The translations under genes were made by a program, and so were the position numbers. Shown here in pieces: positions 1 through 64,000 of a DNA stretch of 64,000 nucleotides; within the stretch, counting starts at the first letter, position 1; every line of letters begins with the position of its first letter. Source of the stretch: Cyanobium sp. PCC 7001. Lineage in GTDB: Bacteria; Cyanobacteriota; Cyanobacteriia; PCC-6307; Cyanobiaceae. The DNA lies in the NCBI RefSeq assembly GCF_000155635.1, contig NZ_DS990556.1, forward strand, positions 861,051 to 925,050, read 5' to 3'. The notes under the pieces are model-generated. The model was given only the letters and a program-made list of their open reading frames with translations, made no database searches and was not told the DNA's origin.

Positions 1-1
1 C

Positions 2-472
2 CCACAGACCCGGGCCGCCGGTATCGACACACCGGCGCTGGAGTTCGGCCGGGTGCGGGGCCGCGAGGTGCGGTTGTGGCAGCGCCTGGCGGGCCTGCCG
101 CCCTGCACGGCCGCGCTGGCCGCCCAGGGGCTGGAGGTGGGATTCCTGATCGAGCCGGAGCCGACGGAGCCGCTGCGTGATGGCGCGCAGGCTGTGGACA
201 TCAGGCCTACTGCGCGGGTGATGGCGCGCTGTGACGCCCGCCGGGGCTGGACCAGCCCGGTGGGCACGGTGCGCGTCACCGCTGAGGCCAACCTGCAGCG
301 GCTGGAGATCCTCACGCGGGTGGAGCTTCTGCCGGCTTCCCGCTTCCGCTGGGTGGCCTACACGCGCCTGGGCAACGAGGCCCTGCGCTTCCCGCCGCCA
401 TGGGCCGGCAGTCCGGCGCAGGGGCCGCCCGGCTTCGCGACCTGGGCGGTGCTGGAGAGGGCGATGCCATGA
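2..472 (+). CDS. Hypothetical protein, 5' end outside the window
   Basis: The frame is open from the first bases of the window to a TGA at 470-472, with no stop upstream, so this is the 3' part of a longer gene. An internal GTG at 53 is possible but nothing marks it as the start. The visible ~156 residues are mostly soluble and end in a Trp/Pro-rich tail. I do not recognise the family. The stop overlaps the ATG of the next gene (ATGA at 469-472), which points to translational coupling with the exported metallopeptidase-like protein downstream. Confidence 0.6.
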   Translation, partial: PQTRAAGIDTPALEFGRVRGREVRLWQRLAGLPPCTAALAAQGLEVGFLIEPEPTEPLRDGAQAVDIRPTARVMARCDARRGWTSPVGTVRVTAEANLQRLEILTRVELLPASRFRWVAYTRLGNEALRFPPPWAGSPAQGPPGFATWAVLERAMP

Positions 473-1983
473 GGGGCCACGCCATGAACGTCGAGCCGGT
501 GGTGGCCGTCCGTGCGCTGGCGGTGGCGATCGCGCTGGTCACCGCAGCTGCTCCAGCCCTCGGGCAGACCCTGCCACCGAAGGCGCGGGTTCAGGCCGAC
601 ACCGACGGCGATGGCCAACCGGACTGCACCCTGGTGATTCCGGCCCTTGGCTACCGGATGGCGGACGCGGACGAGGCTGCCCAGGCCAGCCGCGACGTGC
701 TGGCGGTGAAGCGTGCGTTGGAGCAGGCCCTGCAAGGCTCGGCAGACATGCGCAGCAAGCTGGCGGAGGCCTGCAGCCGCGAGCGCAACGGCCGCGGCGT
801 CGACGGGCTGCCGCCGCTGCTGGAGATCTTTGTCTGGCGTGATCACCCGGCGGTGGGTCCGGGCAGCGCCCATCCAGCCCGCTCCTCCTCCACGCCGGGG
901 TCGGTGGTGCTGGATCTGGGCGACATCGAAGCCACCGGCCGCCATTTCACGGACGAGGCCCATCCCGAGCTGGCCCGGGAGGTGACGCGCTGGCAGCTCA
1001 CCCGGATCCTGGCCCATGAGCTGGACCATCTGCGCGATCCACCCGACTGGGGCGCCTGGGGATCGCGCCATGGAGATCCCCGTCCCGAGTTCGAAGGCGA
1101 GCCGGTGCGCGACGAGAACGCCGTGATCCGCGAGCTGGGCGGAACACACCGCCGAACGGCCTATGGGTCTGATCTGATCCCCTACCAGGGCACTGGCGAC
1201 CAGGCCGATCGGGTTGCCGTGCTGCGCTTCAAGGAGCTGCTGGAGCGCTCCGGCCAGGTTGATCGCGGCCGGAGCGGCCAGAGCCGCGGGTCACGCTTCG
1301 GTCAGCCGAGTCCGCTGCCGGTGGAGCGGCTCGACGGCCTGCCCTACCGCCCCTGCGCCGGCGCCAGCGGCAGCTCCAGCGACGACGGCTGCTATCCGAC
1401 CGCGGAACGGGACGATCACGACCTGGACGGCATTCCGGATGGCCGCGATCGCTGCCCACAACTGGCTGATCCCTGGCAGCTCGACGCCGATGGCGACGGC
1501 CGCGGCGATGCCTGCAGCCCGAGCTCGCCCCCAGCCCCGGCACCAGATTCAGCTCCAACCCAGGCACAGGCAGCGGCACCTGCCGGCCTGGAGGCAGCGC
1601 TGCAGCGGATGCGCACGGCCCACGGCCAGCGCCCCTTTCAGAGCCTGCCGCCACCGCTTCAGGCCGAGGCCGTGCGTTACCTGCAGCAGCTTCTCGAGCC
1701 GATGCTCAGTGGCGGCCGCTGCGACCACGACCTGCCGCTCTGGCAACGCTTCCAACAGAGCATGGCCGCCACCGGCGCGCTCATGCCCAGCAGTGAGGTG
1801 CTGGCCTGTCCAGCACCCGCGGCCGGCTGGGATCCGGCCAGGACCGTGGCGACATGGCTGCGCTCCCCCCTGCACCGCAGCATCCTTCTGGAACGACCCG
1901 CCAACCGCTACGCCGCCTGCCTGGTGGGCGAGCGCCACGGCAGGGTGGTGGCGGCCTGCACGCTCTGGAGGCCCAGCCGCTGA
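469..1983 (+). CDS. Exported protein with HExxH-like motif, calcium-type repeats and CAP-like C-terminus
   Basis: The ATG at 469 overlaps the upstream stop; an ATG at 484 is an alternative. Residues ~7-33 form a signal peptide ending near ALGQ. Residues 44-53 (DTDGDGQPDC) and a second block around residues 315-345 (DDHDLDGIPDGRDRC, then DADGDGRGDAC) resemble thrombospondin type 3 calcium-binding repeats. Residues 183-187 read HELDH inside LTRILAHELDHL, a zinc-metallopeptidase-type motif. The last ~100 residues, with TWLRSPLHRSILL and paired Cys, resemble the end of a CAP/SCP domain. I see no membrane anchor apart from the signal. The likely role is an extracellular or periplasmic hydrolase or adhesin; substrate unknown. 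The domain combination is unusual, and the CAP assignment is the weakest part. Confidence 0.72.
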   Translation: MRGHAMNVEPVVAVRALAVAIALVTAAAPALGQTLPPKARVQADTDGDGQPDCTLVIPALGYRMADADEAAQASRDVLAVKRALEQALQGSADMRSKLAEACSRERNGRGVDGLPPLLEIFVWRDHPAVGPGSAHPARSSSTPGSVVLDLGDIEATGRHFTDEAHPELAREVTRWQLTRILAHELDHLRDPPDWGAWGSRHGDPRPEFEGEPVRDENAVIRELGGTHRRTAYGSDLIPYQGTGDQADRVAVLRFKELLERSGQVDRGRSGQSRGSRFGQPSPLPVERLDGLPYRPCAGASGSSSDDGCYPTAERDDHDLDGIPDGRDRCPQLADPWQLDADGDGRGDACSPSSPPAPAPDSAPTQAQAAAPAGLEAALQRMRTAHGQRPFQSLPPPLQAEAVRYLQQLLEPMLSGGRCDHDLPLWQRFQQSMAATGALMPSSEVLACPAPAAGWDPARTVATWLRSPLHRSILLERPANRYAACLVGERHGRVVAACTLWRPSR

Positions 1984-2001
1984 CCCCTATGATCCGCCCA
2001 T

Positions 2002-2075
2002 CGGGGCGTGGCGCAGCTTGGTAGCGCGGGTGCTTTGGGAGCACTAGGTCGCAGGTTCGAATCCTGTCGCCCCGA
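2002..2075 (+). tRNA. tRNA-Pro (anticodon TGG)
   Basis: A full cloverleaf can be drawn. The acceptor stem is 2002-2008 with 2068-2074 (7 bp, CGGGGCG/CGCCCCG). The D stem is GCGC/GCGC (2011-2014 with 2024-2027). The anticodon stem is 2029-2033 with 2041-2045, and the anticodon TGG is at 2036-2038. The T loop contains GTTCGAATC. The discriminator base is A2075 and no CCA is encoded. Confidence 0.95.
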
Positions 2076-2331
2076 TTCAGTCACAGCAAGGCCAAGCTCA
2101 GCCCGATCTGAGGCGGTGCCGATCAGGACGGCGACGGCGAGATTCGTGCCGATGGTGAGGAGCGGGCCTTCCTCGGTGTTTCGGAACTGCACACCGGAAT
2201 CCATTGGCCTCTACCAGCCGCTCAGCAGTAACGGCAATGGCAAACGCGGTGCAGCTCGTGATCCCAGTCCACGGGGCCTTCAGCCGCACGTCGTGGACAG
2301 CATCGGCTGGTCTCTGGAGCCGGAAGGAGGA
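2076..2331. other. Gene-free stretch after tRNA-Pro
   Basis: No convincing gene, terminator or repeat was seen. It runs from the tRNA to a purine-rich ribosome-binding-like sequence at 2323-2330 that precedes a very small possible gene. Confidence 0.5.
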
Positions 2332-2490
2332 ATGATGGCTTCAACAATCGTGATGTCGTCGAATACCCAGGCTGCAACACAAGTCGAGGGCCTGATCGGT
2401 GTGACCTCAAGACATCGTCACACCAGTCTGACCCCCCTTGAGCAGACATGGCTAGAGTTAAGTGGAAGAAATCACCGAGGACCTCTGTGA
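2332..2490 (+). CDS. Possible small protein, unknown
   Basis: Two adjacent ATG codons (2332 and 2335) follow the strong Shine-Dalgarno-like GGAAGGAGG at 2322-2330 almost directly. They open a frame of about 51-52 codons ending in TGA at 2488-2490. The protein is polar, Ser/Thr-rich and has no recognisable domain. It overlaps the start of the CsbD-like gene by about 40 bases in another frame, so it could be a leader whose translation affects that gene. Only the ribosome-binding site supports it. Confidence 0.25.
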   Translation: MMASTIVMSSNTQAATQVEGLIGVTSRHRHTSLTPLEQTWLELSGRNHRGPL

Positions 2491-2837
2491 ACCTACGCCT
2501 GAAAGATATTACCGCCTGGCTCATGGCAGTTGCGGTGGTGATGATCACAATCACCATCCCCTTGGCCGGCACGGCCCTGGCGGCGAGTCAACAGCCTCAA
2601 CCCATCACACTTTTAACCATGTCAAACAAATTAGACGCCACAGCCAAAAATGCAGAAGGCAGGCTGGAATCGGCCTACGGAGAACTGACAGGTGACACCG
2701 GTCATCAGATCAAGGGCAAGGCCAAGCAGGTTCAGGCCTCAGCGATGAACCTCGCTGAGGATGTCAAGGATGCAGCCAAGTCCGCCGGCAAGAACGTGAG
2801 TGATGCCGCCGGGAAAATGGCTGATGATGTGAGCTGA
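2448..2837 (+). CDS. CsbD-like stress protein with N-terminal membrane segment
   Basis: Residues ~58-98 carry the CsbD pattern (NKLDATAKNAEGRLESAYGE, then GHQIKGKAKQVQ), followed by an Ala/Lys/Asp-rich amphipathic tail ending VS. CsbD proteins are small general-stress proteins of unknown mechanism. Unlike most, this one begins with a basic stretch and a hydrophobic segment (residues ~22-46), so it is probably membrane-tethered or exported. A GTG at 2487 would remove the basic leader but keep the hydrophobic segment. A strong intrinsic terminator follows at 2846. Base composition is less GC-rich than the neighbours. Confidence 0.8.
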   Translation: MARVKWKKSPRTSVNLRLKDITAWLMAVAVVMITITIPLAGTALAASQQPQPITLLTMSNKLDATAKNAEGRLESAYGELTGDTGHQIKGKAKQVQASAMNLAEDVKDAAKSAGKNVSDAAGKMADDVS

Positions 2838-2845
2838 ATATCGCG

Positions 2846-2880
2846 GATGCCGCCACTGCCTGAGGAGTGGCGGCATCTTC
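2846..2880 (+). terminator. Intrinsic terminator of the CsbD-like gene
   Basis: A perfect 12-bp stem (2846-2857 with 2866-2877, GATGCCGCCACT paired to its complement) and an 8-base loop, followed by TTC, start 8 bases after the CsbD-like stop codon. Confidence 0.8.
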
Positions 2881-3495
2881 CCATAGGCCTGGTTAGCCAT
2901 GATTCGACCAGGTTGATGAAGCTTTCACCCCCAACTGTTGACCTCTTCAGAGAGACCACATGTTGGGGTTGATCCGCTTATCCACGTCATGCCCTGGCTG
3001 CTCGGTGTTCTGACGAGCTTCACCCCGGTTCCGAGCAGGCAATCGGAGGTGCCGAGCAGCGATCTGAGAAGCGGTAGTCATCACGTCGCAAGCCTCGACA
3101 GCGCTGCATCACCGCTCCATGCTCAGAAGTTTCCCTCGGCCCGCTCCACCTGCTGCGCAGAATCCTGCGGCAAGAGCTTCGCCTTCTCCAGCTCAGCCTC
3201 GGCCAGAAACTTCTACTGTTTTGCAGAAGCATTCGCCTAGCGCCTGGGGATGGTCTGCTCCGCTGTGCACCTGGTTCGCTTCATGGCGCAGTCCCCGGAG
3301 CAGTCTGGCCGGATGCTGCACAGTGCTCCAGATCCCCAAGAGGGAGAACGCCTGGGCCTGCCGGACGTGCTAACCACAGGTGTCAGCGAAGAAGCTTCAG
3401 CCCAAGAACCCTTCCAGCCAGAAGCAGCCACACCGGGGTAACACCACGATGAATGGGGTCGCGATCAGGCAATCGCTGTAGGACGGCTAAGGCGA
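2881..3495. other. Gene-free stretch
   Basis: About 600 bases without a gene I can support. Short open frames exist on both strands but lack ribosome-binding sites and recognisable protein features. It could hold decayed coding sequence; nothing specific is visible. Confidence 0.45.
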
Positions 3496-3909
3496 TCAGG
3501 GTTGTGGCCTGGCGCCCCCACAGTCCTGCCAGCTGTCCAGCAGACGAGCCAGCTCCGCCTTCATCGCACTGAGCTCGGAGATCCGCTGGTCAATCGATGC
3601 CATCTTGGCCGCGATGCTGTCTTTCAGAACCGAGCAATTGCAGAGGCCGGATCGACGCACCTCCAGAATTCTGATGAGCTCTGGGATGGTCACATCCATC
3701 GCGCGGAGGGCCCGAATGATCGTGAGCTCCGCGAGGTTGTCTGCATCGAAGAGTCGGTAGCCCGACTCCGAACGCGCCATGGGCTGGAGCAGTCCCTGGT
3801 CGCAGTAGAAGCGAATCGTCTTCACGGAGAGGCCCGTACGCCTGGCCGCCTCACCAATGCGGAATCCAGGGGCCGGTGCTGTCGACAGCGTTGCTGGGGG
3901 CGCCACCAC
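3496..3909 (-). CDS. MerR-family transcriptional regulator, probably metal-responsive
   Basis: A 137-residue protein with a typical MerR winged helix at residues ~16-75 (FRIGEAARRTGLSVKTIRFY, then ESGYRLFD) and a dimerisation helix at ~100-127. Cysteines C90, C92 (LCNCS) and C130 lie where the CadR/PbrR/MerR branch binds metals, so a heavy-metal or redox effector is likely; which one cannot be read from the sequence. MerR proteins twist a promoter with an over-long spacer to activate transcription. The gene diverges from two DUF3721-type genes, and inverted repeats lie in the shared upstream region. Those genes are its likely targets, by inference. Confidence 0.88.
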   Translation of the reverse strand: MVAPPATLSTAPAPGFRIGEAARRTGLSVKTIRFYCDQGLLQPMARSESGYRLFDADNLAELTIIRALRAMDVTIPELIRILEVRRSGLCNCSVLKDSIAAKMASIDQRISELSAMKAELARLLDSWQDCGGARPQP

Positions 3910-3923
3910 AGGAACCCTCCACT

Positions 3924-3943
3924 GAGTGGAATCTTTTCCACTC
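3924..3943. promoter_or_regulatory. Inverted repeat just upstream of merR-like gene
   Basis: A perfect 8-bp inverted repeat with 4-base spacer, GAGTGGAA-TCTT-TTCCACTC, 15-34 bases upstream of the regulator start. Its position suits an autoregulatory operator; binding is inferred. Confidence 0.5.
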
Positions 3944-3989
3944 TAGGCATGGTTGGAAGTCCGGCAACGGCTGCTCAACGTCCCGCCTG

Positions 3990-4038
3990 ACTCTCCTGTC
4001 AGTGCGACTGACTGGAGAGTTGCCCTAGGGTGTAGGCC
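3990..4038 (+). promoter_or_regulatory. Hairpin and candidate MerR-type promoter
   Basis: A 31-base dyad (3990-4020: ACTCTCC, T, GTCAG, loop, CTGAC, T, GGAGAGT) is followed by CTAGGGTGTAGGCC. CTGACT at 4008-4013 and TAGGCC at 4033-4038 would be -35 and -10 hexamers with a 19-base spacer, the long spacing typical of MerR-controlled promoters. It lies 31 bases before the DUF3721 gene. Confidence 0.4.
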
Positions 4039-4068
4039 TCTGAATCCCCTGGGGTCCCAACCCGTTCG

Positions 4069-4320
4069 ATGCCGCACCGTTACTGGCCATGGGGAGTCCA
4101 GGCATCCGCCGCCCTGGGCGCCAACCTTCTGCTCGCAGGCTCCGGCCTGGCCGCGCCAGCCGCCGGGCCTGCCGGTGTGCCGGCCCTCTACCCAACCCAG
4201 GCAGAGGCGGAACAGGCCGCCAGGCTGCACTTCAACTGCACCGGCGCCCACCGGATGGGGAACCAGTGGATGCCCTGTGCCCAGCACGGGACCCCCAACG
4301 GCACCACCCACGCCCACTGA
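4069..4320 (+). CDS. DUF3721-family small exported protein
   Basis: An 83-residue protein with a signal-like hydrophobic N-terminus (residues ~10-30, cleavage near GLAA-PAA). The DUF3721 core follows: ALYPTQAEAEQAARLHFNC, then TGAHRMGNQWMPC. DUF3721 is a small cyanobacterial family of unknown function defined by these two Cys and the GAH.MG..WMPC motif. The tail adds HGTPNGTTHAH, so Cys and His are available for metal binding. It is followed 14 bases later by a second protein with the same motif and preceded by a MerR-type regulatory region, suggesting a metal-linked role (inference). Confidence 0.72.
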   Translation: MPHRYWPWGVQASAALGANLLLAGSGLAAPAAGPAGVPALYPTQAEAEQAARLHFNCTGAHRMGNQWMPCAQHGTPNGTTHAH

Positions 4321-4334
4321 GGCCAAGCAGCTCC

Positions 4335-4763
4335 ATGGCTCAGTGCGGCGAGAAGCCCAAGCGGATCGCCTTCGGTGTGGCGCCCCTGGGCATCATCTCG
4401 ATCGGCATCGTGCCGATGGGGGTGGTGAGCATCGGCGTCGTGCCGATGGGGGTGATCAGCCTTGGCGTGGTGGGGATGGGCGTGATCAACGCCTGCGTGG
4501 TGGGGATGGGCGTGCTGGTGACGGGCGTGACGGTGATGGGGGTCTGGTGGACGGGTGCCGACGGGATGGGGCCCCGGCGCCTGGGGGCACCACCCAGTGC
4601 CCTGCACCAGCATCACCATGGCTCGCAGGCACCCAGTCCACCGCAGCTGATGGCCTATCCAAGCCGCCAGCGAGCTCTGGAGGAAGCCAGAAAACTGGGC
4701 TGCAGCGGTGCGCACGCCATGGGGTCGCTCTGGATGCCCTGCTCAGAGCATCCCCTCGAGTGA
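4335..4763 (+). CDS. Period-5 glycine repeat protein with C-terminal DUF3721-like motif
   Basis: The ATG at 4335 gives 142 residues. After MAQCGEKPKR, residues ~11-80 are a strikingly regular hydrophobic array with Gly about every fifth position (GVVSIGVVPM-type decapeptides, roughly six to seven copies). This suggests a small beta-solenoid or a membrane-associated fold. A His-rich linker follows (HQHHHG). The C-terminus repeats the DUF3721 pattern, ALEEARKLGCSGAHAMGSLW then MPC. The encoding DNA is an imperfect 30-base tandem repeat. It lies 14 bases downstream of the DUF3721 gene on the same strand, so the two are probably one operon. I do not know a characterised homologue; no function is claimed. 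Confidence 0.65.
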   Translation: MAQCGEKPKRIAFGVAPLGIISIGIVPMGVVSIGVVPMGVISLGVVGMGVINACVVGMGVLVTGVTVMGVWWTGADGMGPRRLGAPPSALHQHHHGSQAPSPPQLMAYPSRQRALEEARKLGCSGAHAMGSLWMPCSEHPLE

Positions 4764-5151
4764 ACCGCAAGGATCGCGGGTCACTTCAGGGCGGCGACAA
4801 CTCGCGGCCGAATGATTCAGCTGGTCTGCAAACGTTGCATTGGGTCAGGGCTGGGCTGCAGAGACTCCCTTCGTGGCAGGGAACCATCGTTCGCCAGAAG
4901 GAAGCCAATCATCAAGCAGCCAAGGACCCAAAGAAGCCACTCCCATGTGTGGCCAGAACCATCGGATAAAGCGTCGAGCTGTCGGTGCAATTCAAACATT
5001 AGAAATCAACTGTTACCTATATTAACATCGAGATGGGCAGAGCGTGTTCGGGTTGCCGCCAGCGACAAGCCAATGTCTCTCCGTCGGGTCCTGACGGAGG
5101 CCTGAACTCTCTCTCCCTTGAGCCCTTTGAAGCGGCTGCTGGCGCGGCACA
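4764..5151. other. Gene-free stretch with AT-rich island
   Basis: No supported gene. A markedly AT-rich island at ~4990-5030 (GTTACCTATATTAACATC at 5012-5029) is likely promoter DNA for the genes at 5152 and 5445. It matches the HLR1/RpaB consensus at about 15 of 18 positions, which is suggestive only. Confidence 0.4.
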
Positions 5152-5448
5152 GTGCAGTCCAGGGACTCCCCTGCTGACCCCTCCCCAACCACCGCTGCTG
5201 ATCCGCCCCTACGAGCCAGGCCCAGTGAAACCGTCCCCCATGACCCGGAGATCACCGAACAGGAGGTACGGGTCCCGCGGGTGGAACAGAGCCGGGCCGT
5301 GATGGTGGCGGAGGATGGTCTCGATGGGATCGTGGGCACCCGCGACCTGAGGCCCAGTTCCCTCTACCTCGGAGCCCATGTGGCCAATGCCGGCGATGTG
5401 GATGCCCTGGTGATGGTGCAACATCTGGTGGAGGAGGCAGGGCCATGA
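5152..5448 (+). CDS. Small hypothetical protein coupled to PPC-domain protein
   Basis: The frame opens at a GTG (5152) and ends in a TGA overlapping the next ATG (ATGA at 5445-5448), which supports real translation. The first ~30 residues are Pro/Ser-rich and may be upstream of the true start. The remainder (EQEVRVPRVEQSRAVMVAED, ending VMVQHLVEEAGP) looks like a compact globular fragment. I do not recognise a family. It may be a truncated remnant of a larger enzyme. Confidence 0.4.
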   Translation: MQSRDSPADPSPTTAADPPLRARPSETVPHDPEITEQEVRVPRVEQSRAVMVAEDGLDGIVGTRDLRPSSLYLGAHVANAGDVDALVMVQHLVEEAGP

Positions 5449-5879
5449 GAGTGGTGCCGCTGCGGCTTTCGCCGGGGGATGACCTGCGCCAGGCGCTCGA
5501 GAGCTGGATGGCCCTGCAGCCGGAGCAGGCCGGCTGTGTGATCAGCGCCGTCGGCAGCCTGTCTCAGGCACAGTTGCGCTTTGCGGCAGCGGATGACGTC
5601 AGCAGGATCCGCGCAGATCTGGAGATTCTGAGCCTCGCCGGCACGCTGTCCCCAGATGGCGTCCATCTGCACATCACCGTGGCCGACGGCACCGGACGGG
5701 TGATCGGGGGGCATCTGGGCCGGGGTTCGCTGGTGCACACCACCGCCGAGCTGGTGGTGGGTCTCCTGCCTGGATGGCAATTCAGCAGGGAGCTGGATCC
5801 GGCCACGGGGTACCCCGAACTGCAGATCAGCGCCTCAGATCATGAGAGGGGGAAGGAAGCTGGCACTCCACCTGGATGA
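5445..5879 (+). CDS. PPC/DUF296-domain protein
   Basis: The 144-residue protein matches the PPC (plants and prokaryotes conserved, DUF296) fold: RVVPLRLSPGDDLRQALESW at the N-terminus, CVISAVGSLSQAQLRF, then GTLSPDGVHLHITVADGTGR and GGHLGRGSLVHTTAELVV. In plants this domain is joined to AT-hooks. In bacteria it occurs alone, forms trimers and has no settled function, although a conserved His/Gly surface suggests small-molecule or metal binding. The start overlaps the upstream stop by 4 bases. The charged C-terminal ~12 residues look like read-on sequence rather than domain. Confidence 0.85.
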   Translation: MRVVPLRLSPGDDLRQALESWMALQPEQAGCVISAVGSLSQAQLRFAAADDVSRIRADLEILSLAGTLSPDGVHLHITVADGTGRVIGGHLGRGSLVHTTAELVVGLLPGWQFSRELDPATGYPELQISASDHERGKEAGTPPG

Positions 5880-6365
5880 CCACCAACCAGGCCATTCCAG
5901 CGATGGTGCCGCCTTCCCAGCCATGGCAGACCCCTTGAAGGAGGAACAGCGGAGAACATCAGGGCCATGGCGAAGGCAACAGGCAACACTCACGACCAGC
6001 AAAGGGATTCATGCCCAATCAGCAGCTGTCACTTGGTGATGTTCAACTGGTCATGTTGAACTGGTGATGTTCAACTCCGCTGCGAAATCAGAGCAGATAA
6101 CATCGGAGGTACGCAGGTGAAGCCCCTGAACAGGTCGTGAGAACAAGGATCATGCCCCAGGAGGATCACCCTCACCCTGAATCTTGTCAACGAGGCTCCA
6201 TGCCGAATTCTCAGCAGGGCAGCGGCAACAGTGAGTCAACAACTTGCAAGACCTGGGGCCTGATTGTCAGCATTCAGCCATCGAGCAAGAAACTGAAACG
6301 TCAGCGCGTTGAGCGATCGTTTCAACCTCAGGGCGATAGAATGAGCGGAAATAGCCTTCAAGAGC
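5880..6365. other. Gene-free stretch with short tandem repeat
   Basis: About 490 bases with no gene I can support. The only structure noted is the 14-base tandem repeat at 6037-6078. The part next to the repeat-protein gene at 6366 is AT-richer than the surrounding genome. Confidence 0.45.
6037..6078. repeat. Three tandem 14-mers with internal dyads
   Basis: TGATGTTCAACTGG, TCATGTTGAACTGG and TGATGTTCAACTCC are consecutive. GTTCAAC at 6041-6047 and 6069-6075 flanks GTTGAAC at 6055-6061, so the copies can also pair as hairpins. This could be an operator array or a replication-slippage product. Confidence 0.7.
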
Positions 6366-7553
6366 GTGATTCCATCCTTGGAGCTGCTTTCGACAGTCGG
6401 GTTCACCTCCCAGGCCGATACAGCCCGATCAATCATCGGATGGCTAGTGCCAACCGCAGACCGGGTCACGACACGGGCCGGCAATGACAAGATCGTTGCA
6501 CAAGGAGACGCCTCAGGCTTGGTGGGCATCACCAACTTCGGCTTGATTCTCACGGGAAGAGGGAACGACCGCATCAAGGCCACAGGAGGCACCTTGGCAA
6601 CGGGGCTCCTCAACAGCGGTCGCATCAAGACCGGCCAAGGGGAAGACCTCGTTCGAGGACTCGGGAACGGCGACAATCGTGCGGGCCTCTGGAATGGGAA
6701 TGGTGGCGAGATCCTCACAGGGGCTGGGAAAGACCGCATCCAGGGCCTGGGTTCCCCGGCCAGTGGAACGCCTGGAATTGTCAACGTCAATGGCTCCGTG
6801 ATCAATACCGGAAGTGGTATTGACATCCTCAAGGGAGTCAGCATTGCAACTGGCATTCAGAACTCAGATTTCTCCGTGATCAACACGGGCGCTGGAAGCG
6901 ATCGGATCCAGGGGCAGGGTTGGTCCTTTGGCCTTCAGATCAGCCGCAACGCCAGAGTGTTGACGGGAATCGGCAACGACCGGATCCTCGGGACAAGCGA
7001 TCCAAGGAGCTCAGGGGAATCCGTTGGAATTCTGCTGAAGGATGGTGCACAGATCCAGACTGGTAATGGCCGTGATCAGATCACCGGCAACTCCACTGGC
7101 AACGGAAATCCAGACGACAATGCTGGCATTCTCATCACCAGCAGCTCCCAGATCAAGACGGCCCGGGGGAATGACCGGATCACGGGCATTGGCACCGCAG
7201 GCTCCTCAGGAGTCCACAACGACGCCTTGATCGACACTGGGAAGGGGAAGGATGTTGTGAATGCGCTGCAAGGTGGGTTCGCAGGTACGGGCAGAACACG
7301 GCTGGGTCAGGACAACGACAGACTCCTGGGATTCGGAACAGGCTTCTTTGAAGGCGGAGGTGGCAAGAATGACAAGATCTTCCTTGGACAGGGAAGCTAC
7401 GCTGTCAACAGAGCAGCAGGCACCATCACCAGCTCGGGCCAAACCATGAACATCCGTGGTTTCGAGATCATTGGCGGGAGCAGTAGAGGTTCTTTTGCTT
7501 TGAAGTCCGGCACATTCAACGTCACTGCTGCCGGACTGGGTAGCTTCATCTAA
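6366..7553 (+). CDS. RTX-like glycine/aspartate repeat protein
   Basis: From a GTG at 6366 the frame encodes 395 residues. Most of it is about ten degenerate repeats of the type IxTGxGxDRIxGxG (for example ILTGRGNDRIKATG, INTGAGSDRIQGQG, IKTARGNDRITGIG). They resemble RTX/hemolysin-type calcium-binding nonapeptides but are separated by 20-25-residue spacers containing G(I/L)xNSGxI, probably one beta-roll turn each. No N-terminal signal is seen, as in type I-secreted RTX proteins. No transporter genes are adjacent. The start is uncertain because the upstream region is AT-rich and lacks a clear ribosome-binding site. GC content is visibly lower than that of its neighbours, so horizontal transfer is possible. 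Function unknown; a surface-layer or adhesion role is plausible. Confidence 0.7.
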   Translation: MIPSLELLSTVGFTSQADTARSIIGWLVPTADRVTTRAGNDKIVAQGDASGLVGITNFGLILTGRGNDRIKATGGTLATGLLNSGRIKTGQGEDLVRGLGNGDNRAGLWNGNGGEILTGAGKDRIQGLGSPASGTPGIVNVNGSVINTGSGIDILKGVSIATGIQNSDFSVINTGAGSDRIQGQGWSFGLQISRNARVLTGIGNDRILGTSDPRSSGESVGILLKDGAQIQTGNGRDQITGNSTGNGNPDDNAGILITSSSQIKTARGNDRITGIGTAGSSGVHNDALIDTGKGKDVVNALQGGFAGTGRTRLGQDNDRLLGFGTGFFEGGGGKNDKIFLGQGSYAVNRAAGTITSSGQTMNIRGFEIIGGSSRGSFALKSGTFNVTAAGLGSFI

Positions 7554-7622
7554 CGAGTCTTCTGGTTGAATCCTTCTTCGCGTGGCAACGATCCATGCAC
7601 CGCTCCTCAACGCCATGGATCG

Positions 7623-7640
7623 GAACCAGTCAGCTGGTTC
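7623..7640. terminator. Weak hairpin between convergent genes
   Basis: GAACCAG (7623-7629) pairs with CTGGTTC (7634-7640) across a 4-base loop. It lies between the convergent repeat-protein and superoxide dismutase genes. There is no clear U-tract on either strand. Confidence 0.35.
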
Positions 7641-7646
7641 AGCAGC

Positions 7647-8390
7647 TCAGATCACGGAGCTGGATCCAGCTTCGCCGTAGCGCCGATTCACCTCCTTCCA
7701 GTTCACCCGTGACCACCAGGCCTGGATGTAATCGGGCCGGCGGTTCTGATAGTTGAGGTAATAGGCGTGCTCCCACACATCCAGCCCCAGCAGCGGTGTG
7801 CCCCGCTCGATGCCGGGCAGATCCATCAGCGGGTTGTCCTGATTGGGGGTGCTGGTGACCGCCAGGCGGCCGTCGGGCCGGCGGATCAGCCAGGCCCAGC
7901 CCGAACCGAAGCGGCCGGCCCCCGCCTGGTTGAACTGCTCATGCATCGCCCCCAGCGATCCGAAGCTGGCATCAATGGCCGTCAGCAGCTCGGCCGAGGG
8001 CTCACCGCCCTGGCCCTCCGGCGCCATCACGGCCCAGAACTGGCTGTGGTTCCAGTGGCCGCCGCCGTTGTTGCGCACCGCCTCGGGAAAGCGCGAGATC
8101 TGGCCCTGCAGCGCCTCCAGGCTGAGGCCCTCGAGGGCCGGATTCGCTTCGATCTGAGCGTTCAACTTGGCCACGTAGCCACCGTGATGGCGGTCGTGGT
8201 GGATGGTCATGGTGGGGGCGTCGATCACCGGCTCCAGGGCCTCGGCGGGATAGGGCAAAGGCGGCAGGGTGTAGGTGGCCCAGGCTGGTGAGGCCAGGCC
8301 CAGCAGCAGGAGCAGGGGGGTCAGGCAGGCCAGCAGGGCCCGCCCCAGAAACGGTGGACGCATGGATCGAAACAAGCAGGGCGTGATCAC
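7647..8390 (-). CDS. sodA: Exported manganese superoxide dismutase
   Basis: Converts superoxide to oxygen and peroxide. Residues 10-39 form a signal peptide ([14 protein letters not shown], cleavage near AWA-TY), so the enzyme acts in the periplasm or thylakoid lumen; a start at Met10 (8363) is equally good. Metal ligands are in place: His in [12 protein letters not shown], His in [11 protein letters not shown], and Asp/His in [14 protein letters not shown]. The GGGHWNH motif together with the NQDNPL Gln is the pattern of Mn rather than Fe enzymes. The length is normal once the signal is removed. It lies downstream of, and on the same strand as, a thioredoxin-like gene and a Na+/H+ antiporter, with a 41-base gap to the former. 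Confidence 0.95.
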
Positions 8391-8431
8391 AACAGCCTGA
8401 CGGATGGGCCCGTCCTGGCGCAGGGCTCACA

Positions 8432-8845
8432 TCAGCCACCCGGGCCGCTGCGCCAGAACCCGCTGAGTTTCACCACCCCCGGCAGCAGGAACATGATGAG
8501 CCAGGCGGCCATGAAGGCCTCGTCCACGAGCCCGCTGACCAGCAAGAAGGTGGGCACCCCGGGCACCTGAACGCCGGCCTGCCGGGACTGGGCGATCAGA
8601 TCCTCCAGGGCGGTGGGATCCGCTTCCAACCGCCGCAGGCGCACCCGGACGTCCGGACGTTGCTGGGCCAGTTCGGCGAGAAACGCCTCCGCCGCGGCGC
8701 AATGGGGGCAACCCTCGCGTACGAACACCTGGAGTTCACCGGGGTCCGGGCGGGGCTGCGTCAGGCCCCCTGCAGGGATGAGGGTGAGCAGAAGGCCCAA
8801 CAGCATGGCCCACAGCAACGCGAGCCGTGATCGAGAGCGCGCCAT
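8432..8845 (-). CDS. Membrane-anchored thioredoxin/glutaredoxin-like protein
   Basis: I place the start at 8845 (MARSRSRLALLWAM), giving 137 residues; an upstream start would add an unlikely 31-residue basic leader. Residues ~8-30 are a signal or anchor helix. A thioredoxin-type active site follows (FVREGCPHC), then VRVRLRRLEADPTA and GVQVPGVPTFLL with the cis-Pro expected of the fold. The C-terminus has a second hydrophobic segment (FMAAWLIMFLLPGVVKL). It probably reduces or isomerises disulfides on the periplasmic or lumenal side. It sits between the antiporter (37-base gap) and the exported superoxide dismutase on the same strand, so a shared transcript is likely. Confidence 0.72.
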   Translation of the reverse strand: MARSRSRLALLWAMLLGLLLTLIPAGGLTQPRPDPGELQVFVREGCPHCAAAEAFLAELAQQRPDVRVRLRRLEADPTALEDLIAQSRQAGVQVPGVPTFLLVSGLVDEAFMAAWLIMFLLPGVVKLSGFWRSGPGG

Positions 8846-8882
8846 GGTGCCTGCCGCTTCATTGCCCTCAGGATGTCGACCC

Positions 8883-10091
8883 TCAGGATGCCGAAGGGAG
8901 CTGCTCTCCGATCCCCGGCCCGATCTCCCCGAGGGCACGCATCACCGGCGTGATCGAGAGCCCCTGCACGATCACCGAGAAGGCCACCACGGCGAAGGCC
9001 ACGGTGACCACCGCATCGCGGTAGGGGAGGCTGGTGGGGAGGCCCAGAGCCAACGCCAGGGCCAGGGCACCGCGCAGACCGCCCCACACCAGCACGTGCT
9101 GGTGACTGGCCTTCACCCGCAACGCTGAAAACCGGAACAGGGCGCAGCACAGATACGTGGAGAGGGCTCGTCCGGCGATCACCAGGGCGATGGCGATGCC
9201 GATCGGCAGCAGCACCCGGTTGAAGCTCTGGTGGGCCTCGAGCATCCCCATCAGCAGGAAGATCAGGGAATTCACCACGAAGGCGGCGTAGTCCCAGAAC
9301 GACTGCACGGCCTCGCGCCCCTGCGGCGAGATGGCGCCCAGGGGGCCGATGTTGCCCAGCAGGATGCCGGCGGTGAGGGTGGCGAGCACCCCCGACACGC
9401 CGAGGTGCTCCGCCAGCAGGAAGGAGCCGTAGGCGGCCACGGTGGTGAAGGTGATCTCCACCAGCGGGTCTTCGGTGCGGCCGGCCAGGGCCAGCAGGGC
9501 CGCGGCCACCAGGGCGCCGCAGGCCACGCCGCCCGCCACCGTGACGGCCAGCACCTGGAGCGTGCCCATCGGCGTGATCGGAGCGCCGGTGGCGAAGGCG
9601 ATGGCGATGCCGAAGGCCACGGCGGCGGTGCTGTCGTTGAGCAGGCTCTCCGCTTCCACCAGCTCCCGCAGCCGGCCATGCACCCCCGCCTCCTTGAAGG
9701 TGGCGATCACCGACACCGGATCGGTGGCCGAGATCAGCACGCCGAACAGCAGGGCCGCCGGCCAGCTCCAGTGGGCCAGCACGTGCATCCCCACCGTGGT
9801 GACTCCGGCGGAGAGCACCACACCGGCGGTGGCCAGGGTGAGCACCACCGGCAGGTCGCGGCGCAGGGAGGGCCAGGCGATGTAGAGGGCGGCCTCGAAG
9901 ATGAGGGGCGGCAAAAAGGCGTTGAAGATCAGCTCCCGGGTGAGGGCGATGCCGGGCCCGAAGGGCAGCCAGGCCAGGGCGATGCCTCCCAGCACCAGGC
10001 CCACGCTGTAGGGCAGCCGCAACCGACGGGCCACCATGGCCACCACCGCGGCCACCAGCAGCAGCAGCTCAACCGATTCGATGGTGGGCAT
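8883..10091 (-). CDS. Na+/H+ antiporter, CPA1 (NhaP-like) family
   Basis: A 402-residue polytopic membrane protein. Diagnostic CPA1 motifs are present: FLPPLIFEAALY in the early part, SATDPVSVIATFKE (the ion-binding Asp-Pro) and EAESLLNDSTAAVAFGI. The later half contains WGGLRGALALALALGLP, also typical of NhaP/NHE exchangers. It exchanges cytoplasmic Na+ or K+ for H+ to control pH and salt stress. Length is close to other NhaP-type proteins lacking a long cytoplasmic tail. It is transcribed away from the nuclease gene at 10149 and is probably the first gene of a run with the thioredoxin-like protein and superoxide dismutase. Confidence 0.9.
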   Translation of the reverse strand: MPTIESVELLLLVAAVVAMVARRLRLPYSVGLVLGGIALAWLPFGPGIALTRELIFNAFLPPLIFEAALYIAWPSLRRDLPVVLTLATAGVVLSAGVTTVGMHVLAHWSWPAALLFGVLISATDPVSVIATFKEAGVHGRLRELVEAESLLNDSTAAVAFGIAIAFATGAPITPMGTLQVLAVTVAGGVACGALVAAALLALAGRTEDPLVEITFTTVAAYGSFLLAEHLGVSGVLATLTAGILLGNIGPLGAISPQGREAVQSFWDYAAFVVNSLIFLLMGMLEAHQSFNRVLLPIGIAIALVIAGRALSTYLCCALFRFSALRVKASHQHVLVWGGLRGALALALALGLPTSLPYRDAVVTVAFAVVAFSVIVQGLSITPVMRALGEIGPGIGEQLPSAS

Positions 10092-10148
10092 GGGTCAGAG
10101 GGGGCGCCATCGGATGCTGAAGCAGAAGTCTGGTGGGGGAGTGCGGCC

Positions 10149-10673
10149 ATGCCCAGGGTCCTTGTGCTGCACATGGCGCTGGTGCTGGGGCTCGCGGCGC
10201 CCGGCTGCGCCACGGCCGAGAGCCGCCAGGCAAAGCCCCGCCCGGTGATGGCCACGGTGCTCTCGATCGGCGATGGAGACACCCTGCGCGTGCGCCGCAA
10301 CGGCAGCAGCCTCACGGTGCGGCTGGCGTGCATCGACGCTCCCGAACTGGCCCAGCGGCCGAATGGAGCCCAGGCCCGGGCATACCTGCGCAAGCGATTG
10401 GCGATCGGCACTCCGGTGCGGTTGCTGGTGAAAAGCAGCGACCACAATGGGCGCGTGGTGGCCGAGGTGATCGGCGCGATCAACCTGGGGTTGGCGCTGG
10501 TGGAGGACGGCGAAGCGTTCGTGTCCCGGCGCCATGTGGACCAGTGCGATGCCGCGGCCTACCTGGCGGCCGAAGCCAGGGCACGGCGGCGGCGGCGCGG
10601 CGTCTGGCAGGTGCCCGGGGGCATCGACCGGCCATGGCAGTTCCGGCGCTCACGGGATACGAAGGGGAGCTAG
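10149..10673 (+). CDS. Thermonuclease-like (SNase) lipoprotein or exported protein
   Basis: 174 residues from ATG 10149. The N-terminus is hydrophobic and ends in a lipobox-like LAAPGC, so the protein is probably exported and lipid-anchored. The SNase fold follows: VLSIGDGDTLRVRR, VRLACIDAPELAQ, VRLLVKSSDHNGRVVAEV, LVEDGEAFV. The catalytic Asp and Arg positions of staphylococcal nuclease (GDGDT, CIDAPE, GR) are recognisable. Where the family usually has DRYGR this protein has DHNGR, keeping the Arg-containing end. It would cleave extracellular DNA or RNA with calcium. The gene is divergent from the antiporter. Confidence 0.85.
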   Translation: MPRVLVLHMALVLGLAAPGCATAESRQAKPRPVMATVLSIGDGDTLRVRRNGSSLTVRLACIDAPELAQRPNGAQARAYLRKRLAIGTPVRLLVKSSDHNGRVVAEVIGAINLGLALVEDGEAFVSRRHVDQCDAAAYLAAEARARRRRRGVWQVPGGIDRPWQFRRSRDTKGS

Positions 10674-10777
10674 AGCCTCAGCGGATGAATCTCCCGACGA
10701 CTGTCTTCCTGCTGGAGCCCTGATCGCCAGACCAAGCTCGGCGAGCTCCGATCCCCGCTCGGGCCTCTGCCCCCGAC

Positions 10778-11071
10778 TCAAAGCCGCACCCGCGTCACCT
10801 CAGCCTGAAGGGGCCGCCGTGGAGTGGCCACCTCCACCGGGGTGCGGGTGAAGATCTCCACCCGGATGCCCAGCCGTGCCACCAGCACCACCGCCTGGGC
10901 CAGCAGGGCGGCGATGCCCACCGCCGCGAGCGGCCAGAGGACGGCCCGTACGGGCAGGCAGGTGCTGGCCGCCACCAGCCCGGCTGCCGCCAGCAGGTGG
11001 TTGAGCAGCACGCCCAGAACGGCCCCGCCCAGCAGCAGGGCCAGCGAACGGGGTTGGAGGAGAGCAGGCAT
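10778..11071 (-). CDS. Small hypothetical membrane protein
   Basis: The ATG at 11071 gives 97 residues with two or three hydrophobic segments (LALLLGGAVLGVLLNHLLAA, then VLWPLAAVGIAALLAQAVVL) and a basic cytoplasmic-type tail (RPLQAEVTRVRL). No family is recognised. It lies 43 bases downstream of the Rho_N-like gene on the same strand. A longer reading of this frame exists but has shadow-like composition. Confidence 0.5.
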   Translation of the reverse strand: MPALLQPRSLALLLGGAVLGVLLNHLLAAAGLVAASTCLPVRAVLWPLAAVGIAALLAQAVVLVARLGIRVEIFTRTPVEVATPRRPLQAEVTRVRL

Positions 11072-11114
11072 CAGACCGGCAGCCCGAGGCGGCTGGGGGG
11101 ACGGAGCCCTCAAC

Positions 11115-11519
11115 CTATGGGCCGGACGGGGGTTGCGGACCTGCCTGACGCAGAGCCCGCAACTCGCCCTCCTCCAGACCCACCCGGCGGGCCACCGCTT
11201 CCAGCAGGGCCTCGAGCCGCTCCAGCCGCGCATGGAGGCTGGCAAGGTCCTGGCCTGCCGCGGGCGCTTGTGCTGGCGCTGGCGCTGGCGGGATGGCCTC
11301 GGACCGGGCGGTACCGGAGAGCAATGCCACCAGCTCATCCTTGGTGGCGCGGGAATAGCCGCGCAGCCCCAGGGCCTTGCAGCGCTGCTGCAACTGTTTG
11401 TTGGTGAGGCTGTGGAGCGACGCAGCCTGGAGTTCGGCATCGAGGGCCCGCAGGCTGCGGGCATCCGACTGGGCGACGGTGCGCAGGTTCTGGCGGAGGG
11501 TGTCAGCGATCCTTCCCAT
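11115..11519 (-). CDS. Rho N-terminal (SAP-like) domain protein with coiled coil
   Basis: I choose ATG 11519 because a GGAAGGAGG lies just upstream; ATG 11534 would add five residues. The middle (residues ~38-67: LTNKQLQQRCKALGLRGYSR, then TKDELVALL) fits the Rho_N/SAP-like helical domain that binds nucleic acid or proteins. An Ala/Pro linker and a C-terminal coiled coil (LASLHARLERLEALLEAVAR) follow. The start overlaps the 3' end of the upstream coiled-coil gene by 17 bases, so the two are probably translated together. Function unknown. Confidence 0.65.
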   Translation of the reverse strand: MGRIADTLRQNLRTVAQSDARSLRALDAELQAASLHSLTNKQLQQRCKALGLRGYSRATKDELVALLSGTARSEAIPPAPAPAQAPAAGQDLASLHARLERLEALLEAVARRVGLEEGELRALRQAGPQPPSGP

Positions 11520-12033
11520 CCGCCTCCTTCCCATCCGCCACCGTCCCCTCCGCCTCCGTTGGGATGGAGCTGCCCTGATCCAGTTGCTGCCGCATCGTCT
11601 GCTGCTTCTCCAGCAGGGTGTCGAGGTTCTGTTTGGTCTTGGTCCAGCGGCCGATGAAGCTGATCACGGCCCGGATCAGGCGGCCGAGGAAACCGCCGCC
11701 GGCATAGGTGGTGCGGCCCTTCTGATACAAGGCGAATTCGTTGGTGAGGTCATCGCCGGCATCCTCCAGATCGCCGATCACCGTGGTCACGATCTCCAGC
11801 ATTTCGTAGGCCTCACGGCGCACCGAGGCCTCCCGCGCGGCGATCGCCCACAGTCTCTGCTCCAGGGTCGTCATCGCCTCGCGGCCGCGCTGGGCCTGGC
11901 CGCGGTACACGCCGCGGCTGATCATCAGCGAGCGGTAGCTGCTGCGCAGCTCCAGATACACCGTTTCCAGCTCCTCGCGCTCGAGCTGATCGGGTTCGGC
12001 CGGGAAGGTGGTGGTGGATGGAAGCTCGGGCAT
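11503..12033 (-). CDS. Conserved hypothetical coiled-coil protein
   Basis: 176 residues, rich in Glu/Arg/Gln. Helical segments such as LEREELETVYLELRSSYRSL and EAYEMLEIVTTVIGDLEDAG suggest a cytoplasmic coiled-coil protein. A short amphipathic segment (GGGFLGRLIRAVISFIGRW) near residue 120 could touch the membrane. The C-terminus is acidic and low complexity. It lies only 6 bases from the interrupted protease and overlaps the Rho_N-like gene. I do not recognise the family. Confidence 0.6.
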   Translation of the reverse strand: MPELPSTTTFPAEPDQLEREELETVYLELRSSYRSLMISRGVYRGQAQRGREAMTTLEQRLWAIAAREASVRREAYEMLEIVTTVIGDLEDAGDDLTNEFALYQKGRTTYAGGGFLGRLIRAVISFIGRWTKTKQNLDTLLEKQQTMRQQLDQGSSIPTEAEGTVADGKEADGKDR

Positions 12034-12039
12034 GGGGAT

Positions 12040-13134
12040 TCAGTTCACAACGGGATCGGCAGCGGGCAGAACCGTGATGCTGCCCTCGTTGCTGGAGATC
12101 TCTACACCCCGGCGGTGGGGCCGGTAGCGGCCGCGGTGCAGCTCGGGCTCACCGCTGCTGCCCTTGGCCAGGATCTCCACGGCGCCATCGCTCCAGAACA
12201 CATAGGAGCTGCGGTAGCCGTCGGCCCAGGCCACGTCATACACGGTGTGGCCATTGGCGTTGAGCCGGGCATGGACGCTGCAGCCGATCTCTTCACCCTG
12301 GCTCTGCTTGAAGCTGCGGAAGAAACAGCTGGCGCTGGCCAGCTCGCCCGCCCCGCCCACGGCCGGGGCGGGGGCGGGGGCGGGGGCGGGGGCGCGGGCG
12401 ATCAGGGGGGCATTGAGGAAGGGCCGGATCACCTGGTTCGACACGGCGAAGTTCAGGCCCTGGGAATCCCGCAGGATGAAGGTGGCGATCCCCACCACGC
12501 AGCCCCGGTCATCCAACAGGGGCCCGCCGGAGTTGCCGCCGTTGAGGGCTGCATCGGTCTGCACGATCTCGCCACCGTCGCGCAGCTGGCTCACCACACC
12601 CCTGCTGAGACTGAACGCCAGGCCCTTGGGGGCACCGATCGCCACCACGCTCTGCCCCACCGAGGGGGCCGTGCTGGCCAGCTGCAACGGGGTTCCCTGG
12701 CTGCCGCTCACCGCCAGCAGGGCCAGATCAGTGGCCGGCGCATCGCCACCGGCATCGGCCACCACCTCGGCCACCTGGGAGCGGCCGTCACGCCAGCGCA
12801 GCTACACCTCTGAGGCACCCGCCACCACGTGGGCATTGGTGAGCAGCAGGGTGCGGCCGGCCTCCTGGCGCACCACGAAGGCACTGCCCTGACCGCTGCC
12901 ACTGGACACCACCGCCACGCCATCGCGGGCCACTGCGAAGATCTGCTCGGGGGTCTGCGGATCACCACCGCAACGGCCCGGGGGACGGGACGCCACCACT
13001 GGGGTGGAGCTGCTCTGGGGCTGGCGCCAGGGGGGCGGCGGAGAGCTGGTCTGGGGCGCCGTCACGATCACACAGCCCTGGAGGCCGAGGGCGGCCAGGG
13101 TGGTGGCGGCAAGGGAGGAGAAGAGGCGGGCCAT
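12040..13134 (-). pseudogene. HtrA-like S1C serine protease interrupted by an in-frame TAG
   Basis: From ATG 13134 the reading frame begins with a lipoprotein signal (LAALGLQGC) and a Pro/Ser linker, then a trypsin-fold protease: GSAFVV, TNAHVVAGASEV (catalytic His). Codon 111 (12804-12802) is TAG. The same frame continues with LRWRDG, DLALLAV (Asp), VQTDAALNGGNSGGPLLDDR (Ser nucleophile) and a C-terminal domain after an Ala-Pro repeat. One C-to-T change would turn Gln (CAG) into this stop, so it is either a recent nonsense mutation, a sequencing error or a read-through site. As written, the upstream product lacks Asp and Ser and the downstream part lacks His, so neither can be an active protease alone. 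If intact it would be a ~364-residue periplasmic protease. Confidence 0.85.
12365..12394. repeat. GGGGCG hexamer x5 inside the protease gene
   Basis: Five exact tandem copies encode an Ala-Pro linker between the protease domain and C-terminal domain. Whole-codon units mean length change by slippage would keep the frame. Confidence 0.85.
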
Positions 13135-13182
13135 GGCATTGAGAGCCGAGTTGGAGTACCGCAACCGCAGGCCACAGGCGCT

Positions 13183-13206
13183 GGCATCGGCATCGGCATC
13201 GGCATC
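13183..13206. repeat. GGCATC hexamer x4 upstream of the protease gene
   Basis: Four exact copies lie 49-72 bases upstream of the protease start codon, so they would be in its 5' leader or promoter region. A variable-length tract could alter promoter or leader spacing; this is inference. Confidence 0.8.
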
Positions 13207-13293
13207 GACAGAACTGGGTGAGGCCGCCAGGGTTGAGCGGCGAGCCACCAACCCCAACCTCACCTCTTCCTGCTTAGCCAACCCAGGGCCGTA

Positions 13294-13680
13294 TCAGCGG
13301 CAACTCAGGCTGCCGCGATCGATCTCGCGGCCGATGAGGGCGCCGGCGGTGCCACCGAGGATCGCGCCGAGGGTCCGGTCGCCGCTGCCGGCAATCCCGT
13401 AGCCCGCCAGCGCACCGACGCCTGCGCCGATGACCAGGCCGGTCGTGCCATTGTCGCGCTTGCAGTAATACCGGCCATTGGACCCCCGCCAGAGGTAGCT
13501 GTCACGCGTGATGCGGCGGGGTTGTATGTAGCCACCGCGACTGTCGTAAACAGCACGCTCCTTTGCCCGCCGTCCATGGGCCGGGGCCCATGGTGGTGGC
13601 TGGGCAGCGGCAGGAGCCGCGACTCCCAGGCTCGTGAGGGCCAGGGTTGCTGCGGCGAACGCGAGAACGGTCTTGGGCAT
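13294..13680 (-). CDS. Exported glycine-zipper (2TM) protein
   Basis: ATG 13680 is preceded by GAGGAGG with good spacing. 128 residues: signal peptide at residues 1-26 (ending PAAA-QP), a basic Tyr/Arg-rich middle (DSYLWRGSNGRYYCKRDNGT), then a glycine zipper TGLVIGAGVGALAGYGIAGS and LGAILGGTAGALIGREID. The last residues include a second Cys (LSC), perhaps disulfide-bonded to the first. Such proteins associate with the outer membrane or cell envelope. Function unknown. It lies 159 bases upstream of the protease start on the same strand. Confidence 0.8.
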   Translation of the reverse strand: MPKTVLAFAAATLALTSLGVAAPAAAQPPPWAPAHGRRAKERAVYDSRGGYIQPRRITRDSYLWRGSNGRYYCKRDNGTTGLVIGAGVGALAGYGIAGSGDRTLGAILGGTAGALIGREIDRGSLSCR

Positions 13681-14008
13681 GCCCAGCGTTCCTCCTCGAT
13701 AGAGATCCTTTGGATCAGACGTTTCCTCGCCCTGACGGAGGCGGCGGGCGCACTGCCGTGCGTGGCGTTCCAGTTCAGCGAGCGGACGACGTCTGGTGAG
13801 GCCCGCAGGAGCGAGGGACTGGAAGGCCTGGCCCGAGGCATGGGCCGGCTCGGGAGCATCAAGATGCTGCCGGTGCCCAATGCCGATGGTCACCGACACC
13901 TCGATCCTGCCCAACCCGCAGCACCCCGGAGGAGCGCCAGTGTGGACACCCTCCATCAGCCCGTTCTGGCCGCCGTCTCCGAGGGGCTGGATGCGGCTTT
14001 CAAGGTGC
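13681..14008. other. Mostly non-coding stretch
   Basis: No strong gene. Its downstream half contains the start of a doubtful small frame at 13942 (+). Long minus-strand reading through it is probably spurious, because the glycine-zipper gene has a clear start and ribosome-binding site at 13680. Confidence 0.4.
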
Positions 14009-14091
14009 TCAGAGATCCGGGTGGCGTCGGCGCCGATCCTCGCTGTACGCCCACCAGGGCCGGGCCGGCTCACCGTTCAGGAAGCGCGTGA
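13942..14091 (+). CDS. Doubtful small protein
   Basis: A GTG at 13942 follows GGAGGAG (13928-13934) with proper spacing and opens 49 codons (VDTLHQPVLAAVSEGLDAAF onward). The first half looks like a normal amphipathic helix; the second half is low complexity and overlaps the Cdd1-like gene on the other strand. It could be a remnant. Only the ribosome-binding site supports it. Confidence 0.2.
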   Translation: MDTLHQPVLAAVSEGLDAAFKVLRDPGGVGADPRCTPTRAGPAHRSGSA

Positions 14092-14299
14092 TCGCAATGA
14101 ACACATCCAGCACGCAGGGATCCTGGCGGCAGCCGCGCAGGTCTCCCAGCCGGTTGTAGAGATCCAGGGGATCGGCGCCGTTCAGGTCCGCCGGTACCCG
14201 ATAGCCCAGGGACAGCAGGGCCTTGGCGATCGCCGGCCCCACATTGGGCAGATCAGTCAGCGCAGCAAGGGACTCGTGGTTGCAGCGGCTGGGGTGCAT
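14009..14299 (-). CDS. Helix-hairpin-helix protein, Cdd1 (pathogenicity locus) family
   Basis: 96 residues spanning a complete small domain: helix-hairpin-helix LPNVGPAIAKALLSLGYRVP, then LNGADPLDLYNRLGDLRGCR, QDPCVLDVFIAITRF and a terminal PWWAYSEDRR. This is the Cdd1 layout also related to the TfoX C-terminal domain. Predicted to bind DNA or protein without catalysis; biological role unknown. Cys in RGCRQDPC are conserved in many members, as I recall. Confidence 0.8.
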   Translation of the reverse strand: MHPSRCNHESLAALTDLPNVGPAIAKALLSLGYRVPADLNGADPLDLYNRLGDLRGCRQDPCVLDVFIAITRFLNGEPARPWWAYSEDRRRRHPDL

Positions 14300-14330
14300 G
14301 GTTCAGGGCAATCCGGTGAATCGACCAGGC

Positions 14331-14726
14331 TCAAAGCCCTGAACACCGCACCCGCCTGATCGCCCCCTCCGCGCCAACCGATTCCAGCGCCAGGCGGCCG
14401 CCGGCCTCCAGGCGCAGGCGCAGCAGCTCCAACCAGGTTTCGCCCTCGCCGGAGAGTTCCGTGATCAGCCCCAGTTCCTCGGGCCCCATGGCCACCACGG
14501 CCAATGCGGGGCCGGCGCTCTCGTAAAAGCTGATGCCGTTCGCATCGATCCGCAGCCACGACTCATCGGTGGATGGGGCGTTGCAGTGGCGCTGTTCCGC
14601 CATCCAGATGCCGTGGAAGGCCGCGGGGATCTGCTCCAGCTGTTCGGCTGCCTTGCCAGGGATGGCTGCCAGGCCGAGGCCGGTTGAAAGGGCGACGAGG
14701 GCCAGGACTGTCCTCCAGCTCAACAT
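14331..14726 (-). CDS. Exported hypothetical protein
   Basis: 131 residues with a signal peptide at 1-26 (ending GKAA-EQ). The mature part begins IPAAFHGIWMAEQRHCN and ends IRRVRCSGL, with two Cys that could form a disulfide. The FHGxW....CN opening is seen in small periplasmic beta-barrel proteins of unknown function. It lies 31 bases downstream of no same-strand neighbour except the GlsB-like gene (39-base gap), which may be upstream in the same transcript. Confidence 0.6.
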   Translation of the reverse strand: MLSWRTVLALVALSTGLGLAAIPGKAAEQLEQIPAAFHGIWMAEQRHCNAPSTDESWLRIDANGISFYESAGPALAVVAMGPEELGLITELSGEGETWLELLRLRLEAGGRLALESVGAEGAIRRVRCSGL

Positions 14727-14765
14727 CGTGAACCTCCATGGTCTGCAGGTCAGTGCATCCGGGGC

Positions 14766-15029
14766 TCAGGCCCGCTTGATCACCCGCACCACCACCAGGA
14801 AGAGCACCGCTCCGAGGGTGGCCACCAGGATGCTGCCGAGCACACCGCCACCGAGGGCGCTGCCCAGGCCCGTGAAGAACAGGCCGCCGATCAGGGCCCC
14901 GATGACCCCCACCACCAGATCACCGATCAGGCCGAAGCCGCCGCCCTTCACCAGCACCCCGGCCAGCCATCCGGCCACCACACCCACCACCAGAAACCAG
15001 ATCACCGTCATCAACCCAAGGCCCCCCAT
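14766..15029 (-). CDS. GlsB/YeaQ/YmgE-family stress membrane protein
   Basis: 87 residues with three hydrophobic segments and the transglycosylase-associated family pattern (VVGVVAGWLAGVLVKGGGFG, LIGDLVVGVIGALIGGLFF, then VLGSILVATLGAVLFLVVVR). These are small stress-induced inner membrane proteins of unknown activity; the family name does not imply transglycosylase function. The start at 15029 or Met7 (15011) cannot be separated by sequence. Confidence 0.88.
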   Translation of the reverse strand: MGGLGLMTVIWFLVVGVVAGWLAGVLVKGGGFGLIGDLVVGVIGALIGGLFFTGLGSALGGGVLGSILVATLGAVLFLVVVRVIKRA

Positions 15030-15693
15030 GCCGCGAAGACATCTGTCAACAAGTTCCGAAACCTAGTCCGAAAGCTGGGATGAGCGGGTCAACGGGAGTT
15101 CGACTCGGCTGTCCATCGTCACCCGCGCCAACAGTCCCTCACCGCCCCAGGACACCCAGATGAAAGCCCGGAGTGGAGACTCCGGGCTTCGTTGCACCCA
15201 GACCCACCGCCGGCACGCAGGCCGGGGTGGACTGAGCCGTGGATCGGATTAAGGGAGGCTGGATTTGCCCTTGGGGCAATCCTGCTGACGCTGGCACCTG
15301 GGGCCATGGTTCGATCAGGGCTTCCCGTTCACTCCGGGGCACCTGGAGGCGGGAGCGGATCCCACCGGTGAACGGTGCAGTGGAGGGCGTGGCTGGGACG
15401 GAGTGAACCGCTGTTCAGCCCACCGAAGAAAGCCAGAGATAGAGAGAGATTGTTGGAGCAGGGTCCGAGCGTCAGTGCTCTCCTCACACCTGATGGGGTG
15501 GAGTGTCGGCCAAGGAAGCCTCCGGGATCCGATGCCTCCACCATGGAGCCGCCGACTGCCGCTGGCGAGGAGGAACGGCCGGCTCGACACCGCTCTTCAC
15601 CCCGGGCAAGACAGCTTCATGAACGACTCCCGCATCCCACCCCTGGAGCCAACAGCCGCAGCCCGCGGCTGACGCTGGGATCAGGATGGAGGG
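15030..15693. other. Gene-free stretch containing one terminator hairpin
   Basis: About 660 bases without a gene I can support. The strong hairpin at 15164-15189 has no coding gene upstream on its strand, so it may end a small RNA beginning at ~15060-15100. The rest, up to the glycosidase start, shows nothing specific. Confidence 0.45.
15164..15189 (+). terminator. Orphan intrinsic terminator-like hairpin
   Basis: A perfect 11-bp stem, AAGCCCGGAGT (15164-15174) with ACTCCGGGCTT (15179-15189), GGAG loop, followed by CGTTG. A close relative lies at 30488-30513. No gene precedes it on the + strand; on the - strand it could serve reading from the glycosidase side. Confidence 0.55.
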
Positions 15694-17922
15694 ATGGCCG
15701 AGCGGAGCGCTGCCGAACACCCGCTGGAGGCCCAGGCCCGGCAGGTGCTGGATCAGCTCACCATCGCCGAGAAGCTCACCCTGCTCAGCGGCTCGACGCC
15801 GTTCTGGTCGGGCATGGCCGACATCGCCCTGCACGATGCCTCCCACCGGCACCCCTGGCCGGCGGGGGTGGTGCCGCGGCTGGGGCTGACGGGGCTGCAG
15901 TTCGTGGACGGCCCGCGCGGGGTGGTGCTCACCGGCGGCGCCACCACCTTCCCTGTGGCGATCGCCCGCGGGGCCAGCTGGGATCCGGAGCTGGAGGAGC
16001 GGATCGGCGAGGCGATCGGCCGGGAGGCCCGCTCCTTCGGGGCCAACTGGGTGGCGGCGGTGTGCGTCAACCTGCTGCGCCATCCCGGCTGGGGGCGGGC
16101 CCAGGAGACCTACGGCGAGGACCCCCATCACGTGGGGGCCCTGGGGGCGGCGATGACGCGCGGCCTGGAGCGCCACACCATCGCCTGCGTGAAGCACCTG
16201 GCGCTCAACTCGATCGACAGCTCCCGTTTCCTGGTGGATGTGGAGGCCAGCCCCCGGGTGCTGCACGAGCTCTACCTGCCCCAGTTCCGTGCCTGCGTGG
16301 ACGCCGGCGCCGGCTCGGTGATGAGCGCCTACAACCGGGTGAACGGCCTCTGGTGCGGCGAACACCCGGAGCTGCTCACCGCCATCCTCAAGCGGCGCTG
16401 GGGTTTCCAGGGCCTGGTGGTGACCGACTTCATCTTCGGCCTGCGCGACGGCGTGGCCGGCCTGAAGGCCGGGCAGGACCTGGAGATGCCGTTCCGCATG
16501 GTGCTGCACGGCTGCGCCGCCGAGGCCCTGGCCAGCGGCACCCTCAGCCAGGAGCGGATCGACGATGCGGTGCTGCGGCAACTGCGCCAGCAACTGCGGC
16601 TGCCCGCCGGCTCCTACTCTGCCGCGCTGCGGCGTTGCGAGGCCCATCGCGCCCTGGCCCGCGAAGCGGCCGCAAAATCCATCGTGCTGCTGCGCAACCA
16701 GCCCCTGCCCGATGGCCGGCCCGTGCTGCCCCTGGACGAGATCAGGTCGCTGGCGGTGCTGGGCCACCTGGCCGCGGCGGTGAACCTGGGGGATCGCGGC
16801 TCGTCCGACACCCGGCCGCCGGCGGGCGCGGTGGTGACCCCGCTGGAGGGCCTGCGGGCCGCCCGGCCGCATCTGGCGATCCCCCACACCGACGGCCGCG
16901 ACCCCGCTGCCGCCGCCGCCCTGGCCGCCACCTGCGAGGCCGCCGTGGTGGTGGTGGGGCTGGACAGCAGCCTCGAGGGCGAGCACATCCACCCGGGCGA
17001 CATCGCCCCGATCCTGGGGCAGATCCCCCCGCCGGAGCCCCTGGAGCGGCGGCTGGGCCGGCGTCTGTCGCGCCGGCTGTGGCAGCCGCTGGCGAACCTG
17101 CTCGCCTGGCTCACCAGCCACGCCTCCCCGCCCCTGCGCGGCGACTTCGCCGCCGGCGACCGCACCGACCTGCGCCTCCCCCGCGAGCAGGTGGCCCTGA
17201 TCCAGGCCGTGGCCGCCGCCAACCCCCGCACCGTGGTGGTGCTGATGGGCGGTGGCGCCATCCTCTGCGAGGAGTGGCGCCACCAGGTGCCGGGGCTGCT
17301 GTTGCTCTGGTACTCGGGTGAGCAGGGGGGTCATGCCCTGGCCGAGGTGCTGTTCGGCGCCGTGTCGCCCTCGGGGCGGCTGCCCTTCAGCCTGCCCCGC
17401 AACGGGGCGGACCTCCCCCCCTTCGAGCCGCGGGCGCCACAGGTGCGCTATGACCTCTGGTACGGCTACCGGCGGCTGCAGCGCCACGGGCGCCAGGCGG
17501 CCTATCCCTTCGGCTTCGGGCTCAGTTACAGCCGCTTCAGCCTGGGCGCTCCAGAGGCCGCACTTCGAGCCAGGGACGAAGACAGCAATGCCGCGGGGGC
17601 GAGCGTGGAGCTGCGGGTGAGCGTGGCCAACGAGGGGCCGATGGCGGCCGCCGAGGTGGTGCAGGTGTATCTGGAGCCCCCGGGCCAGCTGATGGAGCGG
17701 CCGCTGCGCACCCTGGTGGCCTTTGCGCGCGTGCCGCTGGAGGCGGGGGAGCAGCGACCCGTGAGGCTGGTGATCCCCCTGCGCCAGCTGGCCTGCTTCG
17801 ATGCCGGCCGGGATGCCTTCGTGGTGGAGGCCGGCAGCCACCGGCTGGTGGTGGCCCGCCATGCCGACGACCCCGGCCAGGCGGTGACCGTGGAGCTGAA
17901 GCACGCCGTCATCGACGGCTGA
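15694..17922 (+). CDS. Glycoside hydrolase family 3 (beta-glucosidase-like)
   Basis: 742 residues, full length for the three-domain GH3 type. The N-terminal (alpha/beta)8 domain has LQFVDGPRGV, the GRAQETYGEDPHHVG block, CVKHLALNSIDSSR and the nucleophile Asp245 in LVVTDFIFGLRDGV. The alpha/beta sandwich domain follows (EAAVVVVGLDSSLEGEH), with a fibronectin III-like C-terminal domain (FGFGLSYSRFSL, VVQVYLEPPG). No signal peptide, so it is cytoplasmic and probably trims beta-glucosides or polysaccharide fragments. The usual SDW around the nucleophile is TDF here, as in some bacterial branches. Its end overlaps the convergent acyltransferase-like gene by 14 bases. Confidence 0.92.
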   Translation: MAERSAAEHPLEAQARQVLDQLTIAEKLTLLSGSTPFWSGMADIALHDASHRHPWPAGVVPRLGLTGLQFVDGPRGVVLTGGATTFPVAIARGASWDPELEERIGEAIGREARSFGANWVAAVCVNLLRHPGWGRAQETYGEDPHHVGALGAAMTRGLERHTIACVKHLALNSIDSSRFLVDVEASPRVLHELYLPQFRACVDAGAGSVMSAYNRVNGLWCGEHPELLTAILKRRWGFQGLVVTDFIFGLRDGVAGLKAGQDLEMPFRMVLHGCAAEALASGTLSQERIDDAVLRQLRQQLRLPAGSYSAALRRCEAHRALAREAAAKSIVLLRNQPLPDGRPVLPLDEIRSLAVLGHLAAAVNLGDRGSSDTRPPAGAVVTPLEGLRAARPHLAIPHTDGRDPAAAAALAATCEAAVVVVGLDSSLEGEHIHPGDIAPILGQIPPPEPLERRLGRRLSRRLWQPLANLLAWLTSHASPPLRGDFAAGDRTDLRLPREQVALIQAVAAANPRTVVVLMGGGAILCEEWRHQVPGLLLLWYSGEQGGHALAEVLFGAVSPSGRLPFSLPRNGADLPPFEPRAPQVRYDLWYGYRRLQRHGRQAAYPFGFGLSYSRFSLGAPEAALRARDEDSNAAGASVELRVSVANEGPMAAAEVVQVYLEPPGQLMERPLRTLVAFARVPLEAGEQRPVRLVIPLRQLACFDAGRDAFVVEAGSHRLVVARHADDPGQAVTVELKHAVIDG

Positions 17923-18379
17923 GGCTCGTGTCCATCCGTTGCAGCACCGCCTGCACGCGGCGGCGGTTGTGGCGCTGCAGCAGCAGACAGGGCAGGTTCG
18001 CCGCGGTGCCGAACAGCAGATTCACCGCCACCGCCGCAGGAGGCAGCCACAGGGCGGTGGGGAGTGCGGCTGCCCACAGCAACCAGTGCACCCACTCGGC
18101 GCGGCGGCATTCGAGGGCCAGCCGCTCCAGGGCCGGGCGATCCCGCTGCACCAGGGCGGACTTGCGCACGCCGCCCGGCAGGGCGGGGCCGGCGTCCGGG
18201 ATCCAGCGTTTCCAGTGGCGGATCCCCAGCGCAATGGGGCCGCACGGGCGCAGCGGCGGGCAGCGCAGCCAGGCCGGCGGCAGCCGGTTTGCCGCGCCGC
18301 CCACCAGCAGCGAGAGCAGCAGCCAGTAGCCCACCGAGCTGAGCAGGGGCATCAGGGTGGGGCTGGCCGCGTCGTTCAT
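17909..18379 (-). CDS. CrtO-like glycosyl-carotenoid acyltransferase family protein
   Basis: 156 residues with N-terminal and central membrane segments (LSSVGYWLLLSLLVGGAANR, WVHWLLWAAALPTALWLP). Between them is a soluble part with RHWKRWIPDAG, and the end reads NLLFGTAANLPCLLLQRHNR. This size and the motifs HWKRWIPDAG and N.P...QR.NR fit the staphyloxanthin CrtO family, which esterifies a carotenoid glucoside with a fatty acid. It starts 24 bases after a CrtQ-like glycosyltransferase gene on the same strand, the expected partner. The actual substrate here is unknown. Confidence 0.72.
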   Translation of the reverse strand: MNDAASPTLMPLLSSVGYWLLLSLLVGGAANRLPPAWLRCPPLRPCGPIALGIRHWKRWIPDAGPALPGGVRKSALVQRDRPALERLALECRRAEWVHWLLWAAALPTALWLPPAAVAVNLLFGTAANLPCLLLQRHNRRRVQAVLQRMDTSLSRR

Positions 18380-18403
18380 GGTGTGGCGTTCATGGCCAGG
18401 CGC

Positions 18404-19528
18404 TCAGGGCGAGCGGGTGCTGAACACCCGGCCCTTCCAGTGCACCCGGCCCCGCTCCAGGTTGAGGATCGCCAGCACGAACACCCCGAGGAAGAACAGC
18501 ACCGGGATCGGGAACAGCAGGTTGATCCAGCGGAACCGGCCCACCCGGTGGGTGAGCACGAGCAGCTGCAGGGCGAAGGCCGCATAGACCAGCCCGTTCA
18601 CCAGCAGGGAGCGATCGCCCACCAGGGGCCAGCCCAGCAGGGCCGCTGGCAGACACCAGGCGGCCCAGAACAGGCCCGAGAGCCACAGCAGCACCGCCAG
18701 CATCCATGGCCAGCGCACCTCGCCGGCGGCGGTGGCGAAGTTCTTGTCGAAGCCGATCACCATCTCCCCCAGCCCGCCGGGGTACATGCGGTAGGCGATC
18801 TGGCCCGCACCGATGAAGGCGCTCACCGGCAGACCGGCCGCCTCGAAGCAGTGCGCCAGGAACCAGTCCTCCACCACCTTGCCGGCCACGGCCGCATGGC
18901 CGCCGGCCCGGTCGTAGTCGGCCCGGCTGCAGGCCAGCGCCGGCCCGAAGGCCACGCCGCAGCCGGCTCCGAGGGGCACGGCCATCAGCCCCACCAGGTT
19001 GAACAGCAGCGAGAGCTGCTCGTAGGGGCGTTCGGTGCGGTGGTACGGCTGCACCGACACCAGCCCCCCCAGCTCCCGGTGCCGATCCAGCAGCCGCTCC
19101 AGGAATGCGGGCTCCGGCTCGGTGTCCGCGTCGAGGAACACCAGAACCGCGCCGCGGCTGGCCAGCACGCCGTGGTGGAGGGCCCAGGTCTTGCCACACC
19201 AGCCGGCGGGCAGCGGCGGCGGCTGCAGCACCCGGATCGGCAACGGCCCCTGGGCTTCACCTGCGGCCAAGGCAGCCTGCCTGGCAATGGCGGCGGTGCC
19301 ATCGCTGGAGTGGTCGTCCACCACGATCACCTCCAGGGGCGTGATCGTCTGCGCCGCCAGCGCCGTGAGCAGATGGGGCAGGGTGGCCTCCTCGTTACGG
19401 GCCGGGATCAGCACCGAGACGCGCCGCCCCTCCACCGCCTGCGCTGGGGCAGGCAGTTCCGGCAGCCGCAGGGCCAGGCCCCAGCCCAGCAGCCAGCGCA
19501 CCACCAGGGAGACTCCCAGCCATCCCAT
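18404..19528 (-). CDS. CrtQ-like family 2 glycosyltransferase
   Basis: From ATG 19528: 374 residues. An N-terminal membrane segment precedes a GT-A domain: VSVLIPARNEEATLPHLL, VIVVDDHSSDGTAAIA, VLVFLDADTEPEP (the DxD equivalent), EDWFLAHCFEAAG. Then come three or four C-terminal membrane helices. The AYRMYPGGLGEMVIGFDKNF block is typical of 4,4'-diaponeurosporenoate glycosyltransferase CrtQ and related membrane GT2 enzymes. It would transfer a sugar from a nucleotide donor to a lipid acceptor such as a xanthophyll carboxylate or hydroxyl. Cotranscription with the CrtO-like gene strengthens the carotenoid-glycoside reading. Confidence 0.82.
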   Translation of the reverse strand: MGWLGVSLVVRWLLGWGLALRLPELPAPAQAVEGRRVSVLIPARNEEATLPHLLTALAAQTITPLEVIVVDDHSSDGTAAIARQAALAAGEAQGPLPIRVLQPPPLPAGWCGKTWALHHGVLASRGAVLVFLDADTEPEPAFLERLLDRHRELGGLVSVQPYHRTERPYEQLSLLFNLVGLMAVPLGAGCGVAFGPALACSRADYDRAGGHAAVAGKVVEDWFLAHCFEAAGLPVSAFIGAGQIAYRMYPGGLGEMVIGFDKNFATAAGEVRWPWMLAVLLWLSGLFWAAWCLPAALLGWPLVGDRSLLVNGLVYAAFALQLLVLTHRVGRFRWINLLFPIPVLFFLGVFVLAILNLERGRVHWKGRVFSTRSP

Positions 19529-19583
19529 CGCGGCCTGCGCTTCTATTGATGGCTTCAGCCTAGGGAGCTGGGCCAGCCCGGGC

Positions 19584-20198
19584 TCAGGGCCGCAGCAGCT
19601 CCTTGGCCAGGGGCTGCAGCGCCGCCCGGTCGCGCAGCAGCTGGGGATGGGTGAGCACCGGCAGCATGGTGCGCGCCCCCACCGGCAGCACCGCCCGCCA
19701 GCCCGGCAGCACCACCAGATCGAGGCCGGAGTAGAAGCTGTGGCACTCAATCCGGCGCAGGGGATCGAGATCCTGGTTCAGCCGCTCCAGCAGGGCGCTG
19801 CCCCACTGCAGATCGCCGATGCCCCGGAACAGGCGGGCAGGCCAGGGCTGGGCCGTGAGCGTGCCCTGCTGAGGGCTGCCCACGCTGATGAAGCGGCGCA
19901 GGCGCGCGTGTCCCCCCAGCAGCTGAATCCAGCAGCGGGCGATCACCCCGCCGATGGAGAAGCCGAGCAGGTCGATCGGCTGTTGGCGCCCGAAGGCGGC
20001 CTCGATGTGGCTGCCGAGCAGGTCGGCGGCCTCCAGCACCGGCGTGCGGCCCAGCCGCAGTGGCAGCGCCGGAATCAGCAGGGGCTCCCGGCGGCCGCCC
20101 AGCTCCCGCTTCAGCCCGCGGAACACGGCGGGCGTGTCCAGCAGGCCATGCACCAGAACCAGGGGAGGCCGGGGAGTCGGGGTCACTCCCCCATTCAA
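19584..20198 (-). CDS. Alpha/beta hydrolase, lipase-like
   Basis: 204 residues. Oxyanion-hole motif VLVHGLLDTP near the N-terminus and nucleophile elbow LLGFSIGGVIARCW (GxSxG) around residue 99. A late His in LPVLTHPQLLRD fits the triad. Similar to small cyanobacterial triacylglycerol lipase-like or permuted-name PGAP1-type hydrolases; no signal peptide, so cytoplasmic. It is 55 bases upstream of the glycosyltransferase gene and on the same strand, so it may act on the same lipid pathway. Confidence 0.85.
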   Translation of the reverse strand: MNGGVTPTPRPPLVLVHGLLDTPAVFRGLKRELGGRREPLLIPALPLRLGRTPVLEAADLLGSHIEAAFGRQQPIDLLGFSIGGVIARCWIQLLGGHARLRRFISVGSPQQGTLTAQPWPARLFRGIGDLQWGSALLERLNQDLDPLRRIECHSFYSGLDLVVLPGWRAVLPVGARTMLPVLTHPQLLRDRAALQPLAKELLRP

Positions 20199-20226
20199 CC
20201 CCCAGCCAGCCTTCTGACTCGCCCGC

Positions 20227-20694
20227 TCAGAGCCCCAGCTCGGTGAGGCCGGGATGGTCGTCCGGCCGGGGACCCTGGGGCCAGTGGAAGCGGCGGTCGC
20301 TCTCCCGGATCGGCACGTCGTTGATGCTGGCCTCGCGGCGGCGCATCAGGCCTTCGCTGTCGAACTCCCAGTTCTCGTTGCCGTAGGCACGAAACCAGTT
20401 GCCGGCGTCGTCGTGCCACTCGTACTGGAAGCGCACGGCGATGCGGTTGTCGTGCCAGGCCCACACCTCCTTGATCAGCCGGTAGTCGAGCTCCTTGGCC
20501 CACTTGCGCTGCAGGAACGCCTCGATCTGGTCGCGGCCCCGGATGAACTCGGCCCGGTTGCGCCACACGCTGTCCTCGCTGTAGGCCAGCGCCACCCGGG
20601 CCGGATCCCTGGAATTCCAGGCGTTCTCGGCCATGCGGGCCTTGAGGATGGCGCCCTCGCGATCGAACGGGGGCAGGGGTGGTTTGGGCGTCAT
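20227..20694 (-). CDS. DUF1348 / SnoaL-like protein
   Basis: 155 residues that match DUF1348 throughout: [80 protein letters not shown] and the terminal DRRFHWP. It has the NTF2/SnoaL cone fold; members are small cytoplasmic proteins without an assigned reaction. It follows the Nit1C cluster on the same strand with an 85-base gap and is likely an accessory passenger rather than a core member. Confidence 0.88.
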
Positions 20695-20779
20695 GGGGGA
20701 GCGGGGACTGGGTGGGTGTGTGGAGGGATGGGAAGGGGCGATGGGCCTGGATCAGGTCCCCTGGGTCGTGTCGCTGAAG

Positions 20780-21055
20780 TCAGCTCGCCTGGATCTGCAC
20801 CAGCTGCTCGGCGCTGAAGCCGGCCAGGCTGTGCTGCAGCTTGCGGGCTTCCTCATCGGTGCGGGTGCAGGCGAAGCCGTAGCGGGCCCGCACCCGCTCG
20901 GAGGCCTCGGCCAGGGCCGCCAGGCCACGGGATTCCAACTCCGCCACCGTGAACTGCCGGCCGGGGGGCAGGTGCTGCAGGATCACGGTGGAGGGGGAAT
21001 AGAGCTGGGAACGGGAGCCATCCGGCCACTGGAGGGTGAGATGGACTTCGGGCAC
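20780..21055 (-). CDS. Nit1C small protein, MSMEG_0570 family
   Basis: A GTG start at 21055 gives 91 residues (VPEVHLTLQWPDGSRSQLYS onward; then ILQHLPPGRQFTVAELESRG; end FSAEQLVQIQAS). This matches the MSMEG_0570-type 'nitrogen starvation response' protein found only in Nit1C clusters. Soluble, no signal, function unknown. It is the last core gene of the minus-strand Nit1C run, 64 bases after the AIR-synthase-like gene. Confidence 0.85.
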   Translation of the reverse strand: MPEVHLTLQWPDGSRSQLYSPSTVILQHLPPGRQFTVAELESRGLAALAEASERVRARYGFACTRTDEEARKLQHSLAGFSAEQLVQIQAS

Positions 21056-21119
21056 GGAGCACGGCTCGGGAGCTGGGCGGCATCGTTCCAGAAACCCCAC
21101 CCCGTCGCCGTGGCGACCG

Positions 21120-22106
21120 TCACAGATCGGCGCTGAAGCCCGTGAGCACCCGGCCCGGTGGCCGCAGCGGGCAGCGCCCCGCTCCCGCCGCGAGCAGCAC
21201 CTGGGGGGCACCGGCGAGGAAGCGGCCGATCTCCGCGCAGAGCAGCTCCGGATGGGGCGCCGTGAAGCGGGCCAGCTCGGCCGTGCGCTCCGGCGGCACC
21301 GCCAGCAGGAAGCCGAAGCTGGGGAAGCAGGTGAGCCAGGCCTCCAGGCTGAGGCCGGCGGGTGGCTGCAGCTCGTCCAGCTGGATCTCCAGGCCGCAGC
21401 CGGCCGCCTCGGCGAACATCTCCGCCGTGCCCACCAGGCCGCCCATGCTGATGTCCTTGGCCGCCCGCACCAGCCCGGCCGCGGCCAGCTCCACCGGCAG
21501 GGCCAGATGGCGCCGCAGCATCGCGGGCTCGGCCTGGGTGGCCGCATCCCAGAAGGGGTAGTGGCGGTAGAGGCGCCCCTGGGTGTTCACCAGCAGATGG
21601 AGGCGGTCGCCGGGGCGGGCCGCCCGCGCCGAGAGCACCGGGCCCGGCGCCGTGCCGAGCACCGCCACCGCCAGGGCGTTGTAGGGGCTGTGCAGGTTGG
21701 TGTGGCCGCCCACCATCGGCACCGCGAAGGTGTCGGCGGCCCGGCGCAATCCCGCCAGCAGTGGCCGCGCCTGGGTCTCGCCGCTGGCCCAGAGGCTGTT
21801 CACCAGGGCGATCGGGCGGCCGCCCATGGCCGCGATGTCGCTGAGGTTCACCAGCACGCCGCACCAGCCGGCGAACCAGGGGTCCTCCTCCACCAGCGCC
21901 GGATCCATCCCCTCCGAGGCGAGCAGCAGAGGGCCGCTGCTGGCCGGAATCAGAGCGGCATCGTCGCCGATGGCGGCCGCCGGGCCGAGCCCGGGAAAGG
22001 GCAGCTGGGGAAACATCCCGGCCGGCAGCTGGATCTCCTCCTTGCCGCACAGCCCGGGGTGGCGGCTCAGCCGCAGGCGCAGGGCCTCCAGCTCGGCGGG
22101 GGTCAT
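21120..22106 (-). CDS. Nit1C AIR-synthase-like protein (Sll0787 family)
   Basis: 328 residues of the PurM/AIR-synthase fold: an N-terminal acidic metal/nucleotide site (GPAAAIGDDAALI), LLASEGMDPALVEEDPWFAG, SDIAAMGGRPIALVNSLWAS, AKDISMGGLVGTAEMFAEAA. Members of the Sll0787/MSMEG_0567-associated family probably use ATP to activate an amide or carboxylate, by analogy with PurM/ThiL/HypE. The ATG overlaps the acetyltransferase stop (4 bases). In Nit1C-bearing bacteria the cluster has been linked to cyanide assimilation; the step performed by this protein is unknown. Confidence 0.9.
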   Translation of the reverse strand: MTPAELEALRLRLSRHPGLCGKEEIQLPAGMFPQLPFPGLGPAAAIGDDAALIPASSGPLLLASEGMDPALVEEDPWFAGWCGVLVNLSDIAAMGGRPIALVNSLWASGETQARPLLAGLRRAADTFAVPMVGGHTNLHSPYNALAVAVLGTAPGPVLSARAARPGDRLHLLVNTQGRLYRHYPFWDAATQAEPAMLRRHLALPVELAAAGLVRAAKDISMGGLVGTAEMFAEAAGCGLEIQLDELQPPAGLSLEAWLTCFPSFGFLLAVPPERTAELARFTAPHPELLCAEIGRFLAGAPQVLLAAGAGRCPLRPPGRVLTGFSADL

Positions 22107-22735
22107 GCAGCCGCTTCCAGCGGCCGGCGTTCGCGCGATGGGCGGTAGTAGCTGAGGTCGGCCTCCATCAGCTGATGGGGCAGGCCTCGGATCTCGAGCG
22201 CCTCGATCGCCCGCCAGTGCAACCGCCGGAAGAAGGGCACGTTCTGGCGCTGCACGGTGGCGAGGAAGCGGTCACAGCCCCAGCCGTGGGCCGTGGTGAC
22301 CGCCTTCCAGATCAGGCCCTTGCCGATCTGGTTGAGGCGGCGGAAATCGGCATCCACCCCCAGCCGTCCGCCCTGCCACACCCGCGGGCTCAGCTCCACG
22401 ATCCGCACCACACCCACCGCCTCGCCGGCCCGGGCGCTGTGGTGGGAGAGGGCCACGATCGGGTGCGCGTTCCGGTCGAGTTCATCCCGGTCGGACGCCT
22501 CGAACAGGTGCTGTTCCTCACAGAAGATGCGGCTGCGCAGGTCCCAGTAGCTGGGCAGCAGGCGGGATTCGGGGCCGAGCACGTGGAAGGAGAAATCCTG
22601 GGAGCTGGCCGTGGGGGAGAGCTCGAAATCCTCCGCCTCCAGGGGAATGCCCCAGCGCACCGACGGGGTGAACGCCGCCGGGGCGGAACTGGGACTGCGG
22701 CCGATGTCGTGGCTGCTGGGGTCGATGAAGAACAT
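22103..22735 (-). CDS. Nit1C N-acetyltransferase (Sll0786/MSMEG_0567 family)
   Basis: 210 residues with a GNAT fold: LPSYWDLRSRIFCEEQHLFE, AVGVVRIVELSPRVWQGGRL, RRLNQIGKGLIWKAVTTAHG, ATVQRQNVPFFRRLHW. The first ~40 residues are a variable extension. Family members occur in Nit1C clusters and are annotated as nitrogen-starvation acetyltransferases; substrate unknown. It overlaps the AIR-synthase-like gene by ATGA and lies 16 bases after the radical SAM gene, so the operon is tightly packed. Confidence 0.9.
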   Translation of the reverse strand: MFFIDPSSHDIGRSPSSAPAAFTPSVRWGIPLEAEDFELSPTASSQDFSFHVLGPESRLLPSYWDLRSRIFCEEQHLFEASDRDELDRNAHPIVALSHHSARAGEAVGVVRIVELSPRVWQGGRLGVDADFRRLNQIGKGLIWKAVTTAHGWGCDRFLATVQRQNVPFFRRLHWRAIEALEIRGLPHQLMEADLSYYRPSRERRPLEAAA

Positions 22736-22751
22736 GGAGCGGCGCAGGGCC

Positions 22752-23879
22752 TCAGGACGCGGCGGTTTCGAACAGGGAGAGGGCGGAGCAGGCGCCGCAC
22801 TTGGCGCAGCCGGCCGCCATGCGGTCGGAGCGGATGTCGGAGCCCGCCAGCAGCCGCCCCACCGCCCCGTAGACCCCCACCATGAAGTCGGTGCTGGGGG
22901 CGGGATGGTGCTGCAGCGGTGTGCCGGCGATCGGCACGAACGGCACCACGAACGGGTAGACGCCCAGATCGATCAACCACTCGCTGCAGGCGATCAGCGC
23001 CTCGGCGCTGTCCCCCAGACCGGCCAGCAGATACGTGCTCACCTGGCCCCGGCCGAACACAGCCACCGCCTGGGCGAAGGCCTCGTAGTAGCGCTCGAGC
23101 GTGAGCTCGCTCTTGCCCGGCAGGATCCGCTTCCGCACCTGGGGCTCCACCACTTCCAGGTGCATGCCGAGGCTGTCGATGCCGGCCTCCTTCATGCGCC
23201 GGTACCAGCTGGGATCCTCCGGCGGCTCGCACTGGCCCTGGATCGGCAGGTTCACCCGGGCCTTCACCGCCGCGGCCGTCTCGGCCATCAGCCGGGCGCC
23301 GCGGTCGTCGCTGTTGGGGGTGCCGGTGGTCATCACCAGCTGGCGCACCCCATCGAGCCGCGCCGCTGCCTCGGCCACCTCGGCCACCTGCTGCGGCGTC
23401 TTGCGCACCACGGTGCGGCCGTCCTCAAGCGACTGCTCGATCGCGCAGAACTGGCACGACTGACTGCGGTCACGGAAGCGGATGCAGGTCTGCAGCAGGG
23501 TGGTGGCCAGCACGTCGCGGCCGTGCAGCAGAGCGATGGCGCTGTAGGGAATCCCGTCGGCGGTGCTGAGGTCGTAGAAGCGGGGCTGGGGCGGTGGCTG
23601 CACCGCTGCGGCGACAGCGCCGGCCCTGTCCTGCAGAGCCACGGCTCCATCGGCCGCCTCGGCCAGCTGGAAGGGGGAGTCCTGCGACACCGCGTTGTAC
23701 ACGGGCACCATCACGGTGGTGCCCGCGATGGTGAGGGCGCGGTGGTCGGACGGGCCCGCCCCACCGCGGCGCCCCTGGTTGCCGGCGACGGCGGGATCCA
23801 CCACCCCCTGCACCTGCAGATCGGTGAGGAAGCGGCCGAGCTGCTCGCCGCTCAGGGGCAGGGCTGACGCGTCAGACAT
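22752..23879 (-). CDS. Nit1C radical SAM protein (MSMEG_0568 family)
   Basis: 375 residues. The cluster-binding Cys are in [20 protein letters not shown], the spacing typical of the MSMEG_0568 family. A TIM-barrel follows with [56 protein letters not shown]-terminal [11 protein letters not shown] adds four Cys that may hold an auxiliary cluster. It would generate a 5'-deoxyadenosyl radical for an unknown rearrangement or C-C chemistry in cyanide/nitrile metabolism. It overlaps the nitrilase gene by 8 bases. Confidence 0.9.
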
Positions 23880-24966
23880 GGGCGGCGTTTCCCCTCAGGG
23901 CAGCTGGTGCCGGCTCGACGGCCGCGGGTGGGCTCTCCGGCGGGGGCGTCGCCACAGGCGACAAGGCGTCCAAGGACAGTTCGCCTGTGGGCAGATCGGC
24001 TGTGGGCAGTGCAGCGGGCGCCATCCCAGCGGCCATCGGGTCCACCTGGGTGGCCGGGGTGGCATTGAGCCGCAGACCGAGCAGGTCGGGACGGCTGTAG
24101 TGGCCCACGCTGTCCATCATCCGCTTGCGCTTGGTGATCAGGGTGGGGTCGAGGGTGGCGATGGCCAGGCCTTCCCCCTCCGGCAGCGGACCGGCCAGGT
24201 AGCGCCCCTCCGGACTGATGACCGCCGCGTGGCAGCCGCCCTCGAACGCCTTGTGCAGGGAGGTGTCCGGGGTGATGGCCGCATGGTCGGCCGGATCCAG
24301 CCAGGCGGTGGAACTCACCACGAAGCAGCCGGCCTCGAGGGCGTGGTGGCGCAGGCTCACGGCGGTCTGCTCCGAGAAGATCGGACCCACCAGGGAGCCG
24401 GGGAACTGGGCGCAGTGGATCTCCTCCCCCTGGGTCATCAGGGCGAAGCGGGCCAGGGGGTTGTAGTGCTCCCAGCAGGCCAGCGCACCGATGCGCCCCA
24501 GGGCCGTGGGCACCACCTGCAGCCCGGCGCCATCGCCCTGGCCCCACACCATCCGCTCGTGATAGGTGGGGGTGATCTTGCGGCGCTTGAGCACCACACT
24601 GCCGGAGGCGTCGATCAGCAGCTGGGTGTTGTAAAGGCTGCCGCCGTCGCGCTCATTCACCCCCAGCAGCACATGCATGCGGTGGCGGCGGGCCGCGGCG
24701 GCGATCTGCTCGATCGCCGGGCCTGGAATCACAACCGCTTGCTCGTAGAGGCGCAGGTGGGAGGCCCCCATCCGCACCGGGGGCTCCACGAACGAGAAGT
24801 AGGGGTAGTAGGGCAGGAAGGTTTCCGGGAAGACGATCAGCTCGACTCCCGCCTCGGCCGCCTCGTCGATGGCCGCCAGCACCCGCGCCACGGAGCCGGA
24901 CAGGCTGAACAGAACCGGACGGATCTGCGCCGCGGCAACGGTGATGGGTCGGGCCATGGACATCAT
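23872..24966 (-). CDS. nit1: Nitrilase of the Nit1C cluster
   Basis: 364 residues with the full catalytic triad of nitrilases: Glu48 ([11 protein letters not shown]), Lys130 ([14 protein letters not shown]) and Cys164 ([12 protein letters not shown]). It hydrolyses nitriles to carboxylate and ammonia; in Nit1C organisms this enzyme is required for growth on cyanide as nitrogen source. The extra ~55 Pro/Ala/Ser-rich residues after LLGLRLN are a C-terminal tail not needed for the fold. It starts 16 bases after the MSMEG_0572-family gene. A start at Met4 is equally plausible. Confidence 0.93.
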
Positions 24967-24982
24967 CGGGGCAATCAGGTGG

Positions 24983-25465
24983 TCAGAGGGTCCAGGTGTC
25001 GAGAATGAAGGCCCCTTCCTTGCGGTGCATCAGCACGATGTCGAGCACATCGAGCGGGTTGATCGGCGTGATGCCTGGAATCAGCGCACCTTCGCCATGG
25101 CCGTAGAGGGCCTGCAGGGCAAAGCGGCAGGCATACACCTTGCCCCCCTGCCCCATGAATTTCTGCAGGCGGGCGTTGAAGTTGAGATGGCCGTCGAAGG
25201 CCGCATCGCCGAGCTTGGGGAAACCTCGCTGCACCCCGAGGGTCACGCCGGGGCCATAGAGAAGGATGGAGGTGTCGAAGCCCTTGGTGATCAGGCGGCT
25301 GGCCTGGAGCAGATTCACCAGGCCGATCGACCCTTCGAAGGCCACGGTGTGGAAGGTGATCAGAGCTTTCTCGCCGGGCTCCGCTTTGACGTCGGGAAAC
25401 ACCTTCTCCTCGTAGTCAACGAGGAACTCTCCCGGTTGGTTGGCGGGACGGGTGACTTCTGGCAT
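24983..25465 (-). CDS. Nit1C small protein, Sll0783/MSMEG_0572 family
   Basis: I use ATG 25465 ([14 protein letters not shown]), giving 160 residues. The core [40 protein letters not shown] and [18 protein letters not shown] resembles the DsrE-like fold with a conserved Cys. The Synechocystis homologue Sll0783 is strongly induced by nitrogen starvation and needed for normal polyhydroxybutyrate accumulation. First gene of the minus-strand Nit1C operon; its upstream region is shared with the divergent flavoprotein. Confidence 0.92.
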
Positions 25466-25518
25466 GGATGTGGGGCGGCCGCAGGGCTGAAGCAGCGTTG
25501 ACCGTCCCACAGCTTCAG

Positions 25519-25578
25519 CGTTGCTTTATGTGACGAATGCAACGGAATTCCAGGCCAGCTCCCGGTGGCATCGGCTAC
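25519..25578. promoter_or_regulatory. Divergent promoter region of the Nit1C cluster
   Basis: Two signals lie between the divergent Nit1C genes. CGTTGC (25519-25524) and GCAACG (25539-25544) form an inverted repeat with a 14-base spacer. GTG-N8-TAC (25565-25578) differs by one base from the NtcA consensus GTA-N8-TAC. Nitrogen control through NtcA would fit the cluster, but the second site is weak and no well-placed -10 box stands out. Confidence 0.4.
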
Positions 25579-25648
25579 CAGCCAAAACCTCGGAATCACC
25601 GAGAATTCACTTCTCTCGATTGGCGCGTCACGTGCGCACGATCGGCGC

Positions 25649-26974
25649 GTGAAGGTTCCGACCGTGTTCCAGGTGTCCCAGGCCGCCAACCCCTCCAGCG
25701 AACGGCGCGACGTCGTGGTGATCGGAGGAGGACAGGCCGGTCTGGCGGCGGCGGCCTGCCTGCAGCGCCGCGGCATCCGCCCCCTGGTGCTGGAGCAGCA
25801 CCGCGTGGCCCACGCCTGGGACCAGCAGCGCTGGGATTCCTTCTGCCTGGTCACACCCAACTGGCAGTGCCGCCTGCCGGACTTCCCCTACGACGGCGAT
25901 GACCCCGATGGGTTCATGGGGCGGGACGAGATCGTGGCCTACGTGCGCCGCTTCGCCGACGCCATCGGCGCCGATGTGCGCGAGGGCGTGCGGGTGGAGC
26001 GCCTCAGCCTGCAGGGAGGCACCTACACCCTCAGCACCAGCGAGGGCACGATCGACGCGGCCCACGTGATCGTGGCCACCGGCGGCTACCACATCCCGAA
26101 GCGCCATCCCCAGGCCGAACGCCTGCCCTCCGGGGTGCTGCAGCTCGATGCCCGCGACTACCGCCGCCCCGAGCAGCTGCCGCCCGGTGCCGTGCTGGTG
26201 GTGGGCAGCGGCCAGTCGGGCTGCCAGATCGCCGAGGATCTCTTCCTCGCCGGACGGCGGGTGCACCTGAGCGTGGGCTCGGCGCCCCGCTCGCCGCGCC
26301 GCTACCGCGGCAAGGACGTGGTGGACTGGCTTGATCGCATGGGCTACTACACCATGCCGATCACCGAGCACCCCGATCCCCGGCTGGTGCGCGGCAAGAC
26401 CAACCACTACCTCACCGGTCGCGACGGGGGACGGGAGATCGATCTGCGCCGCCATGCCCGCAACGGCATGGTGCTGCACGGACGGCTGCAGGAGCTCGGC
26501 CCCCAGCACATCCGCTTCGCCGGCGACCTGGGCATCAACCTCGATCAGGCCGATGCGGTCTACGCCCGCATCCGCACCAGCATCGACAGCTACATCGAGC
26601 GCGAAGGCTTGGAGGCACCGGAGGAGCCCCCCTACGAGCCCTGCTGGCATCCCGCCTGCGGCGACGAGGAACAGCTGGATCTGGAGCAGGAAGGCCTCGC
26701 GGCCGTGATCTGGTGCACCGGCTACCAGGCCGACTTCCGCTGGATCGACGTGCCCGTGTTCGACGGGGCCGGCTACCCCGCCCACGAACGGGGGGTCACC
26801 CCCAGCCCCGGGCTCTACATGCTGGGGCTGCCCTGGCTGCACACCTGGGGCTCAGGGCGTTTCGGCGGCGTGGCCGAGGATGCCGACCACCTGGCTGAAA
26901 CCATCCGCCTGCGCCTGCAGCTCTCCGACATCCGCCACGAGCGGCTGGAGTGCACGGCCCTGCTGGGCTCCTGA
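25649..26974 (+). CDS. Nit1C flavin-dependent oxidoreductase (MSMEG_0569 family)
   Basis: A GTG start at 25649 gives 441 residues. Two Rossmann motifs are visible: FAD site VVVIGGGQAGLAAAACLQRR and NAD(P)H site AVLVVGSGQSGCQIAEDLF. Between them is ATGGYHIPKRHP, a flavin monooxygenase-like pattern. The C-terminal WCTGYQADFRWIDVP and LYMLGLPWLHTWGSGRFGGV close the FAD domain. It resembles flavin-containing monooxygenases and is the seventh core Nit1C gene, divergent from the other six. It probably oxidises an intermediate of cyanide or nitrile assimilation. Confidence 0.9.
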   Translation: MKVPTVFQVSQAANPSSERRDVVVIGGGQAGLAAAACLQRRGIRPLVLEQHRVAHAWDQQRWDSFCLVTPNWQCRLPDFPYDGDDPDGFMGRDEIVAYVRRFADAIGADVREGVRVERLSLQGGTYTLSTSEGTIDAAHVIVATGGYHIPKRHPQAERLPSGVLQLDARDYRRPEQLPPGAVLVVGSGQSGCQIAEDLFLAGRRVHLSVGSAPRSPRRYRGKDVVDWLDRMGYYTMPITEHPDPRLVRGKTNHYLTGRDGGREIDLRRHARNGMVLHGRLQELGPQHIRFAGDLGINLDQADAVYARIRTSIDSYIEREGLEAPEEPPYEPCWHPACGDEEQLDLEQEGLAAVIWCTGYQADFRWIDVPVFDGAGYPAHERGVTPSPGLYMLGLPWLHTWGSGRFGGVAEDADHLAETIRLRLQLSDIRHERLECTALLGS

Positions 26975-26989
26975 GCAGGGGCCCCCTGC

Positions 26990-27700
26990 TCAGCGGAAGC
27001 CGCCCGGCTTGCGGCGGCTGGTGGACAGCGACACGTTGCCTGTCGGCACCGGCGTGGATGGGGTGGCCTGGGGCGGCACCGCCACCACGTTGAAGGCCAG
27101 CGACAGCCGGTCGCCCTGCCCCCGGAACGGCGCCACCGAGTGGGGCTGCCAGGCGGGAAACACGTAGAAGTCCCCCGGAACCGGCACCACGTAGTGGGCC
27201 ATGCCGGTGCGGAAGCTCTGGATGTGCCAGTCCTCCGGGCCGTAGAAGCAGAGCTGGCCGTCGAAACGCTCCGCCGTGATCTGGGGCGGAACCTCCAGAA
27301 ACACCACCCCGGAGAAGGTGCCGCCATGGGTGTGGGTGGGGTTGTAGTCACCCGCCCGCTGCACGTTCAGCCAGATGTCGATCATCTGGAGCTGGTAGCG
27401 GCCCCGGGCCCAGGGTCCATGGGCCTCCGGCGGCTGCTGGTCGATCACGTGGCGGATCCAGCGCTCACAGGCCGGCAGCAGCACCTCCGAGCAGAGGGTC
27501 ACCACTTCGGGGTACTGGGGGCCCAGCTCCCGCTGCAGCGCCAGCTGCCCCGCCAGCTTCAGGGAGGCGTCGGGGGCCAGGGCCGGATCGGCCAGCACCG
27601 TATGGGCCAGGGCCTGCAGACCGCGCAGCTGCTCCGATGGCAACACCCCCTTGAGCAGGTAGCGCGGGAAGAGGCTCAGCACCTCCATGCTGGTTGCCAT
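26990..27700 (-). CDS. Putative 2-oxoglutarate/Fe(II) oxygenase, TIGR02466-like
   Basis: 236 residues. Iron ligands are suggested by NPTHTHGGTFSGVVFLEVP (HxH region) and the later His in FPAWQPHSVAPFRGQGDRLS, where Arg would bind 2-oxoglutarate; the residues SLAFNVV complete the jelly-roll strand. TIGR02466 proteins are frequent in picocyanobacteria and their phages. Substrate unknown. It converges with the Nit1C flavoprotein (15-base gap). Confidence 0.82.
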   Translation of the reverse strand: MATSMEVLSLFPRYLLKGVLPSEQLRGLQALAHTVLADPALAPDASLKLAGQLALQRELGPQYPEVVTLCSEVLLPACERWIRHVIDQQPPEAHGPWARGRYQLQMIDIWLNVQRAGDYNPTHTHGGTFSGVVFLEVPPQITAERFDGQLCFYGPEDWHIQSFRTGMAHYVVPVPGDFYVFPAWQPHSVAPFRGQGDRLSLAFNVVAVPPQATPSTPVPTGNVSLSTSRRKPGGFR

Positions 27701-27745
27701 CCGGAAGGTCGCATCCGCGGCGACTCTTGCAGATTCGCCGGCGGA

Positions 27746-28003
27746 TCAGTCCTCCCAGCGCAACACCACCTGATCCGGCACCACATCGCCCAGATCCTCT
27801 CGCATCAGGGCCCGCACCAGGGCCGTGGTGAAGGATTCCGGGCCGAAGCTGGCGCGGCGCTCCCCGTCCCGCCACACCTCGATGGTCCACAGGCCGTAGC
27901 TGCACTCGATCCGGCTCTGCAGGGGACACTGGTCGGGGGAGGGGGGTTCGGTCGGCACCTCGATCACGATGCCGCTGATGGCGATCCGCTTGGTTGGGCT
28001 CAC
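27746..28003 (-). CDS. Small conserved-looking hypothetical protein
   Basis: 85 residues, cytoplasmic, with a beta-rich middle (CSYGLWTIEVWRDGERRASF) and the ending DLGDVVPDQVVLRWED. It is 45 bases upstream of the oxygenase gene and 27 bases downstream of the cation transporter on the same strand. No family recognised. Confidence 0.6.
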   Translation of the reverse strand: MSPTKRIAISGIVIEVPTEPPSPDQCPLQSRIECSYGLWTIEVWRDGERRASFGPESFTTALVRALMREDLGDVVPDQVVLRWED

Positions 28004-28030
28004 GCACTCCCTTCGTTCGGCCCTCCCTTG

Positions 28031-28681
28031 CTAGCCACCACGGCTGCGGCTGCTCAGGCCGCCGTCGGCCCCGTCCGCCGACTGGCGCAGGATCCGGATG
28101 CCGCCCCGCAGCACCAGCAGGCTGATCACGAGGCCGATCAGCAGGTCGGGCAGGGGGCTGCCGAGCAGGGTCACGAGCAGCCCGGCCACGATCACGCCGG
28201 CATTGGCGATGGTGTCGTTGGTGGAGAAGATCAGCGACGCCCGCATGTGCAGCCCACCATCGCGATGGCGTTGCAGCAGAGCCAGGCACTGCAGGTTGGC
28301 GGCCAGAGCCAGGGCCGCCACCGAGGCCATCAGCACCCCCATGGGTTCGCTGCCCAGGGCGTAGCGGCGCACCCCATCCAGCATCACCAGCGCCGCCAGC
28401 CCCACCTGCAGCCAGCCGCTCAGGCGCGCCGCCCTGCGCTGACGTGCCGTGCCGCGGCCCACGGCCAGGAGGCTGAGGGCATACACCGCGGCATCGGCCA
28501 GCATGTCCAGCCCATCGGCGATCAAGCCCGTGGACCGGCCCCAGAGGCCCAGCCCCGCTTCCAGCAGAAACATCGCGCCGTTGATCGCGAGCAGCCAGCG
28601 CAGCGTGCTCCGCTCGAGGCGTTCCGCCCCTTCGGCCCCGCAGCCGCAGGCACCCGGGGAAGGGATCGGGCGCCCTGTCAT
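28031..28681 (-). CDS. Cation diffusion facilitator-type transporter, short form
   Basis: 216 residues with about five or six transmembrane helices. Metal-site motifs are DGLDMLADAAVYALSL (helix 2) and STNDTIANAGVIVAGLLV (helix 5), as in CDF cation/H+ antiporters. The usual cytoplasmic C-terminal domain is missing. The N-terminus carries CGCG (GACGCGAEGAE), which may bind metal. It probably exports a divalent cation; which one cannot be told. Confidence 0.85.
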   Translation of the reverse strand: MTGRPIPSPGACGCGAEGAERLERSTLRWLLAINGAMFLLEAGLGLWGRSTGLIADGLDMLADAAVYALSLLAVGRGTARQRRAARLSGWLQVGLAALVMLDGVRRYALGSEPMGVLMASVAALALAANLQCLALLQRHRDGGLHMRASLIFSTNDTIANAGVIVAGLLVTLLGSPLPDLLIGLVISLLVLRGGIRILRQSADGADGGLSSRSRGG

Positions 28682-28794
28682 CGTCCCGGAGCAGCGAAAC
28701 CTGAACAGTCAGGCCGGGCGCCTGCGGCGGCAGCCTTCCTGAGAAGACGTGTTACGTTTCTTCGTATCAATTCACAATCACTCTTTCGGAGGCC

Positions 28795-28902
28795 GTGCTC
28801 ACCACCCTGGCGATCGACCTTGTCTCCACCGTGTTCGGTGTGCCGATCCGCCAGATCGTCTTCGCCCTCGGCTTCGCCCGGGTGCTGGTGCCGATCGGCT
28901 GA
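28795..28902 (+). CDS. Small hydrophobic protein, 35 residues
   Basis: GTG 28795 lies two bases after CGGAGG (a strong ribosome-binding site) and downstream of an AT-rich promoter-like stretch (28749-28785) that is rare in this GC-rich region. The product (LTTLAIDLVSTVFGVPIRQI, ending ARVLVPIG) is a single hydrophobic segment with two Arg. It could be a small membrane protein or leader peptide. Its stop is 6 bases from the convergent protease gene's end. No family recognised. Confidence 0.45.
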   Translation: MLTTLAIDLVSTVFGVPIRQIVFALGFARVLVPIG

Positions 28903-28908
28903 CCCGCT

Positions 28909-29952
28909 CTACGGCCGGGTGGGCCAGAGCCGCAGCAACGGAGGCGTCGCATCCAGCCGCCACAGCTGGGGGTGGGAACGCAGCAGCTCCTGCCCCACGA
29001 TCGCCTCCACCCCGAGGGCCTCGAACACCGGATTGGCCGTGGTGATGGCCTGAACGGGTGCGGGCAGATGGCCCCCATGGCCAGGTAGGGGGAGCAGATG
29101 GGGGCCGAGCATCGGAGCCCAGCGGGCCGATTCTTCACCGCAGAAGCCAGCCACCCGCAGCGGCCGGCTCGGGCCCACCGGCATCAGCCGCGCCGTGAGG
29201 CCGGGGGTGAGGAACAGCCCCTCCGCCCCGGTGTCGGCCAGGGCGGGCACGCTGAGCGGAGCGGCGGGCTGCCCGGGCACCGCCGCGAGGGGCAGGGCCA
29301 TCAGGGGCACACCCCGCTGCCAGCGCAGGGCGTGGGTGACGGGCCTCCGGCCAGCGGAATCGCCCCGGGAGGCCTCAGCGGCCAGCCGCAGCGCAGCGGG
29401 CCCGAATGCCAGCTGGCCGCCGCGGGGGTCAACCCAGAGCGGCAGCTGCCGCAACTGGGGCGCGCCCAGCACCCCATCCACATCAGCGGGCAGACCGGCC
29501 ACCGGCAGAACCAGCACCTCGGCGCCGCTCAGGCTCAGCCGCGCCGAGCCCGGACCGCCGGCGGTGAGCAGCGGCAGGCGGGCGCGGCGGGGCTGCACCG
29601 CGCCGCAGCCCTCACCGGCTCCCGCCAGGGCGAACTGGCGCAGCGGAATCACCCGGCTGGAGAGGCTGAGGCGCGCCACCAGGGCCGGCGACAACAGGCT
29701 GGAGGAGGCTCCGGTATCGAGCAGAAACCGCACCGTCGCGGCCCCGGTCGCGCCCACCGTCGCGCCCCCCGTCGCGCCCGATGCGCCGCTGCCGGTGGGG
29801 CTGCGGAAGGTGAGCACGGGCGTATCGCCGTGACGGGCACGTTCCAGCGGCAGGGCGATCGAACCGGTCAGCACCCCGGCCTCCAGGGCCGGCCCCTGCA
29901 TCTGGATCAGCGCCGCGGCCACCGGCGCCAGCCCTGGAATCGCCACCGCCAT
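28909..29952 (-). CDS. Retropepsin-like aspartic protease with two DTG motifs
   Basis: From ATG 29952: 347 residues. Asp79 lies in VRFLLDTGASSSLLSPALV and Asp240 in VPALADTGAEGLFLTPGL. Each is followed by a hydrophobic-hydrophobic-Gly pattern typical of the second half of a retropepsin lobe (GVLGAPQLR; AIVGQELLR). The two-lobed single chain with DTG in both lobes resembles a pepsin built from retropepsin-type halves. The N-terminus is Ala-rich without a clear signal. A Gly-Ala-Thr repeat (residues 53-73) precedes the first lobe. Substrate unknown. Confidence 0.8.
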   Translation of the reverse strand: MAVAIPGLAPVAAALIQMQGPALEAGVLTGSIALPLERARHGDTPVLTFRSPTGSGASGATGGATVGATGAATVRFLLDTGASSSLLSPALVARLSLSSRVIPLRQFALAGAGEGCGAVQPRRARLPLLTAGGPGSARLSLSGAEVLVLPVAGLPADVDGVLGAPQLRQLPLWVDPRGGQLAFGPAALRLAAEASRGDSAGRRPVTHALRWQRGVPLMALPLAAVPGQPAAPLSVPALADTGAEGLFLTPGLTARLMPVGPSRPLRVAGFCGEESARWAPMLGPHLLPLPGHGGHLPAPVQAITTANPVFEALGVEAIVGQELLRSHPQLWRLDATPPLLRLWPTRP

Positions 29953-30551
29953 CGGCCCGTGTCCCCTCAGCTTGGGGCTGGCCCCGGCGACAGGCCAGAG
30001 GCATGAATCGGCGTGAAGGCGGTTCGTAACGGTGGGTTGCCACCGATCAAGAGCCGTGAAGGCTGGCGGGCGCAGGCTTGCCGGCCGCAGGGAACACGGC
30101 GAGGGTGGACACATCGGGATTCGGAGGCTCCACGGATGGATGACACCCCCCCGCAGCAGATGTCAGGAGCGCGCTGACGATCCGGCCCCTGCTCCAACAC
30201 TCTCAACGGATCACTGACGTTCCAGGCCTGTCGCAGGCTGTGTGAAGCCGCAGGGCTTTCCCTCCCTCCAGCCTTCGCCGTCCACTGCACCGTTCACGGG
30301 CGAGTCCTCGACCTTGCTCCCAGGTGCCCCGGATACCAGCGGAACGTCCTCCTGGACCCATGGCCCCAGGTGCCAGCGCCAGCAGCTCCGCTCTCCAACA
30401 ACCACATAATCCAGGCGATCTGACGATCCACCGACCGCGCAGCTGCGCCCCGCTCCCCTGAGCGGGCACCACGGCTGAGCAGACAAGAGCCCGGGGCCCA
30501 CGCTCCGGGCTTTGTTGTGGAAGCCCTCGGGGGCGGCGAAGAACGGTCACG
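29953..30551. other. Gene-free stretch with two hairpins
   Basis: About 600 bases without a supported gene. Near its end are consecutive hairpins at 30449-30466 (CCCGCT/AGCGGG) and 30488-30511, the latter terminator-like. This could be a small RNA; otherwise nothing specific is seen. Confidence 0.45.
30488..30513 (+). terminator. Orphan terminator-like hairpin
   Basis: AGCCCGG (30488-30494) pairs with CCGGGCT (30505-30511), followed by TTGTTG. Its stem and trailing bases resemble the hairpin at 15164-15189. No coding gene precedes it on this strand. Confidence 0.5.
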
Positions 30552-30992
30552 ATGGCAGCAGACATGACGGCGACGGGCGAGCAAGACGGATCACCTGGCG
30601 GATCCCTGGACGGGCCACCGGGTGGATCCCTCGTGCTGGCGGCCGACGATCCGGCGCGTCTGGCCCGCTTCTATGGCTCCCTGCTGGCGGCGGAGCCGCA
30701 GGCGGGTCTGGGTGCTGGCCACTGGCGGGTGCCCTGGCCACCGGGAGGATGGCTGGAGATCTACGCCCCATCACGGAGCCGGCCCCAGCCCAGGCAGCCG
30801 GGGCGGCTGGCCCTCTGCCTGCAGCGCCGTACCGCCGGGGCCGACGCCACAGCGGTGCTGCACGCCTGGATCAGCCAGGCCCTGGCGCAGGGGGCCTCAC
30901 GGCTCGATCCTCCACGACGGGAACCGTTCGGAGCCGAGGCCTGGCTGCTCGATCCGGAGGGCAACCGGCTGCTGTTGCTGGTGTTGCCATGA
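30552..30992 (+). CDS. VOC-superfamily (glyoxalase-like) protein
   Basis: 146 residues. After a Gly/Pro-rich N-terminus comes a beta-alpha-beta-beta-beta unit: LVLAADDPARLARFYGSLLA, GHWRVPWPPGGWLEIYAP, ASRLDPPRREPFGAEAWLLD, DPEGNRLLLLV. The DPEGN..L end is the hallmark of VOC metalloenzymes; the Glu in LEIYAP and the later E are candidate metal ligands. Probably a small cytoplasmic dioxygenase, glyoxalase or binding protein; reaction unknown. The start could be Met5. Confidence 0.8.
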   Translation: MAADMTATGEQDGSPGGSLDGPPGGSLVLAADDPARLARFYGSLLAAEPQAGLGAGHWRVPWPPGGWLEIYAPSRSRPQPRQPGRLALCLQRRTAGADATAVLHAWISQALAQGASRLDPPRREPFGAEAWLLDPEGNRLLLLVLP

Positions 30993-31125
30993 ACCCGGGC
31001 AGCCATGAGCCCAGCCAGCACCGGGCCCTTCGGTTCTCACCCCAGCGGATTCGGGTCTCCCGACCCTGGGCGTGAGGGCCGAATCCCAGCGTTCGGTTCA
31101 CCCGCTCCCGCGCCCATGGCCCAGC

Positions 31126-31179
31126 GGCGAAGGTTGTTGCACGGGGGCGATGAGACCCCGCCACAACCTCACCTTCGCC
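31126..31179 (+). promoter_or_regulatory. Leader hairpin upstream of hsp20; RNA thermometer candidate
   Basis: GGCGAAGG (31126-31133) pairs with CCTTCGCC (31172-31179). Internally AGGTTGT (31131-31137) pairs with ACAACCT (31163-31169) and CGGGG (31142-31146) with CCCCG (31156-31160). The stem ends 9 bases before the hsp20 ATG. Cyanobacterial small heat-shock genes are known to use 5'-leader RNA thermometers; this placement fits. A role as DNA operator is an alternative. Confidence 0.5.
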
Positions 31180-31188
31180 ACCAGAACC

Positions 31189-31629
31189 ATGCTGAGTCTG
31201 CGCACCACCACCCCCTTCGAGCTGTTCGATCGGCTGGAGCATCAACTCACCCAGCAGCTGCACGGCAGCGAACGGGTCCCGGCCGCCGAAGTGCACGAAA
31301 CCGCCGAGGCCTACACCGTGATCCTCGAACTCCCGGGAGTGGACCGTGAGGGCCTCGATGTGAAGGCCACCGACCGCACCCTGGTCATCAGCGCCGAACG
31401 CCGCTCCCAGCGGGAGGCCGCCGCCGGCGATGCCGCTGCTTCCGAACAGCGCGCCGCCGCCGAGCCGCTGCTGAGCGAGTTCCGCTACGGCACCTGGAGC
31501 CGCAGCTTCCGCTTCCCCACGCCGATCGAGGCCCAGAACCTCAACGCCACCTACCGCGACGGCCTGCTCACCGTGACGGCTCCCAAGGCCCAGACCCACA
31601 CCACCGTGAAGGTGAAGGTGGAGGGCTGA
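31189..31629 (+). CDS. hspA: Small heat-shock protein Hsp20
   Basis: I start at ATG 31189 (MLSLRTTTPFELFDRLEHQL), giving 146 residues, the family's normal length. The alpha-crystallin domain runs from residue ~32 to ~130: VHETAEAYTVILELPGVDRE, LDVKATDRTLVISAERRSQ, FRYGTWSRSFRFPTPI and ATYRDGLLTVTAPKA. The C-terminal TTVKVKVEG lacks the usual IxI anchor but has VKV in its place. It is an ATP-independent chaperone holding unfolding proteins, probably with thylakoid association. A hairpin lies in its leader and an intrinsic terminator at 31683. Confidence 0.92.
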   Translation: MLSLRTTTPFELFDRLEHQLTQQLHGSERVPAAEVHETAEAYTVILELPGVDREGLDVKATDRTLVISAERRSQREAAAGDAAASEQRAAAEPLLSEFRYGTWSRSFRFPTPIEAQNLNATYRDGLLTVTAPKAQTHTTVKVKVEG

Positions 31630-31682
31630 GGCACACCCCCTTGCGCCACAGCGCCGCAGCGTCCAGGAGAATGGTCAAACGC

Positions 31683-31707
31683 GCCCCCGGCTCCCGCCGG
31701 GGGCTTT
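31683..31707 (+). terminator. Intrinsic terminator of hsp20
   Basis: GCCCCCGGC (31683-31691) and GCCGGGGGC (31696-31704) form a 9-bp stem with TCCC loop followed by TTT, 53 bases after the hsp20 stop. Confidence 0.8.
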
Positions 31708-31726
31708 CTGCGGCAGCTCTGAAGCG

Positions 31727-33283
31727 GTGCCTCCATCCCTTCCCCAGCACACCTCGGTTCTCGTGGTGGGCGCCGGACCCACCGGCCTGCTCCTGGCCGC
31801 CGAGCTGCAGCGCAGGCAGGTGCCCACCCTCCTGATCGAGGCACGGCCCGAGGCTCTGCACTGGGATCGTGCCACCGTCATCCACCCCCTCTCCCTGGAG
31901 ATCTTCGAGGCCCTGGGGCTGGAGGAGGAGTTTCTGGACGCAGGCTGCCGCCAGCGCCACATCCTCATCCACGCCGATGGCGAGCGGCTCGGAGAGCTGG
32001 ACCTGGCCGGCTGTGGCAGCCGCTACGGCTTCAATCTGGGACTGTCCGAGGAAATCACCGAGCGCCTGCTCAGCGGCCACCTGCAGCGCCACGGCGGCAC
32101 GATCCACCGGGGCTGGCGCCTGATCGGACTGGAGCCCCACGGCGAGGGGGTGATCGCCACGATCGCCAGCGGCGAGCAGCTGCACCGGGTGCAGGCACGC
32201 TGGGTGGTGGGCTGCGACGGCCTGCGCAGCACCACCCGGGAGCTGGCCGGCATCGCCTTCGACGGGGAGGCCATCGCCAGGCCCTGGGCCGTGTTCGATG
32301 CCGGTGTGGAGGGCTGGCGGGACAGCCATGAGGCCAACGCCGCCTACCTGGACGCCACGCCGCTGATCCTCACCGCCCTGCCCGGCCGGCGCTGGCGGGT
32401 GTACCTGCGCCCCAGCTCCGAGCAGAGCGACCTGGTGACAGAAGCGGGCGCCGTGCTGCAGCGCTATCTGCCCGGCGCCCGCTTCACGGAGGTGGAGAAC
32501 CCCAGTCGCTTCCACTGCCACACCCGGGTGGCCAGGGCCTTCCACTCCGGCGCCGTGTTCGTGGCGGGCGATGCGGCCCATGTGTGCTCACCCGCCGAGG
32601 GCCATGGCATGAACTGCGGGCTGCAGGATGCCGCCAACCTGGGCTGGAAGCTGGCGCTGGTGCACCACGGCACCGCCACCCCGGCCCTGCTCGACAGCTA
32701 TGGCCTGGAACGGCGCCCGGTGGCCGAACGGATCACCCGCTCCGGCGCGGCCACCGAGCAGGCCCATGGACTGCGGGATCCACAGGAGCGTGCGGCGCGG
32801 AACCGGGCCATCGCCGCGATGCTCGCCGATCCCGTGGCCCGCCAGCACGAGGTGGTGGCCGAAACCGAGATGAACGTGGGCTACGCAGGGTCGCCGATTC
32901 TCTGCGAGTGGCTGGCGGAAGGAGGACTGGGCGGCCAGCCGGGCGCGGGACAACGGCTGCCAACCACCATCCGGCTGTCTCCGGAGCAGGGAGGATGTCA
33001 CCTGCACACGCTCACCCAGCGGCCGGAGCACACCCTGGTGCTGCTGGGCTCAGCGGACCGGGACCGAGGGGGCTTCGACAGCCTGCGCGCCCAGCTGGAG
33101 ACCCGGGCCGCCCGATCGGCACTGCCCCAGACCGTCGTGGCGCTGCGGCCTGGCCCCACCCCCCCGGCGGGGGCGGGTCTCACCCTGCTGGCGGTGCGCC
33201 CCGACGGCTTCATCGGCCTGAGGGCCGAGCGTGAACACCTCCGCGCCCTCGACCACTACGAACGTCTGGTGGCCGGCCGCTGA
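31727..33283 (+). CDS. FAD-dependent aromatic monooxygenase (PheA/TfdB-like)
   Basis: GTG start at 31727; 518 residues. FAD motif VLVVGAGPTGLLLAAELQRR at the N-terminus, the DG motif region WVVGCDGLRSTTRELAGI and the GD motif VFVAGDAAHVCSPAEGHGMN are all present, followed by LQDAANLGWKLALV. A C-terminal thioredoxin-like domain (from ~residue 400, CHLHTLTQRPEHTLVLLG) is standard for the phenol/polyketide hydroxylase group. It would hydroxylate an aromatic substrate with NAD(P)H and oxygen; substrate unknown. No obvious operon partner. Confidence 0.9.
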   Translation: MPPSLPQHTSVLVVGAGPTGLLLAAELQRRQVPTLLIEARPEALHWDRATVIHPLSLEIFEALGLEEEFLDAGCRQRHILIHADGERLGELDLAGCGSRYGFNLGLSEEITERLLSGHLQRHGGTIHRGWRLIGLEPHGEGVIATIASGEQLHRVQARWVVGCDGLRSTTRELAGIAFDGEAIARPWAVFDAGVEGWRDSHEANAAYLDATPLILTALPGRRWRVYLRPSSEQSDLVTEAGAVLQRYLPGARFTEVENPSRFHCHTRVARAFHSGAVFVAGDAAHVCSPAEGHGMNCGLQDAANLGWKLALVHHGTATPALLDSYGLERRPVAERITRSGAATEQAHGLRDPQERAARNRAIAAMLADPVARQHEVVAETEMNVGYAGSPILCEWLAEGGLGGQPGAGQRLPTTIRLSPEQGGCHLHTLTQRPEHTLVLLGSADRDRGGFDSLRAQLETRAARSALPQTVVALRPGPTPPAGAGLTLLAVRPDGFIGLRAEREHLRALDHYERLVAGR

Positions 33284-33343
33284 GTTCCGCGCGGACCAGC
33301 CCCCAGGCTGCAACCTGGCAACCCAGACCAGGCTGCCAGAACC

Positions 33344-33904
33344 ATGCAGCCGAAACCAGGCAGACTGGGTTCCAGTTGCCACCGCTTCCCGATGGGCCGC
33401 GAACGGGATCCCTTCCGCATTCCCCGCGCCGGCTGGGAAGTCGCTCCGGCGGCCGGCCTGGCCTCCTTCGACCTCAACGGCAGCGGCGGGCCCGCCGGTG
33501 GCGGCGAGTTCGTGGCCGAATCCACCGTGGGCGGGATCGCCGTCTACGCGATCTATCAGGCCCTGCTCAGCGCCATGCGCACCGAGGCCATGCGCCGCCG
33601 CGGCGAGATCGACCGGGCCACCCAGCTCCAGACCATTGCCGCCACCGTGTGGGAATCGAGCAAGCAGGGCGCGGTGGTCAGTGCCGCCCTCGGCATGGTG
33701 CTGCTGGTTTTCCCCTGGCTGAGCCTGCCGCTCACCCTGGTGGGGGCGGTGGGTATCGGCAAGGCCTCCCTCGATCTGTTCCATGCCTTCTGGGACGGCC
33801 TCAGCGCGGAGCAGCAGGCCGACCTCAGCCGCGCCGCTTTCGAGGCCGGCGTCAACCTGCGCCGCTTCGTGGACGGAGATCGGCGCCCGGCCCAGGCGGC
33901 CTGA
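33344..33904 (+). CDS. Hypothetical membrane protein
   Basis: 186 residues; Met17 (33392) is another possible start. A Gly/Pro-rich N-terminus is followed by GGIAVYAIYQALLSAMRTEA, a helical charged stretch, and a hydrophobic hairpin GAVVSAALGMVLLVFPWLSL with PLTLVGAVGIGKAS. The C-terminus is soluble (LSRAAFEAGVNLRRFVDGD). No family recognised; probably an inner-membrane protein with both ends in the cytoplasm. Confidence 0.6.
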   Translation: MQPKPGRLGSSCHRFPMGRERDPFRIPRAGWEVAPAAGLASFDLNGSGGPAGGGEFVAESTVGGIAVYAIYQALLSAMRTEAMRRRGEIDRATQLQTIAATVWESSKQGAVVSAALGMVLLVFPWLSLPLTLVGAVGIGKASLDLFHAFWDGLSAEQQADLSRAAFEAGVNLRRFVDGDRRPAQAA

Positions 33905-33935
33905 GCGCTGCTGAGGGCTGGGAGCACAACAGCGC

Positions 33936-34478
33936 TCAGCCCGCAACCGGCAGCAGTCCGGCCGCCGCCAGCTCGGCGCTGAACCCGAACGCGGTGCGGT
34001 CCTCGATCCGGTCAGGGAACAGCACGCCATCGAGATGGTCGCATTCGTGCTGCACCACCCGGGCATGGAAGCCTTCCACCTCCCGCTGCAGCGGCCGGCC
34101 CTGCTCGTCGAGGCCCGTGTAGCGGATGCGGTCCCAGCGGGGCACCAGCCCCCGCAGCCCCGGCACGCTCAGGCACCCCTCCCAGCCGCTGCTGCGGGCA
34201 CTTCCCAGGGGTGTGAGCACAGGATTGATCAGCACGGTGTCGGGGATCGGTGGTGCTTCGGGGTAGCGGGGATTGGTCGTGAATCCAAAGATCACCACCC
34301 GGAGGGCCACACCGATCTGAGGTGCGGCCAGGCCGGCACCATCACGGGCGGCCATGGTGTCCCGCAGATCGTCCAGCAGCGCGGAGAGTTCAGGGGAGCC
34401 GATCGCCTGCCGCGGCACCGCCACCGCCACCTGGCGCAGGAAAGGATCCCCGAGGCGCAGCACCGGTCGAATCGCCAT
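33936..34478 (-). CDS. def: Peptide deformylase
   Basis: 180 residues from ATG 34478. The three family motifs are intact: [10 protein letters not shown] (residues ~48-56), [10 protein letters not shown] (metal-ligand Cys) and [18 protein letters not shown] (HExxH with catalytic Glu). It removes the formyl group from nascent proteins in the cytoplasm. The genome may carry another copy, since this type often occurs in pairs in cyanobacteria. Divergent from the MscS gene. Confidence 0.95.
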
Positions 34479-34560
34479 GGCGGCAGCACGAGCTGCGTCC
34501 AAGCCTGCCCTTTGGATCCGGCCGCCTGTGTAACCATCCCTGCAACGGAGCGTCCGGACC

Positions 34561-38632
<4,072 letters not shown>

Positions 38633-38688
38633 GGCCAGGGGGCTGGCCAGGAGCCATAGCCTGGGCACAACAACCCAGGAGCGCGGCC

Positions 38689-39684
38689 ATGCCCCGGCTT
38701 GCCCATCGCCGTCTTGGTGTCGCCATCGGCGCCGCCCTGGCCCTGGGGGGTCTGGGGGCCTGGCTCCATCCCTACCTGGCGGCCACCCGGCCCCAGCAGG
38801 TGGAAGCCGAGCCCACCACCACCGCCCTGCTGCCCAGCGACCCCGGGCTGAGCCGCACCGCCGACGGCCGCCACTACCCGTTGGTGCCCGCCGACCCCCG
38901 GGAGCTGGCCGCCCTGCTGGCCCGGGTGGAGGCCGCCATCCGCTCGCCCGACACCCCGGAGGCGGAGCTGCCCGAACTGGGACACCAGCAGCAGGTGATC
39001 TACCGGGTGCTCTCCCACAAGCCGGAGCAATCGGCCCTGGTGCGCCAGCAACTGCCACAGCGCTGGCAGAGCGTGTTCGACCGGCACCTGGCGGCGCGGC
39101 GTGAGTTCCTCGCCATGCACCGAGGCGGCACCAAACCCACCTCCCTGCCGGCCTGGCGGATCATCGCGCCCGAACCGCCCGAGGCCCTGATCAGCCACTA
39201 CAAGAAGGCTGAGGCCGCCACGGGCATTGCCTGGGAGGTGCTGGCGGCAGTGAATCTGGTGGAAACCGGCATGGGCCGCATCGATGGCGTGTCGGTGGCC
39301 AACGCCCAGGGGCCGATGCAGTTCCTGCCCACCACCTGGGCCGAGCGGGGCATCGGCAAGGGGGACATCCACGATCCCCATGACGCCATCCAGGCCGCCG
39401 CCCGCTACCTGGTGCGCCGCGGCGGGCTCCAGGACATCCGCAAGGGTCTGTGGGGCTACAACAACAGCGACCACTACGGCCGCGCCGTGCTCCACTACGC
39501 CTCTCTGATCGAGGAGGATCCGCGGGCCTATCTGGGGCTCTACCACTGGGAGATCCACTTCGGCACCGCCGCCGGCGACCTCTGGCTGCCGGTGGGCTAC
39601 GACCAGCCCCAGCGCATCCCGGTGACGGCCTTCCTGCAGCGCTCGCCTGCCAGTGCGCCGCCGCCCGGCTCCTCGGGCTACTGA
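38689..39684 (+). CDS. Lytic transglycosylase-like protein (SLT domain)
   Basis: 331 residues from ATG 38689. The N-terminus has a signal or anchor segment (GVAIGAALALGGLGAWLHPY). The SLT domain begins near residue 155: ATGIAWEVLAAVNLVETGMG with the catalytic Glu, SVANAQGPMQFLPTTW, DPHDAIQAAARYLVRRGG, LWGYNNSDHYGRAVL. It cleaves peptidoglycan glycan strands in the periplasm. The ~100-residue helical region before the domain (LARVEAAIRS, HKPEQSALVRQQLP) is common in cyanobacterial/actinobacterial members. 56 bases after katG, same strand. Confidence 0.88.
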   Translation: MPRLAHRRLGVAIGAALALGGLGAWLHPYLAATRPQQVEAEPTTTALLPSDPGLSRTADGRHYPLVPADPRELAALLARVEAAIRSPDTPEAELPELGHQQQVIYRVLSHKPEQSALVRQQLPQRWQSVFDRHLAARREFLAMHRGGTKPTSLPAWRIIAPEPPEALISHYKKAEAATGIAWEVLAAVNLVETGMGRIDGVSVANAQGPMQFLPTTWAERGIGKGDIHDPHDAIQAAARYLVRRGGLQDIRKGLWGYNNSDHYGRAVLHYASLIEEDPRAYLGLYHWEIHFGTAAGDLWLPVGYDQPQRIPVTAFLQRSPASAPPPGSSGY

Positions 39685-39704
39685 GCTCGAGCCACTGAGC
39701 GACG

Positions 39705-40154
39705 TCAGGCCTCGGCAAGCCGCAGACCGATCTGCTTCGGCACCCCCTCGGGCAGGTTGCGCGAGATCGGGCAGTGGGTCATGCGCTCCTGCATCCAGGC
39801 GATCGCCTCGGCATCGACCCGGTCGCGCTCCTCGGCACTGGCTGCGGGATCGAGGCCCATGCGGAAGTCGCCCTCCACCCGCTCCACGATCCAGGTGCTG
39901 CTGGTGGTCACCTCGAAGCTGGCCTCCACCCGCTCCAGGGGAAGCTGTCGCTCGCGGGCGTTGGCCACCAGATAGGTGTGCTGACACAGCAGCAGGGAAA
40001 TCAGGTAGAGGCGGAAACCCGGCATGGTGAGGCTGAGCTGCTGGGATTCCCACTGCCCCTCCGGAGTGAGGAACTCCACCACCAGGTCACCGGTGGCGCG
40101 CTCGGGCGCGGGGTGGCTGCTGCGCAGCCGGAACTGAAACAGGCGTTGGTCCAT
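39705..40154 (-). CDS. OsmC-family protein
   Basis: 149 residues with the two Cys of OsmC/Ohr proteins, in LLLCQHTYLVAN and ERMTHCPISRNLP; the latter matches the family's CPVS/T region. It may reduce organic or lipid hydroperoxides, or persulfides, through this Cys pair. It is the last gene of the minus-strand sulfur operon; its ATG overlaps the exporter's TGA by one base (TGATG), indicating translational coupling. Placement in a persulfide operon favours a thiol/persulfide role. Confidence 0.85.
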   Translation of the reverse strand: MDQRLFQFRLRSSHPAPERATGDLVVEFLTPEGQWESQQLSLTMPGFRLYLISLLLCQHTYLVANARERQLPLERVEASFEVTTSSTWIVERVEGDFRMGLDPAASAEERDRVDAEAIAWMQERMTHCPISRNLPEGVPKQIGLRLAEA

Positions 40155-41017
40155 CAGCAGGGAGCGGGAGGAACAGAAGCGAGGGGCGTGGGCCCGGAGC
40201 GGGCCACGGTGGCAGGGGGAGCGGCGGCAGCCGTCGGGGGCTCATGGCGGCGCCAGGCCTCGGCTCCGGTGAGCAGGGCCGAGCCGATCAGCAGGGCCGA
40301 GAAGCCCTGCCGCAGCCGCCGATCGTTCAGGTGGGGGGCCAGCCACTGGCCCACGAAGGCCCCGCCGGCACCCCCCACTAGCAGGGGCAGCAGTAGTGGC
40401 ACGGCACTGGCGGGCCAGTGGCCGAGGGCCAGGAGGGCCACGGCCGCATTCACCGCGATCAGCACCAGGCTGGTGCCGCTGGCCAGGGCCATCGGCAGGC
40501 CGGCGATCAGCACCAGGGCCGGCACGATCGCAAAGCCCCCGCCCACGCCGGCGACGCCGGTGAGCAGCCCCACCACCACCCCCTGCAGGGCCAGGGCAGG
40601 CGCGCCGCCGCCGGCAGGGGGCATGGGCGTGTTGGCGTCGCGGGGCCTGCGGCGGCGGGTGAGCAGCCAGGAGGCCACCAGCGCCGCCAGCGTGAACACC
40701 CCCAGCTGCACGGCTTCCGGAATCAGGCCGGCCCTCACCAGGCTGCCGCCGATCCAGCTGCCGGCCAGGGCAGGAAACCCGAGGATCAGGGCGGGGCGCA
40801 GGGCCACCTGACGCCGGCGCAGGTAGGGCCCCACATTGCCCAGGGCCAGCAGGGCCACCACGATCAAGGAGAGCGGCACCGCCTGGCGGGTGGGCAGCCC
40901 GGCGCCGCTCACCAGCAGGGGCAGCAGCAGGATCGAACCTCCGGCCCCGAGCACCGCCAGCAGGAAGCCGATCAGGCCCCCCCCTGCCAGGAGCAGCAGG
41001 GCCGTGGCCTCGATCAC
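40154..41017 (-). CDS. TauE/SafE-type sulfite/anion exporter
   Basis: GTG start at 41017 overlapping the upstream TGA (GTGA). 287 residues with about eight membrane helices in two repeats; GGGLIGFLLAVLGAGGSILL and VGLLTGVAGVGGGFAIVPAL are the paired TauE/SafE motifs. The family exports sulfite, sulfoacetate or other organosulfur anions. Its place between a membrane rhodanese and an OsmC protein, downstream of persulfide dioxygenase, points to export of sulfite or thiosulfate made during sulfide oxidation. The last ~35 residues are Ala/Pro-rich. Confidence 0.9.
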   Translation of the reverse strand: MIEATALLLLAGGGLIGFLLAVLGAGGSILLLPLLVSGAGLPTRQAVPLSLIVVALLALGNVGPYLRRRQVALRPALILGFPALAGSWIGGSLVRAGLIPEAVQLGVFTLAALVASWLLTRRRRPRDANTPMPPAGGGAPALALQGVVVGLLTGVAGVGGGFAIVPALVLIAGLPMALASGTSLVLIAVNAAVALLALGHWPASAVPLLLPLLVGGAGGAFVGQWLAPHLNDRRLRQGFSALLIGSALLTGAEAWRRHEPPTAAAAPPATVARSGPTPLASVPPAPC

Positions 41018-41577
41018 AGGCTCACCCGGTTCCAGGGCATGGCCGCCAGCAGGCGGGCCATGCCGCAGAAGCCGCTGATGCCGGCGAACACCAGACCCGC
41101 CCCCACGAAGCCCGCCAGCCAGATCCAGCCGGGCGCCACCGTCTGGCTGAGGATCACCCCCAGGAGCACCAGGGAGCCGGCGGCGATCTGCACCTGCCGC
41201 ATCAGCGGCAGCGGCGCCCCCGCCAGCCGGCGCACGGGATAGCCGGCCCGCTGCCAGGCGGGCACGCCGCCCTCCAGGTCCATCACCGGATCGGGATGGC
41301 CCTGCTGCAGCAGCTGCCCCAACCCCTTGGAGCTGCGGTTGCCGCTGTGGCACACCAGCACCAGGGGGCCGTTCGGCAGGTCCGTGCGGCCGAGGCGGGC
41401 CAGCGGCACGTTGATGCTGCCGGCGATGTGCCCGCCGGCGTATTCCACCGGCTCACGCACATCAATCACGGTCACCGCCCGGGCGGCCAGCCGGTCGGCC
41501 AGCTGCTGGGGCGAGATCCGGGCGAGCTCGATGGGGGCATCAGAGCCGCGGTTGGTGGGGGGGGAGGTCGTGGTCAT
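41014..41577 (-). CDS. Rhodanese with C-terminal DUF2892-type membrane domain (YgaP-like)
   Basis: 187 residues. Rhodanese domain at ~15-120: ISPQQLADRLAARAVTVIDV, REPVEYAGGHIAGSINVPLA and active-site loop LVLVCHSGNRSSKGLGQLLQ with the persulfide-forming Cys. Two C-terminal membrane helices (VQIAAGSLVLLGVILSQTV, WIWLAGFVGAGLVFAGISGF) match the YgaP/DUF2892 arrangement. It transfers sulfane sulfur at the membrane face. It lies 64 bases after the dioxygenase gene and overlaps the exporter gene. Confidence 0.92.
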   Translation of the reverse strand: MTTTSPPTNRGSDAPIELARISPQQLADRLAARAVTVIDVREPVEYAGGHIAGSINVPLARLGRTDLPNGPLVLVCHSGNRSSKGLGQLLQQGHPDPVMDLEGGVPAWQRAGYPVRRLAGAPLPLMRQVQIAAGSLVLLGVILSQTVAPGWIWLAGFVGAGLVFAGISGFCGMARLLAAMPWNRVSL

Positions 41578-41641
41578 CGGAGGTTGCGTGAGGTGGGGGG
41601 AATCAGATCGGACGTGGGAAAAAAGCAGGGATGTCGAGATG

Positions 41642-42850
41642 TCAGGCTCCGGCCGGCGGGGCGCCGGTCTCCACCGGGTAGCCCTCGTCGCGCCAGCGGC
41701 CCAGGCCGCCGCGCAGGTTGGCCACCTGCTCGCGCCCGGCCTTCATCAGCTGCTGGGTGGCCAGGGCCGAACGGCTGCCCGAATGGCACACCAGCACCAG
41801 GGGCCGGTCCTGGGGCAGCTCGGCGGCACGGGCCTCCAGCTCCGGCAGGGGCAGGAGCTGGCTGCCGGGGATGCGGCCGTCGGGGCCGTTGAATTCCTCC
41901 GGTGCCCGCACGTCCACCAGGGCCACATCGCCGCTGTGGGCCGCCACCCAGGCGGGGGAGAGTTCCGGCAGGCCGGCATAGCTGCGCACCAGCGGCGCCC
42001 AGCTGGCCTGGGGCTCCGGCTGCCGCGGCCGTCCCGAGCGCATGTTGCCGGGCAGGGCCTCGGCGATGCGGTGGGGGTGGGGCAGCTTCATGTTCTCCAT
42101 GTGCCCCACGAAGTCGCGCTCGGTGGCGCTGCCCCCCAGGCGGGCGTTGAAGGCCTTCTCCTCCGCCACGGAGGTGACGCCGCGGCCGGTGTAGTCGTGG
42201 CCGGGATAGAGCAGGCAGGTGTCCGGCAGGGTGAGGATCTGGCCGGTGATCGAGCTCCAGAGGGTGTGGGCGTTGCCCTGCTGGAAATCGCAGCGGCCGC
42301 AGCCGCGCACCAGCAGGGCATCGCCCGTGAAGGCCATCGACAGGTCGTCGAGCACGTAGGTGACGCAGCCGTTGGTGTGGCCCGGCGTGCTGCGCACCTC
42401 CAGGGAGCGGCGGCCGAAGCTCACCCGATCCCCATGGGCCAGGGGCCGGGTCACGTTCTCGGCGCCGGCGGCGGCGGCCAGGCCGATGGCACAGCCCGTG
42501 GCTTCGTGCAGCAGCCAGCTGCCGGTCACGTGGTCGGCATGGGCATGGGTGTCGAGCGAGGCCACCAGCGCGATGCCGAGTTCCTGCACCAGGGAGAGGT
42601 CGCGGCGGTGCTGCTCGTACACCGGATCGATGATCACGCCCTGCCCGCTGGCCACGTCGGCCAGCAGATAGGTGTAGGTGCCGGTGTCGGCGTCGAACAG
42701 CTGACGCAGCAGCAGCGGAGCACCTCCCGCGGCGGCGGCCAAAAGCAATGCACCGGCCGGTGCGGCAGCCGGGGTGGCCTCTGAGGCGGCAGCTGAGGCG
42801 GCAGCGGCTTGAGCGGTGGGGGCGACACCCCCGGGAGAAGAGACGGCCAT
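41642..42850 (-). CDS. Persulfide dioxygenase-rhodanese fusion (ETHE1/CstB-like)
   Basis: 402 residues from ATG 42850. After an Ala-rich ~40-residue leader comes the MBL domain: SLDTHAHADHVTGSW (HxHxDH metal site), RSTPGHTNGCVTYVLDD, MAFTGDALLVRGCGRCDFQQ, LLYPGHDYTGRGVTS. These are ETHE1-type persulfide dioxygenase motifs (one iron). The C-terminal rhodanese domain has VALVDVRAPEEFNGP and active Cys in LVLVCHSGSRSALATQQLM. MBL-then-rhodanese order matches CstB-type fusions, which turn glutathione or low-molecular-weight persulfides into sulfite/thiosulfate. First gene of the operon, divergent from arsR-like gene with a dyad 21 bases upstream. Confidence 0.93.
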   Translation of the reverse strand: MAVSSPGGVAPTAQAAAASAAASEATPAAAPAGALLLAAAAGGAPLLLRQLFDADTGTYTYLLADVASGQGVIIDPVYEQHRRDLSLVQELGIALVASLDTHAHADHVTGSWLLHEATGCAIGLAAAAGAENVTRPLAHGDRVSFGRRSLEVRSTPGHTNGCVTYVLDDLSMAFTGDALLVRGCGRCDFQQGNAHTLWSSITGQILTLPDTCLLYPGHDYTGRGVTSVAEEKAFNARLGGSATERDFVGHMENMKLPHPHRIAEALPGNMRSGRPRQPEPQASWAPLVRSYAGLPELSPAWVAAHSGDVALVDVRAPEEFNGPDGRIPGSQLLPLPELEARAAELPQDRPLVLVCHSGSRSALATQQLMKAGREQVANLRGGLGRWRDEGYPVETGAPPAGA

Positions 42851-42870
42851 GCGGCATCCCTGCAGACTGT

Positions 42871-42888
42871 TATGACGATAGCCGCATA
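42871..42888. promoter_or_regulatory. Dyad TATG-N10-CATA upstream of the dioxygenase operon
   Basis: TATGACGATAGCCGCATA is an 18-bp interrupted palindrome 21-38 bases upstream of the persulfide dioxygenase start. A matching dyad precedes the divergent regulator (42965-42982). Spacing and symmetry suit an ArsR-family dimer. Confidence 0.6.
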
Positions 42889-42964
42889 GAGGGGAACAAC
42901 GCAATCGATCCGCCGTTCTTCGTGCTGGCTGCCGCGACCGGCGGCCCGGCGAAGACCATGGCAG

Positions 42965-42982
42965 AATGCTTTTAGCGTCATA
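42965..42982. promoter_or_regulatory. Dyad AATG-N10-CATA upstream of the ArsR-type regulator
   Basis: AATGCTTTTAGCGTCATA has the same layout as the site at 42871-42888. The two also share the 8-mer TTATGACG/CGTCATAA in opposite orientation. It lies 11-28 bases before the regulator start, so occupancy would repress the regulator's own gene. Confidence 0.6.
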
Positions 42983-42992
42983 AAGAATCGCC

Positions 42993-43331
42993 ATGGCCGG
43001 CCCGGGCACCATGCCCTCTCTCCAGCTGCTCGAGGAGTACTGCCAGTTCTTCCGGATCCTGAGTGAACCGGCGCGGCTGCAACTGCTCTGCCAGCTCAAG
43101 CAGGGGCCGATGGATGTGGCCGCCCTGATCGAGGCCACGGGCTTTTCGCAGTCGCACATCAGCCGCCAGCTGGGCCAGCTGCAGCGGGCCGGCCTGGTGC
43201 GCTGCGAGCGCGACGGGGTGCGCACCATCTGGCACGCAGACAGCGAACTGGTGGACGACCTCTGCACCCTGGTGCAGTCCCGCCTGCGGCAGCGCCTGGA
43301 GGCCCAGCTGCAGCAGCTCGGCGCCGCCTGA
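42993..43331 (+). CDS. ArsR-family regulator, probable persulfide/sulfide sensor
   Basis: 112 residues, a standalone winged helix: FRILSEPARLQLLCQLKQG, DVAALIEATGFSQSHISRQL (recognition helix), LVRCERDGVRTIWHADS. Cys are at 17, 33, 71 and 91. C33, in LLCQL, is at the position of the reactive Cys of BigR/SqrR-type persulfide sensors and C91 lies in the C-terminal helix where their second Cys is found; a C33-C91 tetrasulfide-type switch is an inference. The metal-binding residues of classic ArsR are not evident. Divergent from the persulfide operon with two matching dyads between. Confidence 0.88.
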   Translation: MAGPGTMPSLQLLEEYCQFFRILSEPARLQLLCQLKQGPMDVAALIEATGFSQSHISRQLGQLQRAGLVRCERDGVRTIWHADSELVDDLCTLVQSRLRQRLEAQLQQLGAA

Positions 43332-43410
43332 GGCGGCTTCGCCTGACAGCGCATTGCGGCGGATCGTGACAGGATCGCGCCACTTCTGACCCCATCGGGG
43401 GATCGGCGCC

Positions 43411-44532
43411 ATGCCTGCTGCTCCGCGAGCTCCCCACCGCCCGCTGCCCGCACCGGCCCCGGGGGCGGTCGTCGGACCCAGGCGGGGCGCGGCGCTGGTG
43501 GCCCTGCTCGGGCTGATTCCCCTGGCCGCCTGCGCCCCCCCGGATGGATCGGGCCTGCAGAGCGCCAAGCTGAACGGCATCACCGCCCGCGACAAGCTGG
43601 TGTGCGGGGTGGAGGGCACCCTGCCCGGCTTCAGCTTCGTGGAGCCCGATGGCCGCTATTCCGGGCTCGATGTGGACACCTGCAAGGCCGTGGCCGCGGC
43701 CGTGCTGGGGGATCCCGACAAGGTGGAGTACCGCAACCTCAACTCCAGCGAGCGCTTCGCGGCCCTGGCCAGCGGCGAGGTGGACATGCTGGCCCGCAAC
43801 ACCACGGCCACCCTCAGCCGCGACGCCGCCGGCGGCAACGGCCTCAGCTTCGCCCCCACCACCTTCTACGACGGTCAGGGGGTGATGGCGCCGGTGAAGA
43901 GCGGCATCACCGATCTGAAGGGCCTCTCAGGCAAGGCGATCTGCGTGGAGAGCGGCACCACCACCGAGCTCAACCTGGCCGACCGGATGCGGGAGATCGA
44001 CGTGCCCTACACCCCGCTCAAGTTCCAGACCAGCGACCAGACCTACGCCGCCTACCTGGGCGGCCGCTGCGCCGCGGTGACCAGCGACCGCTCCCAGCTG
44101 GCCGGCAAGCGCAGCAGCTTCCCCGCGCCGGACGACCACCAGCTGCTGCCGGATGTGCTCAGCAAGGAGCCCCTCTCACCGGCCACCACCAACGCCGATC
44201 CGGCCTGGGCCGATGCCCTGCGCTGGATCGTGTTCAGCCTGATGCAGGCCGAGGAATGGGGCATCACCCAGGCCAATCTCGACAGCAAGCTGGCGGAAGC
44301 CCAGGCCAACACCAACCTCGCCGACCTGCGGCGCTTCTTCGGCGTGGAGGGGGATTTCGGTCGCCAGCTCGGCCTGCCCGCCGACTTCACCGTGCGGGCG
44401 ATCCGGGCCGTGGGCAACTACGGCGAGATCTTCGAGCGCAACGTGGGCACCACCTCCCGGCTCAAGCTGGAGCGGGGCCTCAACCGCCTCTGGAGCGAGG
44501 GTGGCCTGATCTACGCCCAGCCCTTCCGCTGA
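43411..44532 (+). CDS. aapJ: Amino-acid ABC transporter, substrate-binding lipoprotein
   Basis: 373 residues. Signal with lipobox LIPLAAC near residue 40. Mature domain has DKLVCGVEGTLPGFSFVEPD, GRYSGLDVDTCKAVAAAVLG, EVDMLARNTTATLSRD and AICVESGTTTELNLADRM, the AapJ/NatF-type pattern for general L-amino acid uptake. Located outside the plasma membrane. First of four genes (binding protein, two permeases, ATPase) joined by stop-start overlaps. Confidence 0.92.
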   Translation: MPAAPRAPHRPLPAPAPGAVVGPRRGAALVALLGLIPLAACAPPDGSGLQSAKLNGITARDKLVCGVEGTLPGFSFVEPDGRYSGLDVDTCKAVAAAVLGDPDKVEYRNLNSSERFAALASGEVDMLARNTTATLSRDAAGGNGLSFAPTTFYDGQGVMAPVKSGITDLKGLSGKAICVESGTTTELNLADRMREIDVPYTPLKFQTSDQTYAAYLGGRCAAVTSDRSQLAGKRSSFPAPDDHQLLPDVLSKEPLSPATTNADPAWADALRWIVFSLMQAEEWGITQANLDSKLAEAQANTNLADLRRFFGVEGDFGRQLGLPADFTVRAIRAVGNYGEIFERNVGTTSRLKLERGLNRLWSEGGLIYAQPFR

Positions 44533-45527
44533 TGGCGCTGCCCCAGACCCCGGCCGTGATTCCCTGGTGGCGCAACCGGCGCCTGCTGCCCTGGCTGCTG
44601 CAGGCGGCGGTGGCCCTGGTGGTGCTGCTGGTCGTCGCCTTCCTGCTGGGCAACCTGATCCGCAACCTCACCGCCGCCGGCCTGCTGCTCACCTGGCGCT
44701 GGCTGGGCCAGCCCGCCGGCTTCAACATCGGCGAATCAACCATCCCCTTCGACGCCGCCCTGCCCTACTGGCGCGCGCTGCTGGCCGGGCTGGCCAACAC
44801 CCTGCGGGCGGTGGTGTGCGGCCTGATCGGCGCCACCCTGCTGGGCACGATGGCGGGCATGGCCAACTTCAGCAGCAACGGTCTGCTGCGGGGGCTGGTG
44901 CGGGGCTATGTGGAGGTGGTGCGCAACATCCCGCTGCTGCTTCAGCTGGTGTTCTGGTACTTCGTGGTGTTCCTCGCCCTGCCCAACGGGGCGGCCGCCC
45001 TCCAGCTCCCCGGCCTCACCCTGGCCAAGTCCGGGCTGTATCTGGCCGGCTTCGGACCGGGCTGGGAGTGGGCAGGCCCCACCCTGGTGAACGGGGTGTG
45101 GCAGGCGCCGCTGCGGTTGAGCGTGGAGTTCGGCGCCCTGCTCTGCGGCCTGGTGGTGTACTCCGGGGCCTACATCGCGGAGGTCGTGCGGGCCGGCATC
45201 GCCGCCGTGCCCGAGGGCCAGTGGGAGGCGGCCTCCTCGCTGGGCCTGGGCTGGCTGGCCTCCGTGCGCCATGTGGTGCTGCCCCAGGCACTGCGGGTGA
45301 TCGTGCCGGGCCTCAACACCCAGTACATCTCCCTGGCCAAGAATTCCTCGCTGGCGGTGGCCGTGGGCTACCCCGATCTCTACGCCGTGGCCGAAACCAC
45401 CCTCAACCAGACGGGCCGGGCCGTGGAGATGGTGATCCTGCTGCTGGCGGCCTATCTGGTGCTCGACCTGCTGATCTCGGCGGTGATGAACGGCCTCAAC
45501 CGGCTGGTGCAGATCCGGGAGCGCTGA
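44532..45527 (+). CDS. aapQ: Amino-acid ABC transporter permease (AapQ/NatG-like)
   Basis: 331 residues; the ATG overlaps the previous stop (TGATG). Several membrane helices, with the conserved polar permease signature at GYVEVVRNIPLLLQLVFWY and the EAA loop at AIPEGQWEAASSLGLG-like residues (AAVPEGQWEAASSLGLGW). A long periplasmic loop between helices (GLTLAKSGLYLAGFGPGW) is typical of the AapQ branch. Confidence 0.92.
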   Translation: MALPQTPAVIPWWRNRRLLPWLLQAAVALVVLLVVAFLLGNLIRNLTAAGLLLTWRWLGQPAGFNIGESTIPFDAALPYWRALLAGLANTLRAVVCGLIGATLLGTMAGMANFSSNGLLRGLVRGYVEVVRNIPLLLQLVFWYFVVFLALPNGAAALQLPGLTLAKSGLYLAGFGPGWEWAGPTLVNGVWQAPLRLSVEFGALLCGLVVYSGAYIAEVVRAGIAAVPEGQWEAASSLGLGWLASVRHVVLPQALRVIVPGLNTQYISLAKNSSLAVAVGYPDLYAVAETTLNQTGRAVEMVILLLAAYLVLDLLISAVMNGLNRLVQIRER

Positions 45528-45528
45528 G

Positions 45529-46785
45529 ATGGCACCTTCCTCGCCAACGCCGGCCTCCCCCGCGGCAGCCCTGGCGGGCCGTCTCCGCCGCGACCTGTTC
45601 GCCACCCCCACCGACGGGCTGATCACCCTGGTGCTGCTGGGCGTGATCGGGGGCGCCCTCACCGGTCTGCTGCGCTGGGCCTTCGGCCGCGCCGACTGGG
45701 CCGTGATCCGGCTGAACAGCACCCTCTTCGCCGTGGGGCGCTACCCCCTGGCGCAGCAGTGGCGGCTGTGGCTGCTGCTGGCGCTGTTCTGCGGAGCGGC
45801 CGGCCTGAGCTGGGGCCTGCTGCGCAGCCAGCCGCGCCCCGACCGCCAGGGCCGGCTCTGGCCGCCGGCCGACCGCTGGGCCTGCGGGCTGATCGTGGCC
45901 CTGGCCCTCTGGACCCCCTGGGCCCTGGAGCTCTCGGCCTCCATCCAGCTGCGCTGGGCGGGCCTGGCCGCCCTGCTGCTGGCGCTGCGCTGGCTGGCAG
46001 GACGGCTCGGCCAGGCCCTCAGCCCCCGGCAAGGTTCATGGGCCCTGCGCAGCCTGGCGCTGCTGTGGCCGGCCCTCTACCTGATCGGGATGGAACTGAT
46101 CAGCGGCGGGATCGGCCTGGCGCGGGTACCGAGCTCGGACTGGGGCGGCCTGCTGCTCACCCTGCTGCAGGCGAGCTTCGCGATCCTGCTCTGCTTCCCG
46201 CTGGGGGTGGCCCTGGCCCTGGGACGGCGCAGCGATCTGCCCCTGCTGCGCTGGGGCTCGGTGCTCTACATCGAGTTCGTGCGCGGTGCCCCGCTGATCA
46301 CCCTGCTCTTTCTTGGGCAGAACATCCTCGGCTTCCTGCTGCCGGGTGGCCTGGCACCCGAGCGGGTATGGCGCGCCGCCTGGGTGCTCACTTTCTTCGC
46401 CGCCGCCTACCTGGCCGAAGCGGTGCGCTCGGGTCTGGCGGCCGTGCCCAAGGGCCAGCGCGAGGCCGCCCGCTCCCTGGGTCTCGGCCCCTTGCAGACC
46501 CTGCGCCATGTGGTGCTGCCGCAGGCGCTGCGGGTGGCCCTGCCGGTGATGGTGAGCCAGTTCATCTCCCTGCTGCAGGACACCACCCTGCTGTCGCTGA
46601 TCGGGTTGCTGGAGCTGCTCGGCACCGCCCGGGCCGTGATGGCCAACCCCGCCTTCCTGGGGGACTACGGCGAGGTGTACCTCACCCTGGCGGTGCTGTT
46701 CTGGGGCTGCTGCACCGCCCTGGGCCTCGGCAGCCGCGCCCTCGAACACCGCCTCGATCCCCGTCACACCGCCAGCGCCCGATGA
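45529..46785 (+). CDS. aapM: Amino-acid ABC transporter permease (AapM/NatH-like)
   Basis: 418 residues starting 1 base after the previous stop. The N-terminal ~190 residues hold extra membrane helices; the permease core has VLYIEFVRGAPLITLLFLGQ and the EAA loop AVPKGQREAARSLGLGPLQT. Longer than simple HisM-type permeases, as expected for AapM. Confidence 0.92.
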   Translation: MAPSSPTPASPAAALAGRLRRDLFATPTDGLITLVLLGVIGGALTGLLRWAFGRADWAVIRLNSTLFAVGRYPLAQQWRLWLLLALFCGAAGLSWGLLRSQPRPDRQGRLWPPADRWACGLIVALALWTPWALELSASIQLRWAGLAALLLALRWLAGRLGQALSPRQGSWALRSLALLWPALYLIGMELISGGIGLARVPSSDWGGLLLTLLQASFAILLCFPLGVALALGRRSDLPLLRWGSVLYIEFVRGAPLITLLFLGQNILGFLLPGGLAPERVWRAAWVLTFFAAAYLAEAVRSGLAAVPKGQREAARSLGLGPLQTLRHVVLPQALRVALPVMVSQFISLLQDTTLLSLIGLLELLGTARAVMANPAFLGDYGEVYLTLAVLFWGCCTALGLGSRALEHRLDPRHTASAR

Positions 46786-47537
46786 CCTCCCCCGCCCTGT
46801 CCAGCGGTCCGATCCTGCGGGCCGAGGCCGTGCACAAGTGGTACCCGAACGGCTTCCAGGCCCTCAAGGGGGCCAGCCTCACGGTGGAGCGGGGGGAGGT
46901 GGTGGTGATCATGGGGCCGTCGGGCTCGGGGAAGAGCACCTTCATCCGCACCTTCAATGCCCTCGAGGAATTCCAGCAGGGCAGCATCCACATCGACGGA
47001 CGCCCCCTCTCCGCCGACCTGCGCGACATCGACGCCATCCGCCGCGAGGTGGGCATGGTGTTCCAGCAGTTCAACCTCTTCCCCCACCTCACGGTGCTGG
47101 AGAACCTCACCCTGGCGCCGGTGCTGGTGCGGCGCCGCAGCCGGGCCGAGGCCCAGGCGCGGGCCATGCAGCTGCTGGAGCGGGTGGGCATCGCCGAGCA
47201 GGCCGGCAAATTCCCGGGCCAGCTCTCCGGCGGCCAGCAGCAGCGGGTGGCGATCGCCCGCTCGCTGTGCATGGATCCCCAGCTGATGCTCTTCGATGAG
47301 CCCACCAGCGCCCTCGATCCCGAGATGGTGCGGGAGGTGCTGGAGGTGATGCAGGGTCTGGCCGCCGACGGCATGACCATGGTGGTGGTGACCCACGAGG
47401 TGAGGTTCGCCCGGCAGGTGGCCCACCGGGTGGTGCTGATGGATGGGGGCGAGGTGGTGGAGGTGGCGCCGCCGGAGCGGTTCTTCTCCAACCCCGGCCA
47501 CCAGCGCACCCGGCGCTTCCTCGACCAGATCCTCTGA
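46782..47537 (+). CDS. aapP: Amino-acid ABC transporter ATP-binding protein
   Basis: 251 residues; ATG overlaps the permease stop (ATGA). Walker A MGPSGSGKSTF, Q-loop FQQFNLFPHLTVLEN, signature LSGGQQQRVAIARSL, Walker B LMLFDEPTSALDPEM and switch His TMVVVTHEVRFAR are intact. It powers the permease pair for polar amino acid uptake. In cyanobacteria such ATPases can be shared between several amino acid systems. Confidence 0.95.
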   Translation: MTSPALSSGPILRAEAVHKWYPNGFQALKGASLTVERGEVVVIMGPSGSGKSTFIRTFNALEEFQQGSIHIDGRPLSADLRDIDAIRREVGMVFQQFNLFPHLTVLENLTLAPVLVRRRSRAEAQARAMQLLERVGIAEQAGKFPGQLSGGQQQRVAIARSLCMDPQLMLFDEPTSALDPEMVREVLEVMQGLAADGMTMVVVTHEVRFARQVAHRVVLMDGGEVVEVAPPERFFSNPGHQRTRRFLDQIL

Positions 47538-47547
47538 GGGCAGCGGC

Positions 47548-48264
47548 ATGGCGCAACAGCATCCCCGGGCCCGGCGCCACCACAGCGAACACCACCGCAC
47601 CGACCGCGTGGGCTGGATGCGGGCCATGGTGCTCGGGGCCAACGACGGCACCATCTCCGTGGCCAGCCTGGTGGTGGGCATCGCCGCCGCCGGCGCCGGC
47701 CGCAGCGAGATCCTGCTCTCCGGAGTGGCGGCCACGGTGGCGGGCGCCCTGTCGATGGCCGCAGGCGAGTACGTGTCGGTGCAGTCGCAGGCCGACACGG
47801 AGCAGGCCGACCTGGCCCGCGAGCGAATGGAACTCCACACCGATCCGGCCGGGGAGCTGATCGAGCTCACCGACATCTACGTGGAGCGGGGTCTGGAGCG
47901 GGAGCTGGCCGCCCAAGTGGCGCTGCAGCTGATGCGGCACGACCCGCTGGCCGCCCATGCCCGCGACGAACTCGGACTCACCGAACACCTGCGGGCCAGG
48001 CCTGTTCAGGCGGCCCTCTCCTCTGCTGCCAGCTTCATCCTCGGCTCCCTGGTGCCAATCCTGGCGATCCTGCTGGCACCCGCGGGGCGGATCGCCGCCG
48101 CCACCACGCTCACGGCCCTGCTGGTGCTGGCGGGGCTGGGGGCCCTGGCCGCCTGGGCCGGCGGCGCCTCCCTGCGCCAGGGGGCGCTGCGGATGCTGGT
48201 GTGGGGCGCCCTGGCCATGGGGCTCACTGCCGCGGTGGGAAAGCTGTTCGGCACCACGGTGTGA
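47548..48264 (+). CDS. VIT1/CCC1-family iron or manganese transporter
   Basis: 238 residues, 10 bases after the ABC operon. VIT1 features: RVGWMRAMVLGANDGTISVA, LVVGIAAAGAGRSEILLSGV, VAGALSMAAGEYVSVQSQAD, then the cytoplasmic Glu-rich helix (DLARERMELHTDPAGELIEL) that binds metal, and three C-terminal helices. The family moves Fe2+ or Mn2+ out of the cytoplasm by proton antiport. The N-terminus is His-rich (RRHHSEHHRTD). Confidence 0.92.
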   Translation: MAQQHPRARRHHSEHHRTDRVGWMRAMVLGANDGTISVASLVVGIAAAGAGRSEILLSGVAATVAGALSMAAGEYVSVQSQADTEQADLARERMELHTDPAGELIELTDIYVERGLERELAAQVALQLMRHDPLAAHARDELGLTEHLRARPVQAALSSAASFILGSLVPILAILLAPAGRIAAATTLTALLVLAGLGALAAWAGGASLRQGALRMLVWGALAMGLTAAVGKLFGTTV

Positions 48265-48292
48265 TCCAAGGGGTGATCCAAGGGTGTGATCC
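48261..48292. repeat. 12-bp tandem repeat over the stop codon
   Basis: GTGATCCAAGGG occurs at 48261-48272 and 48273-48284, followed by TGTGATCC (48285-48292). It begins in the last codons of the VIT1-like gene, whose stop is in the first copy. Confidence 0.75.
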
Positions 48293-48430
48293 GGGAGGCC
48301 TTTCCATGCGGCCCATGGCGCATGGGACAACGGGAGCCTGGATTCTCGGTTCAACCCCGTTCTGCCCATGATCAACGCTCCCGGGGCGGCTTTGGCTGGA
48401 GCCATACCCTGCGGACTTCGCCGCGACATC

Positions 48431-49474
48431 TCAGCCTGAACCGTCTTCCATGGAGTCTGAGCCTTCCATGGGGCTCGATGGGGTCGATTCACGAAGAATC
48501 CCGTTCACGATGGGTCTGAGTACCTCAACCATCGAGGCCATGACAACCTCTGCAGAGAGCTCATCCACGACCGGAAACTCCTGGTCACAATAGTCAGGCC
48601 CAAAACGCTCGCCCATGTAGGCATTCTCCTGAAGAAGAAATTCCTTGCAGGAAGCGAGCTCCTTGGAAGTAAGCAAGAATTTTTGCCCGTTATTCAATAA
48701 GCTCATGATTCTGTAGTGCGACTCATTCAGCCTCCCTTCAAGAATGGCAGGATATCTTTGATTGATCAGATTCTGCATCCGCACTGCAAGATTACCTTTT
48801 GACTGATTGGCTTCTACAATCGAATAGCGATGAAGGGCTTTCACACCAACTTGGTCGAACAAGAATCCGACAGGGCCACGCCTGTGGGAGCAGGCCTTGG
48901 AAAAGGGATGAATGGTGATCGCCTCGCCAAACACAGCAAGCAGCCGCTCAAGAGTTTGACGTTGACTGGTTATCCATGCGGTATTGTTGAAATCGAAAGA
49001 TCTCCCTGCCTTGATCATTTGCTGCAGGGCCGAACAGTGAAATGAATAGGGAGATCGCACCAATGCGATCGCTGACAACCGATGCCCCTTACTGGTGAGC
49101 GCATCAGAGAATCTCCGGAGGGCTGTCGCGCTTAGCGATGAAATGTCTTCACCCGGTAAAAGCACATCGCCCGGACCATCCAGCGCCGCATCAAGAACGT
49201 TCAAATAATTGACATTAACCCGATCTAGATCCTGGATCTTCCATTTGATGTTCATATGATAGGAAGCTGGATCGTCCGAAAACGCGGAGTACAATGGAAT
49301 CGAGTGATTACGAATAGCGACGTCAGGCTTTTCGATGCATGCAAACAGGGGGTAGTTGAGTCCTTTCCTCAGCAGGCGCTTTCGATTCTTCTTGCAGGTT
49401 CGCTGAAAGGAGCTTGAGGCAGTTTTATGAAGGCCTACATGCAAGTACACGGTCTTGACCTGCATCGTATTCAA
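48431..49474 (-). CDS. Sulfotransferase-like P-loop protein
   Basis: 347 residues. The N-terminal VYLHVGLHKTASSSFQRTCK is the 5'-phosphosulfate-binding loop of PAPS-type sulfotransferases, and LSAIALVRSPYSFHCSALQQ resembles the 3'-phosphate-binding strand-helix (R.P...S). Acceptor unknown; such genes often modify surface polysaccharides or glycolipids. A+T content is clearly higher than in all neighbours, with many AAA/TTT/ATT codons, a sign of recent transfer. It stands alone. Confidence 0.75.
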   Translation of the reverse strand: MNTMQVKTVYLHVGLHKTASSSFQRTCKKNRKRLLRKGLNYPLFACIEKPDVAIRNHSIPLYSAFSDDPASYHMNIKWKIQDLDRVNVNYLNVLDAALDGPGDVLLPGEDISSLSATALRRFSDALTSKGHRLSAIALVRSPYSFHCSALQQMIKAGRSFDFNNTAWITSQRQTLERLLAVFGEAITIHPFSKACSHRRGPVGFLFDQVGVKALHRYSIVEANQSKGNLAVRMQNLINQRYPAILEGRLNESHYRIMSLLNNGQKFLLTSKELASCKEFLLQENAYMGERFGPDYCDQEFPVVDELSAEVVMASMVEVLRPIVNGILRESTPSSPMEGSDSMEDGSG

Positions 49475-49749
49475 TGAATCGCCCCGGTAAAACGTGCGGC
49501 AGGCAAAATGCCATACACCGATGACCGATGTTAACTCATTCTACGAAACCACGATCAACCCAATCACTGTCATGGATGACCTGGGTTTGGTCTTGGGTTG
49601 ACCTCTTCCCATTCGAAGCATGCTGTAGATGACGAGCAGGCCGTCTATCTGGAGGCCGTCACCGCAAGGACGATCAGCATGGCAAAGCGATCTCCCATCC
49701 CTGGGCCATCCCACGCTGCCGGGCCAAGCCCCGATTCAGGCCGTGGAAC

Positions 49750-51039
49750 TCAGTGCCTCGGCTTGTTCTGCCAGCGCATCAGCCCCAGCCGCCGGGCGAT
49801 GCCCTCGAAGGGCTTGAGGTAGGCGGCTTCATGGGGCTGGCCGGTGAGCATCCGGTTCCAGTAGATCCAGGGGAAGCCGAAGCGCTCCAGCAGCCAGGTG
49901 AACCAGCGCTCCTTCACCGGGTTCACCAGAAAGCTGCTCACCGGCTGCTGGCGGTAGTCGAACTCCAGCAGCATCACCGAGTGGTCGCTGGTGATCAGGG
50001 GGCAGGCGCTGTAGCCGTCGTAGCCGGGCTGTGGGGCGCGGCCCTCGAGCACGGCCAGCACATTGGCCGCCACCACCGGAGCCTGCAGGCGCACCGCCGC
50101 CGCCGTCTTGGCGGTGGGGAAGGAGCCCACATCGCCGATGGCGAACACATGGGGGTAGCGAGGGTGCTGGCCCGTGCGGGGATCCACCTCCACCCAGCCC
50201 TCCTCGGGGTTCACGGCCAGGGGGCTGCGGGCCACCACCTCCGGCGCTGCCATCGGTGGCACCACATGCAGCAGATCGAAGCCGATCACCTCCTCGCGCT
50301 CCGGCTGCCCGGGCTCCGCCACCCGGAAGGTGGCCATGCGCTCGGCCCCGTTCACCGCCACCAGCTCGTGGTGGTAGCGCACCTCTTCACCGCGCTCGGC
50401 GGCGATGGCCACCATCCGCTCGCTGTAGGCCGCCACGGGGAACAGGGCCGGTTGGGCGGTGCAGAAGAGCAGCCGGGAGCGCACGCCCACCCCACTGCGC
50501 GCCTTGAACCGCTGATCGGCCAGGTGCATGATCTTCTGGGGAGCCCCGCCGCATTTGATCGGCGTGGCGGGGTGGGTGAAGACCGCCGTGCCGCCCTGGA
50601 AGGTCTCCAGGCAGTGGCGGGTGTAACTGGCCAGCGGGCGGCTGTAGATGCTGGTCACGCCATGGCGGCCGAGGCAGGCGTCCAGGCCGCGCACCGCCGA
50701 CCAGTTCAGCTGGAGGCCCAGGGCCACCACCAGCACGTCGTAGCCCAGGCGCCGGCCATCGGCGAGCTCCACGGCGTCATGGTCGGGATCGAACGCCGCC
50801 ACGGCGCCATGGATCCAGCGCACCCCGGGGGGCATCACGGCGGCTTCCTGCCGCCGGGTGCTGGCGAGATCCACGAAGCCGCCGGCCACCAGCACCCAGC
50901 CCGACTGATAGTCGTGGAAGGGCGACGGTTCGATCACCGCCACCTCGAGGTCGGGGCGCAGCCGCCGCAGCCAGCTGGCCAGGGTGATGCCGCCGGTGCC
51001 GCCGCCGGCGATCAGCACCCGGGCATGGAGCTCAGCCAC
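49750..51039 (-). CDS. sqr: Sulfide:quinone oxidoreductase, type II
   Basis: 429 residues. FAD-binding VLIAGGGTGGITLASWLRRL at the start and the later FAIGDVGSFPTAKTAAAV motif. Redox-active Cys are in ATPIKCGGAPQKIMHLAD and YDGYSACPLITSDH, the arrangement of type II (mitochondrial SQRDL-like) enzymes. The C-terminal part (VKERWFTWLLERFGFPWIYW) is the membrane-binding amphipathic region. It oxidises sulfide, passing electrons to plastoquinone and sulfur to a thiol acceptor such as glutathione. Its ATG lies 8 bases inside the end of the DUF3365 heme gene, so the two are coupled; psbA lies upstream on the same strand. Confidence 0.93.
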   Translation of the reverse strand: MAELHARVLIAGGGTGGITLASWLRRLRPDLEVAVIEPSPFHDYQSGWVLVAGGFVDLASTRRQEAAVMPPGVRWIHGAVAAFDPDHDAVELADGRRLGYDVLVVALGLQLNWSAVRGLDACLGRHGVTSIYSRPLASYTRHCLETFQGGTAVFTHPATPIKCGGAPQKIMHLADQRFKARSGVGVRSRLLFCTAQPALFPVAAYSERMVAIAAERGEEVRYHHELVAVNGAERMATFRVAEPGQPEREEVIGFDLLHVVPPMAAPEVVARSPLAVNPEEGWVEVDPRTGQHPRYPHVFAIGDVGSFPTAKTAAAVRLQAPVVAANVLAVLEGRAPQPGYDGYSACPLITSDHSVMLLEFDYRQQPVSSFLVNPVKERWFTWLLERFGFPWIYWNRMLTGQPHEAAYLKPFEGIARRLGLMRWQNKPRH

Positions 51040-51682
51040 CGGTGGCGGCCTCCAGCGCCTGGGCCACCTCCGGAATGAACACGGCGTACATGCCGCGCAG
51101 GTCGCCCGGCTTGAAGTCGAAGGCCCGGTCCTGGGAATAGCGCTCCTTCACGAAGGCCGGCCGGCTGTCCTTGCTGCCGTGGCAGGCCAGGCAGCTGGGC
51201 TGCACATCGATGCGGCGGTAGTAGCTCACGCCGGCGGGCTGGCCTGCAGCGGCGGGCTGCCACAGACCCTGGATCTGGGGATGGCGGGAGAACAGATCGA
51301 TCACCTCCCGCTCCTGGGCGTTGGCGGGGGCGTGGTCGGGGTTGCGGTACTTGGTGGCCACCTGGCGGACGCTCCAGCCGTTCTCCTGGCCGATGGCGGC
51401 GGCGCGGCGGCCCACGGGCATGCACACCTCCTTCATGGTGGCCATGGTGGGCTCCTCGGTGCTGCCCTCGAGCGTGGCGGCCAGGCCGATGCGCAGCCGG
51501 TCGAGCTGCTCCATCTGGTCCACCGCCTTGGCGAGCACTTCAGGATTCACCGGGGCCTCCGGCGGCGCCGCCAGGGCGGCACAGGGAGCCACACCGATCA
51601 GGAAGGCTCCGAGCAGCATGAGGGCGGCGGAGGTGGCCATCAGGGGCCCCAGCCGCCGGATGTTGGAGAGCACAGGGTTCAT
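51032..51682 (-). CDS. DUF3365 c-type heme protein (Tll0287-like)
   Basis: 216 residues. A signal/anchor segment at ~12-38 (SAALMLLGAFLIGVAPCAAL) and a DUF3365 sensor-like domain with one c-type heme site, DVQPSCLACHGSKDSRPAFV (CxxCH). Surrounding motifs are VCMPVGRRAAAIGQENGWSV, RNPDHAPANAQEREVIDLF and PGDLRGMYAVFIPEVAQALE. The heme would be on the lumenal or periplasmic side, where it could sense or transfer electrons at low potential. It follows psbA (96-base gap containing a terminator) and overlaps sqr, so a role in sulfide or redox handling beside low-oxygen photosystem II is inferred. Confidence 0.88.
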   Translation of the reverse strand: MNPVLSNIRRLGPLMATSAALMLLGAFLIGVAPCAALAAPPEAPVNPEVLAKAVDQMEQLDRLRIGLAATLEGSTEEPTMATMKEVCMPVGRRAAAIGQENGWSVRQVATKYRNPDHAPANAQEREVIDLFSRHPQIQGLWQPAAAGQPAGVSYYRRIDVQPSCLACHGSKDSRPAFVKERYSQDRAFDFKPGDLRGMYAVFIPEVAQALEAATGG

Positions 51683-51720
51683 GGTGAGGTCAGCGAGTGG
51701 CGGTTGGGAAAAGGGAGAAA

Positions 51721-51740
51721 GGCCCGGACGGATCCGGGCC
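51721..51740 (-). terminator. Intrinsic terminator after psbA
   Basis: GGCCCGGA (51721-51728) and TCCGGGCC (51733-51740) pair perfectly with a CGGA loop. On the minus strand it is followed by TTTCTCCCTTTT. It would end most psbA transcripts, with DUF3365-sqr reached by read-through or its own promoter. Confidence 0.75.
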
Positions 51741-51778
51741 CGGGAGCGACCTTCGGCTCGGTGGGGGTCAAAGTCCCA

Positions 51779-52858
51779 CTAACCGATCGCCGGTGCCGTC
51801 AGGGGCACGGCAGCTGTTTCCACCAGGGCCAGATCCAGCGGAAAGTTGTGCACGTTGCGCTCGTGCATCGCCTCGATGCCCAGACCGGCCCGGTTGAGCA
51901 CATCGGCCCAGGTCTCCACCACCCGGCCCTGGTTGTCGAGGATCGAGTGGTTGAAGTTGAGGCCGTTGAGGTTGAAGGAGAAGCTGGCCACCGCCAGGGC
52001 GGCGAACCAGATGCCCACCACCGGCCAGGCGGCCAGGAAGAAGTGCAGGCTGCGGCTGTTGTTGAAGGAGGCGTACTGGAAGATGAGCCGGCCGAAATAG
52101 CCATGGGCGGCCACGATGTTGTAGGTCTCCTCCTCCTGGCCGAACTTGTAGCCCCGGTTCTGGCTCTCGGTTTCGGTGGTCTCCCGCACCAGGGAGCTGG
52201 TGACCAGCGATCCGTGCATGGCGGAGAACAGGGCCCCGCCGAAGACGCCGGCCACGCCGAGCATGTGGAACGGATGCATCAGCACGTTGTGCTCGGCCTG
52301 CAGCACCAGCATGAAGTTGAAGGTGCCGGAGATGCCCAGCGGCATGGCATCGGAGAACGAGCCCTGGCCGATGGCGTACACCAGCAGCACGGCGGTGGCC
52401 GCCGCCACGGGGGCCGAGTAGGCCACGGCGATCCAGGGACGCATGCCGAGCCGGTAGCTCAGCTCCCATTCCCGGCCCATCCAGCAGAAGATGCCGATCA
52501 GGAAATGGAACACGATCAGCTGGTAGGGGCCGCCGTTGTACAGCCACTCCTCGAGGCTTGTGGCCTCCCAGATGGGATAGAAGTGCAGGCCGATGGCGTT
52601 GGTGGTGGGCACCACCGCCGCGGTGATGATGTTGTTGCCGCTCAGCAGCGAGCCGGCCACGGGTTCACGGATGCCGTCGATGTCGACGGGGGGCGCGGCG
52701 ATGAAGGCAATCACGAAGCAGATCGCCGCCGCCAGCAGTGTGGGGATCATCAGCACGCCGAACCAGCCGATGTAGAGGCGGTTGTCGGTGCTGGTGATCC
52801 AGTCCTTGAAGGCTGTCCAGGGTTGGCGCCGCGGGGACGCCAGACGGGTTGTGGTCAT
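51779..52858 (-). CDS. psbA: Photosystem II D1 protein, D1' (low-oxygen) type
   Basis: 359 residues from ATG 52858; numbering aligns with standard D1. All function-defining residues are present: Tyr161 (TyrZ), Asp170, Glu189, His190, His198 and His215 (chlorophyll/iron), Ser264, His272, His332, Glu333, His337, Asp342 and Ala344. It should therefore bind Mn4Ca and split water after C-terminal processing. The three substitutions known to mark the microaerobic D1' group are all found: Ala80 (Gly in normal D1), Leu158 (Phe) and Ala286 (Thr). Glu130 is the high-light-type residue. Further departures include Ala144 for Cys, Ala162 for Pro and Ala171 for Gly. It replaces normal D1 under specific conditions, probably low oxygen or sulfide, given sqr downstream. 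Confidence 0.97.
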
Positions 52859-52934
52859 CGGATTCCCAGGAACGTGGATCGGGGAGGCCCGGCCCGGCCG
52901 CACGGGAGACGCGGGACGAGGACCCTCCGTGCAT

Positions 52935-52957
52935 AACGCTAGCGTTTTAGGCGCCTA
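52935..52957. promoter_or_regulatory. Two adjacent palindromes in the psbA promoter region
   Basis: AACGCTAGCGTT (52935-52946) is a perfect 12-bp palindrome and TAGGCGCCTA (52948-52957) a perfect 10-bp palindrome one base later. They lie between divergent psbA (start 52858) and the DUF3122-like gene (start 52974). Likely binding sites for a dimeric regulator; which one is unknown. Confidence 0.55.
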
Positions 52958-52973
52958 TCACGGAACAGCCCAT

Positions 52974-53537
52974 ATGCGCATTCGTGCTCAACTTCTGCGA
53001 CGCCTCTGGGCCCTGGCCCTGGGCGGCCTTCTCCTGCTGGGCCCGGCCCTGCCCGCCGGCGCTGTCGGGCCCTCCACCGCAGGGCCCTCCACGCCCGGTC
53101 CCACCGTGGCGTTACCCCGCAGCTGGAGGGTGCGCGACCAGAACGGACGGAGCTGGGGGCTGACCCTGCTGCCGGTGGGGGACGCCACGGACCCGGACTC
53201 CACTGCTCCCCGGCAGTGGCGCCTGCGCCTCACCGCCCGATCCGCGGGGCTCAGGCCCGACCACCAGGCACCCCTGGTGCTCGCCGATGGGCAGGAGCAG
53301 ACGTGGAGCCTGGCCAACAGCAGCGGTGAGCTGGTGCCCGAGGCCACCCAACCCTGGCCCGCCGGCGCCGCCCAGTTCAGGGGTGAACTCCTGCAGCCGG
53401 CACCGCGGGACGGCTGGCCGCTGGAACTGCGCATCCCGCTGGATCCGGGGGATGGGCCGCCCCTGGATCCCGCCCGGGTGACTCTGGGGCCGGAACCGGC
53501 GGCCGTGCTCCAGCAGCTCAGCCGCAGCACGCCCTGA
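52974..53537 (+). CDS. Exported DUF3122-like protein
   Basis: 187 residues from ATG 52974. Signal peptide 1-28 (ALALGGLLLLGPALPAGA). The mature part has WRVRDQNGRSWGLTLLPVG, LRLTARSAGLRPDHQAPLVL, EQTWSLANSSGELVPEATQ and a closing RVTLGPEPAAVLQQL, which I recognise as the cyanobacterial DUF3122 pattern. Lumenal or periplasmic, function unknown. Shares a promoter region with psbA but reads the other way. Confidence 0.75.
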   Translation: MRIRAQLLRRLWALALGGLLLLGPALPAGAVGPSTAGPSTPGPTVALPRSWRVRDQNGRSWGLTLLPVGDATDPDSTAPRQWRLRLTARSAGLRPDHQAPLVLADGQEQTWSLANSSGELVPEATQPWPAGAAQFRGELLQPAPRDGWPLELRIPLDPGDGPPLDPARVTLGPEPAAVLQQLSRSTP

Positions 53538-53572
53538 CACCGATCCGTTGGCGTTGGTTCAATGGCCCTGGT

Positions 53573-54532
53573 TTGCGGATCGCCGCCATCGCCGGACCCA
53601 GCTCCTGGGTGCTGCTCGCCCTGGGCACCGCCGCCGGTGAAACCGTGCGCGACCTGGCTCTGCGGGCGGTGCTGCGCCACTCGGGCTGGAGCACCCTGAG
53701 GGTGATCGGCACCAGCAGCGCGCTGGCGGCCCTGCTTCTCGTGCTGCCCGTGCTGCTGGCGGGCGGCCCGCCGGTGCAGTGGCAGGCCTTCGTGGCGGCC
53801 CTGCTGCTGGGGGGGAGCCTCAATGCCCTGGCCTTCTGGGGCTACGGCCGTGCCCTGGCCCTCGAAGATCTCAGCCTGGTGCTGCCCCTGATCAACCTCT
53901 CGCCACTGGTGTTGCTGCTGGCGGGCTGGTGGGTGCTCGGGGAGCAGCCCAGCCCCACGGCTGCGCTGGGGGTTGGGCTGCTGGTGCTGGGGGCCCTGCT
54001 GCTCGGGCGGGCCGGGCAGCGTCCCGCTGGCATCGGCCTGCACCGGCTGTGGACCAGCGCCGGCTGCCGCTGGATGCTGCTGGTGGCCCTGCTGTGGGGG
54101 ATCGGCGCCAGCGTCGACAAGCTCGGTGTGCGGGCCGGGGGCAGCCTGCTCTGGGTGATGGCGCTGCAAGCCACGATCGGCGGCACGCTGCTGGGCCTCT
54201 CCCTGCCGCTCGCCGCCGGGGCGGCGCCACCGGCCAGGTCTTCGGCCTCGTCTTCGGCCTGGAGAGCGGCCGAGACCCCGGGCTGGCCTGGGGCCCTGAG
54301 CCTGGGGCTCCTGCTGGCCGGCTTCGCCGGCGCGGTCGGCACCGTGTGGCAGATGCAGGCGATCAGCCAGACGGCAGTGGTGCACGTGATTGCCCTCAAG
54401 CGGCTCAGCACCCTGCTGGGCAGCGGCGCGGGGGTGCTGGCCCTGGGCGAACCCGAAGGGCGGCGGCGACTAGTGGCCGCCGCCCTGATGCTGGCCGGCG
54501 CCGCCACCGTGCTCTGGGGTGCCCTCGGCTGA
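53573..54532 (+). CDS. EamA/DMT-family transporter
   Basis: 319 residues from a TTG at 53573; no better in-frame start precedes it. Ten hydrophobic segments in two EamA repeats, e.g. NALAFWGYGRALALEDLSLV, LINLSPLVLLLAGWWVLGEQ and the matching second-half MQAISQTAVVHVIALKRLST with LALGEPEGRRRLVAAALMLA. DMT proteins export metabolites or amino acids; substrate unknown. The last 63 bases overlap the P450 gene on the opposite strand. Confidence 0.85.
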   Translation: MRIAAIAGPSSWVLLALGTAAGETVRDLALRAVLRHSGWSTLRVIGTSSALAALLLVLPVLLAGGPPVQWQAFVAALLLGGSLNALAFWGYGRALALEDLSLVLPLINLSPLVLLLAGWWVLGEQPSPTAALGVGLLVLGALLLGRAGQRPAGIGLHRLWTSAGCRWMLLVALLWGIGASVDKLGVRAGGSLLWVMALQATIGGTLLGLSLPLAAGAAPPARSSASSSAWRAAETPGWPGALSLGLLLAGFAGAVGTVWQMQAISQTAVVHVIALKRLSTLLGSGAGVLALGEPEGRRRLVAAALMLAGAATVLWGALG

Positions 54533-55882
54533 GCGCCTGCGCGCCCGCACCAGCAGACCATCGCGGGGCATGGGGCTGGGGATCACCGCGAGGCCGAGGT
54601 CCTGGTTAGGCAGCAAGTCGAGCTCCACATCGCGCAGCAGCCCGATGGTGAGCAGGCGGATCTCCAGTTCAGCCAGGGCCTTGCCCAGGCACACCCGTTC
54701 GCCGCCGCCGAAGGGCCAGAGGGGGGAGGTCCAGCTGCCATCGCAGTGGCGCTCGGGCCTGAACGCCTCCGGCGCGCTCTCCTGGCCGCAGGCTCCGTAA
54801 CGGTTGGAAGACGCCAGCGCCACCTGGATCACCCGGCCGGCCGGCACCGCCACCCCATCCAGCACGAGCGGCTGGCGGGTGCGGCGGAAGAATCCACCCA
54901 CCGGGGGCACCAGCCGCATCACCTCCCGCACCACTGCATCGAGCCTCACGTCGAGCCGCGGAGCGCCCACGGCCCTGGTGCCGCTGCCGCCGTCCGGGGG
55001 CCAGGGGAGCGTGTCGATCTCCTCCAGCAGCCAGACCCGCGGGGCCGGGTGCTGCAGCAGCGCCAGCATCAGACAACTCAACGAGGACGCGGTGGTTTCG
55101 TAGCCCGCGAACAGCAGCAACAGCAGCTGTTCCACCAGATCGGGATCGCTGAGGGGCACACCGGCCTCATCCACGCCTCCCGCCAGAAGATCCAGGCCGC
55201 CGCTGACGGAGCAGCCAGGTTCCCGGGCCCTGCGCAGCACCTGCTCCAGACGCCCGAGCAGGCGCTCCCGTGCCGCCAGCGCCCTGGCGAAGGGGCTGGA
55301 GGGAAGGGCCACGGGGAAGGAGAACAGCCCCCGGGTCCAGATCTCGAAATCCTGGAAGAGGGCCTCGCGATCGTCCCCCTCCAGCCCGAGCACCACGCCG
55401 GCGATCACCGCAAAAGCGAAGCGCCGCAGCCGGGCCGCCAGGGGCACCGGGCCGCCCGACACCAGCAGCTCATCACGCAGGTCATCCACCTGGGCCTTGA
55501 TCGCCGGGGTGTAGCGCTGCAGGGCGGCCGCGGAGAAGAGCTGGCCCACCACCCGGCGGCGAGCCCGATGATCGTGACCGTTGCGGTTGGCGAGGGAGCG
55601 CGGGCCCAGCAGCTGCTTCACGCTGGCGGGCCACCAGCCCTCCAGGGCTTCCGGCTGGGCCAAGAGATCCTCCAGGGCGCGCGAGCCGCGGATGAACACC
55701 AGCGGCTGGCCGAGCAGCACGGTCTCGAACACGTTGCCGAACCGATCGAAGCGACGCTCGGCGAAGCCGGGATCGCGGAAGAACGCCAGGGCTTCGAGCA
55801 CGCCGCTGAGGGCGCCGGTGCGGGGCAGCGGCCGCGGGGCGGAAGCCGGCCACTGAGCAAGCGGCTTGAGGCCGTCGGGCAC
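54470..55882 (-). CDS. Cytochrome P450
   Basis: 470 residues from GTG 55882. I-helix oxygen-binding motif LLLFAGYETTASSLSCLM, K-helix ExxR in VVREVMRLVPPVGGFFRRTR, and heme-Cys loop WPFGGGERVCLGKALAELE are intact. Overall it resembles the CYP120-type branch of cyanobacteria, whose known member acts on retinoids. No membrane anchor, so soluble. The last ~25 residues (RRRSAEGTPEHGGG onward) extend beyond the family's end and lie antisense to the DMT gene. Two bases after an NblA-like gene, so probably one transcript. Confidence 0.92.
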   Translation of the reverse strand: MPDGLKPLAQWPASAPRPLPRTGALSGVLEALAFFRDPGFAERRFDRFGNVFETVLLGQPLVFIRGSRALEDLLAQPEALEGWWPASVKQLLGPRSLANRNGHDHRARRRVVGQLFSAAALQRYTPAIKAQVDDLRDELLVSGGPVPLAARLRRFAFAVIAGVVLGLEGDDREALFQDFEIWTRGLFSFPVALPSSPFARALAARERLLGRLEQVLRRAREPGCSVSGGLDLLAGGVDEAGVPLSDPDLVEQLLLLLFAGYETTASSLSCLMLALLQHPAPRVWLLEEIDTLPWPPDGGSGTRAVGAPRLDVRLDAVVREVMRLVPPVGGFFRRTRQPLVLDGVAVPAGRVIQVALASSNRYGACGQESAPEAFRPERHCDGSWTSPLWPFGGGERVCLGKALAELEIRLLTIGLLRDVELDLLPNQDLGLAVIPSPMPRDGLLVRARRRSAEGTPEHGGGAGQHQGGGH

Positions 55883-55884
55883 GG

Positions 55885-56076
55885 TCAGTGACCCGGCACC
55901 CGGGGCTGGAGGCCCATCAGCTGGCCCACCAGGTCTTCGCTCATGGACGCCTGCAGCTGCCAGGCCTGCAGCAGACTTTTGGCCACGGCGCGCAGGTCGT
56001 CGATGTCGTCGCAGGAATCGATGGCCCGGGCATGGGCCTCGATGGCGAACTGGCGGCTGAGGGAGAGGGAATCCAA
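55885..56076 (-). CDS. NblA-like small protein
   Basis: TTG start at 56076; 63 residues. The opening LDSLSLSRQFAIEAHARAID resembles the NblA N-terminus (LSLEQQF), and the rest is a helical hairpin (DDIDDLRAVAKSLLQAWQLQ, SEDLVGQLMG), the NblA fold. NblA proteins direct phycobilisome degradation under nutrient or light stress. It could instead belong to a related picocyanobacterial family of unknown role. An HLR1-like element lies 19-36 bases upstream, as in other nblA promoters. The P450 gene starts 2 bases after its stop. Confidence 0.6.
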   Translation of the reverse strand: MDSLSLSRQFAIEAHARAIDSCDDIDDLRAVAKSLLQAWQLQASMSEDLVGQLMGLQPRVPGH

Positions 56077-56094
56077 GGTGGAACGTCGCGTGTC

Positions 56095-56112
56095 TTTACA
56101 ACACGTTACAAA
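56095..56112. promoter_or_regulatory. HLR1-like (RpaB) element
   Basis: TTTACAACACGTTACAAA matches the HLR1 consensus (G/T)TTACA(A/T)(A/T)NN(G/T)TTACA(A/T)(A/T) at all but one position. The two TTACAA copies are 10 bases apart, one helical turn. It lies between the NblA-like gene (minus) and the gene at 56207 (plus). RpaB controls nblA, hli and psbA genes through such sites. Confidence 0.65.
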
Positions 56113-56206
56113 GATCGGCCAGGTCTGGGGGTGCGGATCTCCGCCTGGGGCAAGGCACACCACGGCGGAAGGAGCCACAGTGGTGCCAGCGGCAGGCGGA
56201 TGGGCC

Positions 56207-56782
56207 ATGGGCATGCGCGCACGGGTGGGACGGTGGTTGCGGCGGATCGGCGAACGGCTCGACCCGGTGGGTGCCGCTGCCAGGGCCGAGCACGGGGTCA
56301 CCGTTCTGCCCCCCGGCAATCCCAAGCTGCCGGCCATGGACAGCCTGGATGAGGCTCCGGCGGCCGGCCTGGACTCCACCCCCTCGGTGCCCTGGCAGGG
56401 GGTGCGGGAACGGGCCCTGAGCAAGAGCCTGCTCACCCTGCGCTCGGAGGCGGTGTACAGCCTCGGCGCCCTGCACGCCGCCCATCTGGCCGCAGCGGCC
56501 GTGTTCGATGACCGGCGCCTGGCCGTGGCCCTGGCCCAGCGCAGCGGCGAGGCCGTGGACGACGAGGTGCTCACCAAGCTGGCCGAGGCGGCCTCGATCT
56601 GGCATCGCGACAGCGCCTCTCTCGGCATCGCCCTGACGGCGATCGGCACCGCCCAGGTGCCGGATCTCACCCTCGCCGAGGCCCTGCAGGTGGACGAGGA
56701 GGAGGAGGCCGCCCTCGAGGCGATGGTGGAGGGCTACCAGATCGAGCTGCAGCGGCAGATCCTTGAGGAGGCCGAGAGCTGA
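56207..56782 (+). CDS. Conserved-looking hypothetical protein, helical
   Basis: 191 residues from ATG 56207 (Met3 also possible). A basic N-terminus (MRARVGRWLRRIGERLDP) is followed by SLLTLRSEAVYSLGALHAAH, LAAAAVFDDRRLAVALAQRS and LTKLAEAASIWHRDSASLG, all helical. An acidic C-terminal helix follows (DEEEEAALEAMVEGYQIELQ). No catalytic motif or membrane segment. Family not recognised. Its stop is 5 bases from the convergent K+ channel gene. Confidence 0.65.
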   Translation: MGMRARVGRWLRRIGERLDPVGAAARAEHGVTVLPPGNPKLPAMDSLDEAPAAGLDSTPSVPWQGVRERALSKSLLTLRSEAVYSLGALHAAHLAAAAVFDDRRLAVALAQRSGEAVDDEVLTKLAEAASIWHRDSASLGIALTAIGTAQVPDLTLAEALQVDEEEEAALEAMVEGYQIELQRQILEEAES

Positions 56783-56786
56783 GCGC

Positions 56787-57914
56787 TCAGCCGGTCATGT
56801 GGTCCACGCTGCTCAGCGCCGCTCCCAGCAGGGTGGTGACACCCTCCAGCTGCTGCTTGCTGCCCATCACCACCAGCATCTGCCCCGGGGCCAGGCGATG
56901 CTCGCTGCCGGGATTGGCGATCAGGGTCTGCTGTTCGCGCACGTAGCTGGCACCGCGGTACTGGCGCATCGCCTCAGTGGCCAGCGGAGCGGGCTGCACC
57001 GCCAGCACCAGGGCTCCGGTGCGGCGGCCCAGCTGCAGTTCCCCCAGGCTCATGCCCAGCAGCGGCCCCAGGGCCTGGGGGTCGCTGCTCAGCCGGAACT
57101 CCTCCACCTCGCAGTCACTGCCGGCCAGCAGATCCATGAAGGTCACCGCCAGGGGGCGCAGGGCAGTGGCGGCCATCATGCGGCCACCGCTCACGTAGGG
57201 GCTCACCACCTGGTCGGCGCCGGCGAGGCGCAGCTTGCGTTCCGCCTCGTCGCTGTCGGAGCGGGCGATCAGCCGGCAGTTGGGGGCCAGGCCACGGGCG
57301 CTGAGCACCACGTAGAGGTTGGCGGCATTGCTGGGCAGGGCCGCCACCAGGGAGCGGCAATGGTGGATACCGGCCTCCAGCAGGGTTTCATCGAGGGTGG
57401 CATCGGCCACCAGCACCGGCAGGCCCCGGTCCTCCGCCGCGTCGCGGCGCTCCTGGTCCATCTCCACCACCAGCAGCGGCACCCGCTCCCGGGTGAGCTG
57501 CTCGGCGATTTCACGGCCGATGCGGCCGTAGCCGCAGAGAATGACATGGTTCTGCATGGTCTTGAGCCAGCGGCGGAAGCGGCGCTCGCGCAGGCGCCGG
57601 AAATAGCCCGATTCGGACAGCCCCAGCACCCCCTGGATGCTGATCTGCACCACCACGACGCCACCGAGGATCAGCAGCGCCGTGACCACCCGGCCTGAGG
57701 GGGAGAGGGGCTGCACCTCCCCGTAGCCGATCGTGCTGATCGTGATCGCCACCATCCAGTAGCAGTCGGCCCAGCTCCAGCCCTCGGTGAGGCGGTAGCC
57801 GATGGCGGCCAGGTTCACGAGCAGCACCAGGGCCAGCGGCGCCCGCCAGGGCCGGCGGATGCGCGTGGAGGGGGGGCGGCGACGGCGCCAGGGCCGCCAG
57901 CTGGAGCTGGCCAT
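56787..57914 (-). CDS. Potassium channel with RCK (TrkA-N) domain
   Basis: 375 residues. Two transmembrane helices flank a pore loop with selectivity filter ITISTIGYGEVQPLSP (TIGYG). The RCK-N domain follows: NHVILCGYGRIGREIAEQL, LLVVEMDQERRDAAEDRGLP, LVADATLDETLLEAGI, and a TrkA-C domain near the end (GASYVREQQTLIANPGSEHR). Basic, Arg-rich N-terminus. It is a ligand-gated K+ channel of the MthK/SynK type. Convergent with the helical hypothetical gene. Confidence 0.93.
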   Translation of the reverse strand: MASSSWRPWRRRRPPSTRIRRPWRAPLALVLLVNLAAIGYRLTEGWSWADCYWMVAITISTIGYGEVQPLSPSGRVVTALLILGGVVVVQISIQGVLGLSESGYFRRLRERRFRRWLKTMQNHVILCGYGRIGREIAEQLTRERVPLLVVEMDQERRDAAEDRGLPVLVADATLDETLLEAGIHHCRSLVAALPSNAANLYVVLSARGLAPNCRLIARSDSDEAERKLRLAGADQVVSPYVSGGRMMAATALRPLAVTFMDLLAGSDCEVEEFRLSSDPQALGPLLGMSLGELQLGRRTGALVLAVQPAPLATEAMRQYRGASYVREQQTLIANPGSEHRLAPGQMLVVMGSKQQLEGVTTLLGAALSSVDHMTG

Positions 57915-58073
57915 GGGGATCCGGATCCGCAGTCCCCGATCGCTGCGCCATTAAACCAAGCTCCTTGCCGGCCCGCATCCCTGGGCAGAACAATGGAGCG
58001 GGCATCGGCTGGAGTGGGCGTCGGCCTTCGCTTCAACCGAACCTTCTCCCCTCGTCCCCTCCCCGCAGCCACG

Positions 58074-60158
58074 ATGCCCTGGATGGATGAAGCCGCACAG
58101 CGTGCGGAGGCGCGGCTGCAGGCGGCGGGAGTGCAGCTCACCCTGGGGGGTGAACCCACCCTGGTGCCCGACGACCCCGAGGGGCTGGAGTGGTCGGTGG
58201 CGGCCGATGGCCCCACCAAGCTGCCGATGGCCCGGGCCCTGGCCCGGGCGATCCAGCAGCGCACCTGGCCCGGCAGCACCCTCCTCTATTGCAGCGGCAA
58301 GCGCTACGAGGGCGAGGTGAACCCCCGCTGGGCCCTGCGGCTGATCACCGGCCGGGAGGCCAGGCCGATTGCCCCCTGGCCGCGGGCGGCCGAGGCCGGG
58401 GATCCCCTCGATGCCGCTGCCGCCGAGGACTGGCTGGCCCGCCTGGGCGAACGGCTGGGCACGGCCCTGCACCCCCTGCGCTTCGAGGACGCCCAGAATC
58501 CGGATGCGGCGGTCTGGGCCGTGCCCCTCACCTGCGAGCTGGGGGAATGGCGCAGCGGCCGCTGGGATCTGGCCCCCGAGGAGCGCCGTCTCACCAAAGC
58601 CCCCGGTCCGGCCGGGCTGCGCCTGCCCCTGGAGCACTTCCCCGACGACCTGCCCTGCCAGCTGCTCACCCTGGAGATCGGCGGCGGCTTCGGTGCCGCC
58701 GGCTGGGACCTGTTCCTGCCTCCCCTGGAACGGGAGCCCACCGAAACCCTGCTGCGCGCCATCAGCGCCCTGGCCAGCTGCCCCCGCGGCGGCACGCCCC
58801 TGTGTCAGCCCGATCTGAGCGGACTGCTGCCGGTGGATGCGGCCGAGGGCTGGGAGGTGCTGGGCCTCACCGCCGATCCGGGCGTGCTGGAGGTGAATCT
58901 GCCGGTGTGCGACAGCTGGAGCGCCTACCGCGACTGGATGGTGCTGCTGGAGGAGGCCGCGGCGGCCGTGGGGATGCGCAGCTGGAAGCGGAACCCCGCG
59001 GGAGCCGAGGAGGGCACCGGGGGGGGCAACCACCTGCTCTGGGGCAGCCGCAGCCTCGAGGACCATCCCTTCTTCCCCAGGCCCGCCTGGCTGGTGGGGA
59101 TCCTGCGCTATTTCCAGCACCATCCGAGCCTGGCCTATCTGTTCAGCGGCTCCAGCGTGGGGCCGGCCTCCCAGGCGCCACGGCCCGATGAGGCCCTGGG
59201 CGATCTGTTCGATCTGGAGCTGGCCTACCGCGTGCTGGAGGCCAGCGAGGGGGAGCAGCGTGAGCTGATCGGCGAAACGCTGCGCCACCTCCATGCCGAT
59301 CGCTCCGGCAACAACCACCGCAGCGAGATCAGCCTCGACAAGTTCTGGAACCCCGGAGCGCCGGCGGGCTGCCTGGGGCTGATCGAATTCCGGGCGATCG
59401 AGTCCCTGCCCCGGACCGATTGGATGGCTGCCATTGCCCTCCTGTGGAGCCACATGGCCGCCCTGTTGCTCGATCCGGAGCGGCGCCCCCGCCGGTTGAA
59501 GCCCTGGGGGCTGGCTCTGCACGATCGGATGCTGCTGCCCAGCCAGCTCTGGGCCGACCTGGAAACGATCCTGGCGGAGCTGGCCGCCGCCGGCCTGCCC
59601 CTGGATCCCGAGCCCTACCGGGCCGTGTGGGACTGGCGCTTCCCCCCCCTGCTGCACTGGCAGCCCCAGGCCGGACCGGGGCGGCTGGAGCTGCGGCCAG
59701 CCCTCGAGCCCTGGCCCCTGATCAGCGACACGCCGCGGGAAGGGGGGTTCACCAGCCGCTTCGTCGACAGTTCCCTGCGCCGCTTCGAGGTGATCACCGA
59801 CCCGGCCCTGCGCCGCAGCTGCCGGCTGCTGCTGAACGGCCGGCCGCTGCCGCTGCACGACAGCGAGCCCCTGGCGGTGCGCTACCGGGCCAGCCGCCTC
59901 TACCCCTGCTTCCACCCCGCCATCGATCCCCACATGCCCCTGGTGCTCCAACTGCTGCCGGTGCAGGCCGGGGGCGCTGCGGGTGCAGCGGCCGGGAGCG
60001 GCGACTCCTGCCTGCCCCTGGCCCAGTGGCGGCTCGAGACCGACGCCAGGACCTTCACCCCGGAGCCCCCCACGGCGGTGCCCCTTCCCCTGGCCGCCCC
60101 CTGGCAGAGCCAGCCCGCCCGGCCCTGCAGCGTGGACCTGCGGCTCAGCGAACCCTGA
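58074..60158 (+). CDS. DUF2126 protein (putative amidoligase-type enzyme)
   Basis: I take ATG 58074 (MPWMDEAAQRAEARLQAAGV), 694 residues. DUF2126 motifs: LTLGGEPTLVPDDPEGLEWS, FRPAWLVGILRYF-type block (PAWLVGILRYFQHHPSLAYL), FSGSSVGPASQAPRPDEAL, LHADRSGNNHRSEISLDKFW and GLIEFRAIESLPRTDWM. DUF2126 is usually the C-terminal half of a larger protein whose N-terminal half is a transglutaminase-like domain. Here it stands alone. It is predicted, from fold work I recall, to be a circularly arranged amidoligase acting on peptides. Substrate unknown. Confidence 0.85.
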   Translation: MPWMDEAAQRAEARLQAAGVQLTLGGEPTLVPDDPEGLEWSVAADGPTKLPMARALARAIQQRTWPGSTLLYCSGKRYEGEVNPRWALRLITGREARPIAPWPRAAEAGDPLDAAAAEDWLARLGERLGTALHPLRFEDAQNPDAAVWAVPLTCELGEWRSGRWDLAPEERRLTKAPGPAGLRLPLEHFPDDLPCQLLTLEIGGGFGAAGWDLFLPPLEREPTETLLRAISALASCPRGGTPLCQPDLSGLLPVDAAEGWEVLGLTADPGVLEVNLPVCDSWSAYRDWMVLLEEAAAAVGMRSWKRNPAGAEEGTGGGNHLLWGSRSLEDHPFFPRPAWLVGILRYFQHHPSLAYLFSGSSVGPASQAPRPDEALGDLFDLELAYRVLEASEGEQRELIGETLRHLHADRSGNNHRSEISLDKFWNPGAPAGCLGLIEFRAIESLPRTDWMAAIALLWSHMAALLLDPERRPRRLKPWGLALHDRMLLPSQLWADLETILAELAAAGLPLDPEPYRAVWDWRFPPLLHWQPQAGPGRLELRPALEPWPLISDTPREGGFTSRFVDSSLRRFEVITDPALRRSCRLLLNGRPLPLHDSEPLAVRYRASRLYPCFHPAIDPHMPLVLQLLPVQAGGAAGAAAGSGDSCLPLAQWRLETDARTFTPEPPTAVPLPLAAPWQSQPARPCSVDLRLSEP

Positions 60159-60171
60159 CCCCGCCCTATGA

Positions 60172-61601
<1,430 letters not shown>

Positions 61602-61602
<1 letters not shown>

Positions 61603-63248
61603 TGGAACTCACCCTCTGGACCTACGAAGGCCCGCCCCATGTGGGGGCCCTGCGGATCGCCGCCTCGATGCAGGGTGTGCACTACGTGCTGCACGCTCCC
61701 CAGGGCGACACCTACGCCGATCTGCTGTTCACCATGATCGAGCGGCGCGACCGGCGGCCGCCCGTCACCTACACCACCTTCCAGGCCCGGGATCTGGGCG
61801 GCGACACGGCGGAGCTGGTGAAGCGCACGATCAGCGAGGCCGTGGAGCGGTTCCAGCCCGAGGCGCTGCTGGTGGGTGAGAGCTGCACCGCCGAGCTGAT
61901 CCAGGACCAGCCCGGCGCCCTGGCGGCCGGCATGGACCTGGGCGGCATCCCGATGGTGAGCCTGGACCTGCCCGCCTATTCCAAGAAGGAGAACTGGGGG
62001 GCGGCCGAAACCTTCTATCAACTGGTGCGCCAGCTCCTCAAAGACCAGCTGCCCGCCCCGGGCACACCGGCACCCTCGCCCACGCGCTGGCGGGAGGAAG
62101 GGCGGAGGCCCCGGGTCAACCTGCTGGGGCCCAGTCTGCTGGGCTTCCGCTGCCGCGACGACGTGCGCGAGGTGAGCCGGCTGCTGGGCGCCGAGGGCAT
62201 CGACGTGAGCGTGGTGGCGCCCCTCGAGGCCCGCCCGGGCGAACTGCTCCGCATCCCGACGGCCGACGCCAACGTGTGCCTCTACCCCGAGGTGGCCGGG
62301 CCGGTGTGCAGCTGGCTGGAGCGGCGCTTCGGCCAGCCCGTGGTGCGCACGGTGCCGATCGGCGTGGGCGCCACCCGGGCCTTCCTGGCCGAGCTGCGCC
62401 AGGTGCTGGGCATGGATGAACCCGTGGATACGGGCGAACAGGCCGGCACACAGCCGCTGCAGGGCGGGCACGAGCTCCGCAGCCGCCTGCCCTGGTATTC
62501 CCGATCGGTGGACTCCACCTACCTCACCGGCAAGCGGGTGTTCATCTTCGCCGACGCCACCCACGCCATCGCCGCCGCCCGGGTGGCCAGCCAGGAGCTG
62601 GGTTTCCAGGTGGTGGGCCTGGGCAGCTACAGCCGCGAGCTGGCCCGCGAGGTGCGGGCCGCCGCGCGGGAGCTGGGCCTCGAGGCCCTGATCACCGACG
62701 ACTACCTCCAGGTGGAGCGGGCCATGGCCGAGGCCATGCCCGAGCTGGTGCTCGGCACCCAGATGGAACGCCACAGCGCCAAACGGCTGGGCATCCCCTG
62801 CGCCGTGATCAGCGCGCCGCTGCACGTGCAGGACGTGCCGGCCCGCCATGCCCCCCAGATGGGCTGGGAGGGTGCCAACGAGCTCTTCGACAGCTGGGTG
62901 CACCCGCTGATGATGGGCCTGGAGGAACACCTGATCGGCATGTTCCGCCACGACTTCGAATTCGTGGAGGGCCACCGCAGCCACCTGGGCGGCAGCCCGC
63001 CTGGAGGCAGCGCGCCGGTGGGAAGCCAGCCGGCCGAGGTGGCCGACTCACCCCAGGAGGAGCCAGCGGCGCCGGGCTCGACCACGGGTCCCAGCTGGGA
63101 TCCGAGCGGCGAGGCGGAGCTGGCGAAGATTCCTTTCTTCGTGCGGGGCAAGGTGCGGCGCAACACCGAGACCTACGCCCGTGAGCATGGCCTCGCCCGG
63201 ATCGACAGCGAGGCCCTCTACGCCGCCAAGGCCCACTTCTCGGCCTGA
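61602..63248 (+). CDS. chlB: Light-independent protochlorophyllide reductase subunit B
   Basis: 548 residues; ATG overlaps the chlN stop (TGATG). NifK-like N-terminal domain with [39 protein letters not shown] (Fe-S ligand) and [19 protein letters not shown]-terminal PCP_red domain at ~500-545 ([20 protein letters not shown]) completes the substrate site. A ~40-residue Gly/Pro/Ser-rich linker ([14 protein letters not shown]) before it is longer than in most species, as far as I can judge. Partner of ChlN and ChlL. Confidence 0.95.

Positions 63249-64000
<752 letters not shown>

Follow-up and report, generated by a model that had tools for sequence, protein, structure and literature searches.

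A D1'-type psbA, a Tll0287 ortholog and a type II sqr form a candidate sulfide and low-oxygen acclimation locus in Cyanobium

A minus-strand trio of genes in Cyanobium sp. PCC 7001, encoding a D1'-type D1 protein, an ortholog of the heme protein Tll0287 and a type II sulfide:quinone oxidoreductase (SQR), is interpreted here, with moderate confidence and from sequence and gene neighbourhood, as a sulfide and low-oxygen acclimation locus. The trio occupies positions 49750-52858 of the window, the 64,000-nucleotide stretch of DNA that was analysed. The first-pass annotation had tied such a cassette to sulfide and low oxygen, and the finding that the pairings within the trio recur in relatives favors that tie. 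This recurrence suggests that they have in common a set of genes for photosynthesis where water is sulfidic and poor in oxygen. D1' is the microaerobic (group 3) form of D1, a core subunit of photosystem II (PSII).

Results

Layout of the trio

The open reading frame calls place psbA, the Tll0287/DUF3365 heme gene and sqr one after another, and their coordinates were checked (Table 1). The gene identities given in the first-pass annotation are borne out by profile matches (Photo_RC, PF11845 and Pyr_redox_2) and by PDB matches, and the 8-base overlap that it described between the heme gene and sqr agrees with the ORF coordinates (51032-51039). The heme gene and sqr are probably translationally coupled. 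Between psbA and the heme gene lies a gap of 96 bases (99 as folded). All three genes do share one orientation, as had been claimed, but because of the hairpins in the psbA-heme spacer this orientation should not be read as a single transcript.

Table 1. Coordinates of the trio and of neighbouring features in the window
Feature	Position	Strand	Remarks
psbA, D1'-type D1	51779..52858	-	ATG at 52858, stop end 51779; Photo_RC 5e-90
Tll0287 ortholog (PF11845/DUF3365)	51032..51682	-	ATG at 51682, stop end 51032; PF11845 1.7e-27
Type II sulfide:quinone oxidoreductase (sqr)	49750..51039	-	GTG at 51039, stop end 49750; Pyr_redox_2 9.6e-10
Candidate intrinsic terminator or processing site	51721..51740	-	T-rich tract preceded by an inverted repeat of 8 bp without mismatch (9 pairs folded)
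12-bp palindrome AACGCTAGCGTT, candidate operator	52935..52946		5' of the D1' gene
DUF3122-like protein, signal-peptide-like N-terminus	52974..53537	+	divergent from psbA; Pfam E 0.0049, below cut-off
ArsR-family regulator	42993..43331	+	HTH_5 2.6e-11; divergent from adjoining sulfur genes
Persulfide dioxygenase-like metallo-beta-lactamase fused to rhodanese	41642..42856	-	start uncertain
Rhodanese with YgaP-like membrane domain	41014..41577	-	
TauE/SafE sulfite exporter	40154..41017	-	1.2e-37; start uncertain

The psbA product carries D1' residues

Residue typing of the alignment gave A80, A144, L158 and A286 in the window D1, and A80, L158 and A286 are the residues found in T. elongatus PsbA2 (7yq2). 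Two other D1 copies of the same genome carry G, F and T at positions 80, 158 and 286, while the match score of the third other copy equals that of one of the two typed copies. We take these three positions to be markers of D1'. The Mn ligands (D170, E189, H332, E333, H337, D342 and A344) are all kept in the window D1, as checked against the ligand list in the available text of PMC8002359. The match to PsbA2 and the intact ligands uphold the earlier assignment of this psbA to the D1' type. In the D1 tree, a clade (0.91) of 34 copies from the family is nested in a larger one (1.0) whose members share the three residues, and T. elongatus PsbA2 clusters with its own paralogs, apart from the window's clade.

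A Tll0287 ortholog with one c-type heme motif

The heme protein scored 97 bits against PF11845 (cut-off 24.1) with no other family found, and no second protein of this genome matches PF11845 at E ≤ 0.001. Its sole PDB match at E ≤ 0.01 is Tll0287 (5b82), with an E-value of 1.9e-61 over residues 39-212 and 97 of 170 aligned residues identical. The N-terminus is signal-peptide-like, and there is one CxxCH, SCLACH (C164, C167 and H168), which, together with the PF11845 score, fits the single-heme c-type DUF3365 protein described earlier. As an ortholog of Tll0287 of Thermosynechococcus elongatus (PDB 5B82), it shares the heme motif and an aligned cysteine, Cys87. This residue is presumed to be the second heme ligand, by analogy with the His/Cys ligation named in the title of Motomura 2017. 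The CxxCH is present in all 117 of 117 orthologs, and Cys87 in 117 of the 118 that have a residue at that position; the sole exception, with Tyr, is at locus L164, which has no D1, SQR or DUF3122 within 5 kb.

The SQR is of type II

The window SQR matched human SQOR strongly (1.4e-94) and Aquifex SQR only at 2.2e-15, and is therefore type II-like. Its Cys163 and Cys346 align with human SQOR cysteines, which we take to be catalytic. These results agree with the type II assignment of the first-pass annotation, and sulfide:quinone activity is predicted for this type II enzyme. In the SQR tree, in which duplicate sequences were merged and heme-adjacent SQRs were read by locus identity rather than by tree labels, the heme-adjacent SQRs fall into separate clades (supports 1.0 and 0.97, and only 0.24 for the third).

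Recurrence of the pairings across genomes

At 23 of 33 loci in the window's family, D1 is on the same strand as the heme gene and no more than 1 kb upstream of it; an SQR lies within 1 kb at 5 of the 33 and within 5 kb at 14. No SQR was counted within 5 kb at 19 of the 33 loci and no D1 at 8 of them, some loci ending at contig ends and matches below 60 bits (SQR, ArsR and DUF3122) or 150 bits (D1), such as the fragments at L160, being left out. The search proposed earlier, for D1' psbA and sqr no more than 5 kb from DUF3365, was positive in relatives: D1 and SQR are both within that distance of the heme gene at 11 of 33 family loci; the trio is thus not confined to this strain. Outside the family, a type I SQR lies within 1 kb on the same strand at 50 of 86 heme ortholog loci, spanning 25 of 45 genera and 10 of 20 families; ArsR (26/86) and DUF3122 (49/86) also occur within 1 kb, and at 33 of the 86 the nearest 5 kb hold no SQR. 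Only 11 of these 86 loci have a D1 inside the 5-kb limit, and the D1 at L261 is standard. The heme-SQR link is therefore wider than the heme-D1 link. Neither the family nor the outside counts are independent, since the genomes are related.

Across 201 family genomes, D1' was found in 24 of 30 heme-positive genomes compared to 10 of 171 heme-negative genomes, and SQR in 29 of 30 compared to 33 of 171. Among the 10 genomes that have D1' and no strong heme match, G495 has part of a heme gene at the edge of a contig, and in G511 D1' itself is near a contig end. The partner may be upstream, downstream or divergent while membership persists. Since type II SQRs in the family and type I SQRs outside it adjoin the same heme gene, SQRs of separate clades stand beside it, and the recurrence of the same neighbours across many genomes shows that the grouping is not a matter of chance.

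Transcription signals and neighbouring genes

A GC-rich stem with a T-rich tail is present in 19 of 22 family psbA-heme spacers by a lenient test run without a shuffle control. The whole spacer folds no better than its shuffles (z -0.56) and the stretches folded for hairpins were chosen by eye, so the spacer terminator is only a candidate. A terminator scan of 49400-53600 called none in the spacer, its sole site being inside psbA, and a promoter scan of the same region found no sigma-70-type site. Because of the terminator-like hairpins, psbA may not be co-transcribed with the heme gene and sqr, and a single operon is not kept as fact despite the 96-bp gap and 8-bp overlap on one strand. Of the "compact cassette" proposed earlier, the tie to sulfide and low oxygen is supported, while its operon sense is weakened by the hairpins in most of the family's psbA-heme spacers.

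Across the 2.83 Mb of the genome, AACGNTANCGTT is matched at one site, the palindrome AACGCTAGCGTT. A looser pattern has 19 distinct sites in 47 regions (778,652 bases), of which 16 are before a D1' gene and three (L148, L150 and L169) are not. The palindrome pattern occurs in 26 of 35 upstream regions, a count that is descriptive only, since the pattern was derived from those same regions; the single genomic site is the independent part of the evidence. The intergenic region that holds this palindrome is shared by the D1' gene and the divergent DUF3122-like gene, and both are probably controlled from there. The DUF3122-like gene, with 30% BLAST identity (1.8e-5, small search), is likely a homolog of the gene following tll0287 in other cyanobacteria; the assignment is likely rather than certain because the Pfam match is sub-threshold, the BLAST match is weak and the profile included the gene itself.

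BigR/SqrR-type sulfur operons contain a persulfide dioxygenase, a rhodanese and TauE. The same parts are found with ArsR in the window at 40.2-43.3 kb; unlike in those operons, this set is separated from sqr by 6-10 kb and may be a unit of its own. The divergent DUF3122-like gene, the 12-bp palindrome and the ArsR/persulfide dioxygenase/rhodanese/TauE set did not appear in the first-pass annotation.

Discussion

In the acclimation that we propose, exposure to sulfide at low oxygen would lead SQR at the thylakoid membrane to oxidise sulfide to persulfide, passing the electrons to plastoquinone; this would clear a PSII poison and feed PSI, and the persulfide could go to the nearby persulfide dioxygenase/rhodanese/TauE set. 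D1' would swap in for standard D1 and thereby keep PSII working while oxygen is scarce and the plastoquinone pool is reduced. The Tll0287 ortholog would be exported to the lumen and bind D1'-PSII, where its Cys/His-ligated heme may make it a redox- or sulfide-responsive subunit rather than a bulk electron carrier. A bolder form, a sulfide-adapted PSII, strikes us as unlikely: the Cys/His heme of the Tll0287 ortholog, a lumenal subunit of D1'-PSII, would capture sulfide or persulfide near the Mn cluster and protect the cluster, and reduced sulfur might even serve as an electron donor to PSII itself, while SQR drains sulfide to plastoquinone and the unique palindrome serves as the on-switch.

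It is possible, though on balance doubtful, that D1', SQR and the heme protein, each of use under sulfide or low oxygen, are clustered only so that a shared trigger can co-regulate them, the heme protein having no part in PSII and acting alone as a redox sensor or in sulfur stress. The neighbours of its orthologs outside the family, which are mostly type I SQR, ArsR and DUF3122 and not psbA, would fit this, as would the reported role of Tll0287 in the response to sulfide-metabolism-related factors (Motomura 2017, as cited in the review PMC8396549). However, Tll0287 is reported to be associated with PsbA2 (D1')-PSII in Thermosynechococcus (Boussac 2013, as cited in PMC4582080), and in the family D1 and not SQR is the commoner close partner of the heme gene. 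That adjacency reflects descent with no joint function is hardly credible: the surveyed genomes are related and some loci have lost members (e.g., L173, where psbA is partly matched), but the same heme gene is repeatedly flanked by SQRs of type I and of distinct type II clades, and arrangements differ while membership persists.

Other readings concern the heme protein itself. If it were a sulfur enzyme like TsdA or SoxA, its Cys-ligated c-heme would have sulfide, persulfide or thiosulfate as lumenal reactants; the Cys-ligated c-heme of TsdA makes an S-thiosulfonate adduct in catalysis (PMC4423706), the heme gene is coupled to SQRs of two types, and Cys87 and CxxCH are nearly invariant, with the lone exception at the partnerless locus L164. 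Still, TsdA and SoxA are not among its PDB matches at E ≤ 0.01, and a stand-alone family member of P. putida has stable Cys/His ligation with limited ligand exchange (PMC12889525), and we consider such an enzyme distinctly unlikely. The first-pass annotation suggested that the protein carries electrons between SQR and PSII. A shuttle between SQR or plastoquinone and PSII would suit a single-heme gene located between psbA and sqr, and stand-alone members of the family have been termed redox-related, for electron transfer or redox sensing (PMC12889525). However, the signal-peptide-like N-terminus suggests the lumen, whereas SQR reduces plastoquinone in the membrane, which speaks against that suggestion. 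In addition, the midpoint potential of Tll0287 is reportedly about -0.25 V, too low to make electron uptake from plastoquinol likely, and a shuttle appears highly improbable.

That sqr can lie near psbA copies, as the first-pass annotation stated, is in print: group 2/3 psbA genes occur near sqr of types I, II or VI in cyanobacteria, with 14 psbA genes at most 5 genes from sqr and 27 sqr genes that have arsR nearby (Grim and Dick 2016, PMC5061849). The link of Tll0287 to sulfide is likewise already published (Motomura 2017, in PMC8396549). The window shares with those loci a low-oxygen psbA near sqr, but here a heme gene stands between the two; Tll0287, DUF3365 and DUF3122 are not mentioned by Grim and Dick 2016 (PMC5061849), and Cyanobium occurs 0 times. 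At the Thermosynechococcus-like loci L216 (whose heme protein is identical to 5b82 at 155 of 170 residues), L223 and L228, the heme gene is beside a type I SQR and not psbA, in contrast to D1' and type II SQR in the window. The sqr clusters of Thermostichales and Gloeomargaritales contain ArsR, TauE or petC2, with rhodanese in the genomes, and in the available text psbA and Tll0287 are not described as members, unlike in the window (PMC11304991).

Two transcript studies favor the proposed acclimation indirectly: microaerobic-type psbA gave the dominant psbA transcripts in a low-oxygen mat (PMC8651085), and polysulfide raised psbA (copy unspecified) and petC transcripts in Synechococcus PCC 7002 (PMC12466478). 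An Antarctic sulfide-tolerant Phormidium MAG seemingly has standard D1 only, judging by the available text (PMC8002359), so D1' would not be needed for sulfide-tolerant life. Among titles and abstract openings, no discussion of the Cyanobium group as sulfide users was found. A 2014 review called the purpose of D1'-PSII unclear (PMC4582080). Since the locus links sulfide oxidation with D1' and with the heme protein reported to accompany it, sulfide, and not low oxygen alone, becomes a specific candidate trigger. The locus also bears on how oxygenic photosynthesis persisted in sulfidic water.

The trio and its genome

An ORF check placed psbA, the heme protein gene and sqr on the minus strand exactly where the first-pass annotation had positioned them. 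The 2.83-Mb genome containing the window (G000) has four D1-type genes by genome search, the window psbA included; two further genes have equal match scores and 83% identity to the window D1, one more has 80% identity, and two matches at 34% are presumably D2. PF11845 is matched once in this genome. A second type II SQR gene lies approximately 12 kb past the window end (about 49-51% identity), and a sulfur oxidation set lies near the trio.

Features of the trio locus and its surroundings (window positions unless marked)
Feature	Position	Strand	Remark
psbA (D1')	51779-52858	-	
Heme protein gene (Tll0287 ortholog)	51032-51682	-	
sqr	49750-51039	-	
Candidate control motif	52935-52946		AACGCTAGCGTT
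DUF3122-like gene	52974-53537	+	divergent from psbA
Cytochrome P450	54470-55882		PF00067, 8.7e-37; beyond DUF3122-like and EamA genes
ORF, 347 aa	48431-49474		downstream of sqr; no Pfam match at E<=0.001; by eye, lower GC than surroundings
Sulfur oxidation set	40154-43331		ArsR, persulfide dioxygenase-rhodanese fusion, rhodanese-YgaP protein, TauE exporter
Catalase-peroxidase-like ORF	36449-38632		beside sulfur set; by appearance
Second type II SQR gene	C1:937416-938627 (L290:12417-13625)	+	past window end

Properties of the three proteins

The heme protein matched the Tll0287 structure of T. elongatus (5b82) at E 1.9e-61 across residues 39-212, with identity at 97 of 170 aligned positions; no other PDB entry matched at E<=0.01. 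Where residues are present at these sites, all 117 orthologs have CxxCH and 117 of 118 have Cys87, in counts that omit eight named, partly duplicate loci. The single ortholog with Tyr for Cys87 (L164, G324) has no D1, SQR or DUF3122 within 5 kb. Judging from its sequence, the window SQR is type II-like, and cysteines 163 and 346 are found in all 36 listed SQR sequences (35 distinct). At position 193, the second SQR of G000 and those of L136-L140 have Ala in place of the additional cysteine seen in SQRs encoded close to the heme gene.

The window D1 carries A80, L158 and A286, as in T. elongatus PsbA2 (7yq2), whereas these positions are G, F and T in PsbA3 (7yq7). Since all seven Mn ligands are kept, the window D1 should be capable of water oxidation. 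The three residues are present in 34/34 tabulated family copies; one of these copies, the D1 of L172, has Tyr for the Mn ligand His332. In the D1 tree the 34 copies form one clade (support 0.91), nested in a clade (1.0) with same-residue copies from three other families; T. elongatus PsbA2 clusters with its own paralogs.

Co-occurrence and gene order in the family

In the family survey of 201 genomes, assumed to be the same 201 for each of the three protein searches, the heme protein was matched in 36 genomes at E<=1e-3, 30 of them strongly (E<=1e-70), D1'-like psbA in 34 (E<=1e-210) and SQR in 62 (E<=1e-60). D1' was found in 24 of the 30 strong heme-positive genomes versus 10 of the 171 others, and SQR in 29/30 versus 33/171 (Fisher p ~1e-17 and ~1e-16, which are not true probabilities because the genomes are related). 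One of the 171, G495, has part of the heme gene at the end of a contig, beside D1'.

Gene order was compared at 33 family heme loci from 31 genomes, a set that includes the G495 fragment (L296) and some other loci truncated by contig ends. With weak matches omitted (SQR, ArsR and DUF3122 below 60 bits; D1 below 150 bits), D1 was within 5 kb of the heme gene at 25 loci; at 23 it lay upstream on the same strand, 1 kb away or less. SQR lay within 5 kb at 14 loci, and five of these (L141, L142, L152, L167, L170) have it on the same strand, no more than 1 kb from the heme gene. Both D1 and SQR were within 5 kb at 11 loci and DUF3122 at 25; all three were absent at 3. The tight D1-heme-SQR order was found in three family genomes (G000, G437 and G457). 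G427 has the heme-SQR pair without D1, and in L044, a Cyanobium MAG contig, the pair lies so near the contig end that any adjoining D1 would be missed. In L175, L177 and L293, D1' has SQR as a neighbour with no heme gene. At L173 (G521), which appears to be decaying, psbA is partly matched beside the heme gene and the heme match contains TAG. A midpoint-rooted tree distributes the family SQRs encoded close to the heme gene over separate clades, supported at 1.0, 0.97 and, weakly, 0.24; copies located away from the heme gene are in these clades too.

Loci outside the family, and recurrent neighbours

The heme protein was matched at E<=1e-30 in 89 of 388 class genomes, and 86 loci from 82 genomes outside the family were compared. 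Type I SQR, an assignment for which the PDB comparison was made on one protein (Aquifex SQR 2.9e-89, human SQOR only ~6e-15), lay on the same strand as the heme gene and no more than 1 kb away at 50 of the 86 loci. This pairing spans 25 of 45 genera and 10 of 20 families. That SQRs of differing origin accompany the same heme gene is regarded as the best evidence for a functional link. DUF3122 (same strand) and ArsR were within 1 kb at 49 and 26 loci, D1 was within 5 kb at 11, and SQR, D1 and DUF3122 were all absent within 5 kb at 13.

Typing of nearly full-length heme-linked D1 copies, 0.2 to 7.4 kb from the heme gene (partial matches such as L256 and L258 were left out), gave D1' residues in L242, L252, L276, L280 and L285, 'rogue' D1 without Mn ligands in L214, L224, L226, L229, L263, L267 and L269, and standard D1 in L261. 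The rogue copies share their neighbourhood with type I SQR and the heme gene; the L261 copy (G250) comes immediately after the heme gene and belongs to a set of several near-identical copies.

The order type I sqr - (arsR) - tll0287 ortholog - (DUF3122) recurs among L204-L289, Thermosynechococcus-like genomes included, and some of these loci have PetC (Rieske), DUF4079, DUF302, rhodanese and NrdG-like genes nearby. When neighbours within 6.5 kb were clustered, disregarding antisense shadow ORFs, Rieske PetC, DUF4079 and DUF302 were among the recurrent ones (representatives Pfam-checked); rhodanese, persulfide dioxygenase, an Acr3-like transporter and an NrdG-like protein were assigned by appearance.

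Candidate control signals

The motif AACGCTAGCGTT lies between psbA and the divergent DUF3122-like gene, and AACGNTANCGTT has a single site in the G000 genome, the one before psbA. Of 35 regions upstream of family D1' genes, 26 contain the looser AACGNTANYGTT (<=1 mismatch), versus 0.1% of shuffles; the set includes duplicates or near-duplicates (L042, L048), and the pattern was itself derived from it. This motif may overlap the -10 box, and thus may be either a promoter feature or an operator. Downstream of the psbA stop, a shared short motif opens 21/22 family spacers, and a GC-rich stem with a T-rich tail was found in 19/22 family psbA-heme spacers by a lenient test without shuffle control. 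Three example spacer hairpins fold more stably than their shuffled versions (z -2.1 to -4.1; short motif, z -2.0). Two other psbA copies of G000 have a different hairpin after the stop.

A proposed role in sulfide and low-oxygen acclimation

Passages of earlier work place psbA of groups 2/3 near sqr (Grim and Dick, PMC5061849) and petC2, ArsR and TauE near sqr (PMC11304991), and cite Tll0287 as associated with D1'-PSII (Boussac 2013, in PMC4582080) and linked to sulfide metabolism (Motomura 2017, in PMC8396549). A 2026 preprint (PMC12889525) assigns the heme protein's family to heme-Cache domains, with stand-alone members redox-related; in its main text the word 'sulfide' occurs 0 times. A non-exhaustive literature search found no description of D1', Tll0287 and SQR together, nor of DUF3122 with these three. 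Beside the observed gene identities, residues, linkage and co-occurrence, we infer that the trio would be co-regulated and would respond to sulfide, and that the heme protein would be located in the lumen and bind PSII in Cyanobium. We favour a role of the locus in acclimation to sulfide and low oxygen, in which SQR and D1' would work in parallel and the heme protein, in the lumen, would partner D1'-PSII and respond to redox state or sulfide.
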